Shown here one piece after another: positions 1 to 64,000 of a DNA stretch of 64,000 bases. The stretch is from Pseudoruegeria aquimaris. GTDB lineage: Bacteria; Pseudomonadota; Alphaproteobacteria; Rhodobacterales; Rhodobacteraceae. The DNA lies in assembly GCF_900172235.1 (NCBI RefSeq), contig NZ_FWFQ01000013.1, forward strand, positions 1 to 64,000. The letters are read 5' to 3'. The notes beneath the pieces were generated by a model. That model searched no databases and was not told the DNA's origin. It saw nothing but the letters and a program-made list of their open reading frames with translations. Position 1 is the first letter of the stretch. Each line of letters starts with the position of its first letter. The position numbers and the translations under genes are program-made.

Positions 1-192
1 AACGTCCGCGTGGTCAGGACCGTCGACCGAGACCTCTACCGCGAACGCAACAAGGTCGAACGGTTCTTCAATCGTCTCAAACACTTCCGCGGCATCGCAA
101 CGCGATACTTCAAAACCGCAGCAAACTTCCTCGCCGCACTTCACCTCGCTTGCTCAAGGCTCTGGATCAGACATTATGAGTCCACGACCTAG
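1..192 (+). mobile_element. IS5-family transposase, C-terminal remnant at window edge
   Basis: Open from the window edge to a TAG at 190-192. The reading frame encodes the end of an IS5-type DDE transposase, including RNKVERFFNRLKHFRGIATR followed by FLAALHLACSRLWI and a terminal YESTT, which is typical of alphaproteobacterial members of the group. The Glu in NKVERFF fits the final catalytic acid of the DDE triad. The 5' part lies outside the window, so it is unknown whether the element is complete. Its stop codon overlaps the stop codon of the convergent nnr gene, so the right end of the element must lie at or next to position 189-192. Confidence 0.85.
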
Positions 193-1802
193 GCCTCAAG
201 CCGCCGCAGAACCTCGGGAATGGCCTCGGGCAGATCCTCGGCGATCAGCCCGGGCCCGAAGGCCCGCGCCGCTTCCACATGCAGGTAGGCCGCCGTCTGC
301 GCCGCCTCGAAGGCCGGCGCGCCGCGGGCCATGAGCCCGGCGATCAGCCCGGCCAGAACGTCCCCCGCCCCCGCCGTCGCCAGCCAGGGCGCCGCCCGCT
401 CGTAGGCCGCCCCATGCAGCGCGCAGCGGCCATCCGGCGCCGCGATCGCCGTATCCGCCCCCTTCAACAGCACGGTGCAGCCCGCCCGCGCGGCCGCCGC
501 CTGCACCGCGTCCAGCTTCGAAAAGGCCGGCCCGGCATCGGGCGTGCCCGCCAGCCGCTCGGCGAGATCGGGAAACAGCCGCGCGAATTCGCCGCCGTGG
601 GGCGTCAGCACGCAGAGCGGATGCAACCGCCCCAACAGCGCCTCGGGCGCCTCCGCGAAAGCCGAAAGCGCATCGGCATCCAGCACGGTTGCGCGCGCAC
701 GCACCGCCGGCCCCAGCACGGTGTCCACATACGCGCGCGCCCGCGCCTGCCCCAGCCCCGGGCCGAGACAGAGCACATTGAGCCGCGCATCCTCCAGCAG
801 CCGCGCCAGCGCACCTCCATCCTCAACGCCATTCAGCATGATCGCCGTCAACTGCGCCGCGCATTCCGCCACGGCCTCCGGCGGCGCCGCGACGCTCACC
901 AGCCCCGCCCCCACCCGCAGCGCCGCACGCGCCGCCAGCCGGGCGGCGCCGGTCCTGCCGCGGCCACCCGCACAGACGAGCACATGGCCGTGGGAATACT
1001 TGTGCCCCGACTGTCCGAATGGATCTCCCTTGCCCAGGCGCCAGGCCGGCGCCGACACCAGGGCCGCGGCGTCCGGCACGCCGCCTTCCGGCAGCCCGAT
1101 GTCCACCAGCCGCAAGCTCCCGCAATGGAACGGCCCCTCCGCCAGGAAATGCCCCCGCTTGAAGCGGTGGAAACTCACCGTCAGATCCGCCCAGAGCCCG
1201 TCACCGGCCAGCATCCGCCCGCTGTCGCTGCACAGGCCCGAGGGCAGGTCCACGGCCACGATGCGCGGCCGCGCCGGCTCACCGCGCAGATCCCACTCCG
1301 GCAGCATCCGCCCGAACCCGGCCTCGAACGACAGGCCGCGCGTCAGCCCGGTGCCGAAGAGCGCATCCACGATCAGCGCGTAGCCCCAAGGGTCGAACCC
1401 CGCCTCCGGCCCCGGCCAGGGCCGCACTTCGCTCATCCCGCACCAGCGGTCATGGTTCACCCGCGCATCCGGCGGCAGGCGCTCGGGCGCGCCGAAAAGA
1501 AACACCTCCACCGCCCAGCCGCGCTGCCGCAGCAGCCGCGCCACCACGAAACCGTCACCGCCGTTGTTGCCGGGCCCGCAGAGCACCGCAGCGCGCTTCC
1601 TCTCGCCCGAAATACCTCGGGGGGAGTCCGCAGGACGGGGGGCAGAGCCCCCCTCGCCCGCCAGGTCGGGCCATTCCGCCTCGATCGCGGCCACCACGCC
1701 TTCCCCGGCGCGCTCCATCAGTTCGAGCCCGGTGGCCTCACCGGCGGCGATCGCGGCGGATTCCGCGGCGCGCATTTGGGCAGCTGTCAAAAGTTCAGTC
1801 AT
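189..1802 (-). CDS. nnr: Bifunctional NAD(P)HX epimerase / NAD(P)HX dehydratase
   Basis: Repairs hydrated NAD(P)H in the cytoplasm. The N-terminal half (YjeF_N, about residues 1-215) epimerises R/S-NAD(P)HX. The C-terminal half (carbohydrate-kinase-like, about 230-535) dehydrates S-NAD(P)HX using ADP or ATP. Visible motifs are GPGNNGGDG in the first domain and KGADT plus TAGAGDVLAG in the second. The ATG at 1802 is preferred because the protein then begins MTELLTAAQMRAAE, the usual family start; an upstream GTG would add ten unconserved residues. About 537 aa. Between WPDLA and RKRAAVLCGPG there is an extra Gly/Pro/Arg-rich stretch of about 20 residues encoded by an intergenic-type repeat. 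The gene is divergent from glnB and convergent with the IS remnant. Confidence 0.93.
   Translation of the reverse strand: MTELLTAAQMRAAESAAIAAGEATGLELMERAGEGVVAAIEAEWPDLAGEGGSAPRPADSPRGISGERKRAAVLCGPGNNGGDGFVVARLLRQRGWAVEVFLFGAPERLPPDARVNHDRWCGMSEVRPWPGPEAGFDPWGYALIVDALFGTGLTRGLSFEAGFGRMLPEWDLRGEPARPRIVAVDLPSGLCSDSGRMLAGDGLWADLTVSFHRFKRGHFLAEGPFHCGSLRLVDIGLPEGGVPDAAALVSAPAWRLGKGDPFGQSGHKYSHGHVLVCAGGRGRTGAARLAARAALRVGAGLVSVAAPPEAVAECAAQLTAIMLNGVEDGGALARLLEDARLNVLCLGPGLGQARARAYVDTVLGPAVRARATVLDADALSAFAEAPEALLGRLHPLCVLTPHGGEFARLFPDLAERLAGTPDAGPAFSKLDAVQAAAARAGCTVLLKGADTAIAAPDGRCALHGAAYERAAPWLATAGAGDVLAGLIAGLMARGAPAFEAAQTAAYLHVEAARAFGPGLIAEDLPEAIPEVLRRLEA
1602..1662. repeat. Dispersed hairpin repeat, copy A, inside nnr
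   Basis: Contains CCCGAAATACCTCGGGGGG followed by a G-run/C-run stem (GGGGGGCAGAGCCCCCC). The same two blocks in the same order occur at 20252-20320 and, inverted, at 31891-31943, both in intergenic positions downstream of genes. Here the element lies inside the nnr reading frame, keeps the frame, and contributes roughly twenty residues between the start of the epimerase domain and its GPGNNGGDG motif. Confidence 0.75.
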
Positions 1803-1912
1803 TCCTGAAAGCCAAAAGTTTTCATTTTGCACATTTTCGCGCCATCATGCACAAATGTGATGCGCCCCTTTCGGATTCCCCCGGCAGCCCCGCACCCCGG
1901 CACCCTACCCAA

Positions 1913-2326
<414 letters not shown>

Positions 2327-2330
2327 CACC

Positions 2331-2355
2331 GGTGCCCTTCACTGACTGAAGGCGC
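2331..2355 (+). promoter_or_regulatory. Intercistronic hairpin between glnB and glnA
   Basis: CCTTCA (2336-2341) and TGAAGG (2347-2352) pair around a CTGAC loop. The stem can be extended by GGTG/CGCC with one bulged base. No U-tract follows, so it looks like an mRNA processing or stability element, or a partial terminator, that could set the glnB:glnA transcript ratio. Confidence 0.45.
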
Positions 2356-2400
2356 CTGAACCCACACCCACACCACAATCTGAAGGGAAGAGAAGGTCAC

Positions 2401-3807
2401 ATGAGCATCGCTGACGTTCTGAACATGATCAAGGAAGAGGGCGCCGAGTACGTCGACATCCGCTTCACGGACCCGCGCGGCAAACTGCAACACGTCACCG
2501 TGATGGCCGACCAGGTGGACGAAGACTTTCTCGAAGAAGGCTTCATGTTCGATGGTTCCTCCATCGCCGGCTGGAAATCCATCGACCAGTCCGACATGAA
2601 GCTGATGCCGGACACCGAGTCCGCCTACGTGGATCCGTTCTACGCCGAGAAGACGATCGCCATCCACTGCTCCGTCGTCGAGCCCGACACCGGCGAAGCC
2701 TACGACCGCGACCCGCGCGGCACCGCCCAGAAGGCCGAGGCCTACCTGAAGTCCTCCGGCATCGGTGACGCCGCCTACTTCGGCCCGGAAGCCGAGTTCT
2801 TCCTCTTCGACGACGTGAAATTCTCCGTCGAGATGAACAAGGTCTCCTACGAGGTGGACGCCATCGACGGCGCCTGGAACACCGACACCGACTACGAGAT
2901 GGGCAACATGGGCCACCGTCCGGGCATCAAGGGCGGCTACTTCCCCGTGAACCCGATCGACGACGGCCAGGACATCCGCTCCGAGATGCTCTCCACCATG
3001 AAGCGCATCGGCATGAAGGTCGACAAGCACCACCACGAAGTGGCCTCCTGCCAGCACGAACTGGGCCTGATCTTCGGCACGCTCACCAAGCAGGCCGACG
3101 ACCTCCAGAAATACAAATACGTGATCCACAACGTGGCCCACGCCTACGGCAAATCCGCCACCTTCATGCCCAAGCCGATCGCCGGCGACAACGGCACCGG
3201 CATGCACGTGAACATGTCGATCTGGAAAGACGGCAAGCCGCTCTTCGCGGGCGACAAATACGCCGATCTCTCCGATGAGGCCCTGTGGTTCATCGGCGGC
3301 ATCCTGAAGCACGCGAAAACGCTGAACGCCTTCACCAACCCGTCCACCAACTCCTACAAGCGCCTGATCCCCGGCTTCGAAGCCCCGGTTCTGCGCGCCT
3401 ACTCCGCCCGCAACCGCTCCGGCTGCGTGCGGATCCCGTGGGCCGAATCCCCGAAAGCCAAGCGCGTCGAAGCCCGCTTCCCGGATCCCTCCGCGAACCC
3501 CTACCTCTGCTTCGCCGCCCTGCTGATGGCCGGCCTCGACGGCATCAAGAACAAGATCGATCCGGGCGAAGCCTCCGACAAGGATCTCTACGATCTGCCG
3601 AAGGAAGAGCTCGAAGGCATCCCCACGGTCTGCGCCTCGCTGCGTGAAGCCCTTGAAAGCCTGGAAGCCGACCACGACTTCCTGCTGGCCGGCGACGTCT
3701 TCACCAAAGACCAGATCCAGGGCTACCTCGATCTGAAATGGGAAGAGGTCTACGCCTACGAGCACACGCCGCACCCGGTGGAATTCAAGATGTACTACAG
3801 CTGCTAA
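2401..3807 (+). CDS. glnA: Glutamine synthetase type I
   Basis: Condenses glutamate and ammonia to glutamine with ATP; a dodecameric cytoplasmic enzyme. At 468 aa it has the usual GSI length. Visible motifs are [11 protein letters not shown] near residue 50, the ATP-binding region with NGTGMHVN, and the catalytic segment NRSGCVRIP. The adenylylation site Tyr397 lies in DKDLYDLP, exactly where it is in the enterobacterial enzyme, so control by GlnE is expected. The ATG follows GAAGGGAAGAGAAGG. Together with glnB upstream and a strong terminator downstream it forms a closed transcription unit. Confidence 0.98.
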
Positions 3808-3826
3808 TAGCTGGGACAGTGAAGAG

Positions 3827-3851
3827 AAAGGGCGCCTTCGGGCGCCCTTTT
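3827..3851 (+). terminator. Rho-independent terminator of glnBA
   Basis: AAAGGGCGCC and GGCGCCCTTT form a ten-base-pair stem capped by a TTCG tetraloop, followed by T-rich sequence. It lies 20 bp after the glnA stop. Confidence 0.93.
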
Positions 3852-3900
3852 GCTTTTGGAGTCAGCGCTTTGCGCGTGAATGTTCAGGTGCCGCGCCCTT

Positions 3901-4713
3901 TCACATGCCTGCAGGCGGCACGGCGCCTGCCCCGGCGAACACCACCTCCGCCTGCGCCACCGTCAGCCTCTCGCGCGGCAGAACGTAGGTGTGGATCGAG
4001 AAGACGACCGCCCGCGTCCGCGGCAGGCGCAGCAGGCACTGGCGCTCGCTGCGCAGGTAGGGAAAGCTCGGATGGCTGTCGCGGTGGGGCTCGCCCTCGG
4101 AGCGCGGTGCATGAAGCTCGGGGCTCCGGTAGAACAGCAGGTTGTGGCGGCAGAGCGGCTGCTCGGGGCGGATCGCCTCGAACATCCGCTGCACGCGCCT
4201 GGCCAGCATCGCGTCGTAATCCTGCACCGGCCCGTGGATCGCCGTCAGCGGGCGGCCGATCTTCTCCGAGAGCGTCCAGCTGGCCGGGAAACACAGGATG
4301 GCCGCCGTCATCACGTGCTCATCCGCGCCTTCGGGCTTCTGCAGGATCACGAAATCCTCCTGCACGAGACGCCCCAACATCTTGAGCGGCGCCTCCGGCG
4401 TGGGCGCGACGATGGCGCCATCCGGGCGCCGGATCGCCCCGCCCGCAAGCGGCGTGAAGCCCGGCGCCGGCAGGTGCCCGTCACGGATGAAGGCCAGCAG
4501 TTCGTCGCAGGGCCCGGCGGCCTCGGGCAGCATCGCGTGCACCGCGCCTTCCCGCTCCGCCAGAAGCGCATCGCGCCGGGCCATCTGGCCGCTGTAGGCC
4601 TCGTCCCGCTGCAACCAGTCCGCCAGCGCCATCGGGCGCACACCGGGCAGCTTCCGGCCGAGGCGCAGCTCGCGCGGGGTGAACGGAAGGCGGCTCTGGA
4701 GCGGGGGTGTCAT
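3901..4713 (-). CDS. DUF3445 family, haem-dependent oxidative N-demethylase-like protein
   Basis: About 270 aa. It matches the DUF3445 family whose characterised member is the alpha subunit of the haem-dependent oxidative N-demethylase (HODM), a PAS-fold haem enzyme that demethylates dimethylamine. Supporting segments are an N-terminal ADWLQRDEAY, a central GADEHVMTAAILCFPASW with SEKIGRPLTAIHGPV, the NLLFYRSPELH region, and a C-terminal ECEP-like SEGEPHRDS with YLRSERQCLLRLP. The ATG at 4713 is preferred because the family begins close to LPFTPRELRLGRKLPG. No obvious HODM partner subunits adjoin it. It is transcribed away from dddP across a 154-bp shared upstream region and runs towards the glnA terminator. 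The substrate is inferred only from the family. Confidence 0.82.
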   Translation of the reverse strand: MTPPLQSRLPFTPRELRLGRKLPGVRPMALADWLQRDEAYSGQMARRDALLAEREGAVHAMLPEAAGPCDELLAFIRDGHLPAPGFTPLAGGAIRRPDGAIVAPTPEAPLKMLGRLVQEDFVILQKPEGADEHVMTAAILCFPASWTLSEKIGRPLTAIHGPVQDYDAMLARRVQRMFEAIRPEQPLCRHNLLFYRSPELHAPRSEGEPHRDSHPSFPYLRSERQCLLRLPRTRAVVFSIHTYVLPRERLTVAQAEVVFAGAGAVPPAGM

Positions 4714-4867
4714 GGCGTTCCTGGCGGTGGCTGCCTCCCTGTCTAGCGCCCGCCCCGCGCGGTGCAAAGGCCGAAAAACGACACATCCCCCCCGCATGGC
4801 CCGTCGCTTTCAGGCAGGACGCCCCGCCCCGCGCCCCGTCATCGTGGACGGCAGGGAGGCCCGCGCC

Positions 4868-6193
4868 ATGAACGATCACTACCGCGACATCCGAAAGATC
4901 GATCCGAGCCGGGGCGCCACCCTCGGAGACGGCACGCCCAACGATGCAGACCGCATCGAGATCGGCCCCACCCGGCTGGCCTTCAGCGAATGGGCCGCGG
5001 CGGGGCTGGAGCTGCCCGATCTGGCCGAGATGCGCCGCTTCCGCTGGGCGCGGCTGACCCGGCACGTGGTGGAGCGCGACTACGGCGGCCTGCTGATGTT
5101 CGATCCGCTCAACATCCGTTACGCCACCGACAGCACCAACATGCAGCTCTGGAACACCCACAACCCGTTCCGCGCGGTGCTGCTCTGCGCCGACGGCTAC
5201 ATGGTGATCTGGGATTACAAGAACGCCCCCTTCCTTTCGGGCTTCAACCCGCTGGTGCGCGAGGCCCGCTCCGGCGCCGATCTCTTCTATTTCGACCGGG
5301 GCGACAGGATCGACATCGCCGCCGACGTGTTCTCCAACGAGGTGCGCCTGCTGATCGAAGCCCACGGCGGCGGCAACATGCGGCTGGCGGTGGACAAGCC
5401 AATGATCCACGGGCTGCGGGCGCTGGAAGCGCAGGGCTTCACGGTGATGCCCGGCGAGGAAGTCACCGAGAAATCCCGCAGCATCAAGGGGCCCGAGGAA
5501 ATCCGCGCCATGCGCTGTGCCTCCCACGCCTGCGAAATCGCGGTGGCCGAGATGGAGGCCGCCTGCGCTCCGGGCCTGAGCGAAGACGAGGTCTGGGCGG
5601 TGCTGCACGCCGAGAACATCAAGCGCGGCGGCGAATGGATCGAGACGCGGCTGCTGGCCTCCGGCCCGCGCACGAACCCCTGGTTCCAGGAATGCGGCCC
5701 CCGCGTGATCCGCAACAACGAGATCGTCGCCTTCGACACCGATCTCATCGGCAGCTACGGCATCTGCGTGGACATCTCGCGCACCTGGTGGGTGGGCGAT
5801 CGCGCCCCCCGGCCCGACATGATCGCCGCCATGCAGCACGCCCATGAGCACATCATGACCAACATGGAGATGCTCGCCCCCGGCGTGGCCATGCGCGATC
5901 TCACCTTCAACAGCCACCGGCTGGCCCCGGAGTACCAGAAGCAGAAATACGGCTGCCTGATGCACGGCGTCGGCCTTTGCGACGAGTGGCCTCTCATCGC
6001 CTACCCCGACAAGTTCGTGGAAGGCGCCTTCGACTACCAGCTCGAGCCGGGGATGGTGCTCTGCGTGGAAGCGCTGGTGAGCCCGGAGGGCGGCGATTTC
6101 TCGATCAAGCTGGAAGACCAGGTGCTCATCACCGAGACCGGCTACGAGAACCTCACCCGCTACCCCTTCGATCAACGCCTGATGGGGCTCTGA
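4868..6193 (+). CDS. dddP: Dimethylsulfoniopropionate lyase DddP (M24 fold)
   Basis: Cleaves DMSP to dimethyl sulfide and acrylate in the cytoplasm. At 441 aa it has the length of roseobacter DddP, and the start MNDHYRDIRKIDPSRGATLG is characteristic of it. The protein belongs to the M24 creatinase/aminopeptidase fold. The expected dinuclear metal ligands are all present: Asp290 and Asp292 (FDTDLIG), Asp302 (VDISRTWW), His366 (LMHGVGL), Glu401 (LCVEAL) and Glu416 (IKLEDQV). This is a constant shift of five from the numbering of the published DddP structure (295/297/307/371/406/421). The ATG at 4868 follows GGGAGG at good spacing. It stands alone, divergent from the DUF3445 gene, with no acrylate-processing genes beside it. 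Confidence 0.95.
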   Translation: MNDHYRDIRKIDPSRGATLGDGTPNDADRIEIGPTRLAFSEWAAAGLELPDLAEMRRFRWARLTRHVVERDYGGLLMFDPLNIRYATDSTNMQLWNTHNPFRAVLLCADGYMVIWDYKNAPFLSGFNPLVREARSGADLFYFDRGDRIDIAADVFSNEVRLLIEAHGGGNMRLAVDKPMIHGLRALEAQGFTVMPGEEVTEKSRSIKGPEEIRAMRCASHACEIAVAEMEAACAPGLSEDEVWAVLHAENIKRGGEWIETRLLASGPRTNPWFQECGPRVIRNNEIVAFDTDLIGSYGICVDISRTWWVGDRAPRPDMIAAMQHAHEHIMTNMEMLAPGVAMRDLTFNSHRLAPEYQKQKYGCLMHGVGLCDEWPLIAYPDKFVEGAFDYQLEPGMVLCVEALVSPEGGDFSIKLEDQVLITETGYENLTRYPFDQRLMGL

Positions 6194-6313
6194 ATACCCC
6201 TACTGCCGTCACGCTCCCTCACCAAGCCGTGAGGGCCGGGCCGGATCCCTTGAGAAAGCCGCGCGCGCGGCCCACTCTCTCTGGGAACCGCAAGCAAAGG
6301 CAGGATCAGAGCG

Positions 6314-7543
6314 ATGCCGATGGAGAAGATCACCTTTCCGGGCCATTCCGGCGCGCCGCTCGCGGCCCGGCTGGATCTGCCCGACGGGCCGCATCTGGCC
6401 ACGGCCATCTTTGCCCATTGCTTCACCTGCACAAAAGACATCACCGCCGCCCGGCGCATCGCGGGGCGTCTTGCCGCCATGGGCATCGCCGTTCTGCGCT
6501 TCGATTTCACCGGGCTGGGCCATTCCGAAGGCGAGTTCGCCAATACGAGCTTCACCTCCAATGCCGCCGATCTCGCCGCCGCGGCGCGCTACCTGAAGGG
6601 GCGCGGCATGGCGCCGGCCATGCTGGTCGGCCATTCGCTGGGCGGCGCGGCGGTGCTGCGCGCGGCCGCCGACATCAAGGCCGAAACCAGCGCGCTCCGG
6701 GCCGTGGTGACGCTGGGCGCCCCGTTCGATCCGGCCCACGTCACCCATATGTTCGGCGACGCGCTGGAGGAGATCCGCAGCAAGGGCAAGGCCGAGGTGA
6801 CGCTCGCCGGGCGCCCCTTCACCATCGGCCGGGATTTCCTGGAAGACGTGAGCGAAGCCGATCTCAAGGCCCGCATCGGCCACCTCGGCGCGGCACTCCT
6901 GGTTCTGCACGCCCCGCGGGACGCCACCGTCGGCATCGAGAACGCCGCCCTGATCTTCGATGCCGCCCGCCACCCCAAGAGCTTCGTCACCCTGGATGAC
7001 GCCGACCACCTGGTCACCCGCCCCGAAGACGCCGAATACGCCGCCGAGGTGATCGCCGCCTGGGCCGGGCGCTACCTCGATCTGCGCCCCCCGGCCCCGC
7101 CCATCGGCGCCCCGGAAGGCGTCGTGCGCGTGGCCGAGGCCGATCCAGACGGTTTCCTGCAGGATGTGAACGCCGGCCCCTACCACCACGCGCTCGCCGA
7201 TGAGCCGCTGGCCTACGGCGGCACCAATCGGGGCATGTCGCCCTACGGCTTCCTCTCCGCCGGCCTCGGCGCCTGCACCTCGATGACGATCCGCATGTAT
7301 GCCCGGCGCAAGGGCTGGCCGCTTTCCCACGTCCGGGTGGATGTCACGCACGACAAGGTCCACGCGCAGGATGCCGAAGGGGCGGGCACCAACCAGAAGA
7401 TCGACAGCTTCCGCCGCGAGATCCACCTCGACGGCCCCCTGACGGACGAGCAGCGCCAGCGGCTGCTGGAAATCGCCGACAGATGCCCCGTGCACAAGAC
7501 CCTCGAAAGCAGCGCCCGCATCGTCACCACGCTGGCAGCCTAG
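6314..7543 (+). CDS. Alpha/beta hydrolase-OsmC fusion protein
   Basis: A two-domain protein of 409 aa. Residues about 1-250 are an alpha/beta hydrolase with nucleophile elbow GHSLGG and an early HCFTCTKDI segment. Residues about 270-409 are an OsmC/Ohr-type thiol peroxidase domain with the two expected redox cysteines in GACTSMT and CPVHKTLE. The fused architecture is known from proteobacteria. It suggests hydrolysis of an acyl or peroxide-containing substrate coupled to peroxide reduction, but the substrate is unknown. The ATG follows GGCAGGATCAGAGCG. It sits 120 bp downstream of dddP on the same strand with no terminator between, so read-through is possible. Confidence 0.9.
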   Translation: MPMEKITFPGHSGAPLAARLDLPDGPHLATAIFAHCFTCTKDITAARRIAGRLAAMGIAVLRFDFTGLGHSEGEFANTSFTSNAADLAAAARYLKGRGMAPAMLVGHSLGGAAVLRAAADIKAETSALRAVVTLGAPFDPAHVTHMFGDALEEIRSKGKAEVTLAGRPFTIGRDFLEDVSEADLKARIGHLGAALLVLHAPRDATVGIENAALIFDAARHPKSFVTLDDADHLVTRPEDAEYAAEVIAAWAGRYLDLRPPAPPIGAPEGVVRVAEADPDGFLQDVNAGPYHHALADEPLAYGGTNRGMSPYGFLSAGLGACTSMTIRMYARRKGWPLSHVRVDVTHDKVHAQDAEGAGTNQKIDSFRREIHLDGPLTDEQRQRLLEIADRCPVHKTLESSARIVTTLAA

Positions 7544-7581
7544 CACGCCGGTGCCGGGCGGCGGGCGGCGGGCGGCAGGCG

Positions 7582-8370
7582 CTACTCCGGGTAGCCCAAC
7601 GCCGCCAGCAGGTCAGGGTCCACCTGCGCCTGCACATGCGCGCGCAGGGCTTCGGGCAGGCTGTCCCACGGTGAGCTCGCGAGGTATCGGGCGCGGTAGT
7701 CTTTCAGGCTGTGCTTCTCCGCCTTGGCGGAGGCCTCCGGCGGGGTCAGCGCGCCCACCGCGATGCCGAGCTGCTCGCAGGCCGCGCCCATGGTGGCCTC
7801 GAAATCGGCCAGCAGGGCTTCGTAGCACAGGATCTCGGCATGGGGCGCCGCCTCGCGGAAGGCGAGGTAGCTGCGCATCTTGCGCGCCCAGAGATCGAGC
7901 GGAGACGGCAGGATGACCGGTGCAAGCTGATCGCGCGCGACGGGCAGCCAGGGGCTGCCCAAGAAGGCCTCGAGGCTCGGGCGCGCCGGCAGCAGATCGT
8001 GGTAGGGGTTGCGAAACAGCGAGGCGAGGAAATGCGCGGGGTGCTTGACCACGATCACGAAGGCACAGGACGCCGCGCGCGCATCGCCCTGCAGGGCCCT
8101 GGGGCGCAGGGCCTGGTGCTTCCAGCCCATGAAGGCGCGCCCGTGCTGCCGGAACAGCTTGTCGAACATGGCTTCGCGAGCGAAGGGCTGCGCCGCCTCC
8201 GGCAGGCGCTCGATCTGGGCGAAGGCTTCCGGCGCCATATGCGCCATCAGGAAGCCTCGGTGGTGCAGCAGCTCGGCGGCCGATTGCGCCAGGAAGAAAT
8301 CCTCAAGCCAGTTGGTGCCGCAGTTGCGCTCCCCGCAGACCTTGATGAACTCCGCCCGGCCCGGCCCCAT
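7582..8370 (-). CDS. Sulfotransferase-like P-loop protein
   Basis: A 262-aa protein with an N-terminal strand-loop-helix VCGERNCGTNWLEDFF that resembles the 5'-phosphosulfate loop of PAPS-dependent sulfotransferases. A later FVIVVKHPAHFLASLF fits the 3'-phosphate-binding strand and helix (an R/K-P segment is typical there). No signal peptide is visible. It begins 10 bp after the end of the YibQ-like gene and is co-directional, so the two may be co-transcribed. I cannot name the acceptor; possible targets are a surface glycan or a small metabolite. Family assignment is moderate and specific function unknown. Confidence 0.6.
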   Translation of the reverse strand: MGPGRAEFIKVCGERNCGTNWLEDFFLAQSAAELLHHRGFLMAHMAPEAFAQIERLPEAAQPFAREAMFDKLFRQHGRAFMGWKHQALRPRALQGDARAASCAFVIVVKHPAHFLASLFRNPYHDLLPARPSLEAFLGSPWLPVARDQLAPVILPSPLDLWARKMRSYLAFREAAPHAEILCYEALLADFEATMGAACEQLGIAVGALTPPEASAKAEKHSLKDYRARYLASSPWDSLPEALRAHVQAQVDPDLLAALGYPE

Positions 8371-8380
8371 GCGCGGCGCC

Positions 8381-10111
8381 CTATTCGTTCATCAGCACGG
8401 CGGAAACCGGCGCCAGCGCCACCGAGGAGGACCGGTCGTCCAGCACCCATTCCACCAGCGCCTTGATGGTGTCGGCGCGGGTGTGCCCCACCATGACGAC
8501 CTCCCCCTCCTGCGCGGCCTTGAAGGCGGCGCGGTTGAGATAGCGCTTCATGGTGGAGATCGACTGTCCGTCGCCGTCGAAGGTGCGGAAGACGAGTGCT
8601 GCCGGAACACCCTGGCGCTCGGCGATCTGCTGGGCGGCGTTCAGGCCGCGCGGGCTGCTGAGCACGCCCATGCCGTTGCCGCGCGCGATGGCCACCAGCT
8701 GCTGGATCAGGGCGCGATCCGCCATCGCGCCGTTGGCCCCGGTGTCGAAGACGGCCACGGCCTCGGGCACAGCCTGGCGGTAGGCCTCCATCGCCACTTC
8801 CACCTCGGACGGGTCGGTGCCGGCGGCGAACTCCGTGAGCATCACCACCTCGAAGCCGGCGGCGCGGTAGTCATAGGCGGCGGCGGCGGCGTCCGGGCGG
8901 CGCGGATCGATGGCGAAGGCCAGCGGCAGCGGGAAGCCGGCGAAGGCCTGCGGATCCACCGCGCCGCTGCCGTCGTCGATCAGCACCACCGACATGCGCG
9001 GCAGCGTGGGATCGTCTTCGAAGGGCTCGGCGAAGGCCTTGAGCGCGGGCAGGCTTTCGCCCGCCGGGGCGGCCTGCGCCGCGACGCCCTCGGCAGCCTC
9101 GCCGGCGGCCCCTTGCGCGGCCCCGGCTTCGGGCTGCCCGGCGCGGCTGATCGTGGGCAGGCGGTTGGTGCGCACCTGCGGCGCGAGGTTGCCGATGTCC
9201 TCGACCGGAACGCGGATCGGCGCATCGGCCGCATCGCCCGGCGCCTCGGGCGCCTGCGGCGCGACGGGCAGGCGCGGGCTGCTGCCGCCGCCAAGGGGCG
9301 CGGCCGGGCGGCCGGGCATGGCCGATGGCGTGGGGCGGTCGAGCACGGCGACGTCCTCCGGGCGGCTTTCCCCTGCCTCGGCGGTCGGTGTCAGTTCGGG
9401 GCCGGCACCGGCCTGCGGAGCCTGCGCCTGCGCGCCCGGATCGCCCTCGGGCAGCGCATCGGGCGCTGCGGCGCCGGGCGCGGTTTCGGGGGCTTCGGGA
9501 GCGGCGGCGAGCGCCGGTGCATCGGTGGCCTCCTGCGGGGCCTCGGGCGCATCCGCCGTAGCCTCATCTTCGGACGGGGCCTGCGGGGCGGCGGCGCCCC
9601 CCTGGGGTTGCGGTGCCTGCGGGGCCTCGGCGCTCAGGGGCATGTCCAGCGGCGTATCGGCGGCCGGCACGGAAGGCAGCGGGCCTTCCTTCGGCGCAGT
9701 GGTGCCGTCGGCGGCGGCCGAGGGCGCGGCGGGCGCGGGCTCGCCCTCGCTGCCTTCGGGCACGGAGAGCGCCACCTCGGGTTCGGCCAGATCGGGGCGC
9801 GCGAGGGGTTCGGTGGTGCCTGCCCCGAGCGCCGGCGTTTCCGGCGCGCCCGTTGCCGGTGCGGCCGGGGCCCCGGCCTTGGGCGCCTGCGCGGAACCGG
9901 TGGCCTGCCCGCCCGGCGCACCCTGCACGTCAGCCACGGCCTCGGCGCCGCTTTCCGGCGCGCTCACCTCGCCGGCGGGCCGTTCGATCGCCCCGACGGG
10001 CGCGTTCGGCGTGCTCAGCAAGCGCACGTCGCTCAACACGAGGAAGAAGCCGGCGATCACCGCCGACACCACGACGCCCCAGAACACGCCTTCCAGCAAT
10101 CCGCGCAGCAC
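8381..10111 (-). CDS. YibQ-like divergent polysaccharide deacetylase-family protein with long linker
   Basis: About 576 aa. It starts with a membrane anchor (GVFWGVVVSAVIAGFFLVL), continues with roughly 300 residues of Ala/Pro/Glu-rich low-complexity linker, and ends with a deacetylase-type barrel of about 230 residues (SVVLIDDGSGAVDP, LAFAIDPRRPDA, VVMVGHTRADTI). The GTG at 10111 is preferred because GGAGG lies five bases upstream; a TTG eleven codons earlier lacks this. Relative to YibQ proteins the NHMGS motif is replaced by DTGANGA and the HLPM segment by MLTE, so activity is doubtful. A yibQ-like gene next to trpG is a recurring rhodobacterial arrangement, but here it is divergent from trpG. 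An envelope or periplasmic role is inferred. Confidence 0.82.
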   Translation of the reverse strand: MLRGLLEGVFWGVVVSAVIAGFFLVLSDVRLLSTPNAPVGAIERPAGEVSAPESGAEAVADVQGAPGGQATGSAQAPKAGAPAAPATGAPETPALGAGTTEPLARPDLAEPEVALSVPEGSEGEPAPAAPSAAADGTTAPKEGPLPSVPAADTPLDMPLSAEAPQAPQPQGGAAAPQAPSEDEATADAPEAPQEATDAPALAAAPEAPETAPGAAAPDALPEGDPGAQAQAPQAGAGPELTPTAEAGESRPEDVAVLDRPTPSAMPGRPAAPLGGGSSPRLPVAPQAPEAPGDAADAPIRVPVEDIGNLAPQVRTNRLPTISRAGQPEAGAAQGAAGEAAEGVAAQAAPAGESLPALKAFAEPFEDDPTLPRMSVVLIDDGSGAVDPQAFAGFPLPLAFAIDPRRPDAAAAAYDYRAAGFEVVMLTEFAAGTDPSEVEVAMEAYRQAVPEAVAVFDTGANGAMADRALIQQLVAIARGNGMGVLSSPRGLNAAQQIAERQGVPAALVFRTFDGDGQSISTMKRYLNRAAFKAAQEGEVVMVGHTRADTIKALVEWVLDDRSSSVALAPVSAVLMNE

Positions 10112-10244
10112 CCGAGCCTCCGTTATCTTATTGCCTGCATTCAAAAGGATGTTGCCGGTTCGGGCCTTGACCCTCCCGCATCACTCTGAGCATGTATAAC
10201 CGCAGAAATTCCCGGGTTCACCCCCATTTGACGAAAGCGCCGAC

Positions 10245-10826
10245 ATGCTGCTCCTGATCGACAATTACGACAGCTTTACCTACAACCTCGTCCATTACCT
10301 GGGCGAGTTGGGCGCGGACGTGGTGGTGAAGCGCAACGATGCGCTGAACGTGCAGGAGGCCATGGCCCTGAAGCCCGAGGCGATTCTGCTTTCGCCCGGC
10401 CCCTGCGATCCGGCCCAGGCCGGGATCTGCCTCGCCCTCACCGCCGCCGCCGCCGAAACGAGAACGCCGCTGATGGGGGTCTGCCTCGGGCACCAGACCA
10501 TCGGCGAGGCCTTCGGCGGCAAGGTCGTGCGCTGCCACGAGATCGTGCACGGCAAGATGGGCACGATGCACCATGACGGCACCGGCGTCTTCACCGGCCT
10601 GCCCTCGCCCTTCGAGGCCACGCGCTACCACTCGCTGGTGGTGGAGCGCGAGAGCCTGCCGGACTGCCTGGAGGTGAACGCCTGGCTCCAGGACGGCACC
10701 ATCATGGGCCTGCGCCACAAGGAGCTTCCGATCCACGGCGTGCAGTTCCACCCCGAAAGCATCCGCAGCGAACACGGCCATGCCCTGCTGCGCAACTTCC
10801 TGAACTCGGTGAAAGTCCCCGCATGA
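10245..10826 (+). CDS. trpG: Anthranilate synthase component II (glutamine amidotransferase)
   Basis: Supplies ammonia from glutamine to TrpE for anthranilate synthesis. At 193 aa it is a class I amidotransferase with nucleophile Cys80 (GVCLGHQ) and His169/Glu171 (FHPES). It starts [15 protein letters not shown]. Its last codons overlap trpD by four bases (ATGA), indicating translational coupling. The 133-bp region upstream, shared with the divergent YibQ-like gene, has a TTGACC and a TATAAC, but they are too far apart for a confident promoter call. trpE is not in the window. Confidence 0.97.
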
Positions 10827-11842
10827 GCGACGCCCTCAAACCGCTGATCGGAGCCGCGGCCGATCGCCCCCTGACCCGTGCCGAGGCCGAAACGGCCTTC
10901 CAGATCCTGTTCGAGGGCGAGGCCACGCCCAGCCAGATCGGCGGCCTGCTGATGGCGCTGCGCACGCGCGGCGAAACGGTGGAGGAATATGCCGCCGCCG
11001 CCGCGGTGATGCGCGCCAAGTGCAACGCGGTGAAGGCGCCGGAGGGCGCGATGGACATCGTGGGCACCGGCGGCGACGGCAAGGGCACGCTCAACATCTC
11101 CACCGCCACCGCATTCGTGGTGGCCGGCGCGGGCGTGACCGTGGCCAAGCACGGCAACCGCAACCTCTCTTCGAAGTCCGGCGCGGCGGATGCGCTCACC
11201 CAGATGGGCATCAACGTGATGGTGGGCCCGGCCGTGGTGGAACGCGCGATCAACGAGGTTGGCATCGGCTTCATGATGGCGCCGATGCACCACCCGGCGA
11301 TCGCCCACGTGATGCCGACCCGGCAGGAGCTCGGCACCCGCACGATCTTCAACATCCTCGGCCCCCTCACCAACCCGGCCGGCGTGAAGCGCCAACTGAC
11401 CGGCGCGTTCTCGCGGGCGCTGATCCGCCCGATGGCTGAAACGCTTCTGCAGCTCGGCTCCGAGGCCGCCTGGCTGGTGCATGGCTCCGACGGCACCGAC
11501 GAGCTGGCGATTTCCGGGGTGAGCTGGGTCAGCGCCATCGAGAACGGCGCGGTGCGCGATTTCGAGATCGCGCCCGAGGACGCCGGCCTGCCCGAGCACC
11601 CCTTCGAGGAGATCCTCGGCGGCAGCCCCGAGCACAACGCCCGCGCCTTCGCCGCCCTTCTGGACGGGGAGAAAAGCGCCTACCGCGATGCCGTCCTGCT
11701 GAATGCCGCGGCCGCGCTCACCGTGGCGGGCCGCGCGAACTCTCTCACCGAAGGTGTTGAAATGGCACGTGAAAGCATCGATGCCGGCCGCGCCAAACAG
11801 AAAATCGCCACCCTGGCCAAACTGACATCGGAGGCCGCGTGA
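10823..11842 (+). CDS. trpD: Anthranilate phosphoribosyltransferase
   Basis: Second step of tryptophan synthesis: transfers phosphoribose from PRPP to anthranilate. At 339 aa it has the glycine-rich PRPP loop [17 protein letters not shown], the conserved [18 protein letters not shown], and [20 protein letters not shown]. The ATG overlaps the trpG stop. One base separates its stop from trpC, so trpG, trpD and trpC are one translational block. Confidence 0.98.
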
Positions 11843-11843
11843 C

Positions 11844-12653
11844 ATGGCGACCGTTCTGGACAAGATCAAAGCTTACAAGCTGGAAGAAATCGCCGAGCGC
11901 AAAGCCAGGCGCAGCCTGAGCGACGTTGAGGCCATGGCGCGCTCCGCACCGCCCGTGCGCGGCTTCGCCGATGCGCTGCTGCGTGATGCCAACGGCGGCT
12001 ACGGGCTGATCGCGGAAGTGAAGAAGGCCAGCCCCTCCAAGGGGTTGATCCGCGCCGATTTCGATCCGCCCGCGCTGGCCAGGGCCTACGAGGAAGGCGG
12101 CGCCTCCTGCCTGTCCGTGCTCACCGACACCCCCTCCTTCCAGGGCGCCGACGAGTATCTCACCGCCGCGCGCGAGGCCACGAAGCTGCCCGCCCTGCGC
12201 AAGGATTTCATGTATGACGTCTACCAGGTGGCCGAGGCGCGCGCGCTGCATGCCGATTGCATCCTGATCATCATGGCAAGCGTTTCAGACGCGCAGGCGC
12301 AGGAACTGGAGGCCGCGGCCTTCGAATGGGGCATGGACGTGCTGATCGAGGTCCATGACGAAGAGGAACTCGAACGCGCTTCGGCCCTGAAATCGCGCCT
12401 GATGGGCATCAACAACCGCAACCTCAAGACCTTCGAAACCTCGCTGGACACCACCCGGCGGCTGGCCAAGCTGGTGCCGATGGATCGCACCATCGTGGCC
12501 GAAAGCGGGCTGTCCACCCCGGCCGATCTCGCCGAACTGGCCCGCTACGGCGCGCGCTGCTTCCTGATCGGCGAAAGCCTGATGCGGCAGGAGGACGTGG
12601 CCCAGGCCACGCGGGATCTGCTGGCCAACCCGCTCGTCGCCGGGGGCATGTGA
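11844..12653 (+). CDS. trpC: Indole-3-glycerol phosphate synthase
   Basis: Closes the indole ring from CdRP in tryptophan synthesis. A 269-aa monofunctional (beta/alpha)8 barrel with the N-terminal [16 protein letters not shown], active-site Lys in [23 protein letters not shown], and the phosphate-binding SGLSTPADL with FLIGESLMR. Not fused to TrpF, which is elsewhere. Its TGA shares a base with the moaC ATG. Confidence 0.98.
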
Positions 12654-13135
12654 TGGCGGAAGGCGCCAAGCTCACCCATTTCGACGGCAAGGGCGATGCC
12701 CATATGGTCGATGTCTCGGGCAAACCGGTGACCGCGCGCATCGCCGTGGCCACTGGGGCGGTGAAGATGCAGCCCGAAACGCTGGCGATGATCACGGAGG
12801 GCCGCGCCAAGAAGGGCGACGTGCTCGGCGTGGCGCGGCTCGCGGGCATCATGGGCGCCAAGAAGACCGCCGACCTGATCCCGCTCTGCCACCCGCTCCC
12901 GATCACCAAGGTCGCGCTGGAACTGACCCCGGATGCCAGCCTTCCCGGCGTGCGCATCGAGGCCACGGTGAAGACCGGCGGCCAGACGGGCGTGGAGATG
13001 GAGGCGCTCACCGCCGTCTCCACCGCCGCGCTCACGCTCTATGACATGGTGAAGGCCGTAGAAAAGAGCATGGAAATCACCGACATCCGGCTGAAGCTGA
13101 AGGACGGCGGCAAATCCGGGCGCTACGAGGCCTGA
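12653..13135 (+). CDS. moaC: Cyclic pyranopterin monophosphate synthase
   Basis: Second step of molybdenum cofactor synthesis, converting the GTP-derived MoaA product to cyclic pyranopterin monophosphate. 160 aa; conserved THFD near the start, PLCHPLPI, and [23 protein letters not shown] at 12653 overlaps the trpC stop (TGATG). A GTG one codon earlier is possible but unnecessary. Its position links tryptophan and molybdopterin genes in one transcript, a conserved rhodobacterial order rather than a functional pathway. Confidence 0.97.
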
Positions 13136-13136
13136 G

Positions 13137-14321
13137 ATGATCACCGTCGAGGAGGCCCTAACCCATGTGCTGGCCCTCGTCGCGCCGCTCGAGGCAGAAC
13201 CCGCGCCGCTGATCCAGGCCGCCGGCCGCGTGCTGGCCGCCCCCGTCGTGGCACGGCGTGATCAGCCCCCCTTCCCCTCCTCCGCGATGGACGGCTACGC
13301 GGTCTCCGCCGCGCAGGTCGCGCCCGGCGATCGCTTCACCGTGATCGGCGAAAGCGCGGCCGGACACCGCTTCGCCGGCCGGCTCGGCCCCGGCGAGGCG
13401 GTGCGCATCTTCACCGGCGCGCCGGTGCCAGAGGGCGGGCGGCGCATCCTCATCCAGGAAGACGTGCAGCGCGAAGGCGACGTCATCACCGTGGGCGCGC
13501 GGCCCGATGCCGCCGCCTACATCCGCCCGGCCGGCGGCGATTTCGCCGTGGGCCATGCGCTGGAGGCCCCCCGCGTGCTCTCGCCCACCGATCTTTCCCT
13601 GATCGCGGCGATGAACTGCCCCGTGGTGCAGGTCACCCGCCGCCCCGTCGTGGCGCTGATCGCCACCGGCGACGAACTGGTGATGCCCGGCGAAACGCCC
13701 TCGCCCGACCAGATCATCGCCTCCAACAGTTTCGCCCTGAAGGCGCTGTTCGAGGCCCACGGCGCCGAGGTCCGCCTGCTGCCCATCGCGCGGGACACGC
13801 GGGAGTCCCTCACCACCGTCTTCGGCCTCACCGAGGGGTCCGATCTGATCGTGACGACCGGCGGCGCCTCGGTGGGCGATCACGATCTCGTCGGGGAGGT
13901 CGCCGCGACCCTCGGCATGGAGCGGGCCTTCTACAAGGTGGCGATGCGGCCCGGAAAGCCGCTGATGGCCGGGCGCATGGGCGATGCCGCCATGGTCGGG
14001 CTGCCGGGCAACCCGGTCTCCTCCATCGTCTGCGCGCGGATCTTCGTCGTGCCCATGCTGCGCCGGATGCTCGGGCTGCCCCACGGCCCCGTGCCGCGCA
14101 AACACGCACGGCTCGCCGTGGACATCGGCGCCAACGGCCCGCGCGAACATTACATGCGCGCGCGTATCGAAGACGGGCGCATCACCCCCTTCGCCCGGCA
14201 GGACTCCTCCCTCCTGACCATCCTGGCCTCCGCCAACTGCCTGATGGTGCGCGCACCCCATGATCCGCCCCGCGAAGCCGGCGCCGACGTCGCCTATATT
14301 CCCTTCGGCGCCAGCGATTGA
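13137..14321 (+). CDS. moeA: Molybdopterin molybdenumtransferase
   Basis: Inserts molybdate into adenylylated molybdopterin. 394 aa with the MoeA N-terminal domain (PFPSSAMDGYAV), the MPT-binding domain (TTGGASVGDHD, KVAMRPGKPLMAGRMG, GLPGNPVSS) and the C-terminal beta-barrel. It starts one base after moaC. Its TGA stop (14319-14321) lies inside the -35 hexamer of the lexA promoter, so end of translation and SOS control share the same bases. Confidence 0.97.
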   Translation: MITVEEALTHVLALVAPLEAEPAPLIQAAGRVLAAPVVARRDQPPFPSSAMDGYAVSAAQVAPGDRFTVIGESAAGHRFAGRLGPGEAVRIFTGAPVPEGGRRILIQEDVQREGDVITVGARPDAAAYIRPAGGDFAVGHALEAPRVLSPTDLSLIAAMNCPVVQVTRRPVVALIATGDELVMPGETPSPDQIIASNSFALKALFEAHGAEVRLLPIARDTRESLTTVFGLTEGSDLIVTTGGASVGDHDLVGEVAATLGMERAFYKVAMRPGKPLMAGRMGDAAMVGLPGNPVSSIVCARIFVVPMLRRMLGLPHGPVPRKHARLAVDIGANGPREHYMRARIEDGRITPFARQDSSLLTILASANCLMVRAPHDPPREAGADVAYIPFGASD

Positions 14322-14346
14322 CACAAAACAGGAACAAGGGTAGAAC
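14318..14346 (+). promoter_or_regulatory. lexA promoter (-35/-10)
   Basis: A consensus TTGACA (14318-14323), 17-bp spacer, and TAGAAC (14341-14346) as -10. The -35 overlaps the moeA stop codon, and the -10 is overlapped by the second LexA half-site. The predicted start near 14353 would leave a leader of about 135 nt before the lexA ATG. Confidence 0.8.
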
Positions 14347-14357
14347 ATGTATCGAAC
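14332..14357 (+). promoter_or_regulatory. LexA operator, three GAAC half-sites
   Basis: GAAC occurs at 14332, 14343 and 14354, each separated by exactly seven bases. This gives two overlapping copies of the alphaproteobacterial SOS box GAAC-N7-GAAC. The array spans from the spacer through the -10 to the expected transcription start, so LexA binding would block RNA polymerase. This is autoregulation of lexA. Confidence 0.9.
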
Positions 14358-14490
14358 GCGTCTTGCAGGCGTGGGGTATCCGTAGCGCACGCCGTCCTTC
14401 GCCGGCGGCAGGCGGGCCGGCCCGAGGGCGCCCCACGCGCCCGGCAGGGCACGTCGGATCAAGAGCGCACCGCACCGGAGGAGCGAGCAC

Positions 14491-15186
14491 ATGTTGACGA
14501 AGAAGCAGCTCGAACTGCTTGAATTCATTCACTCCCGCGTCCAGAAAGACGGCGTGCCGCCCTCTTTCGACGAGATGAAGGAGGCGCTGAACCTGCGCTC
14601 CAAATCGGGCATCCATCGGCTCATCACGGCGCTGGAGGAGCGCGGTTTCATCCGCCGGCTGGCGCACAAGGCCCGCGCGCTGGAGATCGTGAAGCTCCCC
14701 GAAGCCATGGAACAGAAAGGCTTTTCCCCCCGCGTGGTGGAAGGCGGCGCCTCCGCGCGCAGCGCGCAGCCGGCCGCCAGCCAGCCGGTGAGCAGCGCCG
14801 AGGTGATCGATCTGCCGATGATGGGCCGCATCGCCGCCGGTACCCCGATCGAGGCGATCAGCCAGCCCGAGCACCACGTCTCGGTGCCCGGCCAGATGCT
14901 CTCCGGCAAGGGCGCGCACTACGCGCTTGAAGTCAAAGGGGATTCCATGATCGAGGCCGGGATCAACGATGGCGACATCGTGGTGATCCGCGAAACCTCG
15001 TCGGCCGAGAACGGCGATATCGTGGTGGCGCTGGTGGAAGGCTATGAAGCCACGCTCAAGCGCTTCCGCCGCCGCGGCAACATGATCGCGCTGGAGGCCG
15101 CGAACCCGGCCTATGAAACCCGCGTTCTGCCCGAGGGGCAGGTGCGCGTGCAGGGCCGCCTCGTCGGGCTGATCCGCACCTACTGA
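14491..15186 (+). CDS. lexA: SOS repressor LexA
   Basis: Represses DNA-damage genes and self-cleaves when stimulated by RecA. 231 aa: winged helix in residues about 1-65 ([17 protein letters not shown]), linker, then an S24 peptidase domain. The scissile bond is Ala116-Gly117 (RIAAG), the nucleophile is Ser152 (KGDSMIEAG) and the general base is Lys190 (ATLKRF). GGAGG lies eight bases before the ATG. The long leader and triple operator upstream show it has its own promoter in addition to possible read-through from moeA. It converges with comEC, 11 bp away. Confidence 0.98.
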
Positions 15187-15197
15187 GGGTCCTGCCT

Positions 15198-17267
15198 TCA
15201 GGGGGCGCTCTTGCCCCCGCCCTGCCAGGGCCGGCTTTCGCCGGGCCCGTAGGTGGGTGTCACCCGCCAATCCCACGGACTCGCACCGTCCGGGCCGCGC
15301 AAGGCCAGCGCGCCGCTGCGGCGCAGATCCGACAGATCGGTCAGGCGGCACGGCCCCGCGCCCGCGCGCTGCTCCGGGCTGAGCACCTGGGCCACGATCA
15401 CCCAATCGCCCCTTGCACAGCTTTGCGGCAGCGCCGCGATCGCCCGTTTGCCCGAAATCGGCAGGAAACGGGTACCGCCGGCCCGCAACGCCCCATCGGC
15501 ATCGGACTGCCCCCGCGCCGCCGCTTCGGCCTGCGTCGCGCCGTCACCATCGTTTTCAAGCCAGCTCTCCGCCACGAACCCCGCCCCGCGCGGCTTGTTC
15601 AGCGCCCGCCCCTGTGGCCCGAGAATGCCGATCAACCGGCCATCATCCGCGATCAGCACCTCGGGGCGGTCCGCGGCGGCCCAGGCCACGATGGCCAGAG
15701 CCGCCGGCAGGACGCCCAGCCAGCGCGCCCGGCCCTGCCAGAGGATCACGAAGAGGGCGGCCACGGCGAAGACCGGCAGCACGCCCGGCGGCGGCGCCTG
15801 CACCAGCCGCACGGCACCGGGCCAGGCCGCCACCGTCTCCGCCACCAGCAGGATCCAGCGCGCCCCGAGCGCCATGATCCACATTCCCACGGCCGCGCCC
15901 CCGATCGGCGCCAGCACCGCCGTCAGCACCGCTCCGGGCATCACCACGAGCCCCATGACCGGCACCGCCAGCAGGTTGGCGATCAACCCGTAGTCGGCGA
16001 TCCGGTTGAAATGCGCCGCCGCGAACGGCGCGGTCGCAAGGCCCGCCACCAGCGAAGAAACGAAAAGCGCCATCGCTCCCCGCGCAAGCCCATGGGCAGG
16101 CCAGACGGGCGCATCGCGCAGCGCCGCAAAGACGGCGACGAGCGCCGTCGTCGCCGCGAAGGACATCTGGAACCCGGGCTCGGCCAGGGTGTCGGGGCGC
16201 AGCAGGAGCAGGATCAGCGCCGCCACCGCCACCGCGCGCAGGGTGATCGCGCGCCGATCCAGCAGAACCGCCCCGAGCATCACCGCGACCATCACGAAGG
16301 CCCGCTGCGTGGCGATGCTGCCCCCGGACAGCGCGAGGTAGACCGCCCCGGCGGCGAGCGCGGCGCAGGCGGCGATCTTGCGCGTGGGCAGCCTGAGCGC
16401 CAGGGCGGGCCAGAGGCTCAGCACCGTCCAGACCGAGGCGAAGACGACTCCCGTCAGCATTCCCATGTGCAGCCCGGAAATGGCCAAAAGGTGCGCGAGG
16501 TTGGAGCGCCGCAGCGCCTCCTGCGCCTCCGGCGAGATGTGGCTCCTGTCGCCCGTCAGCACCGCGGCGGCGAAGGCGCCCCCATCGCCGGGGCTGACCG
16601 CCACCGCAGCCGCGCCGATGGCCGCCCGCAGACGTTGCAGCTTCAGCCAGGGGCCCGGCGGCGGATCCTCCAGCCGCAACACCGGGCTGCGGGTGTAGCC
16701 CACCGCCCCGAGGCCGGCGAAATAGGCCTTCCGTCTGAAATCGAACCCGCCGGGCTCCACCGGGCCGGAGGGCGGGGCGAGGTGGCCCGTGAGCATCACC
16801 ACGCGCCCCGGCACGAGGCGCGTGAACCCCTGCCGCCCGTGCAGCGAGATCCGCACCCGGCGCGGCGTGGTTTCGGGCGCGCGGCGGGCCAGGCGCACCC
16901 TGTCGAGCGTGATGCGGGGCACCTCGCTCCGGGAGCGGTCCACCGCGATGATGCGCCCCGTGATCGGGCCGTAGTAGCGGAAGCCCAGCACCGGCGCCTC
17001 GACGCTGCGCGCCCTCAGGCTGCCTGCCACCACCCCCACCAGCAGCAGCGCCAGCAGGCAGAGCACGGGCGCGGCCCGGGGCCGCATCAGCGCGCAGGCG
17101 AACAGGCCCAGGGCAAGCGCGGCGAGGCCGGCGACGGCACCGGCACCCGGCTCTTTGACCAGCGCGAAATAGGCCCCGATCCCGGCCGCCAGCCACAGTG
17201 GCGCCCAATCGAAAGCCTGGGCGCGCTGTGCGGCCAGCGCCGCCGTGAGCCAGGGCAGGCGCGGCAC
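15198..17267 (-). CDS. comEC: ComEC/Rec2-family DNA uptake channel
   Basis: Inner-membrane channel family that moves single-stranded DNA into the cytoplasm during transformation. 689 aa: N-terminal membrane segments, a DUF4131/OB-like periplasmic region ([19 protein letters not shown]), and a competence domain with ALLTG-type [28 protein letters not shown] and multiple helices. The C terminus is a short soluble tail without the metallo-beta-lactamase domain found in Bacillus ComEC, as is common in this order. It is divergent from gltX by about 80 bp. Without knowing the rest of the genome I cannot say whether the strain is competent. Confidence 0.92.
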
Positions 17268-17346
17268 TTGTCCTCCCTTTCCGGCGCCTCTAAAACACCG
17301 GCAACAGTGCTACCCCATTCACGGTTTCCGAAAGGTTAACTCCGCT

Positions 17347-18753
17347 ATGTCCGAGCGCCCGGTCGTCACCCGCTTCGCCCCCTCGCCCACGGGCTACCTC
17401 CACATCGGCGGCGCCCGCACGGCGCTGTTCAACTGGCTCTACGCCCGCGGCCGCGGCGGCAAGTTCCTGCTGCGCATCGAAGACACCGACCGCGCGCGCT
17501 CCACCCCCGAGGCCACCGCGGCGATCCTGCGCGGCATGGCCTGGCTGGGGCTGGATCACGACGGCGAGGCGGTGAGCCAGTTCGCCCGCGTCGAGCGTCA
17601 CGCGGAGGTCGCCCGCGAGATGCTGGCCAAGGGGCACGCCTACAAGTGCTTCGCCACGCAGGAGGAAATCGCCGCCTTCCGCGAGGCCGCCCGCGCCGAA
17701 GGGCGCTCCACGCTGTTCCAGAGCCCCTGGCGCGACGCCGATCCCGCCACCCATCCGGATGCGCCCTACGTGATCCGCCTGCGCGCCCCGCGCGAGGGCG
17801 AAACCGTGATCCGGGACGAAGTGCAGGGCACCGTCACCTTCCGCAACAGCCAGCTCGACGACATGATCCTGCTGCGCTCCGACGGCACCCCCACCTACAT
17901 GCTGGCGGTGGTGGTGGACGATCACGACATGGGCGTGACCCATGTGATCCGCGGCGACGATCACCTCAACAACGCCGCCCGCCAGAGCCAGATCTACGCC
18001 GCCATGGGCTGGGATCTGCCGGTCTACGCCCACATCCCGCTGATTCACGGCCCCGACGGCAAGAAGCTCTCCAAGCGCCACGGCGCGCTCGGGGTGGAGG
18101 AATACCAGGCCATGGGCTACCCCGCCGACGGGATGCGCAACTACCTGACGCGCCTGGGCTGGAGCCACGGCGACGACGAGTTCTTCACCACCGCCCAGGC
18201 GCTGGAGTGGTTCGACCTCTCCGGAATCGGCAAATCCCCCGCCCGGCTGGACTTCAAGAAGCTGGAGAATCTCTGCGGCCAGCACATCGCCGCCACCGAG
18301 GATGCTGCGCTGCTGCAAGAACTGGAGGCCTTCCTCGCCGCAACTGGCCGTCCGGCCCTCACCGAAGCCCAGCGTGACGGGATGACGCGCGGCATGTACT
18401 GCCTCAAGGAACGCGCGAAGACATTCCCTGAATTGCTTGAAAAAGCTGCCTTTATCCTGAACGAGCGCCCCATTGCTCCGGATGAGAAGGCCGCGAAGGC
18501 ACTGGATACGGTATCCCGTGGTATACTGAGCGAATTGACGCCGCAGCTGCAAAATGCTAGCTGGGAGCGCAACACGTTGGAGGAGCTGATGGGCGCCTTT
18601 GCCGAAGCCCGAGGGACGAAGTTCGGCAAGCTGGCAGCCCCTTTGCGGGCCGCGCTTGCGGGCCGCGCAACCACCCCCAGCGTTTTCGACATGATGCTCG
18701 TTCTGGGCCGCGAGGAATCCGTGGCCCGCATCGAGGACGCCGCACAGGGATAA
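17347..18753 (+). CDS. gltX: Glutamate--tRNA ligase
   Basis: Charges tRNA with glutamate. 468 aa class I synthetase with the HIGH-like signature [19 protein letters not shown] and KLSKRHG. The ATG at 17347 starts [16 protein letters not shown]; longer upstream reading has no family support. A GC-rich hairpin begins at its stop codon, and gltA follows 92 bp later on the same strand. Many alphaproteobacteria have two gltX genes; this may be one of two. Confidence 0.97.
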
Positions 18754-18781
18754 GGGCGCGCAGCAGGCCTGCCGCGCCCTC
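18752..18781 (+). promoter_or_regulatory. Hairpin between gltX and gltA
   Basis: GGGCGCG/CGCGCCC with an inner GCAGG/CCTGC stem starts at the gltX stop codon. No U-tract follows (CCTCCTCCC instead), so it is a weak terminator at best and may act as an mRNA-stabilising or pausing element. Confidence 0.4.
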
Positions 18782-18845
18782 CTCCCAAAGAAGCCTGGCC
18801 ACCGCGGCGCCCGCCGCAGGGGGCCCCTTGCCAAGAGGGTAAAGA

Positions 18846-20141
18846 ATGTCTGACACAAACAAGACTGCGACGCTGAGCTTCGGCGACAAGACGCTGGAGC
18901 TCCCGATCCTCAGCCCCACTGCCGGGCCCGACGTGATCGACATCCGCCGTCTTTACGCCGATGGCGGCGTGTTCACCTACGATCCGGGGTTCACCTCCAC
19001 CGCCTCCTGCGAATCCACCATCACCTTCATCGACGGCGAAAAAGGCGAACTGCTGCACCGCGGCTACCCGATCGACCAGCTCGCCGGGAAATCCCACTTC
19101 CTCGAAGTCTGCTACCTGCTGCTCTACGGCGAACTGCCCTCCGCCGCCCAGCTTGAGGATTTCGAAAGCCGTGTGACCAACCACACGATGATCCACGAGC
19201 AGATGGCCAACTTCTTCCGCGGCTTCCGCCGCGATGCCCACCCGATGGCGATCATGGTCGGCGTCGTGGGCGCGATGAGCGCCTTCTACCACGATTCCAC
19301 CGACATCTCCGATCCGTGGCAGCGCGAAGTGGCCTCGATCCGAATGATCGCGAAGATGCCCACGATCGCGGCCATGGCCTACAAATACACCATCGGCCAG
19401 CCCTTCGTTTATCCGCGCAACGATCTGGACTACGCCTCCAACTTCCTGCGCATGTGCTTCGCGGTGCCGGCCGAGGACTACGAGGTCAACCCGATCCTGA
19501 GCCGCGCGATGGACCGGATCTTCACCCTGCACGCCGACCACGAGCAGAATGCCTCCACCTCCACGGTGCGCCTGGCCTCCTCCTCCGGCGCCAACCCCTT
19601 CGCCTGCATCGCCGCCGGCATCGCCTGCCTCTGGGGGCCCGCCCACGGCGGCGCCAACCAGGCCTGCCTCGAAATGCTGCGCGAAATCGGCTCGGTGGAT
19701 CGCATCCCGGAGTTCATCGCCCGCGCCAAGGACAAGAACGATCCCTTCCGCCTGATGGGCTTCGGCCACCGCGTCTACAAGAACTTCGACCCGCGCGCGA
19801 AGGTCATGAAGCAGAGCGCCGACGAAGTGCTCGAACTGCTCGGCGTGGAAAACAACCCGATCCTGCAGGTCGCCAAGGAACTGGAAGCCGCCGCTCTCGC
19901 CGATCCCTACTTCGCCGAGAAGAAGCTCTTCCCGAACGTCGATTTCTACTCCGGCATCATCCTCGAAGCCATGGGCTTCCCGACCGAGATGTTCACCCCC
20001 ATCTTCGCGCTCTCGCGCACCGTGGGCTGGATCTCGCAGTGGAAAGAGCAAATCTCCGATCCGGGCATGAAGATCGGCCGCCCGCGCCAGCTCTACACCG
20101 GCGCCGGCCTGCGCGACTACGTCAACGTGGAAGACCGCTGA
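18846..20141 (+). CDS. gltA: Citrate synthase (type I)
   Basis: First step of the TCA cycle, condensing acetyl-CoA and oxaloacetate. 431 aa, the long hexameric NADH-sensitive type typical of Gram-negatives. Visible are the [11 protein letters not shown] segment, [14 protein letters not shown], the [15 protein letters not shown] loop, and [17 protein letters not shown] with catalytic residues. AAGAGGGTAAAGA provides a moderate ribosome-binding site. It is closed by a strong terminator. acnA, the next enzyme of the cycle, is also in this window but 35 kb away. Confidence 0.98.
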
Positions 20142-20163
20142 GCGGCACGCCATAATACCAAAG

Positions 20164-20192
20164 AAAAAGGGCCGCAAACGCGGCCCTTTTTT
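20164..20192 (+). terminator. Rho-independent terminator of gltA
   Basis: AAAAAGGGCCGC pairs with GCGGCCCTTTTT around an AAAC loop and ends in six T residues. The A-tract on the other side makes it potentially bidirectional, which would also suit the convergent glmM. Confidence 0.95.
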
Positions 20193-20251
20193 CATGCGGG
20201 GCGCCGCCGCGCGCTCCGGAAAAGGGCAAAGCCGAAGCGCAGCCCCACTTT

Positions 20252-20320
20252 GTTCCGAAAATATCCCGGGGGAGCCGCGCCCGCGGGCGCGGCGGGGGCA
20301 GAGCCCCCTGCCCGCCCAGA
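20252..20320. repeat. Dispersed hairpin repeat, copy B, downstream of glmM
   Basis: TTCCGAAAATATCCCGGGGG, then a GCGCCCGCGGGCGC palindrome, then GGGGGCAGAGCCCCCTGCCC directly against the glmM stop codon. It shares the CCGAAAATA(T/C)C(C/T)CGGGGG block and the G-run/C-run stem with copies A and C. It may serve as a 3'-end stem for glmM. Confidence 0.75.
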
Positions 20321-21664
20321 TCAGGAGGCCGAGGCCACCGCCTCGACGATTCTGTCGATCACCTGTTCCAGCAGCGCCGGGTCTTCGCTTTCGCCCATCA
20401 CGCGGATCAGCGGCTCGGTGCCGGATTTCCGGATCAGCAGCCGGCCGCTGCCGTTGAGGCGGGTTTCGCCATCGGCGATGGCGCTCTGCACGGCTTCGGC
20501 CGCCAGCGGCTCGCGCCCGGCCTCGTAGCGGACGTTCTTGAGCAGCTGCGGCACGGTTTCGAAGCTTCGGGTCAGTTCCGAGGCGGCGCGGCCGGTGCGG
20601 GCCATCTCCGCGAGGAACTGCAGCCCCGCGATCAGCCCGTCCCCCGTGGTGGCGTAATCCGTCATCACGATGTGGCCGGACTGTTCACCGCCCAGGTTGA
20701 ACCCGCCCGCGCGCATGGCCTCCACCACGTAGCGATCGCCCACAGGGGTGCGCTTGAGCGCGATCCCCTTGCCGGCGAGATAGCGCTCGAGCCCGAGGTT
20801 GGACATCACCGTGGCCACCAGCGTGTTGCCGGAGAGGCGGCCCTCCTCGGCCCAGCGGGCCGCCAGCAGCGCCATGATCTGGTCGCCGTCGGCGACGCGG
20901 CCCGTCTCGTCGATGATCATCACCCGGTCGGCGTCGCCGTCGAGGCAGATCCCGAGATCCGCGCCGTGCTGAACGACCGTTTCGCTCGCTGTCTGCGTGT
21001 GGGTGGAGCCGCATTTCTCGTTGATGTTGTAGCCGTTGGGCGCAACGCCCACCGGGATCACCTCGGCGCCCAGTTCCCAGAGCACGTCGGGCGCGGCCTT
21101 GTAGGCGGCGCCGTTGGCGCAATCGATCACCACCTTCAGGCCCGAGAGCCTGTCGCGCAGCGGGAAGGTCGTCTTGGCGTATTCGACGTAGCGGCCGCGG
21201 CCGTCGTCGATGCGCTTGGCACGGCCGATGTTCTCGGGCTGGGCCGGGCGGATCTCGCCCTGCAGGATGGCTTCGATCTCGGCCTCGGCCTCGTCGGAAA
21301 GCTTGAAGCCGTCGGGGCCGAAGAACTTGATGCCGTTGTCGTGGTGCGGGTTGTGGCTGGCCGAGATCATGATGCCGAGATCGGCACGCATGGAGCGCGT
21401 CAGGAAGCCCACGGCGGGCGTGGGCACCGGCCCGAGCAGCAGCACGTTCATGCCGGTTGAGGTCAGCCCCGCCGTCAGCGCATTCTCCAGCATGTAGCCC
21501 GAGAGGCGGGTGTCCTTGCCGATCACCACGCGGTGGCGGTTCTGACCGTCCCGGCGGAAATAGCGCCCTGCGGCGGCACCGAGTTTCAGCGCCATGTCGG
21601 CCGTCATCGGATAGGTGTTGGCCTTCCCGCGCACCCCGTCGGTGCCAAAAAGCTTGCGGCTCAT
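20321..21664 (-). CDS. glmM: Phosphoglucosamine mutase
   Basis: Interconverts glucosamine-6-P and glucosamine-1-P for UDP-GlcNAc, peptidoglycan and LPS synthesis. 447 aa with start [16 protein letters not shown], phosphoserine Ser103 in MISASHNP, the Mg-binding DGDADRVMI loop, sugar-binding GGEQSGHI, and C-terminal phosphate-binding [12 protein letters not shown]. It follows folP by about 30 bp on the same strand, so folB-folP-glmM are likely one operon, a common order. Confidence 0.97.
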
Positions 21665-21696
21665 CTGTTCTTGCCTTTCTTGCCCGTCGCTGGGCG

Positions 21697-22728
21697 CTAC
21701 CGCGCGCCCGCCTCGTGGCCCGCCTGCCCGTGCATCACCGCACGCATCAGGTCGATGGCCTGTTTTGTCTCCTTGGTATCATGAACCCGAAGGATCTGAA
21801 CACCCTGCCCCAGCGCGCCGAGCGCCACGGCAACCGAGCCGAATGCGCGATCCTCCGCCGATTCCGCCCCGGCGATGACACCGATGAAACGTTTGCGTGA
21901 GGCGCCCAGAAGGATCGGGCAGCCGAGCGCGTGGAACAGGCTGATGCGTTGCAGCAGCGCGAGGTTGTGGGCAAGCGTCTTGCCGAAGCCGATGCCGGGA
22001 TCGACGCAGATCCGTTCGCGCGGGATCCCGGCCGCCTCGGCCGCCGCTACGCGTTCGGCAAGGAAATCGAAGACATCCAGCAGCACGTTGTCGTAGCGCG
22101 GATCCTTCTGCATGGTTTCGGGGTCGCCCTGCGCATGCATCAGGCAGACAGGCACCCCGGCCGCGGCGCTCACCCCCGCAAGGGCGGGATCATGGGTGAA
22201 GGCGGCCACGTCGTTCACAAGGTTCGCGCCGGCGCGCAGCGCGGCCTCGGCCACCGCGGCCTTGCGCGTGTCGATCGAGATCGGCACCGCGCTCCGCGCC
22301 CGGATCGCCGCGATCACCGGCGCCGTGCGGGCGATCTCGGCTTCGGCTTCCACCGTCGCGGCGCCCGGCCGGGTGGACTCCCCGCCCACGTCGATGATGG
22401 CCACGCCCGCCGCCTCCATCGCCTGCGCATGGGCGAGTGCGGCCTCCGGAGCGTCGAATTTCCCGCCGTCGGAGAAGCTGTCAGGCGTGACGTTGAGGAT
22501 GCCCATCAGCTGCGGCGCCGCCATCGACATGCCGGCCAGCGCTGCGCGCGGGGCGGTCAGCCGGGAAAGCGCCTCGGGTGGCACGGCCTGCGCCGGCAGC
22601 ACGCGCGGCGCCTCGCTGCGCGAGAGAACTTCGACATGGGTGAACCAGCACCAGCCGCCCGCGAGCGTCAGGGCGCCCTCGGGGCGGGCGGGATCGTTTT
22701 GGGGGATCGGTCGGTAGTAGCGTGTCAT
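21697..22728 (-). CDS. folP: Dihydropteroate synthase
   Basis: Joins p-aminobenzoate to dihydropterin pyrophosphate; the sulfonamide target. 343 aa. Signatures [44 protein letters not shown] and GASRKRFIG are present. The ATG at 22728 gives an N-terminal extension of about 65 residues before the barrel, which appears usual for this order and is of unknown use. No strong ribosome-binding site is visible, which is consistent with translational coupling to folB 52 bp upstream. Confidence 0.95.
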
Positions 22729-22780
22729 GGGGCGGGTATTCCCCGAGGCGGCGCGCTTTGGCAAGCCCCCTCACCACCCG

Positions 22781-23716
22781 TCAGAGATCGGCGAAGGCGC
22801 CGAGGCCGAGCCGGCGTTGCGGGATCGCCCCTTCCGGGGCCCGGCCGTCACCGATGAAGAGGCATTCGGCCGCCTGGATCTGCCCGGCGAGCCAATAGGC
22901 CAGCTGGTCGGCGTCGCGCGGAGAGATGCCGGGGCCGTCCACGGCGTCCAGCACGATCTTGGAGGGCGCCCAGACGCTGATTTCGCCGGTCTTGATGGCG
23001 TGGTCCAGCTCGGTGCGGGTGCCGACCACGACGCAGCGCGGATCGCGCCCGGCGAGCACCCAGGCGTTCTGCTCGATCGCCAGCAGATCGATGCGCCGCT
23101 GGGCCGCAGGGGCGGCGGCGGCGGGCGCAGGCATGTCCCCCGCCCCGACGCAGAGCACCGCCGGCAGATCGGAGGCCTCCAGCGCGTCCAGCCACTGCGT
23201 GAGCGCGGAGCTCGCCAGCACGGCATTGCCGAGATAGACGACGCGTGCCCCGGCGGCCACGGGCACGGGGGCGGGCTTCACCGGGCGCAGCGGCGGCTCT
23301 TTGCGGGCGCGCACGATCTCGACCCCGAGGGCGCCCGGCCCCCTGTCGAGCTTCTCGATCCGCACGAAGACGCGCATCGCCTGCGGCGCCAGCAGGATGC
23401 GCTCGGCCACCCGTTCGGCCAGCGTTTCCAGCAGGTTGAGCCGCTCGGCGGCCAGTTCGAAGGCGATGGCCTCGGTGAGCGTGTCGTAGGAGAGGATGCG
23501 GTCCACGTCATCGTCCACCGGCCCGGTCTGGGGCAGCAGTTCGACGACGATGTTGAAACAGATCCGCTGGGTGGTGCCGCGTTCGGACTGGAAGGCCCCG
23601 ATCTCGACCTCGACCGTGTGGTCGCGCAGGCTGATCCTGTCGCGCAGTTCGGCCCCCTGCGTGGCGGCGCTGCGTTCGGCCGGATGGGCGAAGGCGAGGT
23701 GGATGTCTTTGCTCAT
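22781..23716 (-). CDS. folB: Dihydroneopterin aldolase with uncharacterised C-terminal domain
   Basis: Residues about 20-140 are a dihydroneopterin aldolase domain of folate synthesis (RISLRDHTVEVEIGAF, YDTLTEAIAFEL, VRIEKLDRGPGALGVEI). The protein continues for about 170 more residues with a Pro-rich joint and a second alpha/beta region (VVYLGNAVLASSALTQWLDAL, PAVLCVGAGDMPAP, CVVVGTRTELDHAI, LAYWLAGQIQAAECLFIGDG). FolB alone is about 120 aa, so this is a fusion. I do not recognise the second domain; its Rossmann-like strands suggest nucleotide or pterin binding. It is the first gene of folB-folP-glmM. Confidence 0.9.
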   Translation of the reverse strand: MSKDIHLAFAHPAERSAATQGAELRDRISLRDHTVEVEIGAFQSERGTTQRICFNIVVELLPQTGPVDDDVDRILSYDTLTEAIAFELAAERLNLLETLAERVAERILLAPQAMRVFVRIEKLDRGPGALGVEIVRARKEPPLRPVKPAPVPVAAGARVVYLGNAVLASSALTQWLDALEASDLPAVLCVGAGDMPAPAAAAPAAQRRIDLLAIEQNAWVLAGRDPRCVVVGTRTELDHAIKTGEISVWAPSKIVLDAVDGPGISPRDADQLAYWLAGQIQAAECLFIGDGRAPEGAIPQRRLGLGAFADL

Positions 23717-23831
23717 GGCGCAATCCTCTTGCGGTCTGGCCTCGGCTCGCCGCCCCCGGCGGGGCGGCTGCGGGCCGGTGTGGCCGTGTATAGAGGATTA
23801 TCCGGTGCGGTTAAGCACCAATTGCGACGGT

Positions 23832-24527
23832 TCAGCGTTTGGAGACGCGGATCGGCTTCCTGTAGAAGTGGTGCACCCCGATCGTGGCCGTGCGCGGGAA
23901 CTTGCGCGCCCAGGAGGGGCTGACGGCCTTGGTATGATAGTGGGTGGCGCCGCCGGTCAGGGGGCGATCATGGGCCTCCATGGCCGCAAGCGCGATCTTG
24001 CCGACGTTGCTGTAGGCCTTCTTTTCGCGGATCACTTCCTCGTGCCCGTCGCAGGTGAAGGTGAACTGGCACTGGTATTTCCGCCCGGTGCCCTGGTGCA
24101 CCACCTCGCAGATGGTATCAGGGTAGGATGCGGAATCCACGCGGTTCAGGATCACTTCCGCCACCGCGAACTGGCCCTTGATGCTTTCGCCACGGGCCTC
24201 GAAGTAGAGCGCCTTCGCGAGGCATTCCCATTGTTCATCGCCCTTGGCGGGCGGCTGTCCGCGCAGCCATTCGCGCGTATAGCTGATGCCGGACGTGAGG
24301 TTCTTCGGGCGCGGCTTCGGCTTGAGCGAAGTCGTCAGCTGGTTGAGGTAGGCGTCGGTCACGCCCTCCAGCGCGCTGCGCTCCTGCATCATCAGCCGGT
24401 TCAGTTGCGGGCCGACGAGAGCAATCGGATCAGAGCTGCTGCTGAGCGTTTCGCTGGCGTGCCCCGTGACACCGTAGAAAATCGTGAGCCCGGCGACCGC
24501 CAGGGCCTTTCGAAGTTGTAGGCGCAT
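23832..24527 (-). CDS. Exported cell-wall hydrolase, SleB family
   Basis: 231 aa with an N-terminal signal sequence (KALAVAGLTIFYGVTGHASE). The C-terminal half is a Hydrolase_2/SleB domain, with ALYFEARGE as the catalytic Glu segment, AEVILNRVDS, and a His-rich GGATHYHTKAVSPSW. The family cleaves peptidoglycan glycan strands. It acts in the periplasm. The gene is monocistronic with a 230-bp AT-richer upstream region. Confidence 0.9.
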   Translation of the reverse strand: MRLQLRKALAVAGLTIFYGVTGHASETLSSSSDPIALVGPQLNRLMMQERSALEGVTDAYLNQLTTSLKPKPRPKNLTSGISYTREWLRGQPPAKGDEQWECLAKALYFEARGESIKGQFAVAEVILNRVDSASYPDTICEVVHQGTGRKYQCQFTFTCDGHEEVIREKKAYSNVGKIALAAMEAHDRPLTGGATHYHTKAVSPSWARKFPRTATIGVHHFYRKPIRVSKR

Positions 24528-24757
24528 GTTTTACCCAGATCGTTCTTGTCATTCGTACCAAACACAATTCCCAGCCCCCTCCGACCAAGAACAGGAGCGG
24601 CTTAAAGGATTGATTTTGTTGAGTCGACTCCTGCTTGCCGTCCGGGTCAGGATCGGCACAAAGCTGCCAAGCGCGAAATCGCGGCGGCGGGGCGCGCCGC
24701 GGCCGCCGCCGCGAAGGCAAAATCCAACCTCAGGTCAAGTGATTGATTCGTATAAAT
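24528..24757. other. SleB upstream region with GANTC palindrome
   Basis: 230 bp between the PPDK-like gene end and the SleB start, AT-richer than its surroundings. It holds a perfect 10-bp palindrome GAGTCGACTC (24621-24630), which contains two overlapping GANTC sites (the CcrM methylation sequence), and another GATTC near 24746. No confident -35/-10 was found. Confidence 0.35.
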
Positions 24758-27313
<2,556 letters not shown>

Positions 27314-27407
27314 CGCGGCGTCCCTCCTGCGTCTGCGCAGCATAACCGCGGCAGACGCAGAAACAAGTGGGCGCAACGCGGCAGCGCGCCTACGCCGCGG
27401 CCCGGCC

Positions 27408-29465
27408 TCAGCCCTCGATGCGGGTCAGATCGGCCACCTGTCCGCAGATCGCGCGGATGCGGTGCAGCAGGTTCAGGCGGTTGCGGCGGATGATCTCGCT
27501 CTCGGCGTTCACCTGCACGGCCTCGAAGAAGGCATCGATCGGCCCCCGCAGCGCGGCCATGGCCGCCATGGCGGCCGCGAAATCTTCGGCCTCGATGGCC
27601 GGAGAGATCGCCGCTTCCGCCGTGTCGAGCGCCGCGAAGAGGGCCTTTTCCTCGTCGTTTTCGGCGAATTTCACATCCGCGCCGAAGGAGTATTCCACGC
27701 CGTCCTTGGCCTCGGCCTGGGTGAGGATGTTGTTGGCGCGCTTGAAGCCCTGGATCAGGTTCTCGCCGTCATCGGTGGCCAGCACGTCCTGCAGCGCGCG
27801 GGCGCGCGCGACGAGCAGCGCCAGATCGTCGTTGCCCTCCATCGCGAGGCAAGCGTCGATCACGTCGTGGCGGATGCCCTGATCGCGCAGGTAGACTTTC
27901 AGGCGGTCGTGGAAGAAGGCCAGCAGATCGGCGGCATCGGCCCCCGGATAGCCCTTGGCAAAGACCTCGCCCAGGCCGGCGCGCACGCCGTTTTCCAGCA
28001 CCAGCCGGATCACGCCGAGCGCGGCGCGGCGCAGGGCGAAGGGATCCTTGGAGCCCGTCGGCTTCTCATCGATGGCCCAGAAGCCGGTGAGCGTGTCGAG
28101 CTTGTCGGCCAGGGCCACGGCCACGGAAACGGCCTCCGTCGGCACGTCGTCGGACGGCCCCAGCGGCGAGTAGTGCTGCTCGCAGGCGTTGGCGACCTCC
28201 TGCGGCAGGCCGGCGGCTTCGGCGTAGTAGCGGCCCATCAACCCTTGCAGTTCGGGGAATTCATAGACCATCTCGCTGGAGAGATCCGCCTTGGCCACGC
28301 GGGCCGCCTGCTCGGCCAGATCGGGATCGGCGCCCACCAGCGGCGCGATCTCGCGCGCCAGCGCGGCGATGCGCCCGATGCGCTCGCCTTGCGTGCCCAG
28401 CTTGTTGTGGAAGGTCACGTTATCAAGCGCCTGCACCCATTGGCTCATGTCGCTTTGGGCGACGCGCAGATCGTTCTCCCAGAAGAATTTCGCATCAGAC
28501 AGCCGCGCAAACAGCACCTTCTGGTTCCCGGCGAGGATGGTCTTGCCCTGGTCCTTCGTCTCGCGGTTGGCCACGGTGATGAATTTCTCGATCCGGCCCG
28601 TGGCCGGGTTCTTCACCGAGAAGAACTTCTGGTGCTCCTTCATCGAGGTCTGCAGCACCTCCGGCGGCAGGCCGAGGAAATCCTCCGCGATGTCGCCCAT
28701 CAGCACCACGGGCCATTCCACCAGCCCGGCCACCTCGGTGAGCAGGCCCTTGTCCTCCACCACTTCGAGCCCCTGCGCGAAAGCCATGTTGGTGGCGTCG
28801 GCCCAGATGTGCTCGGCGCGCTCCTCGGCGTCCAGCACCACGTGCGCGCGCTTGAGCTTGGCCGCGTAGTCCTCGAAGGAAGAAACGGAAATCGCGCCCG
28901 GCGCCATGAAGCGGTGGCCTTCCGTCGTGTTCCCGGCGGTGATGCCGTCCACCTCGAAGGGCACGACGCGCGCGCCCTCTTCATCGCTCAGGATGCAGAG
29001 GATGGAGTGCAGCGGACGCACCCAGCGCAGGGAGCCGGCGCCCCAGCGCATGGACTTCGGCCAGGGGAAGTTGCGGATCACGCCTTCCAGCACCTCGGCG
29101 ATGATCGCCTCGGCGGGGCGTCCGGGCTTCTCGATGGAGGCGAAATAGACCTGGCCCTTCTTGTCGTCGCGGATCTCGAGCTGCTCCATCGTGAGCCCGG
29201 TGGAGCGCAGGAAGCCCTCCAGCGCCTTTTCCGGCGCGCCCACCTTCGGCCCCTTGCGCTCTTCGCGCACGGTGGGGCTTTCGGAGAGCAGGCCCTCCAC
29301 CGAGAGCGCCAGCCGGCGCGGGGTGGAGAAGGCGCCGGCGGAGGCATAGGTGAGGCCCGCACCCACGAGCCCGTCCGTCACCAGCCGCTTCAAATCGGCG
29401 GCGGCCTTTCCCTGCATGCGCGCGGGGATTTCCTCGGAGAAGAGTTCGATCAGAAGGTCGGGCAT
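27408..29465 (-). CDS. glyS: Glycine--tRNA ligase, beta subunit
   Basis: Large subunit of the heterotetrameric bacterial glycyl-tRNA synthetase. 685 aa, starting [18 protein letters not shown]. Central KFFSVKNP and the C-terminal anticodon-binding region near [10 protein letters not shown] are family features. It starts 9 bp after the gltS stop on the same strand. glyQ lies upstream, separated by gltS, a small anchored protein and an opposite-strand marC. Confidence 0.97.
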
Positions 29466-29474
29466 TTGCTTGTC

Positions 29475-30686
29475 CTAGAACGTCAGGAAGATCTGGATGA
29501 CGACGGCATTCGCCAAATCAACGAAGAAGGCGCTTACCAGCGGAAGGATGATGAAGGCAACAGGGGACGGGCCGTAATTCTTGGTGACGGCCGTCATGTT
29601 GGCGATGGCGGTGGGGGTGGCGCCCAGCGCGAAGCCGCCGAAGCCGGCCGCCAGCACCGCGGCGCGGTAGCTTGCGCCCATCACCGGGAAGAGCACGAAG
29701 ATCACGAAGGCCAGCGCGATCAGCGTCTGGGCGGCGAGCACGATGGCCAAAGTGCCGCCCATGCCGGCCAGCTGCCACAGCTGCAGCGACATCAGCGACA
29801 TGGCCAGGAACAGGCCGAGGGCGAAATCCGAGATCAGCGCCAGCTCCGGCGTGCGGCTCACTTCCGGCGCGCGGGGCAGCAGCAGCGGGCGCAGGTTGCC
29901 CACCACGATCCCCATGATCAGGCAGGGCACGAAAACCGGCAGCTTCAGCCCTGTGGCCTCGATCGCCCCGTAGAGCGCGTAGCCCAGCAGGATCGCGATG
30001 TTGAGCGTGAGCAGCACCCGCATCAGCCCGACGTGGGTGATGTTGTGGCGCTCGGCGTCCTCGTGGGGATTGCCCACCGAGCCTTCCTCCTCGGGGTGAT
30101 CCGGCGTCAGGCCCTTGCCCTCGATCAGGATCTTGGCGATCGGGCCGCCGATGAGCGCGGCGACGATGAGCCCCAGCGTGGCCATCGCGACCCCGATCTC
30201 CTCAAGCCCGGGCTGGCCGGTGCGCGCGGCGATCTCGGGCGCCCAGGCGATGGCGGTGCCATGGCCGCCGATCAGCGCGGCGGAGCCCAAGAGCACCGAC
30301 ATCTGCGACGGCAGGCCGAAGACGAAGGTGGCGACGAGCCCCACGATGTTCTGCACGAAGAGGAAGGCCAGCGTCAGCAGCAGCAGCAGGAACAGGGGCT
30401 TTCCGCCACGGATCAGATCCGCCATCCGCGCGTTCAGCCCGATGCCGGTGAAGAAGAGCACCAGCAGGAAATCGCGGCTGGCCATCTCGAAGCTGATCTC
30501 GATTCCGGCGAAGCGGTAGAGGGCGAAGGTGAGCAGCGCTGCGGCCAAGCCGCCGGAGACGGGCTCGGGAATGTTGAAATCGCGCAAGGGGCGCCAGGCC
30601 CGCGTCAGCTGCACGCCGAGAAGGTAGACGAAGATCCCGAAGGAGACCGCCACGAACTCGGGCACGACGAGGCTCTGTGGCTCCAT
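29475..30686 (-). CDS. gltS: Sodium/glutamate symporter
   Basis: Na+-dependent L-glutamate uptake carrier of the inner membrane. 403 aa with about ten hydrophobic segments in two inverted halves. Conserved GGHGTAIAWAP and LGATPTAIANM re-entrant loops are visible. The ATG at 30686 (MEPQSLVVPEF) is preferred over a non-conserved upstream extension. Its placement directly between a small anchored protein and glyS suggests it has been inserted into the glyQ-glyS operon and is co-transcribed. Confidence 0.93.
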   Translation of the reverse strand: MEPQSLVVPEFVAVSFGIFVYLLGVQLTRAWRPLRDFNIPEPVSGGLAAALLTFALYRFAGIEISFEMASRDFLLVLFFTGIGLNARMADLIRGGKPLFLLLLLTLAFLFVQNIVGLVATFVFGLPSQMSVLLGSAALIGGHGTAIAWAPEIAARTGQPGLEEIGVAMATLGLIVAALIGGPIAKILIEGKGLTPDHPEEEGSVGNPHEDAERHNITHVGLMRVLLTLNIAILLGYALYGAIEATGLKLPVFVPCLIMGIVVGNLRPLLLPRAPEVSRTPELALISDFALGLFLAMSLMSLQLWQLAGMGGTLAIVLAAQTLIALAFVIFVLFPVMGASYRAAVLAAGFGGFALGATPTAIANMTAVTKNYGPSPVAFIILPLVSAFFVDLANAVVIQIFLTF

Positions 30687-30690
30687 CGGG

Positions 30691-31164
30691 CTAGTCCCTG
30701 AATTTTTCGTTGAGCTGGTGCCAGGCGAAGGCGCGGCCATCTTCGTAGACGGCGATCACCCGGTCCACCCCGTCGTGGATCTCGGCGCGCGACAGGAAGG
30801 CGAAGGCGGTGCCGTTTTCCAGATCGGCGCCGATGCGGCCGGCATCGAAGCAGGAAAACCACCCCGGCGCGACCAGCGGTTCCGGCGCGTCGTAGGTGAC
30901 GAAGGTCTCCGTGAGCATGGCGACGGACATCGGCGTGGTGAAACAGGCCCGATAGCGCAGCGGCGAGGAGCTGGCGTCGATCCCCTCGAACGCCTCGACG
31001 AGCATCGGCTCGGGCGCGCCGGTGGCCAGGTTGGTGAGCGTCAGCTCTTCGCCGGCCGTCTCGGGCAGACGGTCATAGAAGCCGTAGACCTGCAGGTAAT
31101 ACATCACGATCCCCGCGATCAGACCCGTTGCCACGATGGCGCCTCCTGCGATTTTTCCCTTCAT
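30691..31164 (-). CDS. Small membrane-anchored protein (DUF6446-like)
   Basis: 157 aa: an N-terminal membrane helix (GGAIVATGLIAGIVMYYL) followed by a soluble domain facing the periplasm. Conserved-looking segments include FEGIDASSSPLRYRACFTTP and a C-terminal VIAVYEDGRAFAWHQLNEKF. It resembles the DUF6446 family found between glyQ and glyS in Rhodobacteraceae; some members are mislabelled as histidine kinases, but there is no kinase domain here. ATG at 31164 follows GGAGGGGCAGGG. It ends 4 bp before gltS. Function unknown. Confidence 0.7.
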   Translation of the reverse strand: MKGKIAGGAIVATGLIAGIVMYYLQVYGFYDRLPETAGEELTLTNLATGAPEPMLVEAFEGIDASSSPLRYRACFTTPMSVAMLTETFVTYDAPEPLVAPGWFSCFDAGRIGADLENGTAFAFLSRAEIHDGVDRVIAVYEDGRAFAWHQLNEKFRD

Positions 31165-31247
31165 CCCTGCCCCTCCGCCTGTTTGCGGGCTTGCCATGAC
31201 GCCCTGCCCTTACCACTCTGCGACCGGCAGCACCACCGGAGAGCGCC

Positions 31248-31889
31248 ATGAGCGACACTTTCTTCATATCCATGTTCGGCGCCCTGTTCGCGGTGATGAA
31301 CCCGTTCGTCAATCTGCCTGTATTTCTCGGGCTCACCGAGGGGCAATCCGTCGCGCAGCAGCGCGCGGCGAGCCTGCAGATCATGCTCTACACCGCCGTC
31401 ATGTGCGCGGTGGTGGCGGTGGCGGGGGCGGCGATCCTGAAATTCTTCGGGATCTCGGTGGACGCCTTCCGCCTTGCCGGCGGGCTGGTGCTGGGCCAGA
31501 TCGGGCTGAACATGCTCAACGGCGCCTCCAGCCATGCCCATCACGGCAGCGTGGCGGAGCAGAAGGAGCAGGCCGAGGTGGAGAGCATCGCCTTCTTCCC
31601 GATGACCTTCCCGATGCTCGTGGGCCCCGGCACGATCACGACGCTGATCCTGTTCTCCGAGAAGGCGGATTCGCTGCCCAACCTCGCCGCCTACGCCGGC
31701 GTGGTGGCCGTGGTGATCGCCATGCTGGGGCTGACCTTCTGGTTTGCGGGCAGCATCGGGCGGCACATGACGGTGACGATGCGGGTGATCATGAGCCGGA
31801 TCATGGGGATGATCCTGATGGCGATCGCCGCCGGGATGATCACCGAAGGGCTGAAGGTATTGCTGCCCGGGCTGGCAGGAACAGCGTGA
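31248..31889 (+). CDS. MarC-family integral membrane protein
   Basis: 213 aa, six predicted membrane helices, UPF0056/MarC family: ALFAVMNPFVNLPVFLGLT at the start, FFPMTFPMLVGPGTITTLI in the middle, and a C-terminal IMGMILMAIAAGMITEGLK. Once linked to multiple antibiotic resistance by position only; true function unknown. It stands alone on the plus strand, divergent from the small anchored gene and convergent with glyQ, interrupting an otherwise minus-strand glyQ-glyS block. Confidence 0.88.
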   Translation: MSDTFFISMFGALFAVMNPFVNLPVFLGLTEGQSVAQQRAASLQIMLYTAVMCAVVAVAGAAILKFFGISVDAFRLAGGLVLGQIGLNMLNGASSHAHHGSVAEQKEQAEVESIAFFPMTFPMLVGPGTITTLILFSEKADSLPNLAAYAGVVAVVIAMLGLTFWFAGSIGRHMTVTMRVIMSRIMGMILMAIAAGMITEGLKVLLPGLAGTA

Positions 31890-31890
31890 C

Positions 31891-31943
31891 GAGGCCGGGG
31901 GCGCTGCCCCCGGCCCCCCGGGATATTTCCGGTCAAAAGATGA
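31891..31943. repeat. Dispersed hairpin repeat, copy C, between marC and glyQ
   Basis: A perfect ten-base stem GGCCGGGGGC / GCCCCCGGCC (31893-31915, loop GCT), followed by CCCCGGGATATTTCCGGTCA. It is the inverted form of copies A and B. Located between two convergent stop codons, it could serve as a bidirectional 3'-end stem. Confidence 0.75.
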
Positions 31944-31955
31944 GGCGGAAGCCGC

Positions 31956-32882
31956 TCAAGCCGCCTGCCCGCCGGCCTCCGTCTGCACGAAGGCATCGGC
32001 GCATTTCTTCGCCAGCGCGCGGACGCGGCCGATGTAGGCCTGCCGCTCGGTGACCGAGATCACGCCGCGGGCGTCGAGCAGGTTGAAGATGTGGCTGGCC
32101 TTGATGCACTGATCGTAGGCGGGATGCGCCATGATGATGCGCTTGCCGGTCTTCGGATCCACGTGCTCCTGCGCGAGGATCGCCTCGCATTCGGCCTCGG
32201 CTTCCTCGAAATGCTTGAGCAGCACCTCGGTGTTGGCCACGTCGAAGTTGAAGCGGGAATATTCCTGCTCGGTCTGGCGGAACACGTCACCGTAGGTGAG
32301 CGGGATCGGGGCGTCGGGATCGTTGAAGGGCATGTCCATCACGTGATCCACGCCCAGCACGTACATGGCGAGACGTTCGAGCCCGTAGGTCAGCTCGCCG
32401 GAGACCGGTTTGCAGTCATGGCCGCCGACCTGCTGGAAGTAGGTGAACTGGCTCACCTCCATGCCGTCGCACCAGACTTCCCAGCCCAGCCCCCAGGCGC
32501 CCAGCGTGGGGCTTTCCCAATCGTCCTCGACGAAGCGGATGTCGTGCATCTCCATGTCGATGCCGATAGCCTCGAGCGAGCCGAGATAGAGCGCCTGCAG
32601 ATCCGGCGGGCTGGGTTTGATCAGCACCTGGTACTGGTAGTAGTGCTGCAGCCGGTTCGGGTTCTCGCCGTAGCGCCCGTCGGTCGGGCGGCGGGAGGGC
32701 TGCACGTAGGCTGCGGCCCAGGCATTGCTGCCCAGCGCGCGCAGGGTGGTGGCCGGGTGGAAGGTGCCCGCGCCGACTTCCATGTCGTAGGGTTGCAGCA
32801 CGGCGCAGCCCTTGCTGGCCCAGTAGTTCTGCAGCCGCAGGATGATCTCCTGGAAGCTGCGCGGCGCGGATTGCTCTGACAT
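31956..32882 (-). CDS. glyQ: Glycine--tRNA ligase, alpha subunit
   Basis: Catalytic-core subunit of heterotetrameric glycyl-tRNA synthetase. 308 aa with [18 protein letters not shown] near the start, [16 protein letters not shown], and [22 protein letters not shown] at 32882 follows GAGGAACGGC; an ATG four codons upstream is less well placed. It begins about 54 bp after the NUDIX stop. Confidence 0.97.
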
Positions 32883-32935
32883 GCCGTTCCTCATCGAAAA
32901 AAGCGCGTTCTCCTTAGGGCCTCGCCCGGCGGGCG

Positions 32936-33364
32936 TCAACTCGCCGGGGGCGGCGGATTGGCCGCGAGCCAGGCCCGCGCCGCGGCGCAGGTCTCGGCGA
33001 CGGCCGGCGAAAGCGGCAGCGCGCCGGCCTCGACCTCCGACAACGGCACCCAGCGCGCATCCAGCGCATCGTCCGCCGCCACGGGCACCCCGGCCTCCCC
33101 GCGGCAGATCACCCCTGCAAGGTAGAAGTGGAAGCCCGGCGAGATCGCATCGGCATGGCCCAGCACGTGGCAGGCGGTGGCGGTGAGGCCGGTTTCCTCG
33201 CGCAACTCCCGTTCGGCGGCCTGAAAGACGGTTTCACCATATTCCACGCGCCCGCCGGGAAAGCCCCAGAGCCCGGCGTCGGGCGGGTTGCGGCGCTGCA
33301 CCAGAAGCGCGTGGTCTTCGGTGAGCAGGATGGCGAGCACCGCGAGTTCAGGGCGCCGCGGCAT
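32936..33364 (-). CDS. NUDIX hydrolase
   Basis: 142 aa with a complete NUDIX box ([20 protein letters not shown] continuing ETGL), so it should hydrolyse a nucleoside diphosphate linked to X with a divalent metal. The short form and the WGFPGGRVE motif resemble the ADP-ribose/MutT-like groups; the substrate cannot be told. Its ATG overlaps the end of the decarboxylase gene by 17 bp, suggesting translational coupling. Confidence 0.92.
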
Positions 33365-34802
33365 GGAAACCCTCCGCCAGAAGCGTCGCGCCGATCTTGC
33401 GCACCTCCTCGACGAGCAGATGCAGATCGCCGTCGCGGGTGCGGTGGTTGGTGATGTTGACGCGCAGGGCGAGCCGGCCGTGAATCCGGGTCGTGGAGAG
33501 CACCGCGAGCCCGCTTTCCTGCAGGCGCACCGAGATCTCGGCGTTAACCGCATCGTGCGCGGCCTCCGACCCGCCGGTGAAACGGAAGCAGAGGATGTTG
33601 AGCGACACCGGGCAGAGCGGCTCCAGATCCGGGGCCTGCGCAACGAGTTCGGCCAGCAGCCGCGCCTGGCGGCAGTTGTTCTCGATCACCGCGCCGAGCG
33701 CGTCCGCCCCGTGCTCCAGCAAATGGGCATAGACTTTCAGCGCCCGGTAGCTGCGCGAAAGCTCCGGCCCGTAGTCCACCGGCCAGAAATCGCCGGCGGC
33801 CAGCCCGCGCGTGGCGGGGGCGAGGTAGTCGGGGCGCTCGGAGAAGGCATCGAGCTGGGCCTGCCGATCGCGCACGAGGACGCAGCCCGCGTCATAGGTG
33901 ACCTGGAGCCACTTGTGGAAATCGAAGGCAAGCGAATCCGCGCGTTCCATGCCCGCGAGCAGCGGCGCCAGCGCCGGGCTGAGGCGGGCGGTGGCACCGA
34001 AGGCGCCGTCCACGTGGAACCACAGCCCCTCGCTCGCGGCGATGGCGGCCAGATCCGCCAGCGGATCTATCGCGCCCGTGTTCACCGCACCGGCGGTGCC
34101 CACCACGAGAAAGGGGGTGAAGCCCTCCGCCCTGTCCTGCGCGATGGCGGCTTCGAGCGCGGCCGTATCCATGCGGAAATCGCCGTCCACCGGCGCGCGG
34201 CGCAGGGCTTCGCTTCCGAGCCCGAGCATGTCGAAGGCGCGCGCCACGCAGGAATGCGCCTGCGCCGCGCAGTAGCCGGTGAGGCGCGCCGCCCCCACCC
34301 CTTCCTGCCGGGTCTGCGTGCCGAGCGCCCGCCCGCGGGCCGCCTTCAGCGCGATGATCGTGGCCATGGAGGTGCCGGACACGATGAGCCCGCCGCTGTC
34401 GGGCGGGAACCCCATCAGCTCGGCGCACCAGCGCACCACGGCCCGCTCCACGTGGACGCCGCCGTGATCGCGCCCGCCGAGGTTGGCGTTGATGGCGCTG
34501 GCGGCGATCTCGGGCAGCAGGTTGCCGGGGCTGCCGGCGCCATGCACCCAGCCCCAGAAGCGCGGATGGGTGTTGCCCACGCCGTAGGGCATCAGCGCGC
34601 GCAGGCGCTCCGCCGCGCCGGCCGGGCCGAGGCCCGCACGGGGGACCGGGGCGGCAAGCGCGTCTTTCAGCGGATCGGGCAGCGGCGTCCAGACGCGGCC
34701 CTCCTCGGCGCCCGCCATCTTGTCGAGCGCGGCGTCCAGCATCCTGTGCGCCTCCTGTCGGAACGCGGTCCAATCCGCCGGGTCCAGCCTGCCCTTCGCC
34801 AT
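33348..34802 (-). CDS. PLP-dependent group II decarboxylase (aromatic-L-amino-acid type)
   Basis: 484 aa. Fold-type I PLP enzyme of the pyridoxal-dependent decarboxylase family, with the cofactor Lys in AFDFHKWLQVTYD, and HPRFWGWVHGAGSPGNLL and VSGTSMATIIALKAAR as substrate and cofactor segments. ATG at 34802 follows GGGAGG. Family members decarboxylate L-DOPA, tryptophan, tyrosine or related acids; the actual substrate is not clear. Adjacent genes give no pathway. Confidence 0.88.
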   Translation of the reverse strand: MAKGRLDPADWTAFRQEAHRMLDAALDKMAGAEEGRVWTPLPDPLKDALAAPVPRAGLGPAGAAERLRALMPYGVGNTHPRFWGWVHGAGSPGNLLPEIAASAINANLGGRDHGGVHVERAVVRWCAELMGFPPDSGGLIVSGTSMATIIALKAARGRALGTQTRQEGVGAARLTGYCAAQAHSCVARAFDMLGLGSEALRRAPVDGDFRMDTAALEAAIAQDRAEGFTPFLVVGTAGAVNTGAIDPLADLAAIAASEGLWFHVDGAFGATARLSPALAPLLAGMERADSLAFDFHKWLQVTYDAGCVLVRDRQAQLDAFSERPDYLAPATRGLAAGDFWPVDYGPELSRSYRALKVYAHLLEHGADALGAVIENNCRQARLLAELVAQAPDLEPLCPVSLNILCFRFTGGSEAAHDAVNAEISVRLQESGLAVLSTTRIHGRLALRVNITNHRTRDGDLHLLVEEVRKIGATLLAEGFHAAAP

Positions 34803-34976
34803 CGTGCCTCCCTTTCGCGGGCGGATGGCCATGGGACCGCCTGCCCGGGCATCGTTACGGTGCAACACTGCGCCGGTCAATCGGGCTGCCGGCCAAACCA
34901 CACGTGCAAAGTGGATCGGGGTTGGCTAGCATCCGGGGGAGAGCCGAGAGACCGGCTGAATTTGAAAAGATCCCTG

Positions 34977-36773
34977 ATGAAGAAAACCCTTTCCGCCTCC
35001 GCCCTTTTCCTTGCCACATGCCTGCCGATGAGCGCGCTGGCCCAATCCACCTACTGGTTGCAGGTCGAGGCCCAGCCCTCCCTGCGCGAGGGGCAGGAAC
35101 GCGCCCGCGCCTACGCCGGAGCCTTCGACGACGTGAACGGTTTCGCGCTGAGTTCGGGCTGGTATGCCATCTCGCTCGGCCCCTACAGCCGCGAGGATGC
35201 CGAGCGCCTGCGCCGCGAACTGCGGTTTGAAAACCTGATCCCGCGCGATGCCTACATCGTGGACGGCAGCCGCTTCCGCCAGCAGTTCTGGCCTGTGGGA
35301 GCGAGCAGCCGCACCGCCGCTCCGGTGCCGCTTGAGCCCCAGTCCGGCGAAGGCAGCACGATCGTTCTGAATCTTCCCGAGGCAGGCGAAGGCGCGGAAA
35401 CGGCCGAAACCGCCATCGAGGCCCCCGCCTTCGTGCCCGACGAAACCCCGGCACAGGCCCGGCGCAGCGAGGCGCGTCTGAGCCGCGCCGAGAAACGCGA
35501 GTTGCAGACGGCGCTCCAGTGGGAAGGCCACTACAAGGCCGCCATCGACGGCTCCTTCGGGGCCGGCACCCGCCGCGCGATGGAGGCCTACCAGATCGCC
35601 GAGGGCCTGCCCCCCACCGGGGTGCTGACCACGGCGCAGCGCGAGAAGCTGCTGTCGGACTACCGGCGCGAGGTGGCGGAACTGGGCCTGACCCGCGTGC
35701 TGGACGATACCGCCCTGATCGAGATCGACCTGCCGCTGGGCATGGTCGAACTGGATCGCTACGAGGCGCCCTTCGCCCATTACAACGCCAAGGATCCCGA
35801 CAGCCCCGTGCGGGCCCTGCTGATATCGGAGCCCGGCACCCCCGACACCCTGGCCGGCCTCTACGACGTGATGCAGACGCTCGACATCGTGCCGCTTTCC
35901 GGCGAGCGCAAACTCGGCCGCAACAGCTTCACCATCGAGGGCGAAGGCTCCGAGATCCGCTCCTACACCTACGTGCGCCACGAGGACGGCGTGCTGAAGG
36001 GCTTCACGCTGGTGTGGCCCACCGGCGACGACAACCGCTTCGAGCGCGTGCGCGAGGCGATGCGGGCCAGCTTCACCCCCTTCGGCAACCGCGCCATGCC
36101 CCAGAGCCTCGGCGCGCGCCGCGAGGATCAGGCGGTGGACCTGCTGGCCGGGCTCGAGATCCGCAAGCCCACCCGCTCGCGCTCGGGCTTCTACATCAAC
36201 GTCGCGGGCACAGTGCTCACCACGGCCGAGGCGGTGCGGGGATGTGACCAGGTGACGCTGGATGAAAGCACCCTCGCCCAGGTCGCCCTCGAAGACGAGG
36301 AACTGGGCATCGCCGTGCTGACCCCGCAGGACGAACTCGCCCCGATCGCCTACGCCGATTTCAGCACCCTGCCACCGCAGCTGCGCTCCGAGGTGGCCGT
36401 GGCCGGCTACTCCTACGAGGGCCTTCTGGGCGCCCCCACCCTCACCTACGGCACGCTGGACGATCTGCGCGGCCTGCAGGGCGAAGAAACCCGCCAACGC
36501 CTCGCGCTGGCCGCCCTGCCCGGCGACATCGGCGGCCCGGTCTTCGATTCCGGCGGCGCCGTCGTCGGCCTTCTGCTGCCCCAGCCCGAAGCGGGCGGGC
36601 GCAAGCTTCCGGCGGATGTCTCCTTCGCGGTGCCCGCCGAGGCCATCGCCAAGGCGCTCGCCGCGCGCGGCCTGCGCCTGCACGACGCCGAAGGGGTGGA
36701 CGGGCGGATGCACCCGGAGGATCTGTCGGGCCTCGCGGCCGACATGACGGTGCTCGTCTCCTGCTGGAACTGA
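34977..36773 (+). CDS. Exported SPOR/peptidoglycan-binding protein with triad-less trypsin fold
   Basis: 598 aa. Signal peptide to about residue 22 (LPMSALA-Q); a SPOR-like repeat about 25-105 (YWLQVEAQPSLREGQERA, WYAISLGPYSREDAE); acidic linker; PG_binding_1-type helices about 168-225 (LQTALQWEGHYKAAIDGSFG); and a chymotrypsin-like double barrel about 385-565. The catalytic triad is missing: the His position is Glu418 (LTTAEAV), the Asp position is Gly444 (EELGIAVL) and the Ser position is Ile518 (PGDIGGPVFD). The fold is kept but proteolysis is not expected. Probably a periplasmic peptidoglycan-associated binding protein. Divergent from the decarboxylase, convergent with trkH. Confidence 0.85.
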   Translation: MKKTLSASALFLATCLPMSALAQSTYWLQVEAQPSLREGQERARAYAGAFDDVNGFALSSGWYAISLGPYSREDAERLRRELRFENLIPRDAYIVDGSRFRQQFWPVGASSRTAAPVPLEPQSGEGSTIVLNLPEAGEGAETAETAIEAPAFVPDETPAQARRSEARLSRAEKRELQTALQWEGHYKAAIDGSFGAGTRRAMEAYQIAEGLPPTGVLTTAQREKLLSDYRREVAELGLTRVLDDTALIEIDLPLGMVELDRYEAPFAHYNAKDPDSPVRALLISEPGTPDTLAGLYDVMQTLDIVPLSGERKLGRNSFTIEGEGSEIRSYTYVRHEDGVLKGFTLVWPTGDDNRFERVREAMRASFTPFGNRAMPQSLGARREDQAVDLLAGLEIRKPTRSRSGFYINVAGTVLTTAEAVRGCDQVTLDESTLAQVALEDEELGIAVLTPQDELAPIAYADFSTLPPQLRSEVAVAGYSYEGLLGAPTLTYGTLDDLRGLQGEETRQRLALAALPGDIGGPVFDSGGAVVGLLLPQPEAGGRKLPADVSFAVPAEAIAKALAARGLRLHDAEGVDGRMHPEDLSGLAADMTVLVSCWN

Positions 36774-36791
36774 CGCGAGGAACTGACGCGC
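36766..36791. repeat. 13-bp tandem duplication over a stop codon
   Basis: GGAACTGACGCGA (36766-36778) is followed at once by GGAACTGACGCGC (36779-36791). The first copy contains the stop codon of the triad-less protease-fold gene. Likely a small replication slippage event. Confidence 0.7.
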
Positions 36792-36822
36792 GCGCAGCCG
36801 GGAAACCGGTGGCGCGCCGCGC

Positions 36823-38271
36823 TCAGGCGCGCCAGAAATTGGCGGTGAAGATCGCGTAGACGACCATCAGCTCCAGCCGTCCGATCCACATCGCGAAGGC
36901 AAGGAGCCATTTGGCCGTCGTGTTCAGCGTGGCGAAGTTGCCCGCCGGGCCGATCTCGGCGCCAAGGCCGGGGCCGACGTTGGCCAGCGCCGTGGCCGCG
37001 CCCGAGACGGAGGTGATGAAGGAAAGCCCCGTCATCCCCAGCAGCACGGAAAACACCCCGAGCGAGACGAAGAACAGCATGAAGAACGCCATCACCGAGC
37101 CCAGCACGTCCGGCGCCACCGGCTGCCCGTCGTAGCGCGGCGTGAACACGCCGTTGGGCGAATGGATGCGCTGGATCTGCGTCTTGATCGCGGAAAACAG
37201 GATCTGGTAGCGGAACACCTTCACCGAGCAGGCGGTGGAGCCGGCGCAGCCGCCGATCAGGCCGATGAAGAAGAACATCACCACCGGGAAGGTGCCCCAG
37301 AGCATGTAGTTGTCGGAGGCGTAGCCGGTGCCGGAGATGATCGAAACCACGTTGAAGATCACCTCCCGCATCACCGGCTCGGAAATCTCGCCCTCGTGCC
37401 CCCAGCGCCAGAGCGACAGCACCACGAACAGTCCGAAGATCAGGGCCAGGAAGGTGCGGATCTGGCTGTCCCGGAAGAACGGGCGGTGAGCGCCGCCGAG
37501 CATCTGCACGTAGCGCACGAAGGGCAGCGCCGCGACGATCATGAAGAAGGTGGAGGCAAACTCAGCGTTCGGGTTGAACGCCCCGAAGGATGCATCGTAG
37601 TTGGCGAACCCGCCGGTGGAGATCGTCGTCATCGCGTGGCAGACGGCATCGAACGGACTCATCCCGAACCAGAGGTAGACCAGCGCGCAGAGCACGGTCA
37701 GCCCGACGTAGATCACCGAGATGGAAGAGGCGATCTCGGTGGCGCGGGGCAGGATTTTACCCATCGTGTCGAAGGCTTCGGAGCGGAACATCTGCATACC
37801 GCCGATGCGCAGCTCGGGCAGGAAGACCATCGCCATGACGATCACGCCGATGCCGCCGATCCATTGCAGCAGCGCCCGCCACAGCAGCAACCCCCGCGGC
37901 AGCACGTCCAGCCCCGAGAACACGGTGGAGCCGGTCGTCGTCAGCCCCGACATCGCCTCGAAGAAGCCGTCCACCGCCGAGGCGTTGGTCTCGCCCAGCA
38001 TGAAGGGGATCGCGCCGAAGATCGGCAGCGCCAGCCAGACCCCGGACGACAGCAGGAACGTCTGCTGCAGCGACAGCCTGTCGCCCACGCCGTTGGCGCA
38101 GGCAAGCGCCACCAGCCCGCCCACCGAACAGGTGATCAGGGCGCTTTCGAAGAAGATCGTCCAGTGATCGTTGCCGTCGAGCAGGTCGATGGCCATGGGC
38201 AACAGCATCACCACCCCGAGGGCAGCAACGAGCATACCGATGACATAACCGACGGGGCGAATATCGAACAT
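36823..38271 (-). CDS. trkH: Potassium transporter membrane subunit TrkH
   Basis: K+-translocating subunit that works with TrkA in the inner membrane. 482 aa, four M1-P-M2 repeats; selectivity-filter segments SGLTTTGSTVF, MTTISTGGFANYD, ISGTGYASDN and ALANVGPGLGAEIG are visible. ATG at 38271 (MFDIRPVGYVIG). trkA is not in the window. The 256-bp region upstream, shared with the broken marR gene, has two TTGACAC sequences on the minus strand but no good -10. Confidence 0.95.
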   Translation of the reverse strand: MFDIRPVGYVIGMLVAALGVVMLLPMAIDLLDGNDHWTIFFESALITCSVGGLVALACANGVGDRLSLQQTFLLSSGVWLALPIFGAIPFMLGETNASAVDGFFEAMSGLTTTGSTVFSGLDVLPRGLLLWRALLQWIGGIGVIVMAMVFLPELRIGGMQMFRSEAFDTMGKILPRATEIASSISVIYVGLTVLCALVYLWFGMSPFDAVCHAMTTISTGGFANYDASFGAFNPNAEFASTFFMIVAALPFVRYVQMLGGAHRPFFRDSQIRTFLALIFGLFVVLSLWRWGHEGEISEPVMREVIFNVVSIISGTGYASDNYMLWGTFPVVMFFFIGLIGGCAGSTACSVKVFRYQILFSAIKTQIQRIHSPNGVFTPRYDGQPVAPDVLGSVMAFFMLFFVSLGVFSVLLGMTGLSFITSVSGAATALANVGPGLGAEIGPAGNFATLNTTAKWLLAFAMWIGRLELMVVYAIFTANFWRA

Positions 38272-38527
38272 GAGCGCAGGCTTGGACAGCCCCGCGCCGG
38301 GTGTCAAGCGGAGTCGCGCCGCCCGCGCGCGGGTTTCACGCCACCCGTGTCAACCGCAATACATCGCCGCCGCGCGGGGCGGCCGGCGCCGCAATCTTCT
38401 GCCGCAGGGGCAGGAAATCCGCCGCCGACGGCTCGACATCCAGTCCCGCGCCCCTTTAGAACCGAGGGGTGTTTGCCGAGTGTCACGTGGGCGAGTTTCT
38501 TTTCGTTGAGGCAAGTGGAGTACCCCG

Positions 38528-39052
38528 ATGGATCGCGCTTTCCGCGCCCGGCAGCAGTGGCAGGCGGAATTTCCCGATGCCGCCTTCGGCCCGATGGAGA
38601 TTTTCGACCGGCTCAATGAAGCCGTTCTGGTGTTTCGCCGTGATTGGCTCGAACCCCTGCTCGCGCGCCACGGGCTGCAACCGGGAGAGTTCGACGTTCT
38701 GGCCGCGCTGCTGCGCTCCGGCGCGCCCTACGCGTAGACGCCGACGGCGCTGTTCGAGGCCACGATGGTCTCTTCCGGGGGGATGACGAGCCGGCTGGAC
38801 CGGCTTGAAACGCGCGGCCTGATCGAGCGTGCCCCCAATCCGGAGGATCGGCGCGGCACCATCGTCTCGCTGACGCAGGAGGGCAAGGCCCTCGCCGAAG
38901 CCGTGCTGCCCGAGCTGCTCGCCTGCCAGGCGCGCGCACTCTCGACCCTCAACGAACGCCAGCAGAAGCGGCTGGCGACGCTGCTTCCTGGGGTGATGCG
39001 CAGTGCGGCCGACGGGCTGCCCGAGGATCCGGACGACGCGGCCGGCGACTGA
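38528..39052 (+). pseudogene. MarR-family regulator interrupted by an in-frame amber codon
   Basis: One reading frame of 174 codons that would encode a full MarR winged-helix protein (LQPGEFDVLAALLRSGAPYA, then TPTALFEATMVSSGGMTSRL and a wing DRRGTIVSLTQEGKALAE), but codon 70 is TAG (38735-38737). Family members have Leu here, so a single TTG to TAG change would explain it. The stop falls in the DNA-binding domain. A downstream ATG at 38765 would give only the recognition helix and C-terminal part. Candidates are a recent null mutation, a sequencing error or suppression. GTGGAG precedes the first ATG. Confidence 0.85.
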
Positions 39053-39097
39053 TCCCGCCGGGCCGGGCCGCACGCGGCGGCCTTGCCCGCGCGGCCG

Positions 39098-40201
39098 TCA
39101 GCCCACGTGGAAGAGCGTATTGAACAGCTTCGGATCGAGGCTTTCGGAGGCGAAGGTACGCCCTTCCGTCAGTACGCTGACCGCATCGTGGCTGTGCAGG
39201 CTTTCCTGGTGGCTGGCAATGACGCGGAAATCCCCGATACGGGAGTCGGCGCTCAATTGCTCCGCGAACAGCCGCGCGGCATCTTCCACGAAGATCGGAT
39301 TGGCCGCGTTCAGTTCGGCGAAGGCCTGTTCGTCCTCGCGCTTCACCATCACCTGCGTTTCCGTGGGCACGGCGGCGCGGCAGAGATCCACCAGATCCTC
39401 GAACCAGAGGCAGGGCTGGCCGGCCGCCAGTTCGACGGAGATGCGCGCCACGGAGCGCTGCGAATGAGGCGTGGCAAGCTGGCCGCGGAACTGGCGGGCG
39501 TGCTCGGACAACTCCAGCGAACAGGGGCAGGTGGAGGAATAGACGTAATCCAGATGCACCATGCGGCGACGGACACCGTCGACCTCCACCAGTTCCAGCG
39601 CGATGTCGTAATATTGAAAGCCTTCCAGCCCTGAGCGCAGGGATTTGACCTTCAGAGGAAAGGAAAAGCGCATCTGGATGCGGGCGTCGAAGCTTTCGAG
39701 ATCGGCCTTGTAGTCGTCCAGCGCGGCCTCGATCACCTCGAAGCTGAAGGTGCGCTCGGCGTGCTTGTAGAAGGTGCGCATGATGCGCGACATGTTGATG
39801 CCCTTCTTCTCGGCCTCCAGGCTCACCGTGCCGGTGACCGAGGTTTCGAGCGTCACGTCGCCGTTGTCACGGGTGTGGAAGCGGATCGGCAGGCGGAAGT
39901 TGGAGATGCCCACGTGCTGGATGGCGCGGCGGGCGCCCTTGATCAGGCTTTCGGGGCCGTTCTGGAGATCGGGCAGCGAGGCCTTGTAGGCGTCGTCCAC
40001 CCGGAACTCCTCGGGGTAGGCCCGCGCGAGAGCGGGGTAGTTTGGGCGATCGCCGGAGGGCAGCAGCCGGGACACGCTCGGATCGAGTTCCGCGACCTCG
40101 GTGTAGCTGGCCTTCGCCGCCCAGTCGCGCAGCGTCGCGAGCGCCTTCTCGGCCTCCTCCCGCGTGGGCGTTTCATGTTGCCGAGACACCTGCATGTTCA
40201 T
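39098..40201 (-). CDS. folE2: GTP cyclohydrolase I type IB
   Basis: Converts GTP to dihydroneopterin triphosphate, the first step of folate and queuosine synthesis. 367 aa, FolE2/GCYH-IB family, with the conserved STCPCSLELSEHARQ (metal-binding Cys), ISNFRLPIRFH, NMSRIMRTFYKHAE and FVEDAARLFAEQL. FolE2 does not strictly need zinc and often substitutes FolE under zinc limitation, but I see no clear Zur site upstream. ATG at 40201 follows GAGGGAAAAGCC. It supplies the pathway of folB and folP elsewhere in the window. Confidence 0.96.
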   Translation of the reverse strand: MNMQVSRQHETPTREEAEKALATLRDWAAKASYTEVAELDPSVSRLLPSGDRPNYPALARAYPEEFRVDDAYKASLPDLQNGPESLIKGARRAIQHVGISNFRLPIRFHTRDNGDVTLETSVTGTVSLEAEKKGINMSRIMRTFYKHAERTFSFEVIEAALDDYKADLESFDARIQMRFSFPLKVKSLRSGLEGFQYYDIALELVEVDGVRRRMVHLDYVYSSTCPCSLELSEHARQFRGQLATPHSQRSVARISVELAAGQPCLWFEDLVDLCRAAVPTETQVMVKREDEQAFAELNAANPIFVEDAARLFAEQLSADSRIGDFRVIASHQESLHSHDAVSVLTEGRTFASESLDPKLFNTLFHVG

Positions 40202-40309
40202 GGCTTTTCCCTCACGTTTCCTGCGTGCAGGTCACTAAGCTAGGCAGGTTGTCGCAGGTTTCCAACTTTTATTGCCGGAAAAATGCGACATCCCGGCGCC
40301 GATCGCGCC

Positions 40310-41491
40310 CTAGATCGCCTCCAGCGCTTTTTCCAGATCGGCGATCAGATCGGCGGTGCTTTCGATCCCCAGCGAGATGCGCACGAGCCCCGGCGAGATG
40401 CCGAGCGCCTTCTTCTGATCTTCCGGCAGGCGCTGGTGGGTGGTGGTGGCCGGGTGGGTCACGAGGCTCTTGGCGTCGCCGAGGTTGTTGGAGATCGTGA
40501 AGATCTCGAGCGCGTTCAGGAAGCGGAAGGCCCCCTCCTGCCCGCCTTCGACCTCGATCGACACCACGGTGCCGCCCTTCTCCATCTGCGCCCGTGCGAT
40601 GTGGCACTGGGGGTGGCTGTCGAGGAAGGGGTAGAGCACCGTCTTCACCTTCGCGTGCCCCTCCAGCGCCTGCGCCACGGCCAGCGCGCTTTCGGCCTGC
40701 GCGCGGCAGCGCAGTTCGAGCGTCTCCATGCCCTTCAGCATCACCCAGGCGTTGAAGGGCGAAAGCGATCCGCCGGTGTGCTTGAGGTAGGGTTCCAGCG
40801 TGCCGCGGATGAACTCCTTCGTGCCCAGCACCACGCCGCCGAGGCAGCGCCCCTGCCCGTCGATGTGCTTGGTGGCGGAATACACCACGACGTCCGCGCC
40901 GTTCTCGAACGCGCGGGAGAAGACGGGCGTGGCAAAGACGTTGTCCACCACCACCAGCGCGCCCTTGGCATGGGCGATCTCGGAAACGCTTTTCAGATCA
41001 ATGACTTCGAGCGTTGGGTTGGAGACGGTTTCGAGGAAGACGGCCTTGGTATCCTCGCGCACGGCCGCGCGCCATTGATCCAGGTCGGTGCCGTCCACGA
41101 AGGTGACTTCCACGCCGTAGCGCGTGAGGATCTCTTCGAGGATGTAGAGGCAGGAGCCGAAGAGCGCGCGGGAGGCGACGACGTGATCGCCGGCCTTCAG
41201 CATCGACACCAGCGCGCCGTTGACGGCGGCCATGCCCGAGGCCGTGGCGAAGGCGTCTTCCGCACCTTCCACCGCGGCGATGCGCTCTTCGAACATGCGC
41301 ACCGTGGGGTTGCCGTAGCGGGCGTAGATGAATTCGTCCTCGCCGATCTCGATGAAGCGGGCCTCCGCCTGCTCGGCCGTCTCGTAGACGAAGCCCTGCG
41401 TCAGGTAGATGGCCTCGGCCACTTCGCCGTACTGGCTGCGCCGGGTGCCGGCATGGACGAGTTTGGTGCGCGGATTCCAGTCCTTGCTCAT
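40310..41491 (-). CDS. metZ: O-succinylhomoserine sulfhydrylase
   Basis: Forms homocysteine directly from O-succinylhomoserine and sulfide in methionine synthesis; PLP enzyme of the Cys/Met metabolism family. 393 aa with FIYARYGNPTVRMFEERIAA, the PLP Lys in SATKHIDGQGR, and HPATTTHQRL. ATG at 41491 begins MSKDWNPRTKLVHAGT. Expression is clearly controlled from the leader, which carries a SAM-II riboswitch and a terminator hairpin. Confidence 0.96.
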   Translation of the reverse strand: MSKDWNPRTKLVHAGTRRSQYGEVAEAIYLTQGFVYETAEQAEARFIEIGEDEFIYARYGNPTVRMFEERIAAVEGAEDAFATASGMAAVNGALVSMLKAGDHVVASRALFGSCLYILEEILTRYGVEVTFVDGTDLDQWRAAVREDTKAVFLETVSNPTLEVIDLKSVSEIAHAKGALVVVDNVFATPVFSRAFENGADVVVYSATKHIDGQGRCLGGVVLGTKEFIRGTLEPYLKHTGGSLSPFNAWVMLKGMETLELRCRAQAESALAVAQALEGHAKVKTVLYPFLDSHPQCHIARAQMEKGGTVVSIEVEGGQEGAFRFLNALEIFTISNNLGDAKSLVTHPATTTHQRLPEDQKKALGISPGLVRISLGIESTADLIADLEKALEAI

Positions 41492-41526
41492 TGTCTTCTC
41501 CGTTCGCCCCGCCAGCCGCGAGGCAC

Positions 41527-41564
41527 AAAAAAACCCCCACCGCGATGATCGAGCGTCGGGGGTT
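41527..41564 (-). terminator. Attenuator terminator in the metZ leader
   Basis: On the minus strand AACCCCC pairs with GGGGGTT around an inner GC-rich loop and runs into seven U residues. It sits between the SAM-II aptamer and the metZ start, so it is the likely expression platform that stops transcription when SAM is bound. Confidence 0.85.
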
Positions 41565-41581
41565 CGGCTGTGCGCAATCCC

Positions 41582-41640
41582 AGACCTCTTTAGCGGCATG
41601 TTTAACGTGGCCCGCAATCCGGTGAACAAATCGCCACGAT
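41582..41640 (-). promoter_or_regulatory. SAM-II riboswitch aptamer upstream of metZ
   Basis: Read on the minus strand from 41640: CGTGGCGATTTG, then CCGGATTGCGG, GCCACGTTAAA and GCTAAAGAGG. This is the SAM-II (metA motif) pattern: a CGTGGC/GCCACG stem, the GATTTG loop strand and the AAGCUAAA-like 3' strand that makes the pseudoknot and S-adenosylmethionine pocket. It is found almost only in alphaproteobacteria, before metZ, metA or metX. Confidence 0.93.
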
Positions 41641-41646
41641 GGGGGA

Positions 41647-41675
41647 CGGATAACCCTGTGGGGGCAAGGCGTCAA
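41647..41675 (-). promoter_or_regulatory. Candidate metZ promoter
   Basis: On the minus strand, TTGACG (41675-41670), a 17-bp spacer and TATCCG (41652-41647). Transcription would begin just before the first base of the SAM-II aptamer, which fits. Confidence 0.5.
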
Positions 41676-41774
41676 GGGTTGCTCTCAAGTGCGAAGCGTT
41701 CGCCCGGGCGGACGCGGCCTGCCGCTGGCGCGACAGGCCTAAAGACAGCCATTCTCTTGCACAGCTCCAAAAAA

Positions 41775-41836
41775 AGGGCATTCTGCTTCTCAGGAAGTGT
41801 GCCCGATGCCAGCCCTGCGATACGCAGGGCTTTTTT
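41775..41836 (+). ncRNA. Candidate small RNA ending in a strong terminator
   Basis: Two hairpins in tandem: GGGCA...TGCCC (41775-41803) with an inner CTTC/GAAG stem, then AGCCCTGCG/CGCAGGGCT (41811-41831) followed by TTTTTT. An A-tract precedes the first hairpin and a TTGCAC at about 41756 could be a -35, though the -10 is poor. No protein-coding gene precedes the terminator on this strand, so a short stand-alone transcript is the simplest explanation. Confidence 0.45.
41811..41836 (+). terminator. Rho-independent terminator of the candidate small RNA
   Basis: Nine-base-pair stem AGCCCTGCG/CGCAGGGCT, loop ATA, six T residues. Directional on the plus strand: there is no U-tract for the minus strand on the far side. 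Confidence 0.88.
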
Positions 41837-41877
41837 GTTGCGCAATCCTCTCAACATTTACCCAATACAGGAAACGC

Positions 41878-41979
41878 ATGACAGTTTACCAATTCTGGTT
41901 GCTGATCGAGCGCACGGGCCTTTGCAACAGCCTCATAGTAGGGCTGTTTGCGATCGCCCAGCTTCTGAGAAATCGGTAA
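41878..41979 (+). CDS. Possible 33-aa membrane peptide
   Basis: ATG after CAGGAAACGC, encoding MTVYQFWLLIERTGLCNSLI and a further hydrophobic GLFAIAQLL before a basic end. The stretch is AT-richer than its surroundings. There is no homology I can recognise. It follows the small-RNA terminator by about 40 bp. It could equally be chance. Confidence 0.25.
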   Translation: MTVYQFWLLIERTGLCNSLIVGLFAIAQLLRNR

Positions 41980-42079
41980 CCCATCCTATCGCTCGCTGTG
42001 CTTCGCGTGCAGCGGTGGCGTCTTGGCAACTCTTTCCAGTGGACTGACACCGCGTGCCTTCTGCCCGCAATCATCTCAG

Positions 42080-42108
42080 CCGTCACTGTGCCGTAACCTG
42101 CCCTTCAT
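42080..42108 (+). promoter_or_regulatory. Candidate PHO box upstream of the alpha/beta hydrolase
   Basis: Three 7-mers at an exact 11-bp period: CCGTCAC (42080-42086), CCGTAAC (42091-42097) and CCTTCAT (42102-42108). This is the layout of PhoB direct repeats (CTGTCAT-N4-CTGTCAT). It ends 60 bp before the hydrolase ATG. The match is imperfect and no clear -10 was seen. Confidence 0.35.
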
Positions 42109-42167
42109 GCTTGCGTCGCATCATGGGCCTAACCGCTGGACACGAAGATGTTGTGCGGAGGGCGACG

Positions 42168-43112
42168 ATGCCTCTTACCCAGATCAACCTCACCCCGGAC
42201 GCCCTGCTGGATGCGGGCGGCAAGCTCCTGGAGCGGGGCGCGCTGCGGGCGATGCTGGCGCGGGCGCCCGAAGGGCCGGTGGTGATCCTGCTGCACGGCT
42301 ACAAGTTCTCCCCCTTCCACGGTGACGCCTCCCCCCACGGCCACATCCTCTCCGCCGCGCCGCGCGCGCAGCGCCGGGCGATCAGCTGGCCGCGCCACCT
42401 CGGCTTCACCGGCGCGCGGCCGGACGAGGGCCTGTGCCTCGCGCTCGGCTGGCACGCGCGCGGCACGATCTGGCAGGCCTACCGCGCCGCGGAGGCCGCG
42501 GGGGCCGGCCTCGGGCATCTGCTCTCCGAGCTGCACCAAATCGCCCCGGATCGCCCGGTCACCGTGATGGCGCACAGCCTTGGAGTGCGGGTCTTTCTCT
42601 GCGCCCTTTGCACGGCCTCCGCCGGCAGCGTCGCCCGCGCCGTGCTGCTGAGCGGCGCCGAGTTCCGCGATGTCGCCGCCCGCGCCATGGCGCATCCGGC
42701 CGGGCGCGCGGTGGAGGTGCTCAACGTCACCAGCCGGGAGAATGCCCTGTTCGACCGGGCGCTCGAACGGCTGCTCGCCCCGCTGAACCCCTTCCGGCGC
42801 AGCCTCGGCCCCGGCCTCGGCGGCTGCCTGCCCAACTGGATCGACCTTCGAATCGACGATCCGGCCACGCTCCGCGCCCTGCGCGGGCTCGGGTTCCCGG
42901 TGGCGCCGCCGCAGAAACGCGTCTGCCACTGGTCCAGCTACCTGCGGCCGGGCCTGTTTCCGCTCTACCGCGCCTACCTGCGCACGCCCGCGCGCCTGCC
43001 CCATGCCACGCTCGGCGCCGCCCTGCCCCCGCCCGCGCCGCGCCGGTCCGGCCGCCGGTTCCCGGCGCCGGCCTTTTCGCTGCCGCGGAAGCGGTGGCTT
43101 CAGGGCGAATAA
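42168..43112 (+). CDS. Alpha/beta hydrolase
   Basis: 314 aa with VVILLHGYKFSPF as oxyanion strand and loop and AHSLGVRVFL as nucleophile elbow; a DUF900-like esterase/lipase fold. No signal peptide. The C terminus is Pro/Arg-rich. ATG at 42168 follows GCGGAGGGCGAC. The presence of SWPRHLGF and LLSGAEFRDVAAR suggests a distinct Rhodobacteraceae subgroup whose substrate is not known. A possible PHO box upstream hints at phosphate-starvation control. Confidence 0.85.
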   Translation: MPLTQINLTPDALLDAGGKLLERGALRAMLARAPEGPVVILLHGYKFSPFHGDASPHGHILSAAPRAQRRAISWPRHLGFTGARPDEGLCLALGWHARGTIWQAYRAAEAAGAGLGHLLSELHQIAPDRPVTVMAHSLGVRVFLCALCTASAGSVARAVLLSGAEFRDVAARAMAHPAGRAVEVLNVTSRENALFDRALERLLAPLNPFRRSLGPGLGGCLPNWIDLRIDDPATLRALRGLGFPVAPPQKRVCHWSSYLRPGLFPLYRAYLRTPARLPHATLGAALPPPAPRRSGRRFPAPAFSLPRKRWLQGE

Positions 43113-43172
43113 CCCGCGGCGGCGGCAACCGGCGCGCCACGCCCGGCCCGCGCGCCGCGGCGCTTCACAGCC

Positions 43173-44069
43173 TCACCCCTCGGGCCACTCCGACTGCCCC
43201 TCCAGCCAGCCCCGGAAGGTGGCCAGCGGCTGAGCATCGGCCTGATCCTTCGGCCAGACGAGGTAGTAGCCGCCCATGTTCGGGCCCTGCCCCGCATGGG
43301 CCAGCGCCAGATCGCCGGAAGAAAGATACTTTTCAGCAAGATACCTCGGAAGTAGCGCGAGGCCCAGCCCGTGGGCCGCCGCCTGCGCCATGGTGGAGAA
43401 CTGGTCGAACAATGTGCCCTGCGGCTGCAGCGCCTCCACCCCCTGCGCCGCGAACCAGCGTTCCCAGGCGTCGGGGCGGGTTTCGAGATGCAGGAGCGGC
43501 AGGCGGGCCAGATCCTGCGCCCGCGTTCCCGCCTCCGCCAGAAGGCTCGGCGCGCCCACCGCCACCACGTCTTCGCGCATCAGCGGCAGATACTCCACGC
43601 CCACCCAGTTCCTATGACCAAAGTGAATGGCCGCATGGAAGCCCTCGCTGGCGAAATCGAAAGGCCGCAGCCGCGTCGAGAGATTGACGGTGACTTCCGG
43701 GTGGCGCGAGGCGAAATCCTTCAGGCGCGGGGCCAGCCAGTGCATCCCGAAGGTGGGCAGGATCGCCAGATCGAGGCTGCCGCCGGTCGGGTTGGCCTTC
43801 AGCTTGAGCGAGGCCTGCGCGATCTGCTGCAACGCCTTGCGCACCTGCCGCACGTAGTCCACGCCTGCCGGCGTGAGCGCCAGCTTCACCCCGTCGCGCA
43901 GCACCAGCGCCACGCCCATCTGCTCCTCGATCTTCTTCAACTGCCGGCTCACCGCGCTTTGGGTCAGGTTCAGTTCCTCGGCGGCGGCGGAGGCGCTGCC
44001 CAGCCGTTCGACGGCCTCCAGCGCCATCAGGGCGGAGATCGAAGGCAGGAAACGGCGCGGCGCGAACAT
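43173..44069 (-). CDS. LysR-family regulator (probable gcdH regulator)
   Basis: 298 aa: N-terminal winged helix ([20 protein letters not shown], then [17 protein letters not shown]) and a periplasmic-binding-fold sensor domain. The ATG at 44069 ([14 protein letters not shown]) is chosen because GAGG lies nine bases upstream; an ATG five codons earlier has none. It resembles the GcvA-like branch. It is divergent from gcdH across about 150 bp holding a perfect dyad with T-N11-A, so it most likely controls gcdH and itself in response to a glutarate or lysine-pathway metabolite. Confidence 0.9.
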
Positions 44070-44121
44070 ATGAGTTTTCCTCATGGCTGTGGATGGAATC
44101 TCACTAGCCTCTCCGCCGCCG

Positions 44122-44140
44122 CCATGCAACGAGGGCATGG
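44122..44140. promoter_or_regulatory. LysR operator candidate between lysR and gcdH
   Basis: A perfect inverted repeat CCATGC-N7-GCATGG. It contains the T-N11-A core (T44125, A44137) that defines LysR-type binding boxes. A second, looser dyad TTGC-N10-GCAA follows at 44151-44168, as expected for paired recognition and activation sites. Confidence 0.65.
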
Positions 44141-44219
44141 CTGCCGCGGCTTGCGATTCCGCATGCAAGGCGCCAGTCTGTGCCACGCCCGCCGACCGGG
44201 CAACTGCAAGGAGAGCCCG

Positions 44220-45443
44220 ATGAACGATCAGCCCCCCCGCCTGCGCGCGAAAGATGCCCCGGGCCTTGCCGGCTTCAAATGGGAGGACGCCTTCCTGCTG
44301 GAGGATCAGCTGTCCGAAGAGGAGCGGATGCTGCGCGACGCCGCCCATGCCTTTGCCCAATCCACGCTGCAGCCGCGGGTGACGGCAGATTACGAGGCCG
44401 AAGCCAGCGATCCGGCGATCTTCCGCCAGATGGGCGAAGCGGGCCTGCTGGGGGCGACGATCCCCGAGGCATACGGCGGGCTGGGCGCGGGCTACGTCAC
44501 CTACGGCCTGATCGCGCGGGAGATCGAGCGGGTGGATTCGGGCTACCGCTCCATGATGAGCGTGCAAAGCTCGCTGGTGATGTATCCGATCTACGCCTAC
44601 GGGAGCGAGGCGCAGCGGCAGAAATACCTGCCCAAGCTGGCCAGCGGCGAATGGATCGGCTGCTTCGGCCTCACCGAGCCCGATGCCGGATCGGATCCGG
44701 CGGGCATGAAGACCCGCGCCGAGAAGACGCCCACCGGCTACCGGCTCACCGGCTCCAAGATGTGGATCTCCAACAGCCCGATCGCCGATGTCTTCGTCGT
44801 CTGGGCGAAATCCGAGGCCCACGGCGGCAAGATCCGCGGCTTCGTGCTGGAGAAGGGCATGAAGGGGCTTTCGGCGCCCAAGATCATGCACAAGCTTTCG
44901 CTGCGCGCCTCGATCACCGGCGAAATCGTGATGGACGGCGTGGAGGTCGGCGAAGAGGCGCTGCTGCCGCATGTCGAAGGGCTGAAGGGTCCCTTCGGCT
45001 GCCTCAACCGCGCCCGCTACGGCATCAGCTGGGGCGTGATGGGGGCGGCGGAATTCTGCTGGCACGCCGCGCGCCAATACGGGCTGGACCGCAGGCAGTT
45101 CGGCCGTCCGCTGGCGCAGACGCAGCTGTTCCAGCTCAAGCTGGCCAACATGCAGACGGAGATCACGCTGGGGCTTCAGGGCGCGCTGCGCGTCGGCCGG
45201 CTGATGGACAAGGCCCGCGCCGCGCCCGAGATGATTTCGCTCATGAAGCGCAACAACTGCGGCAAGGCGCTGGAAATCGCCCGCCATGCGCGCGACATGC
45301 ATGGAGGCAACGGAATCAGCGCCGAGTTCCAGGTGATCCGCCACATGGTCAACCTCGAAACGGTGAACACCTACGAGGGCACCCACGACGTGCACGCGCT
45401 GATCCTGGGCCGCGCCCAGACCGGCCTGCAGGCGTTCTTCTGA
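44220..45443 (+). CDS. gcdH: Glutaryl-CoA dehydrogenase
   Basis: Oxidatively decarboxylates glutaryl-CoA to crotonyl-CoA in lysine, tryptophan and glutarate breakdown; FAD flavoprotein of the acyl-CoA dehydrogenase family. 407 aa: [19 protein letters not shown] at the start, [40 protein letters not shown], and the catalytic Glu in [16 protein letters not shown] precedes the ATG. It is transcribed away from its LysR regulator, and the next gene starts 5 bp after its stop. Confidence 0.96.
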
Positions 45444-45448
45444 GCTCG

Positions 45449-46726
45449 ATGCCCCCTCGGCGGCCCCTTGCGAACCTCTGGCAGGAGAGCGCGGCGGAGA
45501 CGTTCCGCGCCCCCGCGCTGGTGGAGGACGCCGAGGCGGATCTGCTCATCATCGGCGGCGGCTACTCGGGCTGCGCCGCGGCGCTTGCGGCCGCACAGGC
45601 CGGAGCGAAAGTCGCGCTGCTGGAGGCACGGACCATCGGCCACGGCGGCTCGGGGCGCAACGTCGGGCTGGTGAACGCCGGGCTCTGGATGCCGCCGGAA
45701 GAGATCAACGCCGCGCTAGGCATCGCCGCCGGCGAAGCGCTGACCGCAACGCTGGCGCAGGCGCCGGACCGGGTGTTCAACCTGATCGAGACCCACGGCA
45801 TTTCCTGCGAGGCCACGCGGGCGGGCACGCTGCATTGCGCCCACGGCCCGGCCGGGCTGAAGGATCTCGAAAGCCGCCATGCCCAGCTGTCCGCCCGAGG
45901 GGCGCCCGTGCGGCTGCTCGATGCGGCCGAGACGGCGCGGCGCACCGGCAGCCCCCGGTTTCCGGGCGCGCTGTTCGATCCGCGCGCCGGCACGATCCAG
46001 CCACTGGCCTATGTGCGCGGCCTTGCGCGCGCCGCCACCGCCGCGGGCGCGCACATCTACGAGCACAGCCCCGCCGTCCGCCTGACCCGAAGCGCGGGCG
46101 CGTGGCAGGCCGACACCGCCGGCGGCACCCTGCGCGCCCCGCGCCTTCTGCTGGCCACCAATGCCTATCACGCCGCCACCGGGGGGCAGCCCGCCCCGGC
46201 CCATGTGCCGGTGCATTACTTCCAGCTCGCCACCGCGCCGCTCGGCGACAGGGGCGCCGCGATCCTGCAGGGCGGTGAAGGCGCCTGGGACACCGCGTTG
46301 GTGATGTCCTCCTTCCGGCGCGACGCGGCCGGGCGGCTGATCATCGGCGGCATCGGCAGCCTCGAACACGGTGCAGGGATCGCCCACCGCGACTGGGCCG
46401 CGCGCAAGCTGGCACAACTCTTTCCCGCCCTCGCGGGCACGCCGTTGCACCACGCCTGGCACGGGCGGATCGCGATGACGGGCGATCACGTGCCGCGCAT
46501 CCTGTCGCTCGGGGAAGGCGCGCTGGCGCTCTTCGGCTACTCGGGCCGCGGCATCGGCCCCGGCACCGTCTTCGGCGAGGCCGCCGCGCAGGCGCTGGTG
46601 TCGGGAGATGCTTCGGCGCTGCCCCTTGCCCCGGTGGAGCACCATTCGGAGCCCGCCGCGGGCCTGCGCGCGGCCTGGTACGAGGCCGGGGCCACCCTCA
46701 CCCACCTGCTGGGCGCACGATTCTAG
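45449..46726 (+). CDS. FAD-dependent amine/amino-acid oxidoreductase (DadA/PuuB-like)
   Basis: 425 aa. N-terminal Rossmann dinucleotide motif LLIIGGGYSGCAAALAAAQA, then TIGHGGSGRNVGLVNAG, and a C-terminal LFGYSGRGIGPGTVFGEA that closes the FAD site. It belongs to the DAO family, near gamma-glutamylputrescine oxidase and D-amino-acid dehydrogenase. Starting 5 bp after gcdH, it is surely co-transcribed. An oxidase of a C5 or C6 amine or imino acid that feeds glutarate (for example 5-aminovalerate or pipecolate) would fit, but this is inference from context. Confidence 0.88.
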   Translation: MPPRRPLANLWQESAAETFRAPALVEDAEADLLIIGGGYSGCAAALAAAQAGAKVALLEARTIGHGGSGRNVGLVNAGLWMPPEEINAALGIAAGEALTATLAQAPDRVFNLIETHGISCEATRAGTLHCAHGPAGLKDLESRHAQLSARGAPVRLLDAAETARRTGSPRFPGALFDPRAGTIQPLAYVRGLARAATAAGAHIYEHSPAVRLTRSAGAWQADTAGGTLRAPRLLLATNAYHAATGGQPAPAHVPVHYFQLATAPLGDRGAAILQGGEGAWDTALVMSSFRRDAAGRLIIGGIGSLEHGAGIAHRDWAARKLAQLFPALAGTPLHHAWHGRIAMTGDHVPRILSLGEGALALFGYSGRGIGPGTVFGEAAAQALVSGDASALPLAPVEHHSEPAAGLRAAWYEAGATLTHLLGARF

Positions 46727-46738
46727 CCCCCGCCGCTG

Positions 46739-47395
46739 TCAGTCACCGGCGCGCAGCTGACGCAGGCGGGAGCGCTGCGCGGCCTCCACATGGGCGCGCA
46801 TGGCGGCCTCGGCGCCGTCCTGATCGCGATTGCGCAGGGCGGCCAGCACGGCCTCATGTTCCTCCACCGCCTCCCGCGCCCGCGCCGCGCGGCGCAGGGT
46901 GGAGGGCCCGAGGATCATCAGCGTGCGTTCAAGCCCCTCCATCGAGCGCGCCAGGTAGCGGTTCTTCGCCGCCTGGGTGAGTGCGGCGTGGAACTGCCGG
47001 TTCAGGGCATAGGCGCGCGCGGCCTCCTCCACGGCGCCCGCCATCTCGGCGTTGATCTCGGCCAGGTCGGCGATCTCGATGTCGGAGGCCGCGCGCGCCG
47101 CCAGCCGCGCGGCGGTGCCCTCCAGCACGACGCGCATCTCGTAGAGCTCCATCACCTCGGCGTAGTCCAGCCGGCGCACCGCCGCCCCGACACGGGGCAC
47201 ATGCGCCACCAGCCCCTCGGCCTCCAGCTGGCGGATGGCCTCGCGCACCGGCGTGCGGCTGATCCCCAGCCGCGCGGCGATCTCGGTCTCGCGCAGGCGG
47301 TCGCCGGGGCGCAGCACGCCGCTGCCGATCTCGGCCAGCAGGCGGGCGTAGGCGCCCTGCCCCTGCCGCGTCTCGCCCGGAGCGCTCTCCGTCAT
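46739..47395 (-). CDS. GntR-family regulator, FadR/FCD type
   Basis: 218 aa: GntR winged helix (ETEIAARLGISRTPVREAIR) followed by an FCD ligand domain with metal-type His/Asp positions (LNRQFHAALTQAAKN, EEHEAVLAALRNRD). ATG at 47395 follows AGGAGATCCGCC. Divergent from the AbrB-type gene; an inverted repeat in the 80 bp between them is a likely operator. FCD regulators usually sense small carboxylic acids. Confidence 0.92.
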   Translation of the reverse strand: MTESAPGETRQGQGAYARLLAEIGSGVLRPGDRLRETEIAARLGISRTPVREAIRQLEAEGLVAHVPRVGAAVRRLDYAEVMELYEMRVVLEGTAARLAARAASDIEIADLAEINAEMAGAVEEAARAYALNRQFHAALTQAAKNRYLARSMEGLERTLMILGPSTLRRAARAREAVEEHEAVLAALRNRDQDGAEAAMRAHVEAAQRSRLRQLRAGD

Positions 47396-47419
47396 GGCGG
47401 ATCTCCTGCCCTTGTCAAA

Positions 47420-47439
47420 TTGCATACAGCTGGATACAA
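47420..47439. promoter_or_regulatory. Candidate GntR operator
   Basis: TTGCAT-N8-ATACAA forms an inverted TTGNAT/ATNCAA pair between the divergent gntR and abrB-type genes. Its inner CATACA-N5-ATACA is also found upstream of acnA. Confidence 0.5.
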
Positions 47440-47475
47440 GCGGATTCTCACCAGGTCAATGCCCGGAGCCCGCCC

Positions 47476-48540
47476 GTGTTCGCCTTCTTCACCCCGGCCC
47501 GTTTGCGCACCGCCCTGCTGGCGGCGCTCGGCGCCGCCGCCTTCCGCCTGCTGGGGCTGCCGCTGCCCTTTCTCTTCGGGCCGATGTGCGCCTGCCTAAT
47601 CGCGGCGCTGGCCGGGGTGCGGCTTCAGGGCTTCGGCCAGATCGCCGCCGGCGCGCGCACCATCCTCGGCGTGGCCGTGGGGGCCTCGATCACGCCCGAG
47701 GTGGCGCACCAGATCCCGCAGATGGCGCTCTCGGTCTCGCTGGTGCCGGTCTACGTGGCCATCATCGCGCTGATCGGCGTGCCCTTCTTCACCCGCATCT
47801 GCGGCTTCGACCGCGTTACCGCCTACTACGGCGCCATGCCCGGCGGCCTGCAGGACATGGTGATCTTCGGACAGGAGGCCGGCGGCGACGTGCGCGCGCT
47901 CTCGCTGCTGCACGCCACCCGCGTGCTGATCATCGTCACGGTGGCGCCGCTGCTGATCACCGGCGTCTTCGGCGCCTCGCTGGACAACCCGATCGGCGCC
48001 CCGGCGCGCGAGGTGCCGCTGCAACAGCTGGCCCTGATGGCTGCGGCGGCGCTGATCGGCTGGAAGGGGGGCGAGAAGATCGGCCTTTTCGGCGCCTCCA
48101 TCCTCGGCCCGATGATCCTGACGGCGGCGCTTTCGCTGGCGGGGCTGATCCACATGCGGCCGCCCGCCGAGGCCGTGCTCACCGCGCAGTTCTTCATCGG
48201 CATGGTGATCGGCGTCTACTACGTGGGGATCACCTTCCGCGAGCTGCGGCAGGTGGTGCTTTCTGGCGTGGCCTTCGTGCTGATCCTCGCCGCCCTCGCC
48301 ACGGCGATGGCCGAGATCGTGGTGCTGGCCGGACTTGCCCCGCCGCTGGAGGCCTTTCTCGCCTTCGCGCCCGGCGGGCAGGCCGAGATGACGGTGCTTT
48401 CGATCGTGGCCGGCGCCGACCTCGGCTTCGTGATCGTGCACCACCTGACGCGGATCATCGTGGTGATCCTCGGCGCCCCGATCGCCGCGCGCCGGCTGGT
48501 GCCCGGGAATAAAGGCCGCGGCACCGGCCGCGACCTCTGA
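47476..48540 (+). CDS. AbrB-family membrane protein (ammonia monooxygenase-like)
   Basis: 354 aa with about ten membrane helices in two related halves; PF05145 features include LGVAVGASITPEV, GAMPGGLQDMVIFGQ and its second-half copy FAPGGQAEMTVLS. Often mislabelled ammonia monooxygenase; likely a transporter, substrate unknown. It starts at GTG (47476), as an ATG nearby is in another frame. Divergent from the GntR regulator that probably controls it. Confidence 0.88.
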   Translation: MFAFFTPARLRTALLAALGAAAFRLLGLPLPFLFGPMCACLIAALAGVRLQGFGQIAAGARTILGVAVGASITPEVAHQIPQMALSVSLVPVYVAIIALIGVPFFTRICGFDRVTAYYGAMPGGLQDMVIFGQEAGGDVRALSLLHATRVLIIVTVAPLLITGVFGASLDNPIGAPAREVPLQQLALMAAAALIGWKGGEKIGLFGASILGPMILTAALSLAGLIHMRPPAEAVLTAQFFIGMVIGVYYVGITFRELRQVVLSGVAFVLILAALATAMAEIVVLAGLAPPLEAFLAFAPGGQAEMTVLSIVAGADLGFVIVHHLTRIIVVILGAPIAARRLVPGNKGRGTGRDL

Positions 48541-48552
48541 CGCCTGGCGCGC

Positions 48553-48900
48553 CTATTTGCGGCCGGTGATCCTGCCGTTGGAGACCTTGCCCTGCGGATC
48601 GGTGAAGCGGATGCGGCTTTCGTCCTCCACCATCTGCTCCACGGTGTAGCAGGTGATCTCGCTCGAAGGCGGCCACTGCGAGCAGTATTTGCCGCCGTTC
48701 ACCGTCCAGTGGCCCAGCTGCTTTTCGCCGGTGTCCCAGATTGTGTCGCCCGAGGAGAGGAACTCCTGCCGGGCGGCGATGTATTCCACGCTGGCGCCGG
48801 CGAGCACCGCGAGGATCTCGTTTTCGCCCAGTGTCTTCCACTCCGCGGCGAAGCCCGTTGCCGGGGCCAGTGCCAGAACCGCTGCCAGAATAGCCTTCAC
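48553..48900 (-). CDS. Small exported protein with two late cysteines
   Basis: About 115 aa. Signal peptide KAILAAVLALAPATGFAAE, mature part beginning WKTLGENEILAVLAGASVEY, and a C-terminal half with KYCSQWPPSSEITCYTV. It looks like a periplasmic domain of the DUF995-type seen in Rhodobacteraceae. The start is ambiguous: GTG at 48900 has GGAGG five bases upstream, whereas the ATG at 48912 overlaps that same GGAGG. Divergent from purB. Function unknown. Confidence 0.72.
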   Translation of the reverse strand: MKAILAAVLALAPATGFAAEWKTLGENEILAVLAGASVEYIAARQEFLSSGDTIWDTGEKQLGHWTVNGGKYCSQWPPSSEITCYTVEQMVEDESRIRFTDPQGKVSNGRITGRK

Positions 48901-48980
48901 GCCTACCTCCATGATCTTGTCGCTGCGCGGGGTTCAGTCTATGAGGAGCCGCGCGCCGCCACAACGCTGAAAGGTTCCCC

Positions 48981-50288
48981 ATGATCCCCCGCTACGCCCG
49001 CCCCGAGATGGTCGCCATCTGGTCCCCGGAAACGAAGTTCCGCATCTGGTTCGAGATCGAGGCGCATGCCTGCGATGCCCAGGCCGACCTGGGGGTGATC
49101 CCGCGCGAGAACGCCGAGGCCGTGTGGAAGGCCAAGGACGTGGAATTCGACGTCGCCCGCATCGACGAGATCGAGGCCGTCACCAAGCACGACGTGATCG
49201 CCTTCCTCACCCACCTCGCCGAGCACGTGGGCAGCGAGGAAGCCCGTTTCGTGCACCAGGGCATGACCTCTTCGGACGTCCTGGACACCTGCTTCAACGT
49301 CCAGCTCACCCGCGCCGCCGACCTGCTGCTCGCCGGCCTCGACAAGACGCTCGCCGCCCTGAAGAAGCGCGCGTTCGAAACCAAGGACATGATCCGCGTG
49401 GGCCGCAGCCACGGCATCCACGCCGAACCCACCACCATGGGCCTGACCTTCGCCCGCTTCTACGCCGAGATGGACCGCAACCGCGCCCGCCTGCTGGCCG
49501 CGCGCGAGGAGATCGCCACCGGCGCCATCTCCGGCGCGGTGGGCACCTTCGCCAACATCGATCCGGCCGTGGAAGCGCATGTCTGCGCCAAGATGGGCCT
49601 GAAGCCCGAACCGATCAGCACGCAGGTGATCCCGCGTGACCGCCACGCGATGTTCTTCGCCACGCTGGGCGTCATCGCCTCCTCGATCGAGAACATCGCC
49701 ATCGAGATCCGCCACATGCAGCGCACCGAGGTGCTGGAAGGCGCGGAATTCTTCTCGATGGGCCAGAAGGGCTCCTCGGCGATGCCGCACAAGAAAAACC
49801 CGGTTCTCACCGAGAACCTGACGGGCCTCGCCCGCCTGGTGCGCATGAGCGTGATCCCGGCGATGGAGAACGTCGCCCTCTGGCACGAGCGCGACATCTC
49901 CCACTCCTCGGTGGAGCGCGGCATCGGCCCCGACGCCACGGTGACGCTCGACTTCGCCCTGCACCGTCTGGCCGGGGTGATCGACAAGATGCTGGTTTTC
50001 CCCGAGAACATGCTCGCCAACATGAACAAGTTCCCCGGCCTCGTGATGAGCCAGCGCGTGCTGCTGGCGCTCACCCAGGCCGGCGTCAGCCGCGAGGACG
50101 CCTACGCCATGGTGCAGCGCAACGCGCTGAAGGTCTGGGAAGAGCGCGTGGACTTCCGCGAGCTGCTGCTGGCCGACCCGGAAGTCGTGGCCGCGCTCGG
50201 CGAGGATGGCATCAACGAGAAATTCGACATGGGGTACCATACGAAACACGTGGACACGATCTTCCGCCGTGTCTTCGGCGAAGGGTGA
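48981..50288 (+). CDS. purB: Adenylosuccinate lyase
   Basis: Two steps of purine synthesis: SAICAR to AICAR and adenylosuccinate to AMP. 435 aa fumarase/aspartase superfamily; start MIPRYARPEMVAIWSPETKF, catalytic TSSDVLDTC and HGIHAEPTTMGL, and signature GSSAMPHKKNP. AAGGTTCCCC gives only a weak ribosome-binding site. It is followed 57 bp later by a small exported protein gene and then a terminator. Confidence 0.98.
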   Translation: MIPRYARPEMVAIWSPETKFRIWFEIEAHACDAQADLGVIPRENAEAVWKAKDVEFDVARIDEIEAVTKHDVIAFLTHLAEHVGSEEARFVHQGMTSSDVLDTCFNVQLTRAADLLLAGLDKTLAALKKRAFETKDMIRVGRSHGIHAEPTTMGLTFARFYAEMDRNRARLLAAREEIATGAISGAVGTFANIDPAVEAHVCAKMGLKPEPISTQVIPRDRHAMFFATLGVIASSIENIAIEIRHMQRTEVLEGAEFFSMGQKGSSAMPHKKNPVLTENLTGLARLVRMSVIPAMENVALWHERDISHSSVERGIGPDATVTLDFALHRLAGVIDKMLVFPENMLANMNKFPGLVMSQRVLLALTQAGVSREDAYAMVQRNALKVWEERVDFRELLLADPEVVAALGEDGINEKFDMGYHTKHVDTIFRRVFGEG

Positions 50289-50345
50289 TCGCGCGCCCTT
50301 TTCGTGCTAGGTTGTCCTCCATCAAACAGCGATGGAGGCACCGAC

Positions 50346-50507
50346 ATGAAGTTGAAAGGCCTGTTGTTCGCCGCGCTTCTCGTCCTCCCGTCCGCAGCAG
50401 CCGCCGCCGGCTGCGGGGCGGGGCACGAAATGGGCGCATCCTCCTGCCCGCCGGGGCAGGTCTGGGACGGCGACAGTCAGCAATGCATCTCCGGAGCGTC
50501 CAGCTGA
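50346..50507 (+). CDS. Small exported Cys-rich protein (C-P-x-G-Q-V-W-D motif)
   Basis: 53 aa: signal peptide KLKGLLFAALLVLPSAAAAA, then a mature peptide of about 33 residues with four cysteines, containing SSCPPGQVWDGDSQQCI. The C-x3-GQVWD-x5-C motif also occurs after the signal peptide of the TPR protein at 53211. It is a chitin-binding-like half motif. ATG follows GATGGAGGCACC. It shares the purB terminator region. Confidence 0.65.
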   Translation: MKLKGLLFAALLVLPSAAAAAGCGAGHEMGASSCPPGQVWDGDSQQCISGASS

Positions 50508-50542
50508 GGCTGGCGCGGACATTCGTCCGGTTCAAAGATCAG

Positions 50543-50575
50543 ACGGCCTGCGATCATCGCGGGCCGTTTGCTTTT
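50543..50575 (+). terminator. Rho-independent terminator after purB and the Cys-rich gene
   Basis: ACGGCC/GGCCGT with inner GCGAT/ATCGC (one mismatch between) and a T-rich tail TTTGCTTTT. Confidence 0.75.
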
Positions 50576-50635
50576 GGGCCGCCTGGTTTTGGCGGTCTGA
50601 CTTCTGGAAGGGCGCCATCCCGGTCATGGCGGCGC

Positions 50636-51022
50636 TCAGGCCCCGGCCTCCGGCCCGGCGTCGGAAGTGGCAACGGGCGGCAGGCTTTCCGTCCACTTGC
50701 GCAGCTCGTCCAGAAAGCCCAGCGCCGTGCGGCCGAGATCGGTCAGATGGTAGTGCACCGAGACGGGGGCCGTATCCATCACCTCGCGGCGCACGAGGCC
50801 GCGGGCTTCGAGCTGGCGCAGCCGCTCGGTGATCATCTTCTTGGAGGCCCCGCCGATCATCCGGCTCAACTCGTTGAAACGCACCGGGCCATCCTTCAGG
50901 TGCCAGAGGATCGACCCGGTCCACTTGCCCCCGATGATCCGCATGCCGCTTTCGATCGCGCAGGGCACCGCGCAGGGCGCGCCCCGGACCGTCTGCCGAC
51001 GTGTCGCTGCCTCATCCTTCAT
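50636..51022 (-). CDS. HxlR-family (DUF24) redox-type regulator
   Basis: 128 aa winged helix: RIIGGKWTGSILWHLKDGPV and FNELSRMIGGASKKMITERL are the family core. Cys17 and Cys21 lie just before the domain, where DUF24 regulators carry their thiol sensor. Divergent from the quinone reductase gene with a TTAC-N5-GTAA dyad in between. It likely represses the operon until oxidised or alkylated. Confidence 0.9.
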   Translation of the reverse strand: MKDEAATRRQTVRGAPCAVPCAIESGMRIIGGKWTGSILWHLKDGPVRFNELSRMIGGASKKMITERLRQLEARGLVRREVMDTAPVSVHYHLTDLGRTALGFLDELRKWTESLPPVATSDAGPEAGA

Positions 51023-51062
51023 GGCCGGCTCCTTCTTCGCCCCGACGCGCGGGGATACTAGG

Positions 51063-51075
51063 TTACAAAAAGTAA
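51063..51075. promoter_or_regulatory. Candidate HxlR operator
   Basis: A perfect TTAC-AAAAA-GTAA inverted repeat, 41 bp from the HxlR ATG and 85 bp from the mdaB-like ATG. The layout agrees with dyads bound by DUF24 regulators. Confidence 0.6.
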
Positions 51076-51159
51076 ACTGGTTGCATTTCCTCTCTTAATG
51101 CACAACTTCGGGCGTGACACGCGATTTTTCAATTTTCGACCCGATAGAAGGTGTTCGCC

Positions 51160-51768
51160 ATGCGCAACGTCCTCATCCTCAACGGCACCCACCCGACGCC
51201 CCATGCGCCGGGCCGGCTCAACCGCGCCTTCACCGAGCGCGCCACGGCCTGGCTCACCGCGCGCGGCCATGACGTGCGGCAGACGATCGTCGCGGAAAAA
51301 TATGACATCGACGCGGAAATCGAAAAGCATCAATGGGCCGATACGGTGATCGCCCAGTTCCCGGTGAACTGGATGGGCGTGCCGTGGACCTTCAAGAAAT
51401 ACATGGACGAGGTCTATACCGCCGGGATGGACGGTCGGCTGGCCACCGGCGACGGCCGCTCCGCGCAGGCGCCGGATGAAGACTACGGCATGGGCGGGCT
51501 GCTGGGCGATACCGGCTACATGCTGTCCGTCACCTTCAACGCCCCGCGCGCGGCCTTCGACAACCCCGCCGATGCCTTCCTCCAGGGGCGCAGCGTGGAT
51601 GACCTGCTGGGCCACGTGCACCTGACCTACCGCTTCCTCGGGTTGCGCCCGCTGCCGAGCTTTTCCGCCCACGACGTGGTGAAGAACCCGCAAATCGAGG
51701 CGGATTTCGCCCGGTTCGACGCCCACCTCGCACAGGTCTTCAAGGAGAGCGCCCATGTCGCGGCCTGA
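51160..51768 (+). CDS. MdaB-like NAD(P)H quinone reductase
   Basis: 202 aa flavodoxin-fold FMN/FAD protein; VLILNGTHPTPHAPGRLN binds the flavin phosphate, and QFPVNWMGVPWTFKKYMDEV is the family signature. It reduces quinones by two electrons, avoiding semiquinone radicals. ATG at 51160 follows GAAGGTG; a GTG three codons earlier is also possible. First gene of a three-gene run; overlaps the GST gene by 14 bp. Confidence 0.9.
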   Translation: MRNVLILNGTHPTPHAPGRLNRAFTERATAWLTARGHDVRQTIVAEKYDIDAEIEKHQWADTVIAQFPVNWMGVPWTFKKYMDEVYTAGMDGRLATGDGRSAQAPDEDYGMGGLLGDTGYMLSVTFNAPRAAFDNPADAFLQGRSVDDLLGHVHLTYRFLGLRPLPSFSAHDVVKNPQIEADFARFDAHLAQVFKESAHVAA

Positions 51769-52462
51769 CATCCTGCTCTACACCGCCAACACGATGAACG
51801 GCTGGAAGCCCCTGATCTTCCTGCATGAAGCCGAGATCGACTACGAGCTCGTGCCGGTCGATCTGGGCAGGAAGGAGCAGAAGGCCCCGGCCTACCTGAA
51901 GCTCAACCCCAACGGCCGGATCCCGACGATCGTGGATCGCGGCAACGGCGATTTCGCGGTCTTCGAAAGCGGCGCGATCCTGTGGTATCTGGCCGAGAAA
52001 TACGATCGCTTCCTCAGCCACGATCCGAAGGAGCGCTCCGAAACGCTGCAATGGCTGATGCTCCAGATGGGCGGCATCGGCCCGATGATGGGCCAGGCGA
52101 TGTTCTTCCAGCGCATCGCCAAGCCCAACGGCGACGAGGTGCCCTACGCGATCAACCGCTACGTGGCCGAGAGCCGCCGCCTTCTGGAGGTGCTCGACAC
52201 CCGGCTTGCCGGGCGCGACTGGCTGGTGGGCGACGCCATGAGCATCGCCGACATCGCCACCTACCCCTGGGCGCGCAGTTACTTCTGGGCCACGGTGAGC
52301 GTGGACGGCCTGCCCCACCTGCAGCGCTGGTTCGACAGGCTCGACGCCATGCCCCGCGTGCAGGCCGCGCTGCAACTGCCCGAACCGCGCCCCTCCGTCT
52401 TTGGAGAGGGCGACATCACCGCCGCGGCGCAGGAAAACGCCGCCCGCTTCAAGGATCAATGA
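51755..52462 (+). CDS. Glutathione S-transferase family protein (YfcG/YghU-like)
   Basis: 235 aa: thioredoxin-like N-terminal domain (LNPNGRIPTIVDRGNGDFAV, FESGAILWYLAEKY) and helical C-terminal domain (GDAMSIADIATYPWARSY). The TANTMNGWKPLIFLHE start with Asn in place of a catalytic Tyr/Ser is typical of the Nu-class disulfide-bond oxidoreductases. It should use glutathione to reduce disulfides or conjugate electrophiles. One base separates its stop from the next ATG. Confidence 0.92.
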   Translation: MSRPDILLYTANTMNGWKPLIFLHEAEIDYELVPVDLGRKEQKAPAYLKLNPNGRIPTIVDRGNGDFAVFESGAILWYLAEKYDRFLSHDPKERSETLQWLMLQMGGIGPMMGQAMFFQRIAKPNGDEVPYAINRYVAESRRLLEVLDTRLAGRDWLVGDAMSIADIATYPWARSYFWATVSVDGLPHLQRWFDRLDAMPRVQAALQLPEPRPSVFGEGDITAAAQENAARFKDQ

Positions 52463-52463
52463 C

Positions 52464-53111
52464 ATGACCCAGCCCATCCGCGTGGACATCGTTTCGGATG
52501 TCGTCTGCCCGTGGTGCGTCGTCGGCTATCGCCAGCTCGCCAAGGCGGCCGAAGAGACCGGCATCCCGCTCGAAGTCCAGTGGCACCCGTTCGAACTGAA
52601 CCCGCAGATGCCCGATGAAGGCCAGAACCTGCGCGAGCACATCATGGAGAAATACGGTTCCACCGCCGCGCAGTCGCAGGCGGCGCGCGACAGGCTCACC
52701 GAGCTTGGCGCGGGACTCGGCTTCACCTTCGCCTTCACCGACGACATGCGCATGGTCAACACCTTCCGCGCCCACCAGCTGATCCACTGGGCCGCGGCGC
52801 AGGGCAAGGGGCACGCCATGAAACAGGCGCTCTTCACGGCCTATTTCACCCATCGCGCCGATCTCAACGACGTGGCGGTTCTGGCAGCAGAGGCCGGGAA
52901 GCTCGGGCTGGACGCCGCCGCCGCGCGCGCCGTGATTGAAAGCGGCGAACTCGCCGACGAGGTGCGCGAGGCGGAGCGGTTCTGGACGCAGCAGGGCATC
53001 ACCGGCGTCCCGGCGATGGTGTTCCAGCGCCGGCACCTCGTGACCGGCGCACAGGGAGAAGAGACCTACGCCCGCATCCTGCGCCACCTCGCCGAAGCCC
53101 CGGCGGCCTGA
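52464..53111 (+). CDS. DsbA-family oxidoreductase, FrnE-like
   Basis: 215 aa cytoplasmic thioredoxin-fold protein with CPWC at residues 15-18 (SDVVCPWCVVGYRQL), insert helices and TGVPAMVF (cis-Pro loop). FrnE-type proteins aid oxidative-stress resistance and thiol exchange. Third gene of the HxlR-linked operon. Confidence 0.92.
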   Translation: MTQPIRVDIVSDVVCPWCVVGYRQLAKAAEETGIPLEVQWHPFELNPQMPDEGQNLREHIMEKYGSTAAQSQAARDRLTELGAGLGFTFAFTDDMRMVNTFRAHQLIHWAAAQGKGHAMKQALFTAYFTHRADLNDVAVLAAEAGKLGLDAAAARAVIESGELADEVREAERFWTQQGITGVPAMVFQRRHLVTGAQGEETYARILRHLAEAPAA

Positions 53112-53210
53112 GGCCATCGGCAAGGGGCTCACGAAAGCGTGAGTGGATCGCGGCGCCGGCAGCGCCATGCTCTTGGGCAGTGGTTGATCCAGTTTCACGG
53201 AGTCCTTGTC

Positions 53211-53786
53211 ATGGCACATGCCCCTTCCCGCGCCCTCGCGCTTCGCGCCCCCGCATCCCGCCCTGCCCTCGCCCTCGCGCTCGGCGCAGGCCTCCTGCTC
53301 GCCCCGCTTCCGCTGCTGGCCGCCGGCAGCAGCAGCAGCGATGTCTCCGCGCCGAAATGCGAGAACGGGCAGGTCTGGGACGACAAGTCCGAGAAATGCG
53401 TGGACGCACAGGACAGCCGGCTCGACGATGACAGCCGCTACGAGGCCGTGCGCCAATACGCCTACGCCGGCGAACTCGATGCGGCCCTCGTGGCGCTGGC
53501 CGCCATGAGCGACCAGCAGGACGACCGCGTGCTCACCTACCGCGGCTTCATCGCCCGCAAGCAGGGCGACGCCGAAACCGCCAATGCCTTCTATCAAATG
53601 GCCCTGCGACAGAATCCCGACAACATCCTCGCCCGGTCCTACATGGGGCAGGGTTATGCCGAGGCCGGCCGGATGGAGCTGGCGCAGGCGCAGCTTTCCG
53701 AGATCCGCAAGCGCGGCGGGCGCAACACCTGGGCCGAGGTCTCGCTCCGGCTCGCCATCGGCTCGGGCAAGGGCTTCTCCTACTGA
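53211..53786 (+). CDS. Exported TPR protein with Cys motif
   Basis: 191 aa. Signal peptide (ALALALGAGLLLAPLPLLAAG), Ser-rich spacer, CENGQVWDDKSEKC motif, then two to three TPR-like helix pairs (YAYAGELDAALVALAAM, FIARKQGDAETANAFYQMAL, MGQGYAEAGRMELAQAQLSE). Probably periplasmic protein-protein interaction. ATG at 53211 follows GGAG at eight bases. Confidence 0.82.
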   Translation: MAHAPSRALALRAPASRPALALALGAGLLLAPLPLLAAGSSSSDVSAPKCENGQVWDDKSEKCVDAQDSRLDDDSRYEAVRQYAYAGELDAALVALAAMSDQQDDRVLTYRGFIARKQGDAETANAFYQMALRQNPDNILARSYMGQGYAEAGRMELAQAQLSEIRKRGGRNTWAEVSLRLAIGSGKGFSY

Positions 53787-53904
53787 TCCCGCCCCGCGCG
53801 GGCCCCGGCGGCACATTCGCGCCAAACCGGGGCCTTGCCGCTTGTGAAGGCCGCGCGCCCGGCTTATCTCTGGCCCCCTGAAACGCAGAAGCTGGAAGCG
53901 GGCC

Positions 53905-54864
53905 ATGGCCAGGAAACGCAACGATCTTGCCGACAGGATTGTGGATCTCGTCGCCCGGGGCATCATCGGCGCGGCGCGGCTGCTGCCCTATCGGGCGCGG
54001 GTGCAGACGGTGGGCTGGCTCACCGCCCATGTGATCGGCCCGCTGGCGGGCTTCCCCAAGCGGGTGCGCGCCAACCTCGCCTACGTCGGGCTCGACCTGC
54101 CCGAGGCCGAGATCCGGCGCCTCTGCCGCGAGGTCTCGCGCAATGTCGGGCGCAACCTGATCGAGATGTATTCCACCGAGGAGTTCAAGGCCCATGCGGC
54201 GCGGACGCCCGTCGAGGGGCCGGGCACCGAGGTGCTCTTCGCCGCGCGGGACGCGGGCCGGCCGGTGGTGATCGTGACGGCCCATTTCGGCAGCTACGAC
54301 GCCGCCCGCGCCGCGGTGGTGGCCCGCGGCTGCCGCATCGGCGGCATCTACAAACCGATGAGCAACCCCCATTTCAACGCCCATTACGTGGACGCGCTCA
54401 GCGCCATCGCCAAGCCGATGTTTCCGCGCGGACGCAAGGGGCTGGCGGAGATGCTGAAGTTCCTCAAGGGCGGCGGCATGGTCGGGCTGCTGATCGACCA
54501 GGACATTTCGAGCGGCGCCACGCTCTCCTTCTTCGGCAAGCCGGCGCGCACGCCCCTCTCGGCCGCCGAAATGGCGCTGCGCTACGACGCGCCGATGATT
54601 CCGATCTTCGGCATCCGCAAGGAGAATGGCGTGGATTTCCGGCTTGAGGTTCAGGCCCCGATCCCGCCCGGCTCACCGGAGGAGATGACCCAGGCCTTCA
54701 ACGACCGGCTGGAAACGCTGGTGCGCGAGAACATGGACCAGTGGTTCTGGATCCACCGCCGCTGGGAAGCGCTCAAACCGCGCCCGAAGAAGAAGGCGCC
54801 GGCCACGACGCCTCCTGCCGAAACGCCTCCTGCCGAAACGCCCCCTGCCCCGGATCGAAGCTGA
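53905..54864 (+). CDS. Lipid A biosynthesis-type lysophospholipid acyltransferase
   Basis: 319 aa LpxL/HtrB family. Catalytic H-x4-D in TAHFGSYDAARA, substrate loop GGIYKPMSNPHFNAHY, RKGLAEMLKFLKGGG, and DQDISSGATLSFFG with the second conserved acid. Membrane-associated N terminus. It should place a secondary acyl chain on lipid A or an amino-lipid. The C-terminal tail holds a 15-bp tandem repeat (PPAET units). It converges with the DUF1223 gene. Confidence 0.9.
   Translation: MARKRNDLADRIVDLVARGIIGAARLLPYRARVQTVGWLTAHVIGPLAGFPKRVRANLAYVGLDLPEAEIRRLCREVSRNVGRNLIEMYSTEEFKAHAARTPVEGPGTEVLFAARDAGRPVVIVTAHFGSYDAARAAVVARGCRIGGIYKPMSNPHFNAHYVDALSAIAKPMFPRGRKGLAEMLKFLKGGGMVGLLIDQDISSGATLSFFGKPARTPLSAAEMALRYDAPMIPIFGIRKENGVDFRLEVQAPIPPGSPEEMTQAFNDRLETLVRENMDQWFWIHRRWEALKPRPKKKAPATTPPAETPPAETPPAPDRS
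54811..54855 (+). repeat. 15-bp tandem repeat in the acyltransferase tail
   Basis: Three near-identical copies of ACGCCTCCTGCCGAA, the last one changed (CCCCCT), coding for PPAET repeats. Such tails vary in length between strains by slippage. Confidence 0.75.
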
Positions 54865-54877
54865 GGGCCGGGCGTGG

Positions 54878-55588
54878 TCAGTCCACGCGGACGGCGGCGA
54901 GGATCTCGCCGAAGCCTTCACGCTGGATGATGACGGCCGCCGGCTCCTCGCCCTCGGCCTGCGCCTGAAGCGTGAAGGGCGCGCTGCCATCCCACATCGC
55001 CACTGGCATCCAGCTGCGCACGATGTTGGTGTAGGTGAGCTTGCGCCCGGCATTCTCGCCCCGGCCGATCTCCACCGTGGCGGTGGGCAGGAAGCGCACG
55101 AGCTGCACCACCATGTCCCCGCCGAGCCCCGGCGCGGCCTCGGCCCGGATCGAGATCGCGTTGCCGGCGCGGCTGGCCCGCAGGTCCACTTCCCGCCCGT
55201 CCTCGGCGTGCAGCCGGATCAGCGCTTCCACCTCGTCGGGCTTGTTGCCGACCACGTGCTCGGCACCGTCGATCACCATCTGAGGGGTGTAGATCATCCG
55301 CTTTCCCGCGGCGCGGGCATAGGCCTTCTGGCGCGCGGTATGGGCGGGATTGGCGAAGATGTCCTTCCAGCCGATGTAATCCCAGTAGTCCACGTGCAGC
55401 GCGAGGGCCAGCACGTCCGGGCGCTTGGCAAGCTCGGTCAGAAGCGCGTCCGCCGGCGGGCACGAAGAGCACCCCTGCGAGGTGTAGAGCTCGACCACCA
55501 CGAGGGGCGTGCCCGCGCCTTCATCGGCGAAAAGCGCCCCTGTCGCCGCGAGCCATGCCCCCGCGAGCCATGCCGTGAACATCTTCAT
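54878..55588 (-). CDS. DUF1223 thioredoxin-like exported protein
   Basis: 236 aa. Signal peptide KMFTAWLAGAWLAATGALFA, then ELYTSQGCSSCPPADALL with a C-x2-C redox motif, HVDYWDYIGWKDIFANP and MVIDGAEHVVG. DUF1223 proteins occur across alphaproteobacteria, with suspected disulfide or metal chemistry in the periplasm; function unproved. ATG at 55588; a second ATG at 55582 is possible. The 227-bp gap to acnA carries the acnA control region. Confidence 0.88.
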   Translation of the reverse strand: MKMFTAWLAGAWLAATGALFADEGAGTPLVVVELYTSQGCSSCPPADALLTELAKRPDVLALALHVDYWDYIGWKDIFANPAHTARQKAYARAAGKRMIYTPQMVIDGAEHVVGNKPDEVEALIRLHAEDGREVDLRASRAGNAISIRAEAAPGLGGDMVVQLVRFLPTATVEIGRGENAGRKLTYTNIVRSWMPVAMWDGSAPFTLQAQAEGEEPAAVIIQREGFGEILAAVRVD

Positions 55589-55699
55589 CCGTGACAAATT
55601 CCCCAATCGATCTTTGCCCCATATCTAGCCAAGCCCCTGCCCGAAAGCCAATCAACGAAACGCGAGCGCGCGCCCGGCGCGGCTCATGGCGGCGTGATC

Positions 55700-55735
55700 G
55701 GCAAAATTGGCATACAATAGTATACATATATTGCC
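55700..55735 (+). promoter_or_regulatory. AT-rich control region upstream of acnA
   Basis: A short AT-rich island in GC-rich DNA around TTGGCATACAATAGTATACA, holding the palindrome GTATAC and several TATA-type hexamers. TTGGCA (55707) could be a -35, though the spacing to the candidate -10 sequences is poor. The CATACA-N5-ATACA core matches that in the gntR-abrB intergenic region. Confidence 0.45.
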
Positions 55736-55815
55736 GCACCCCCTTGCGCGACGGACGGCGATCAGGCAAAGGGTGCCCAGCAAAACCCTTTCACCATTGA
55801 GGGAGGCCAAGCCCC

Positions 55816-58506
<2,691 letters not shown>

Positions 58507-58534
58507 TCTGGGCGCCAAGCCTCTGAAACAGAAG

Positions 58535-58566
58535 GAAAGCCCCGGGCCATACCCCGGGGCTTTCTT
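58535..58566 (+). terminator. Rho-independent terminator of acnA
   Basis: GAAAGCCCCGGG and CCCGGGGCTTTC form a 12-bp stem around CCATAC, followed by TTG. It lies 29 bp after the acnA stop. Confidence 0.9.
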
Positions 58567-58659
58567 GTGCGCACTGGCCAGTCCGGCGTGCATCTTGATG
58601 CCGCAATTCGCCTCAAAGGTGTCACATTTCGGCGCCCTCCGCCCCATTTCCGCCCCAAT

Positions 58660-58680
58660 TCGGAAACGGTGTTTTTCCGA
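58660..58680. other. Perfect 7-bp dyad in the acnA-clc gap
   Basis: TCGGAAA-CGGTGTT-TTTCCGA, a hairpin or operator of unknown role. It lies 54 bp before a possible 32-aa membrane ORF. Confidence 0.5.
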
Positions 58681-58734
58681 TGCGTCCCCGCCTGCGTTAT
58701 CGCTGCGTAAACGATTCTGCCGTATCACTTGGCC

Positions 58735-58833
58735 ATGTTCGTGATGCGCACCCTGATCAAACGGATGCCGCTGCCCGTGTTCGAGGCCGCCCTCTTCCTC
58801 GCGTTGGCGGCAATCGGCATCTACTTCGGCTGA
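58735..58833 (+). CDS. Possible 32-aa single-helix membrane peptide
   Basis: ATG at 58735, TGA at 58831. After a basic MRTLIKRM comes a hydrophobic helix PVFEAALFLALAAIGIYF and a final Gly, with positive-inside topology. No good ribosome-binding site. Located in a 798-bp interval otherwise without genes. Plausible small protein, unproved. Confidence 0.35.
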   Translation: MFVMRTLIKRMPLPVFEAALFLALAAIGIYFG

Positions 58834-58919
58834 GGGTTCGGCTGAGGGCGCAGCGCCCATTTTTCGCGACGCGCTTGCGTGCCTGCTCCTGCGTGGCCCG
58901 TAGCCATCTCGCCGATACC

Positions 58920-59069
58920 TGCCTGTCCCGTTTGTGCCTGCCCCGCTCTTGCCTGCCCCGCTCTTGCCTGCCCCGCTTCTGCCTGACCCGTTCCTGCCTG
59001 ATCGCCTTGTGACTGGTCGTCTCCTGCCCGGCCCGCTCCTGACTGGCCGTCTTCTGACCGATCCCGTGC
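58920..59069. repeat. Ten-copy 15-bp minisatellite
   Basis: Ten units at exactly 15 bp with no indels, beginning TGCCTGTCCCGTTTG; the second and third units (TGCCTGCCCCGCTCT) are identical, while later ones drift (TGACTGGTCGTCTCC). As 15 is a multiple of three, several frames stay open and code pentapeptide repeats on both strands, but TGA in later units closes one plus frame. No ribosome-binding site supports a protein. Probably non-coding, made by slippage. Confidence 0.85.
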
Positions 59070-59304
59070 CGCTGCCCTGTTCCGTGGCCAAATCCGGTCG
59101 GTGGCGCGGCTCTGGGCCGTGGTGCGGGTTCAGCCATGGCGATGTTGCAGGCTATGGCCCTGTGCCGGCCTGCCCTCCTGCCCCGCCCATGCGCCTGCCT
59201 CGGTCTGCGGGCGCCCCTGATCCGAGCGGCAGCCAGTGTCTTGCGAGTTGACGAAACAGGGCGGCTGTCGAAGCATGGGCGCGACCAGATGGGAGAAAAC
59301 CGGG

Positions 59305-60510
59305 ATGCGGCTTGCGATCATCGCCTTGCTGACGAGCCTTCTGGCCGGGGCCTTCGCCGCGGGCACGCTGAAATTGATGATCCTGATCACCGATCTGATC
59401 TGGCACCACCCCTTCGCCGCCTCCCCGCTCTACATCTTCGCCGCCTGCACCCTCGGCGGCGCCCTGATCGGGCTGACCCGCCAGGGCAGCGGCGACGTAC
59501 AGACCATCGCCGAACAGATCGAGGATGCGGTCGATCCGGTGCACCGCAAGCGGCAGGACATCTGGCTCATCGCCGTCGGCGCCGCCCTCGCGGTGGGCTT
59601 CGGCGGCGCGCTCGGGCCCGAGGCCGGGCTGATCGCCGTCGTCACCGAACTGGCGGCGCTGGTCTCGCTTCTGGTGGCGCGCTCCGCCGCGGAGGAGCGC
59701 GAGATCGGCGAGGCCAGCATCTCCGCCGCGCTGGCCGCGCTCTACGCCTCCCCGCCCGGCGGCGCGGCCTACGTCCACCCCGAGCACACGCCGGGCGACT
59801 GGGCGGAGGCCAAGGCGCGCAGTTTCGTCTACCTCGATTTCCTCGCCGCGATCACCGGCCTGTTCGGCTTCTGGCTCACGGCGACCTTTCTCTTCACCGA
59901 GGGGTTCCACCGCATCCACCTGCCCGATCACGTGCCGCCGCTGGACGGCAGCGACGTGCTCTACAGCCTGCTGCCCGGCGCGTTCGGCGCGCTGATCGGC
60001 GCGGCCTTCCTGCATGCGCGCCACCACGCCACGCAGGCCGTCGAGCGGCGCATTCCCAACCCGGTGGTGCAATCCACCCTCGGAGGCGCGCTCTTCGGTC
60101 TGCTGGCGGCCGCCCTGCCCTGGGTGCGTTTTTCAGGGCACCACGAGTTCGAAGGCATGATGGCGGAGGCCGGCGGCCTCGGCGCCCTGGCGTTGATCGC
60201 GGTGGCGCTGGCCAAGATGCTCGCGTGCACGCTCTGCCTCTCCACCGGCTGGCGCGGCGGGGCGATCTTCCCGCTGATCTTCGCAGGGGGTGCGATGGGC
60301 TATGCCGCCCACTACATGCAGGGCTCGCCGGAGCCGGTGGTGGCCGTCTCGGCCGGACTGGCCGGTGCCACCGCCGCCGGGCTCGGCCGCCCGATGACGG
60401 CGCTGCTGATCCTGCTGTTCCTCGTCGGGGTGCAGACGGCGATTCCCATCGCGGTGGGCATCGGCTTCGGCATGATCGCCGCCCGGTTCAGCCCGCGGAT
60501 GGCCCATTGA
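59305..60510 (+). CDS. ClC-family chloride channel/antiporter
   Basis: 401 aa, about ten helices. Ion-path motifs GGALGPEAGLIA (GxxxP-type with the gating-Glu position) and GWRGGAIFPLIFAGG, and a C-terminal AGLAGATAAGLGRPMTALL. Exchanges Cl- and H+ or lets Cl- pass across the inner membrane. The ATG at 59305 has GGGAG nine bases upstream; longer starts have none. Shorter than E. coli ClcA (473 aa). Confidence 0.9.
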   Translation: MRLAIIALLTSLLAGAFAAGTLKLMILITDLIWHHPFAASPLYIFAACTLGGALIGLTRQGSGDVQTIAEQIEDAVDPVHRKRQDIWLIAVGAALAVGFGGALGPEAGLIAVVTELAALVSLLVARSAAEEREIGEASISAALAALYASPPGGAAYVHPEHTPGDWAEAKARSFVYLDFLAAITGLFGFWLTATFLFTEGFHRIHLPDHVPPLDGSDVLYSLLPGAFGALIGAAFLHARHHATQAVERRIPNPVVQSTLGGALFGLLAAALPWVRFSGHHEFEGMMAEAGGLGALALIAVALAKMLACTLCLSTGWRGGAIFPLIFAGGAMGYAAHYMQGSPEPVVAVSAGLAGATAAGLGRPMTALLILLFLVGVQTAIPIAVGIGFGMIAARFSPRMAH

Positions 60511-60532
60511 GCCGGCGCCGCCTGCCGGGGGC

Positions 60533-61075
60533 CTATTGCGCGGCGGCCGCCTTTTCGATGGCCGGGCGCAGGGTGCTTTCCAGCACGCGCTGGGTGACGG
60601 GCCCGGCAAAGCGCAGCACCACGGTGCCGTTGCCGTCGATCACGTAGGTTTCCGGCACGCCGTAGAGCCCCCAGTTGATCGCCATGCGCCCGTTTTCATC
60701 GGCGCCCAGCCCCGCGTAGGGGTTGCCCAGCTCGTCGAGAAACGCCAGCGCGTCCTCCGGCCTGTCCTTGTAGTTGATCCCGTAGATCGGGATGCCCTCC
60801 TCGGCCAGTTGGGTGAGCGTCGGGTGCTCCACGCGGCAGGGCGCGCACCAGCTGGCCCAGTAGTTCACGAGCTTCACCCCTGGCTGGCGCAGGGTTTCGT
60901 CGGTGAAGGGCGTGTTGCCGCCCAGTTCCGTGAGCACCACCGGCGGCGCAGGCTTGCCCTCTCGCGCGCTGGGAAGCTCGTCTGGGTTCTCGCGCATCAT
61001 GCCGACGAGGAACACGGCTGCCAGCCCGGCGAACAGGAGCGGCGGCAGCGCCATCAGGGGGGAGACCCTAGCCAT
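60533..61075 (-). CDS. ccmG: Thiol:disulfide interchange protein CcmG/DsbE
   Basis: Membrane-tethered periplasmic thioredoxin that keeps apocytochrome c haem-binding cysteines reduced. 180 aa: N-terminal anchor, then LVNYWASWCAPCRVEHPTL with the W-C-x2-C site, and GVPETYVIDGNG (cis-Pro). Its ATG overlaps the end of ccmD by 8 bp. Last gene of the cluster. Confidence 0.97.
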   Translation of the reverse strand: MARVSPLMALPPLLFAGLAAVFLVGMMRENPDELPSAREGKPAPPVVLTELGGNTPFTDETLRQPGVKLVNYWASWCAPCRVEHPTLTQLAEEGIPIYGINYKDRPEDALAFLDELGNPYAGLGADENGRMAINWGLYGVPETYVIDGNGTVVLRFAGPVTQRVLESTLRPAIEKAAAAQ

Positions 61076-61226
61076 TCTGCACCTTGCGTTCTTCCACCTT
61101 GCGCAACTCGTTGCGCACCCGCCGCGCGCGCCAGAGGCTGGCGAGCACGAAGAGCACCAGAATGATCAGCGATACCGCGTAGGCCGAGAGCACCTCGGTG
61201 GCGTATTTTCCAAGCTCCGGCATCAT
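61068..61226 (-). CDS. ccmD: Haem exporter protein CcmD
   Basis: 52-aa single-span protein that helps release holo-CcmE from CcmABC. Helix YAVSLIILVLFVLASLW followed by basic RARRVRNELRKVEER. ATG at 61226 overlaps the ccmC stop (ATGA). Too short to be found by length filters but placed exactly between ccmC and ccmG. Confidence 0.9.
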   Translation of the reverse strand: MMPELGKYATEVLSAYAVSLIILVLFVLASLWRARRVRNELRKVEERKVQNG

Positions 61227-61957
61227 GCGCCCAGCCTTTCTCGTGCCAGCAGCGCCTTCAGGCGGCGGCTGCGGATCTCGGTGCGGGTGCGCAGCAGCAC
61301 CAGCGCCACGAAGAGCAGCACGAAGCCGAGGATGCAGATCAGGAGCGGGAAGAAGAAGACGTTGGAGATGTTCTCCTCCTTGTCCAGCGACAGGCTCGCG
61401 CCCTGGTGCAGGCCCTGGTTCCAGAAATTCACCGCGTAGCGCGACAGCAGCGCGAAGATCGAGCCCACGAGGCAGAGCACGCCCGTCAGGTCGGCGGCGG
61501 TGTCGGGGTTGTCGATCGCCGCCCAGAGCGCGATGTAGCCCAGATAGAAGAGGAACAGGATCAGGAAGCTCGTGAGCCGCGGATCCCAGGCCCAGTAGGT
61601 GCCCCACATCGGCTGGCCCCAGATCGCGCCGGTCAGCAGCGCGATGAGCGTCATCACCAGCCCCACGGGCGCGGCGGCCCGTGCCGCCAGCGCCGAGACG
61701 TGGTGCCGGCGCACGATCCAGATCAGCGAGGCCACCAGCATCATCAGCCAGGCGTTGATCGCCATCAGCGCGCTCGGCACGTGCAGGTAGATGATCTTGA
61801 CCGTGGAGCCCTGCCGGAAATCATCCGGCGTGAAGAAGAACCCCCACACCAGCCCCACGATCAGGCAGACGCCCGCCGCGATGGAGACACCCGGCAGCAT
61901 CCATGCCGACGTCTGCATGAACTTCTTTGGATTCGCATATTCCCAGAGTGATGACAT
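61223..61957 (-). CDS. ccmC: Haem exporter/lyase subunit CcmC
   Basis: Six-helix inner-membrane protein that hands haem to CcmE. 244 aa with the tryptophan-rich haem-handling motif MWGTYWAWDPRLTSFL and flanking His (YLHVPSA, NQGLHQGA). Follows ccmB by 54 bp. Confidence 0.97.
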   Translation of the reverse strand: MSSLWEYANPKKFMQTSAWMLPGVSIAAGVCLIVGLVWGFFFTPDDFRQGSTVKIIYLHVPSALMAINAWLMMLVASLIWIVRRHHVSALAARAAAPVGLVMTLIALLTGAIWGQPMWGTYWAWDPRLTSFLILFLFYLGYIALWAAIDNPDTAADLTGVLCLVGSIFALLSRYAVNFWNQGLHQGASLSLDKEENISNVFFFPLLICILGFVLLFVALVLLRTRTEIRSRRLKALLARERLGA

Positions 61958-62011
61958 GACTCGTTTGTTGGCCCCTGATGCCGGTCTTGTTCCGTTTATA
62001 CGGTGAAATGC

Positions 62012-62668
62012 TCAGCGAATATTGATGCGGATTGCCGCAGCCGCCGCGAAGGGCAGGATGGCGATGGCGCCCAGCGTGATCCCGGCCAGCAGCAGCAGCG
62101 GCGTGGTGGTGGCCTGCCCCTCGATGCCGCGGCGCAGGGTTTCGGCCCCGAAGATCAGCGTCGGCACGTAGAGCGGCAGCACCAGCAGCGACAGCAGCAA
62201 CCCGCCGCGCTTCAGCCCCACGGTGAGCGCCGCCCCGAAGGCGCCGATGAAGCTCAGCGCCGGCGTGCCGACGGCAAGCGTGATCAGCAGCCATTGGTAG
62301 CCCGGCGCGGGCAGGCTCAGCAGCACCCCGAGAAGCGGCGCCACCAGCGTGAGCGGCAGCCCCGTGGTGAGCCAATGGGCCAGCGCCTTCACCGCCGTCA
62401 TGCCTTCCAGCGGCAGCGGCGCGGTGGCCAGAAGATCGAGCGAGCCGTCCTCGTAGTCCAGCGCGAAGATGCGGTCGAGCGAGAGAAGGCAGGCGAGCAG
62501 CGCCCCGACCCAGAGGATCCCCGGCGCGATCCGCCCCAGCACCTGGCTTTCCGGCCCGACGCCGAAGGGCACGAGCACCGTGAGGATCAGGAAGAAGGCA
62601 AGGCCGAGGCCGAAGCCCCCGCCCGACCGGATGGCAAGCCGCAGGTCTCTCAGAAGCAGTGCGATCAC
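62012..62668 (-). CDS. ccmB: Haem exporter permease CcmB
   Basis: ABC permease partner of CcmA; about six helices; 218 aa, normal length. Starts GTG at 62668, overlapping the ccmA stop (GTGA), [34 protein letters not shown] is the family signature loop. Confidence 0.96.
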
Positions 62669-63291
62669 AGGAAGGCCTCGCTGAAACCGTCGTCGAAGGC
62701 GCGCGCGCTGTCGGCGGTGGCGCGGAAGGGGGTGAGATCCAGCACCTCGGCCTCGAAGCCGAGATCGATGTGGGTGGCGATCAGGGCGGCCCCGCCACTG
62801 GCGCAATGGGCCTTTACGGCCTGCGCGAAGAGCCCGACGCTGGCCGCGTCCAGCGAGACGGTCGGCTCGTCCAGCGCCCAGATGCGGCGCCCCGTCACCA
62901 GAAGGCGCGCCAGCCCGAGGCGGCGTTTCTGCCCGGCCGAAAGATTGTGCGCCTGCCTCTCGCTCAGGTCTTCCAAATTGAAGGCCGCCAGCGCCGGCGC
63001 GATATCGCGCGTGCCGTAGATCCGGGCCCAGAACCACAGGTTCTCCGCGACGGTCAGCGTCGCCTTGAGCCCGTCGGCATGGGCGGCATAGGCGAAGGCC
63101 TCGCGATCGAGCGAGATCTCCCCGGCCAGCGCCGGCTGCAAGCCCGCCAGCGTGCGCAGGAGGGTTGTCTTGCCGATGCCGTTGGGGCCGCGCAGCAGCA
63201 GCGCCTGCCCGGAGGCCAGCCCGAAGCTCACGCCCGTCAGCACCGGGATGCCGCCGCGCGCGCAGGCCAGATCGCTTACCTTCAGTTCCAT
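62665..63291 (-). CDS. ccmA: Haem exporter ATP-binding protein CcmA
   Basis: 208-aa ABC ATPase that drives release of haem-loaded CcmE. Walker [17 protein letters not shown], signature [15 protein letters not shown], Walker [12 protein letters not shown], and switch ATHIDLG. First gene of ccmABCDG proper. Confidence 0.97.
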
Positions 63292-63323
63292 GCCAGAGGC
63301 TTAGCCCATCCCGCCGGCGCCGC

Positions 63324-63686
63324 CTAGCCCGCGGAGACGGGCAGCAGTGCCGCACCCACGCGGCGGCCTTCGCTGATGAGCACGTTGTAGGTGCGGCAGG
63401 CCGCGGGGCTGTTCATCGCCTCCACCCCGAGGCCGGCGGCCTCCAGCGTGCTGCGCAGGCCTTCGGGCAGATGGGCCGTCTCCGCCCCGGTGCCGATGAA
63501 GAGCACGTCCAGCACGTCGGCAAGGGCGGTGAGCGGCGCGATGTCCTCGTAGCCGCCCCAGCCCTGCACGCCTTCAGGCCCGAGCAGCAGGGCGCCTTCA
63601 TGCACCTGCCCCGCGATGCGGAAGAAGCCGGGGCCGTAGCCGTCGACAGGCAGGGCATCGGTGAAGCGGATCTCGTTCAGGCGCAT
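63324..63686 (-). CDS. Mth938-like domain protein (DUF498)
   Basis: 120 aa with the small alpha/beta Mth938 fold: GYGPGFFRIAGQVHEGALLL, VLFIGTGAETAHLPEGLR and MNSPAACRTYNVLISEGR. ATG at 63686. The family accompanies sec and ccm genes in alphaproteobacteria and is related to an assembly factor of respiratory complex I in eukaryotes; its bacterial role is unknown. It lies 33 bp upstream of ccmA. Confidence 0.9.
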   Translation of the reverse strand: MRLNEIRFTDALPVDGYGPGFFRIAGQVHEGALLLGPEGVQGWGGYEDIAPLTALADVLDVLFIGTGAETAHLPEGLRSTLEAAGLGVEAMNSPAACRTYNVLISEGRRVGAALLPVSAG

Positions 63687-63714
63687 GGGCGGCGGCCCCT
63701 TTCCGGCGGTCAGG

Positions 63715-64000
63715 TCAGGCATCAAACAGTGGCAGGCCGGCAAGCGCCGCCCCCGCGATCAGCAGGTAGGCGACGCGGCGGTAGGCGGTTTCGGCCTCCG
63801 GGCAGAAGATAGCCGCCCCGGCGACATTGGCCAAGAGATAGGGCACGACGAGAAGGCCGCCCAGCACCAGCGCGCCCGGCACAAGCACGCCGCCGAGCCA
63901 CATCACGCCGATCATCAGCACGTCGGCCATCAGCAGGTAGAGCAGCGTGTTCGCGCGCACCGCCGCCGCGCCGTAGGGCCCGGCCATGTACATCAGGATC
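63715..64000 (-). CDS. TauE/SafE (TSUP) family transporter, C-terminal part
   Basis: Partial: the reading frame enters from the right edge. It has GPYGAAAVRANTLLYLLMAD, three further helices and a short terminal tail. This is the final half of a sulfite/organosulfonate exporter family protein. It ends 28 bp before the Mth938-like start on the same strand. Confidence 0.75.
   Translation of the reverse strand, partial: ILMYMAGPYGAAAVRANTLLYLLMADVLMIGVMWLGGVLVPGALVLGGLLVVPYLLANVAGAAIFCPEAETAYRRVAYLLIAGAALAGLPLFDA

Follow-up and report, generated by a model that had tools for sequence, protein, structure and literature searches.

The lexA promoter of Pseudoruegeria aquimaris carries three copies of the half-site word GAAC in line, separated by two steps of 11 bp, in the 64,000-nucleotide stretch of DNA analysed here (the window). 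The array is real, is more than a chance triple, is conserved in the family on comparison with about 250 relatives, and is a variant of a known operator type. It probably forms an extended autoregulatory operator, in which the in-line third half-site replaces a second, inverted operator present in other alphaproteobacteria. lexA genes carry repressor sites that seem surplus to need, and the double operator of Escherichia coli lexA brings no measurable benefit. In the alphaproteobacteria, extra half-sites come in two alternative arrangements maintained throughout the class: most families have the inverted form and one family has the in-line form. This maintenance across a whole class points to selection on the extra sites, and exchanging one arrangement for the other makes the purpose of surplus sites testable. 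The in-line form also raises the matter of the way in which a symmetric LexA dimer would read half-sites placed head to tail.

Architecture of the lexA promoter

The gene at 14491..15186 (plus strand, like all features of this locus) encodes a LexA protein of 231 aa that matches NCBIfam TIGR00498 over its full length (residues 2-230; 189.7 bits against a cut-off of 110.95). By eye, its translation has RIAAGTP, GDSM and ATLKRF in place as the putative Ala-Gly cleavage site, serine and lysine of the autoprotease. Read directly, the promoter at 14318-14357 is TTGACACAAAACAGGAACAAGGGTAGAACATGTATCGAAC. The -35 hexamer TTGACA (14318..14323) is followed by a CAAAAC extension (14324..14329), by LexA half-site 1 (14332..14335) in the spacer and, at a spacing of 17 bp from TTGACA, by the -10 hexamer TAGAAC (14341..14346), which contains half-site 2 (14343..14346). 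TAGAAC, with four of six matches to TATAAT, is weak and is the sole -10 candidate at this distance; it lies below the threshold of a generic sigma-70 scan, which misses it. Half-sites 1 and 2 form a core box, GAAC-N7-GAAC (14332-14346), which spans the spacer and the -10 and has the sequence that defines alphaproteobacterial LexA operators. Half-site 3 (14354..14357) follows half-site 2 at N7, about the predicted transcription start, and by sequence these two make a second GAAC-N7-GAAC with half-site 2 common to both.

An initial annotation had set the three GAAC words at 14332, 14343 and 14354 and taken them for LexA half-sites; every coordinate is correct, and the words do read as half-sites of the alphaproteobacterial direct-repeat type. 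Its placing of the array across the -10 and the start is right for the transcription start and wrong for the start codon, an ATG at 14491 that lies 133 bp past half-site 3. It had also recognized, accurately, that TTGACA contains the TGA stop (14319-14321) of the upstream gene, a putative moeA of 394 aa (13137..14321 in the list of open reading frames), whose name is that of the annotation and fits a MoeA-type sequence. The sister species (G150, L031) has the overlap too, but in the third member of the genus (G151, L032) moeA ends approximately 40 bp earlier and the overlap is absent; it looks like gene crowding rather than a regulatory device.

The lexA leader (14358..14490) is unusually long in this genus: in two species the first GAAC precedes the ATG by 159 and 127 bp, where 47-65 is typical. 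A riboswitch or attenuator in the leader was rejected, since there is no match in Rfam, folding is not above that of shuffles (z-score 0.65 in the window; weak, at -1.27, in the sister species) and no terminator was found in the leader. An upstream ORF at 14347-14385 (MYRTRLAGVGYP) was rejected as well: its ATG precedes the predicted transcription start, and the sister-species frame has no stop there.

Occurrence of the triple

By chance alone the window should hold about one GAAC-N7-GAAC (mean 1.03), so that counts of the pair mean little in themselves. The exact triple GAAC-N7-GAAC-N7-GAAC has a single occurrence in the 3.69-Mb genome, at lexA, and its reversed control pattern has zero matches there. 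Elsewhere, one relative (G023) has the repeat type GAACnnTGCAyGAAC, with an 11-bp period, dispersed over 46 places, about 20 per strand, near-uniform and unlinked to LexA; these 46 triples were set aside. The recurrent triple GAACCAGAnnAGAACATTCATGGAAC, present in eight or so genomes, was considered as a second LexA array and rejected, being coding sequence in the one locus checked (L073), at the start (MNVLIWFRND) of a photolyase-like protein. In a further genome (G114; L091, ~1460-1530), an AT-rich triple GTTC array immediately precedes the gene of a small protein (MNNLPDP...), which is possibly another LexA target.

Conservation within the Rhodobacteraceae

We surveyed lexA upstream regions from one genome per genus of the family, together with an independent set of named public genomes, by which the window falls among Rhodobacteraceae/Paracoccaceae relatives. 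Of these 212 promoters, 206 (200 distinct) could be anchored and six could not; anchoring required TTGAC and GAAC, and the invariance of those letters is hence partly by construction. With that proviso, TTGACAcAAAAcnGGAAC-N7-GAAC is nearly invariant in the 206 promoters, and half-site 1 is invariant both here and in 42 promoters from other families, all selected on a GAACN7GAAC or a TTGAC-GAAC anchor. The sixth base of the -35, outside the anchor, is A in 97% of the family promoters, and their -10 columns show T at 89% and 70% and A at 100% in columns 9-10.

A third GAAC follows half-site 2 at N7 in 51 promoters and at N6 in 28, or 79/206 in total (~38%), and any other spacing is found in 0 to 2 promoters each; N6 and N7 correspond to a step of 10-11 bp, one helical turn. 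Among the 200 distinct promoters, 76 have the third GAAC at N6 or N7 against a background of 0.29% per position (binomial p ~1e-114, relatedness ignored). This is strongly non-random: the third GAAC is no chance word but a conserved feature. The conservation in relatives on which the initial annotation had staked its idea is thus borne out in so far as the word is inherited and is far above background (79/206 against 0.29%), but the exact GAAC is kept in part of the family only. The looser nAAC is present at N6 or N7 in 162/206 promoters and 44/206 have no AAC; many roseobacters show AAAC alone, or nothing, at the third position.

The distribution of these states follows the LexA protein tree. 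Over 104 rows, 10 changes account for the exact N7 state where shuffled labels require 27.6, and 7 account for the N6 state where they require 14.2; the rows grouped with the window (the sister species, Haematobacter and other relatives) all have the exact GAAC at N7. The third half-site is therefore inherited, with several losses or shifts since; support for many of the deep branches is weak, and we name no ancestral state. In the sister species, whose LexA is 96% identical, the three GAAC are kept although the surrounding bases differ. Two relatives (G046 and G042; L122 and L162) have four in-line half-sites at lexA, the array in L162 lying 239 bp before the start codon.

The CAAAAC extension behind the -35 is a separate feature of the family, near-invariant in the 206 promoters (0.75-1.8 bits per column) and random in other families (close to zero bits). 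Its AAAC stands 6 bp, or half a turn, before half-site 1.

An inverted second box in other families

Among 48 lexA upstream regions from other alphaproteobacterial families (L332-L379), 42 contain GAAC-N7-GAAC. These promoters resemble those of the Rhodobacteraceae in having TTGAC, GAAC-N7-GAAC over the -10 and an added LexA-like sequence just downstream, but differ in that the extra box is inverted rather than in line. GTTn-N7-GTTC occurs no more than 60 bp downstream in 33/42 (0.5% in shuffles), at a near-fixed distance that is exactly 10 bp after half-site 2 in 21 of those 33, and in 0/206 family lexA promoters; conversely, an in-line third GAAC is found in 1/42. On the opposite strand the inverted box reads GAAC-AAAnnnn-nAAC, and its AAA spacer matches the core box of those families, GAAC-yAAAnTA-GAAC, as expected if one protein reads both boxes. 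We take the inverted box to be a second, convergent lexA operator, and we read the pattern as a lineage-specific replacement of the second autoregulatory operator, the Rhodobacteraceae apparently having lost the inverted operator and gained the in-line half-site. A literature search, whose reach did not extend to the survey of Erill et al. 2004, returned no report of a third half-site or of an inverted second lexA box.

Other LexA-type boxes and an array downstream of recG

Further LexA-type boxes were recognized from sequence upstream of recA (GAACAAGAGGCGAAC, the identical word in both genus relatives) and of uvrA-like, uvrD-like, mmcB-like and imuA-like genes, named from a reading of their N-termini. 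No exact third half-site was found at the other LexA-type boxes examined in this genome, except in an array next to recG on another contig (G000:C20, ~4970-5010). There, after recG, GTTC-N6-GTTC-N6-GTTC-N7-GTTC abuts a TTTAC -35, downstream of which stands TATGAGAAC-N7-CAAC. At this locus, with the peptide region beside it (L293 4940-5090, minus strand), and at its counterparts (L294-L297, L301-L330), as many as four or five GTTC words lie in phase, accompanied by GAAC-N7-CAAC.

The pattern GTTCNNNNAAAGTTCTTNNC is found in 99/150 genera, almost always once per genome, and its control is near zero. Thirty of these loci were read: 25 follow the RecG C-terminus, and 28 encode, at a constant distance, a short peptide of 40 residues with one hydrophobic segment (consensus MltdiK.vL.RS..TLvqDAlGAAAL.VMLvaALHLPglv). 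In its ORF, conservation is highest at codon position 2 and lowest at position 3, and the peptide has no match in Pfam, NCBIfam or PHROGs. It is a candidate new SOS membrane peptide, resembling by anatomy alone small SOS membrane peptides such as SidA of Caulobacter, a division inhibitor of 29 residues (PMC4211646). As a tentative and rather doubtful extension, Rhodobacteraceae LexA may read three or more in-phase head-to-tail half-sites as one extended operator, in a protein assembly that differs from a single dimer on each box; this would apply to lexA and to the promoter of this predicted SOS peptide alike, the in-line array having replaced the inverted operator.

Function of the third half-site

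LexA acts as a dimer. Bound to the core box over the spacer and the -10, it would block RNA polymerase, and as this box covers the -10 it would do so unaided. Half-site 3, one turn on and on the same helix face, would extend the operator over the transcription start. Most likely it adds LexA contacts: a second dimer could hold on with a single arm, or the core dimer could slide between half-sites 1-2 and 2-3. With three half-sites, a dimer could sit on 1-2 or on 2-3, or the DNA could carry one and a half dimers. In each case promoter occupancy would be expected to rise, and the promoter would remain occupied at lower LexA levels, or close faster as LexA recovers. The looser nAAC is plausibly a usable half-site too, given that the GAAC-N7-CAAC pair is kept in 23/30 promoters of the recG-downstream array.

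Half-site 3 sits roughly at the point where transcription is expected to start, and the conserved A at the third position could partly be the initiating base. One alternative goes further and holds that LexA does not read half-site 3 at all: the conserved A or AAC would mark an initiator or discriminator, and the preceding G would be due to chance or drift. Consistent with this, alignment column 23 holds A in 90-93% of the family promoters and in 56% even of those from other alphaproteobacterial families, and many family members keep AAC without GAAC. An initiator, however, has no need of GAAC, yet the exact word recurs at the two favoured spacings in 79 promoters and at other spacings in two at most; AAC at the third position is nearly absent from the other families (3/42), and the four-copy in-phase arrays at two lexA promoters are left unexplained. 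On balance we think this account unlikely. That half-site 3 is a remnant of a lost second operator with little present effect is highly improbable: the exact word has been lost repeatedly on the tree and the class-typical inverted operator is gone from the Rhodobacteraceae, as such an account would have it, but what remained of an inverted box should be GTTC rather than GAAC, and entire clades retain the in-line word at a fixed spacing.

The initial annotation had suggested that two LexA dimers compete or cooperate on the overlapping boxes, sharpening the SOS response. The geometry would permit this, both pairs having the N7 spacing of a full box with half-site 2 in common, and spacing in the family is confined to one helical turn. 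Against it, the N6 spacing of 28 promoters makes the second pair an off-consensus box, and in E. coli, whose lexA has two complete operators, neither interdimer cooperativity nor a difference in circuit behaviour is seen (PMC7440846), so that we give this version little credence. An extended operator, with half-site 3 contributing additional LexA contacts, is the reading that we prefer.

Comparison with known systems

The alphaproteobacterial LexA box is a direct repeat, GTTCN7GTTC or GAACN7GAAC, as in the SOS regulon of Caulobacter (PMC12700426). The P. aquimaris promoter agrees with it in the half-site word, the N7 spacing, the direct-repeat order and in lexA itself being a target, and departs from it in number, the published motif having two half-sites whereas the window has a third in line and two relatives a fourth. 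The operators I and II of E. coli lexA are comparable in their negative autoregulation, more LexA capacity than at most SOS genes and a position near the transcription start (PMC7440846). They differ in being two complete palindromic operators with four half-sites, whereas the window has three on one helix face, the middle one in common. A matched E. coli strain with a single operator was the same in induction, dynamic range, kinetics and fitness (PMC7440846); coming from a different system, this result is a caution, and not a refutation, for dimers that would compete or cooperate here, and it counts against the extended operator as well.
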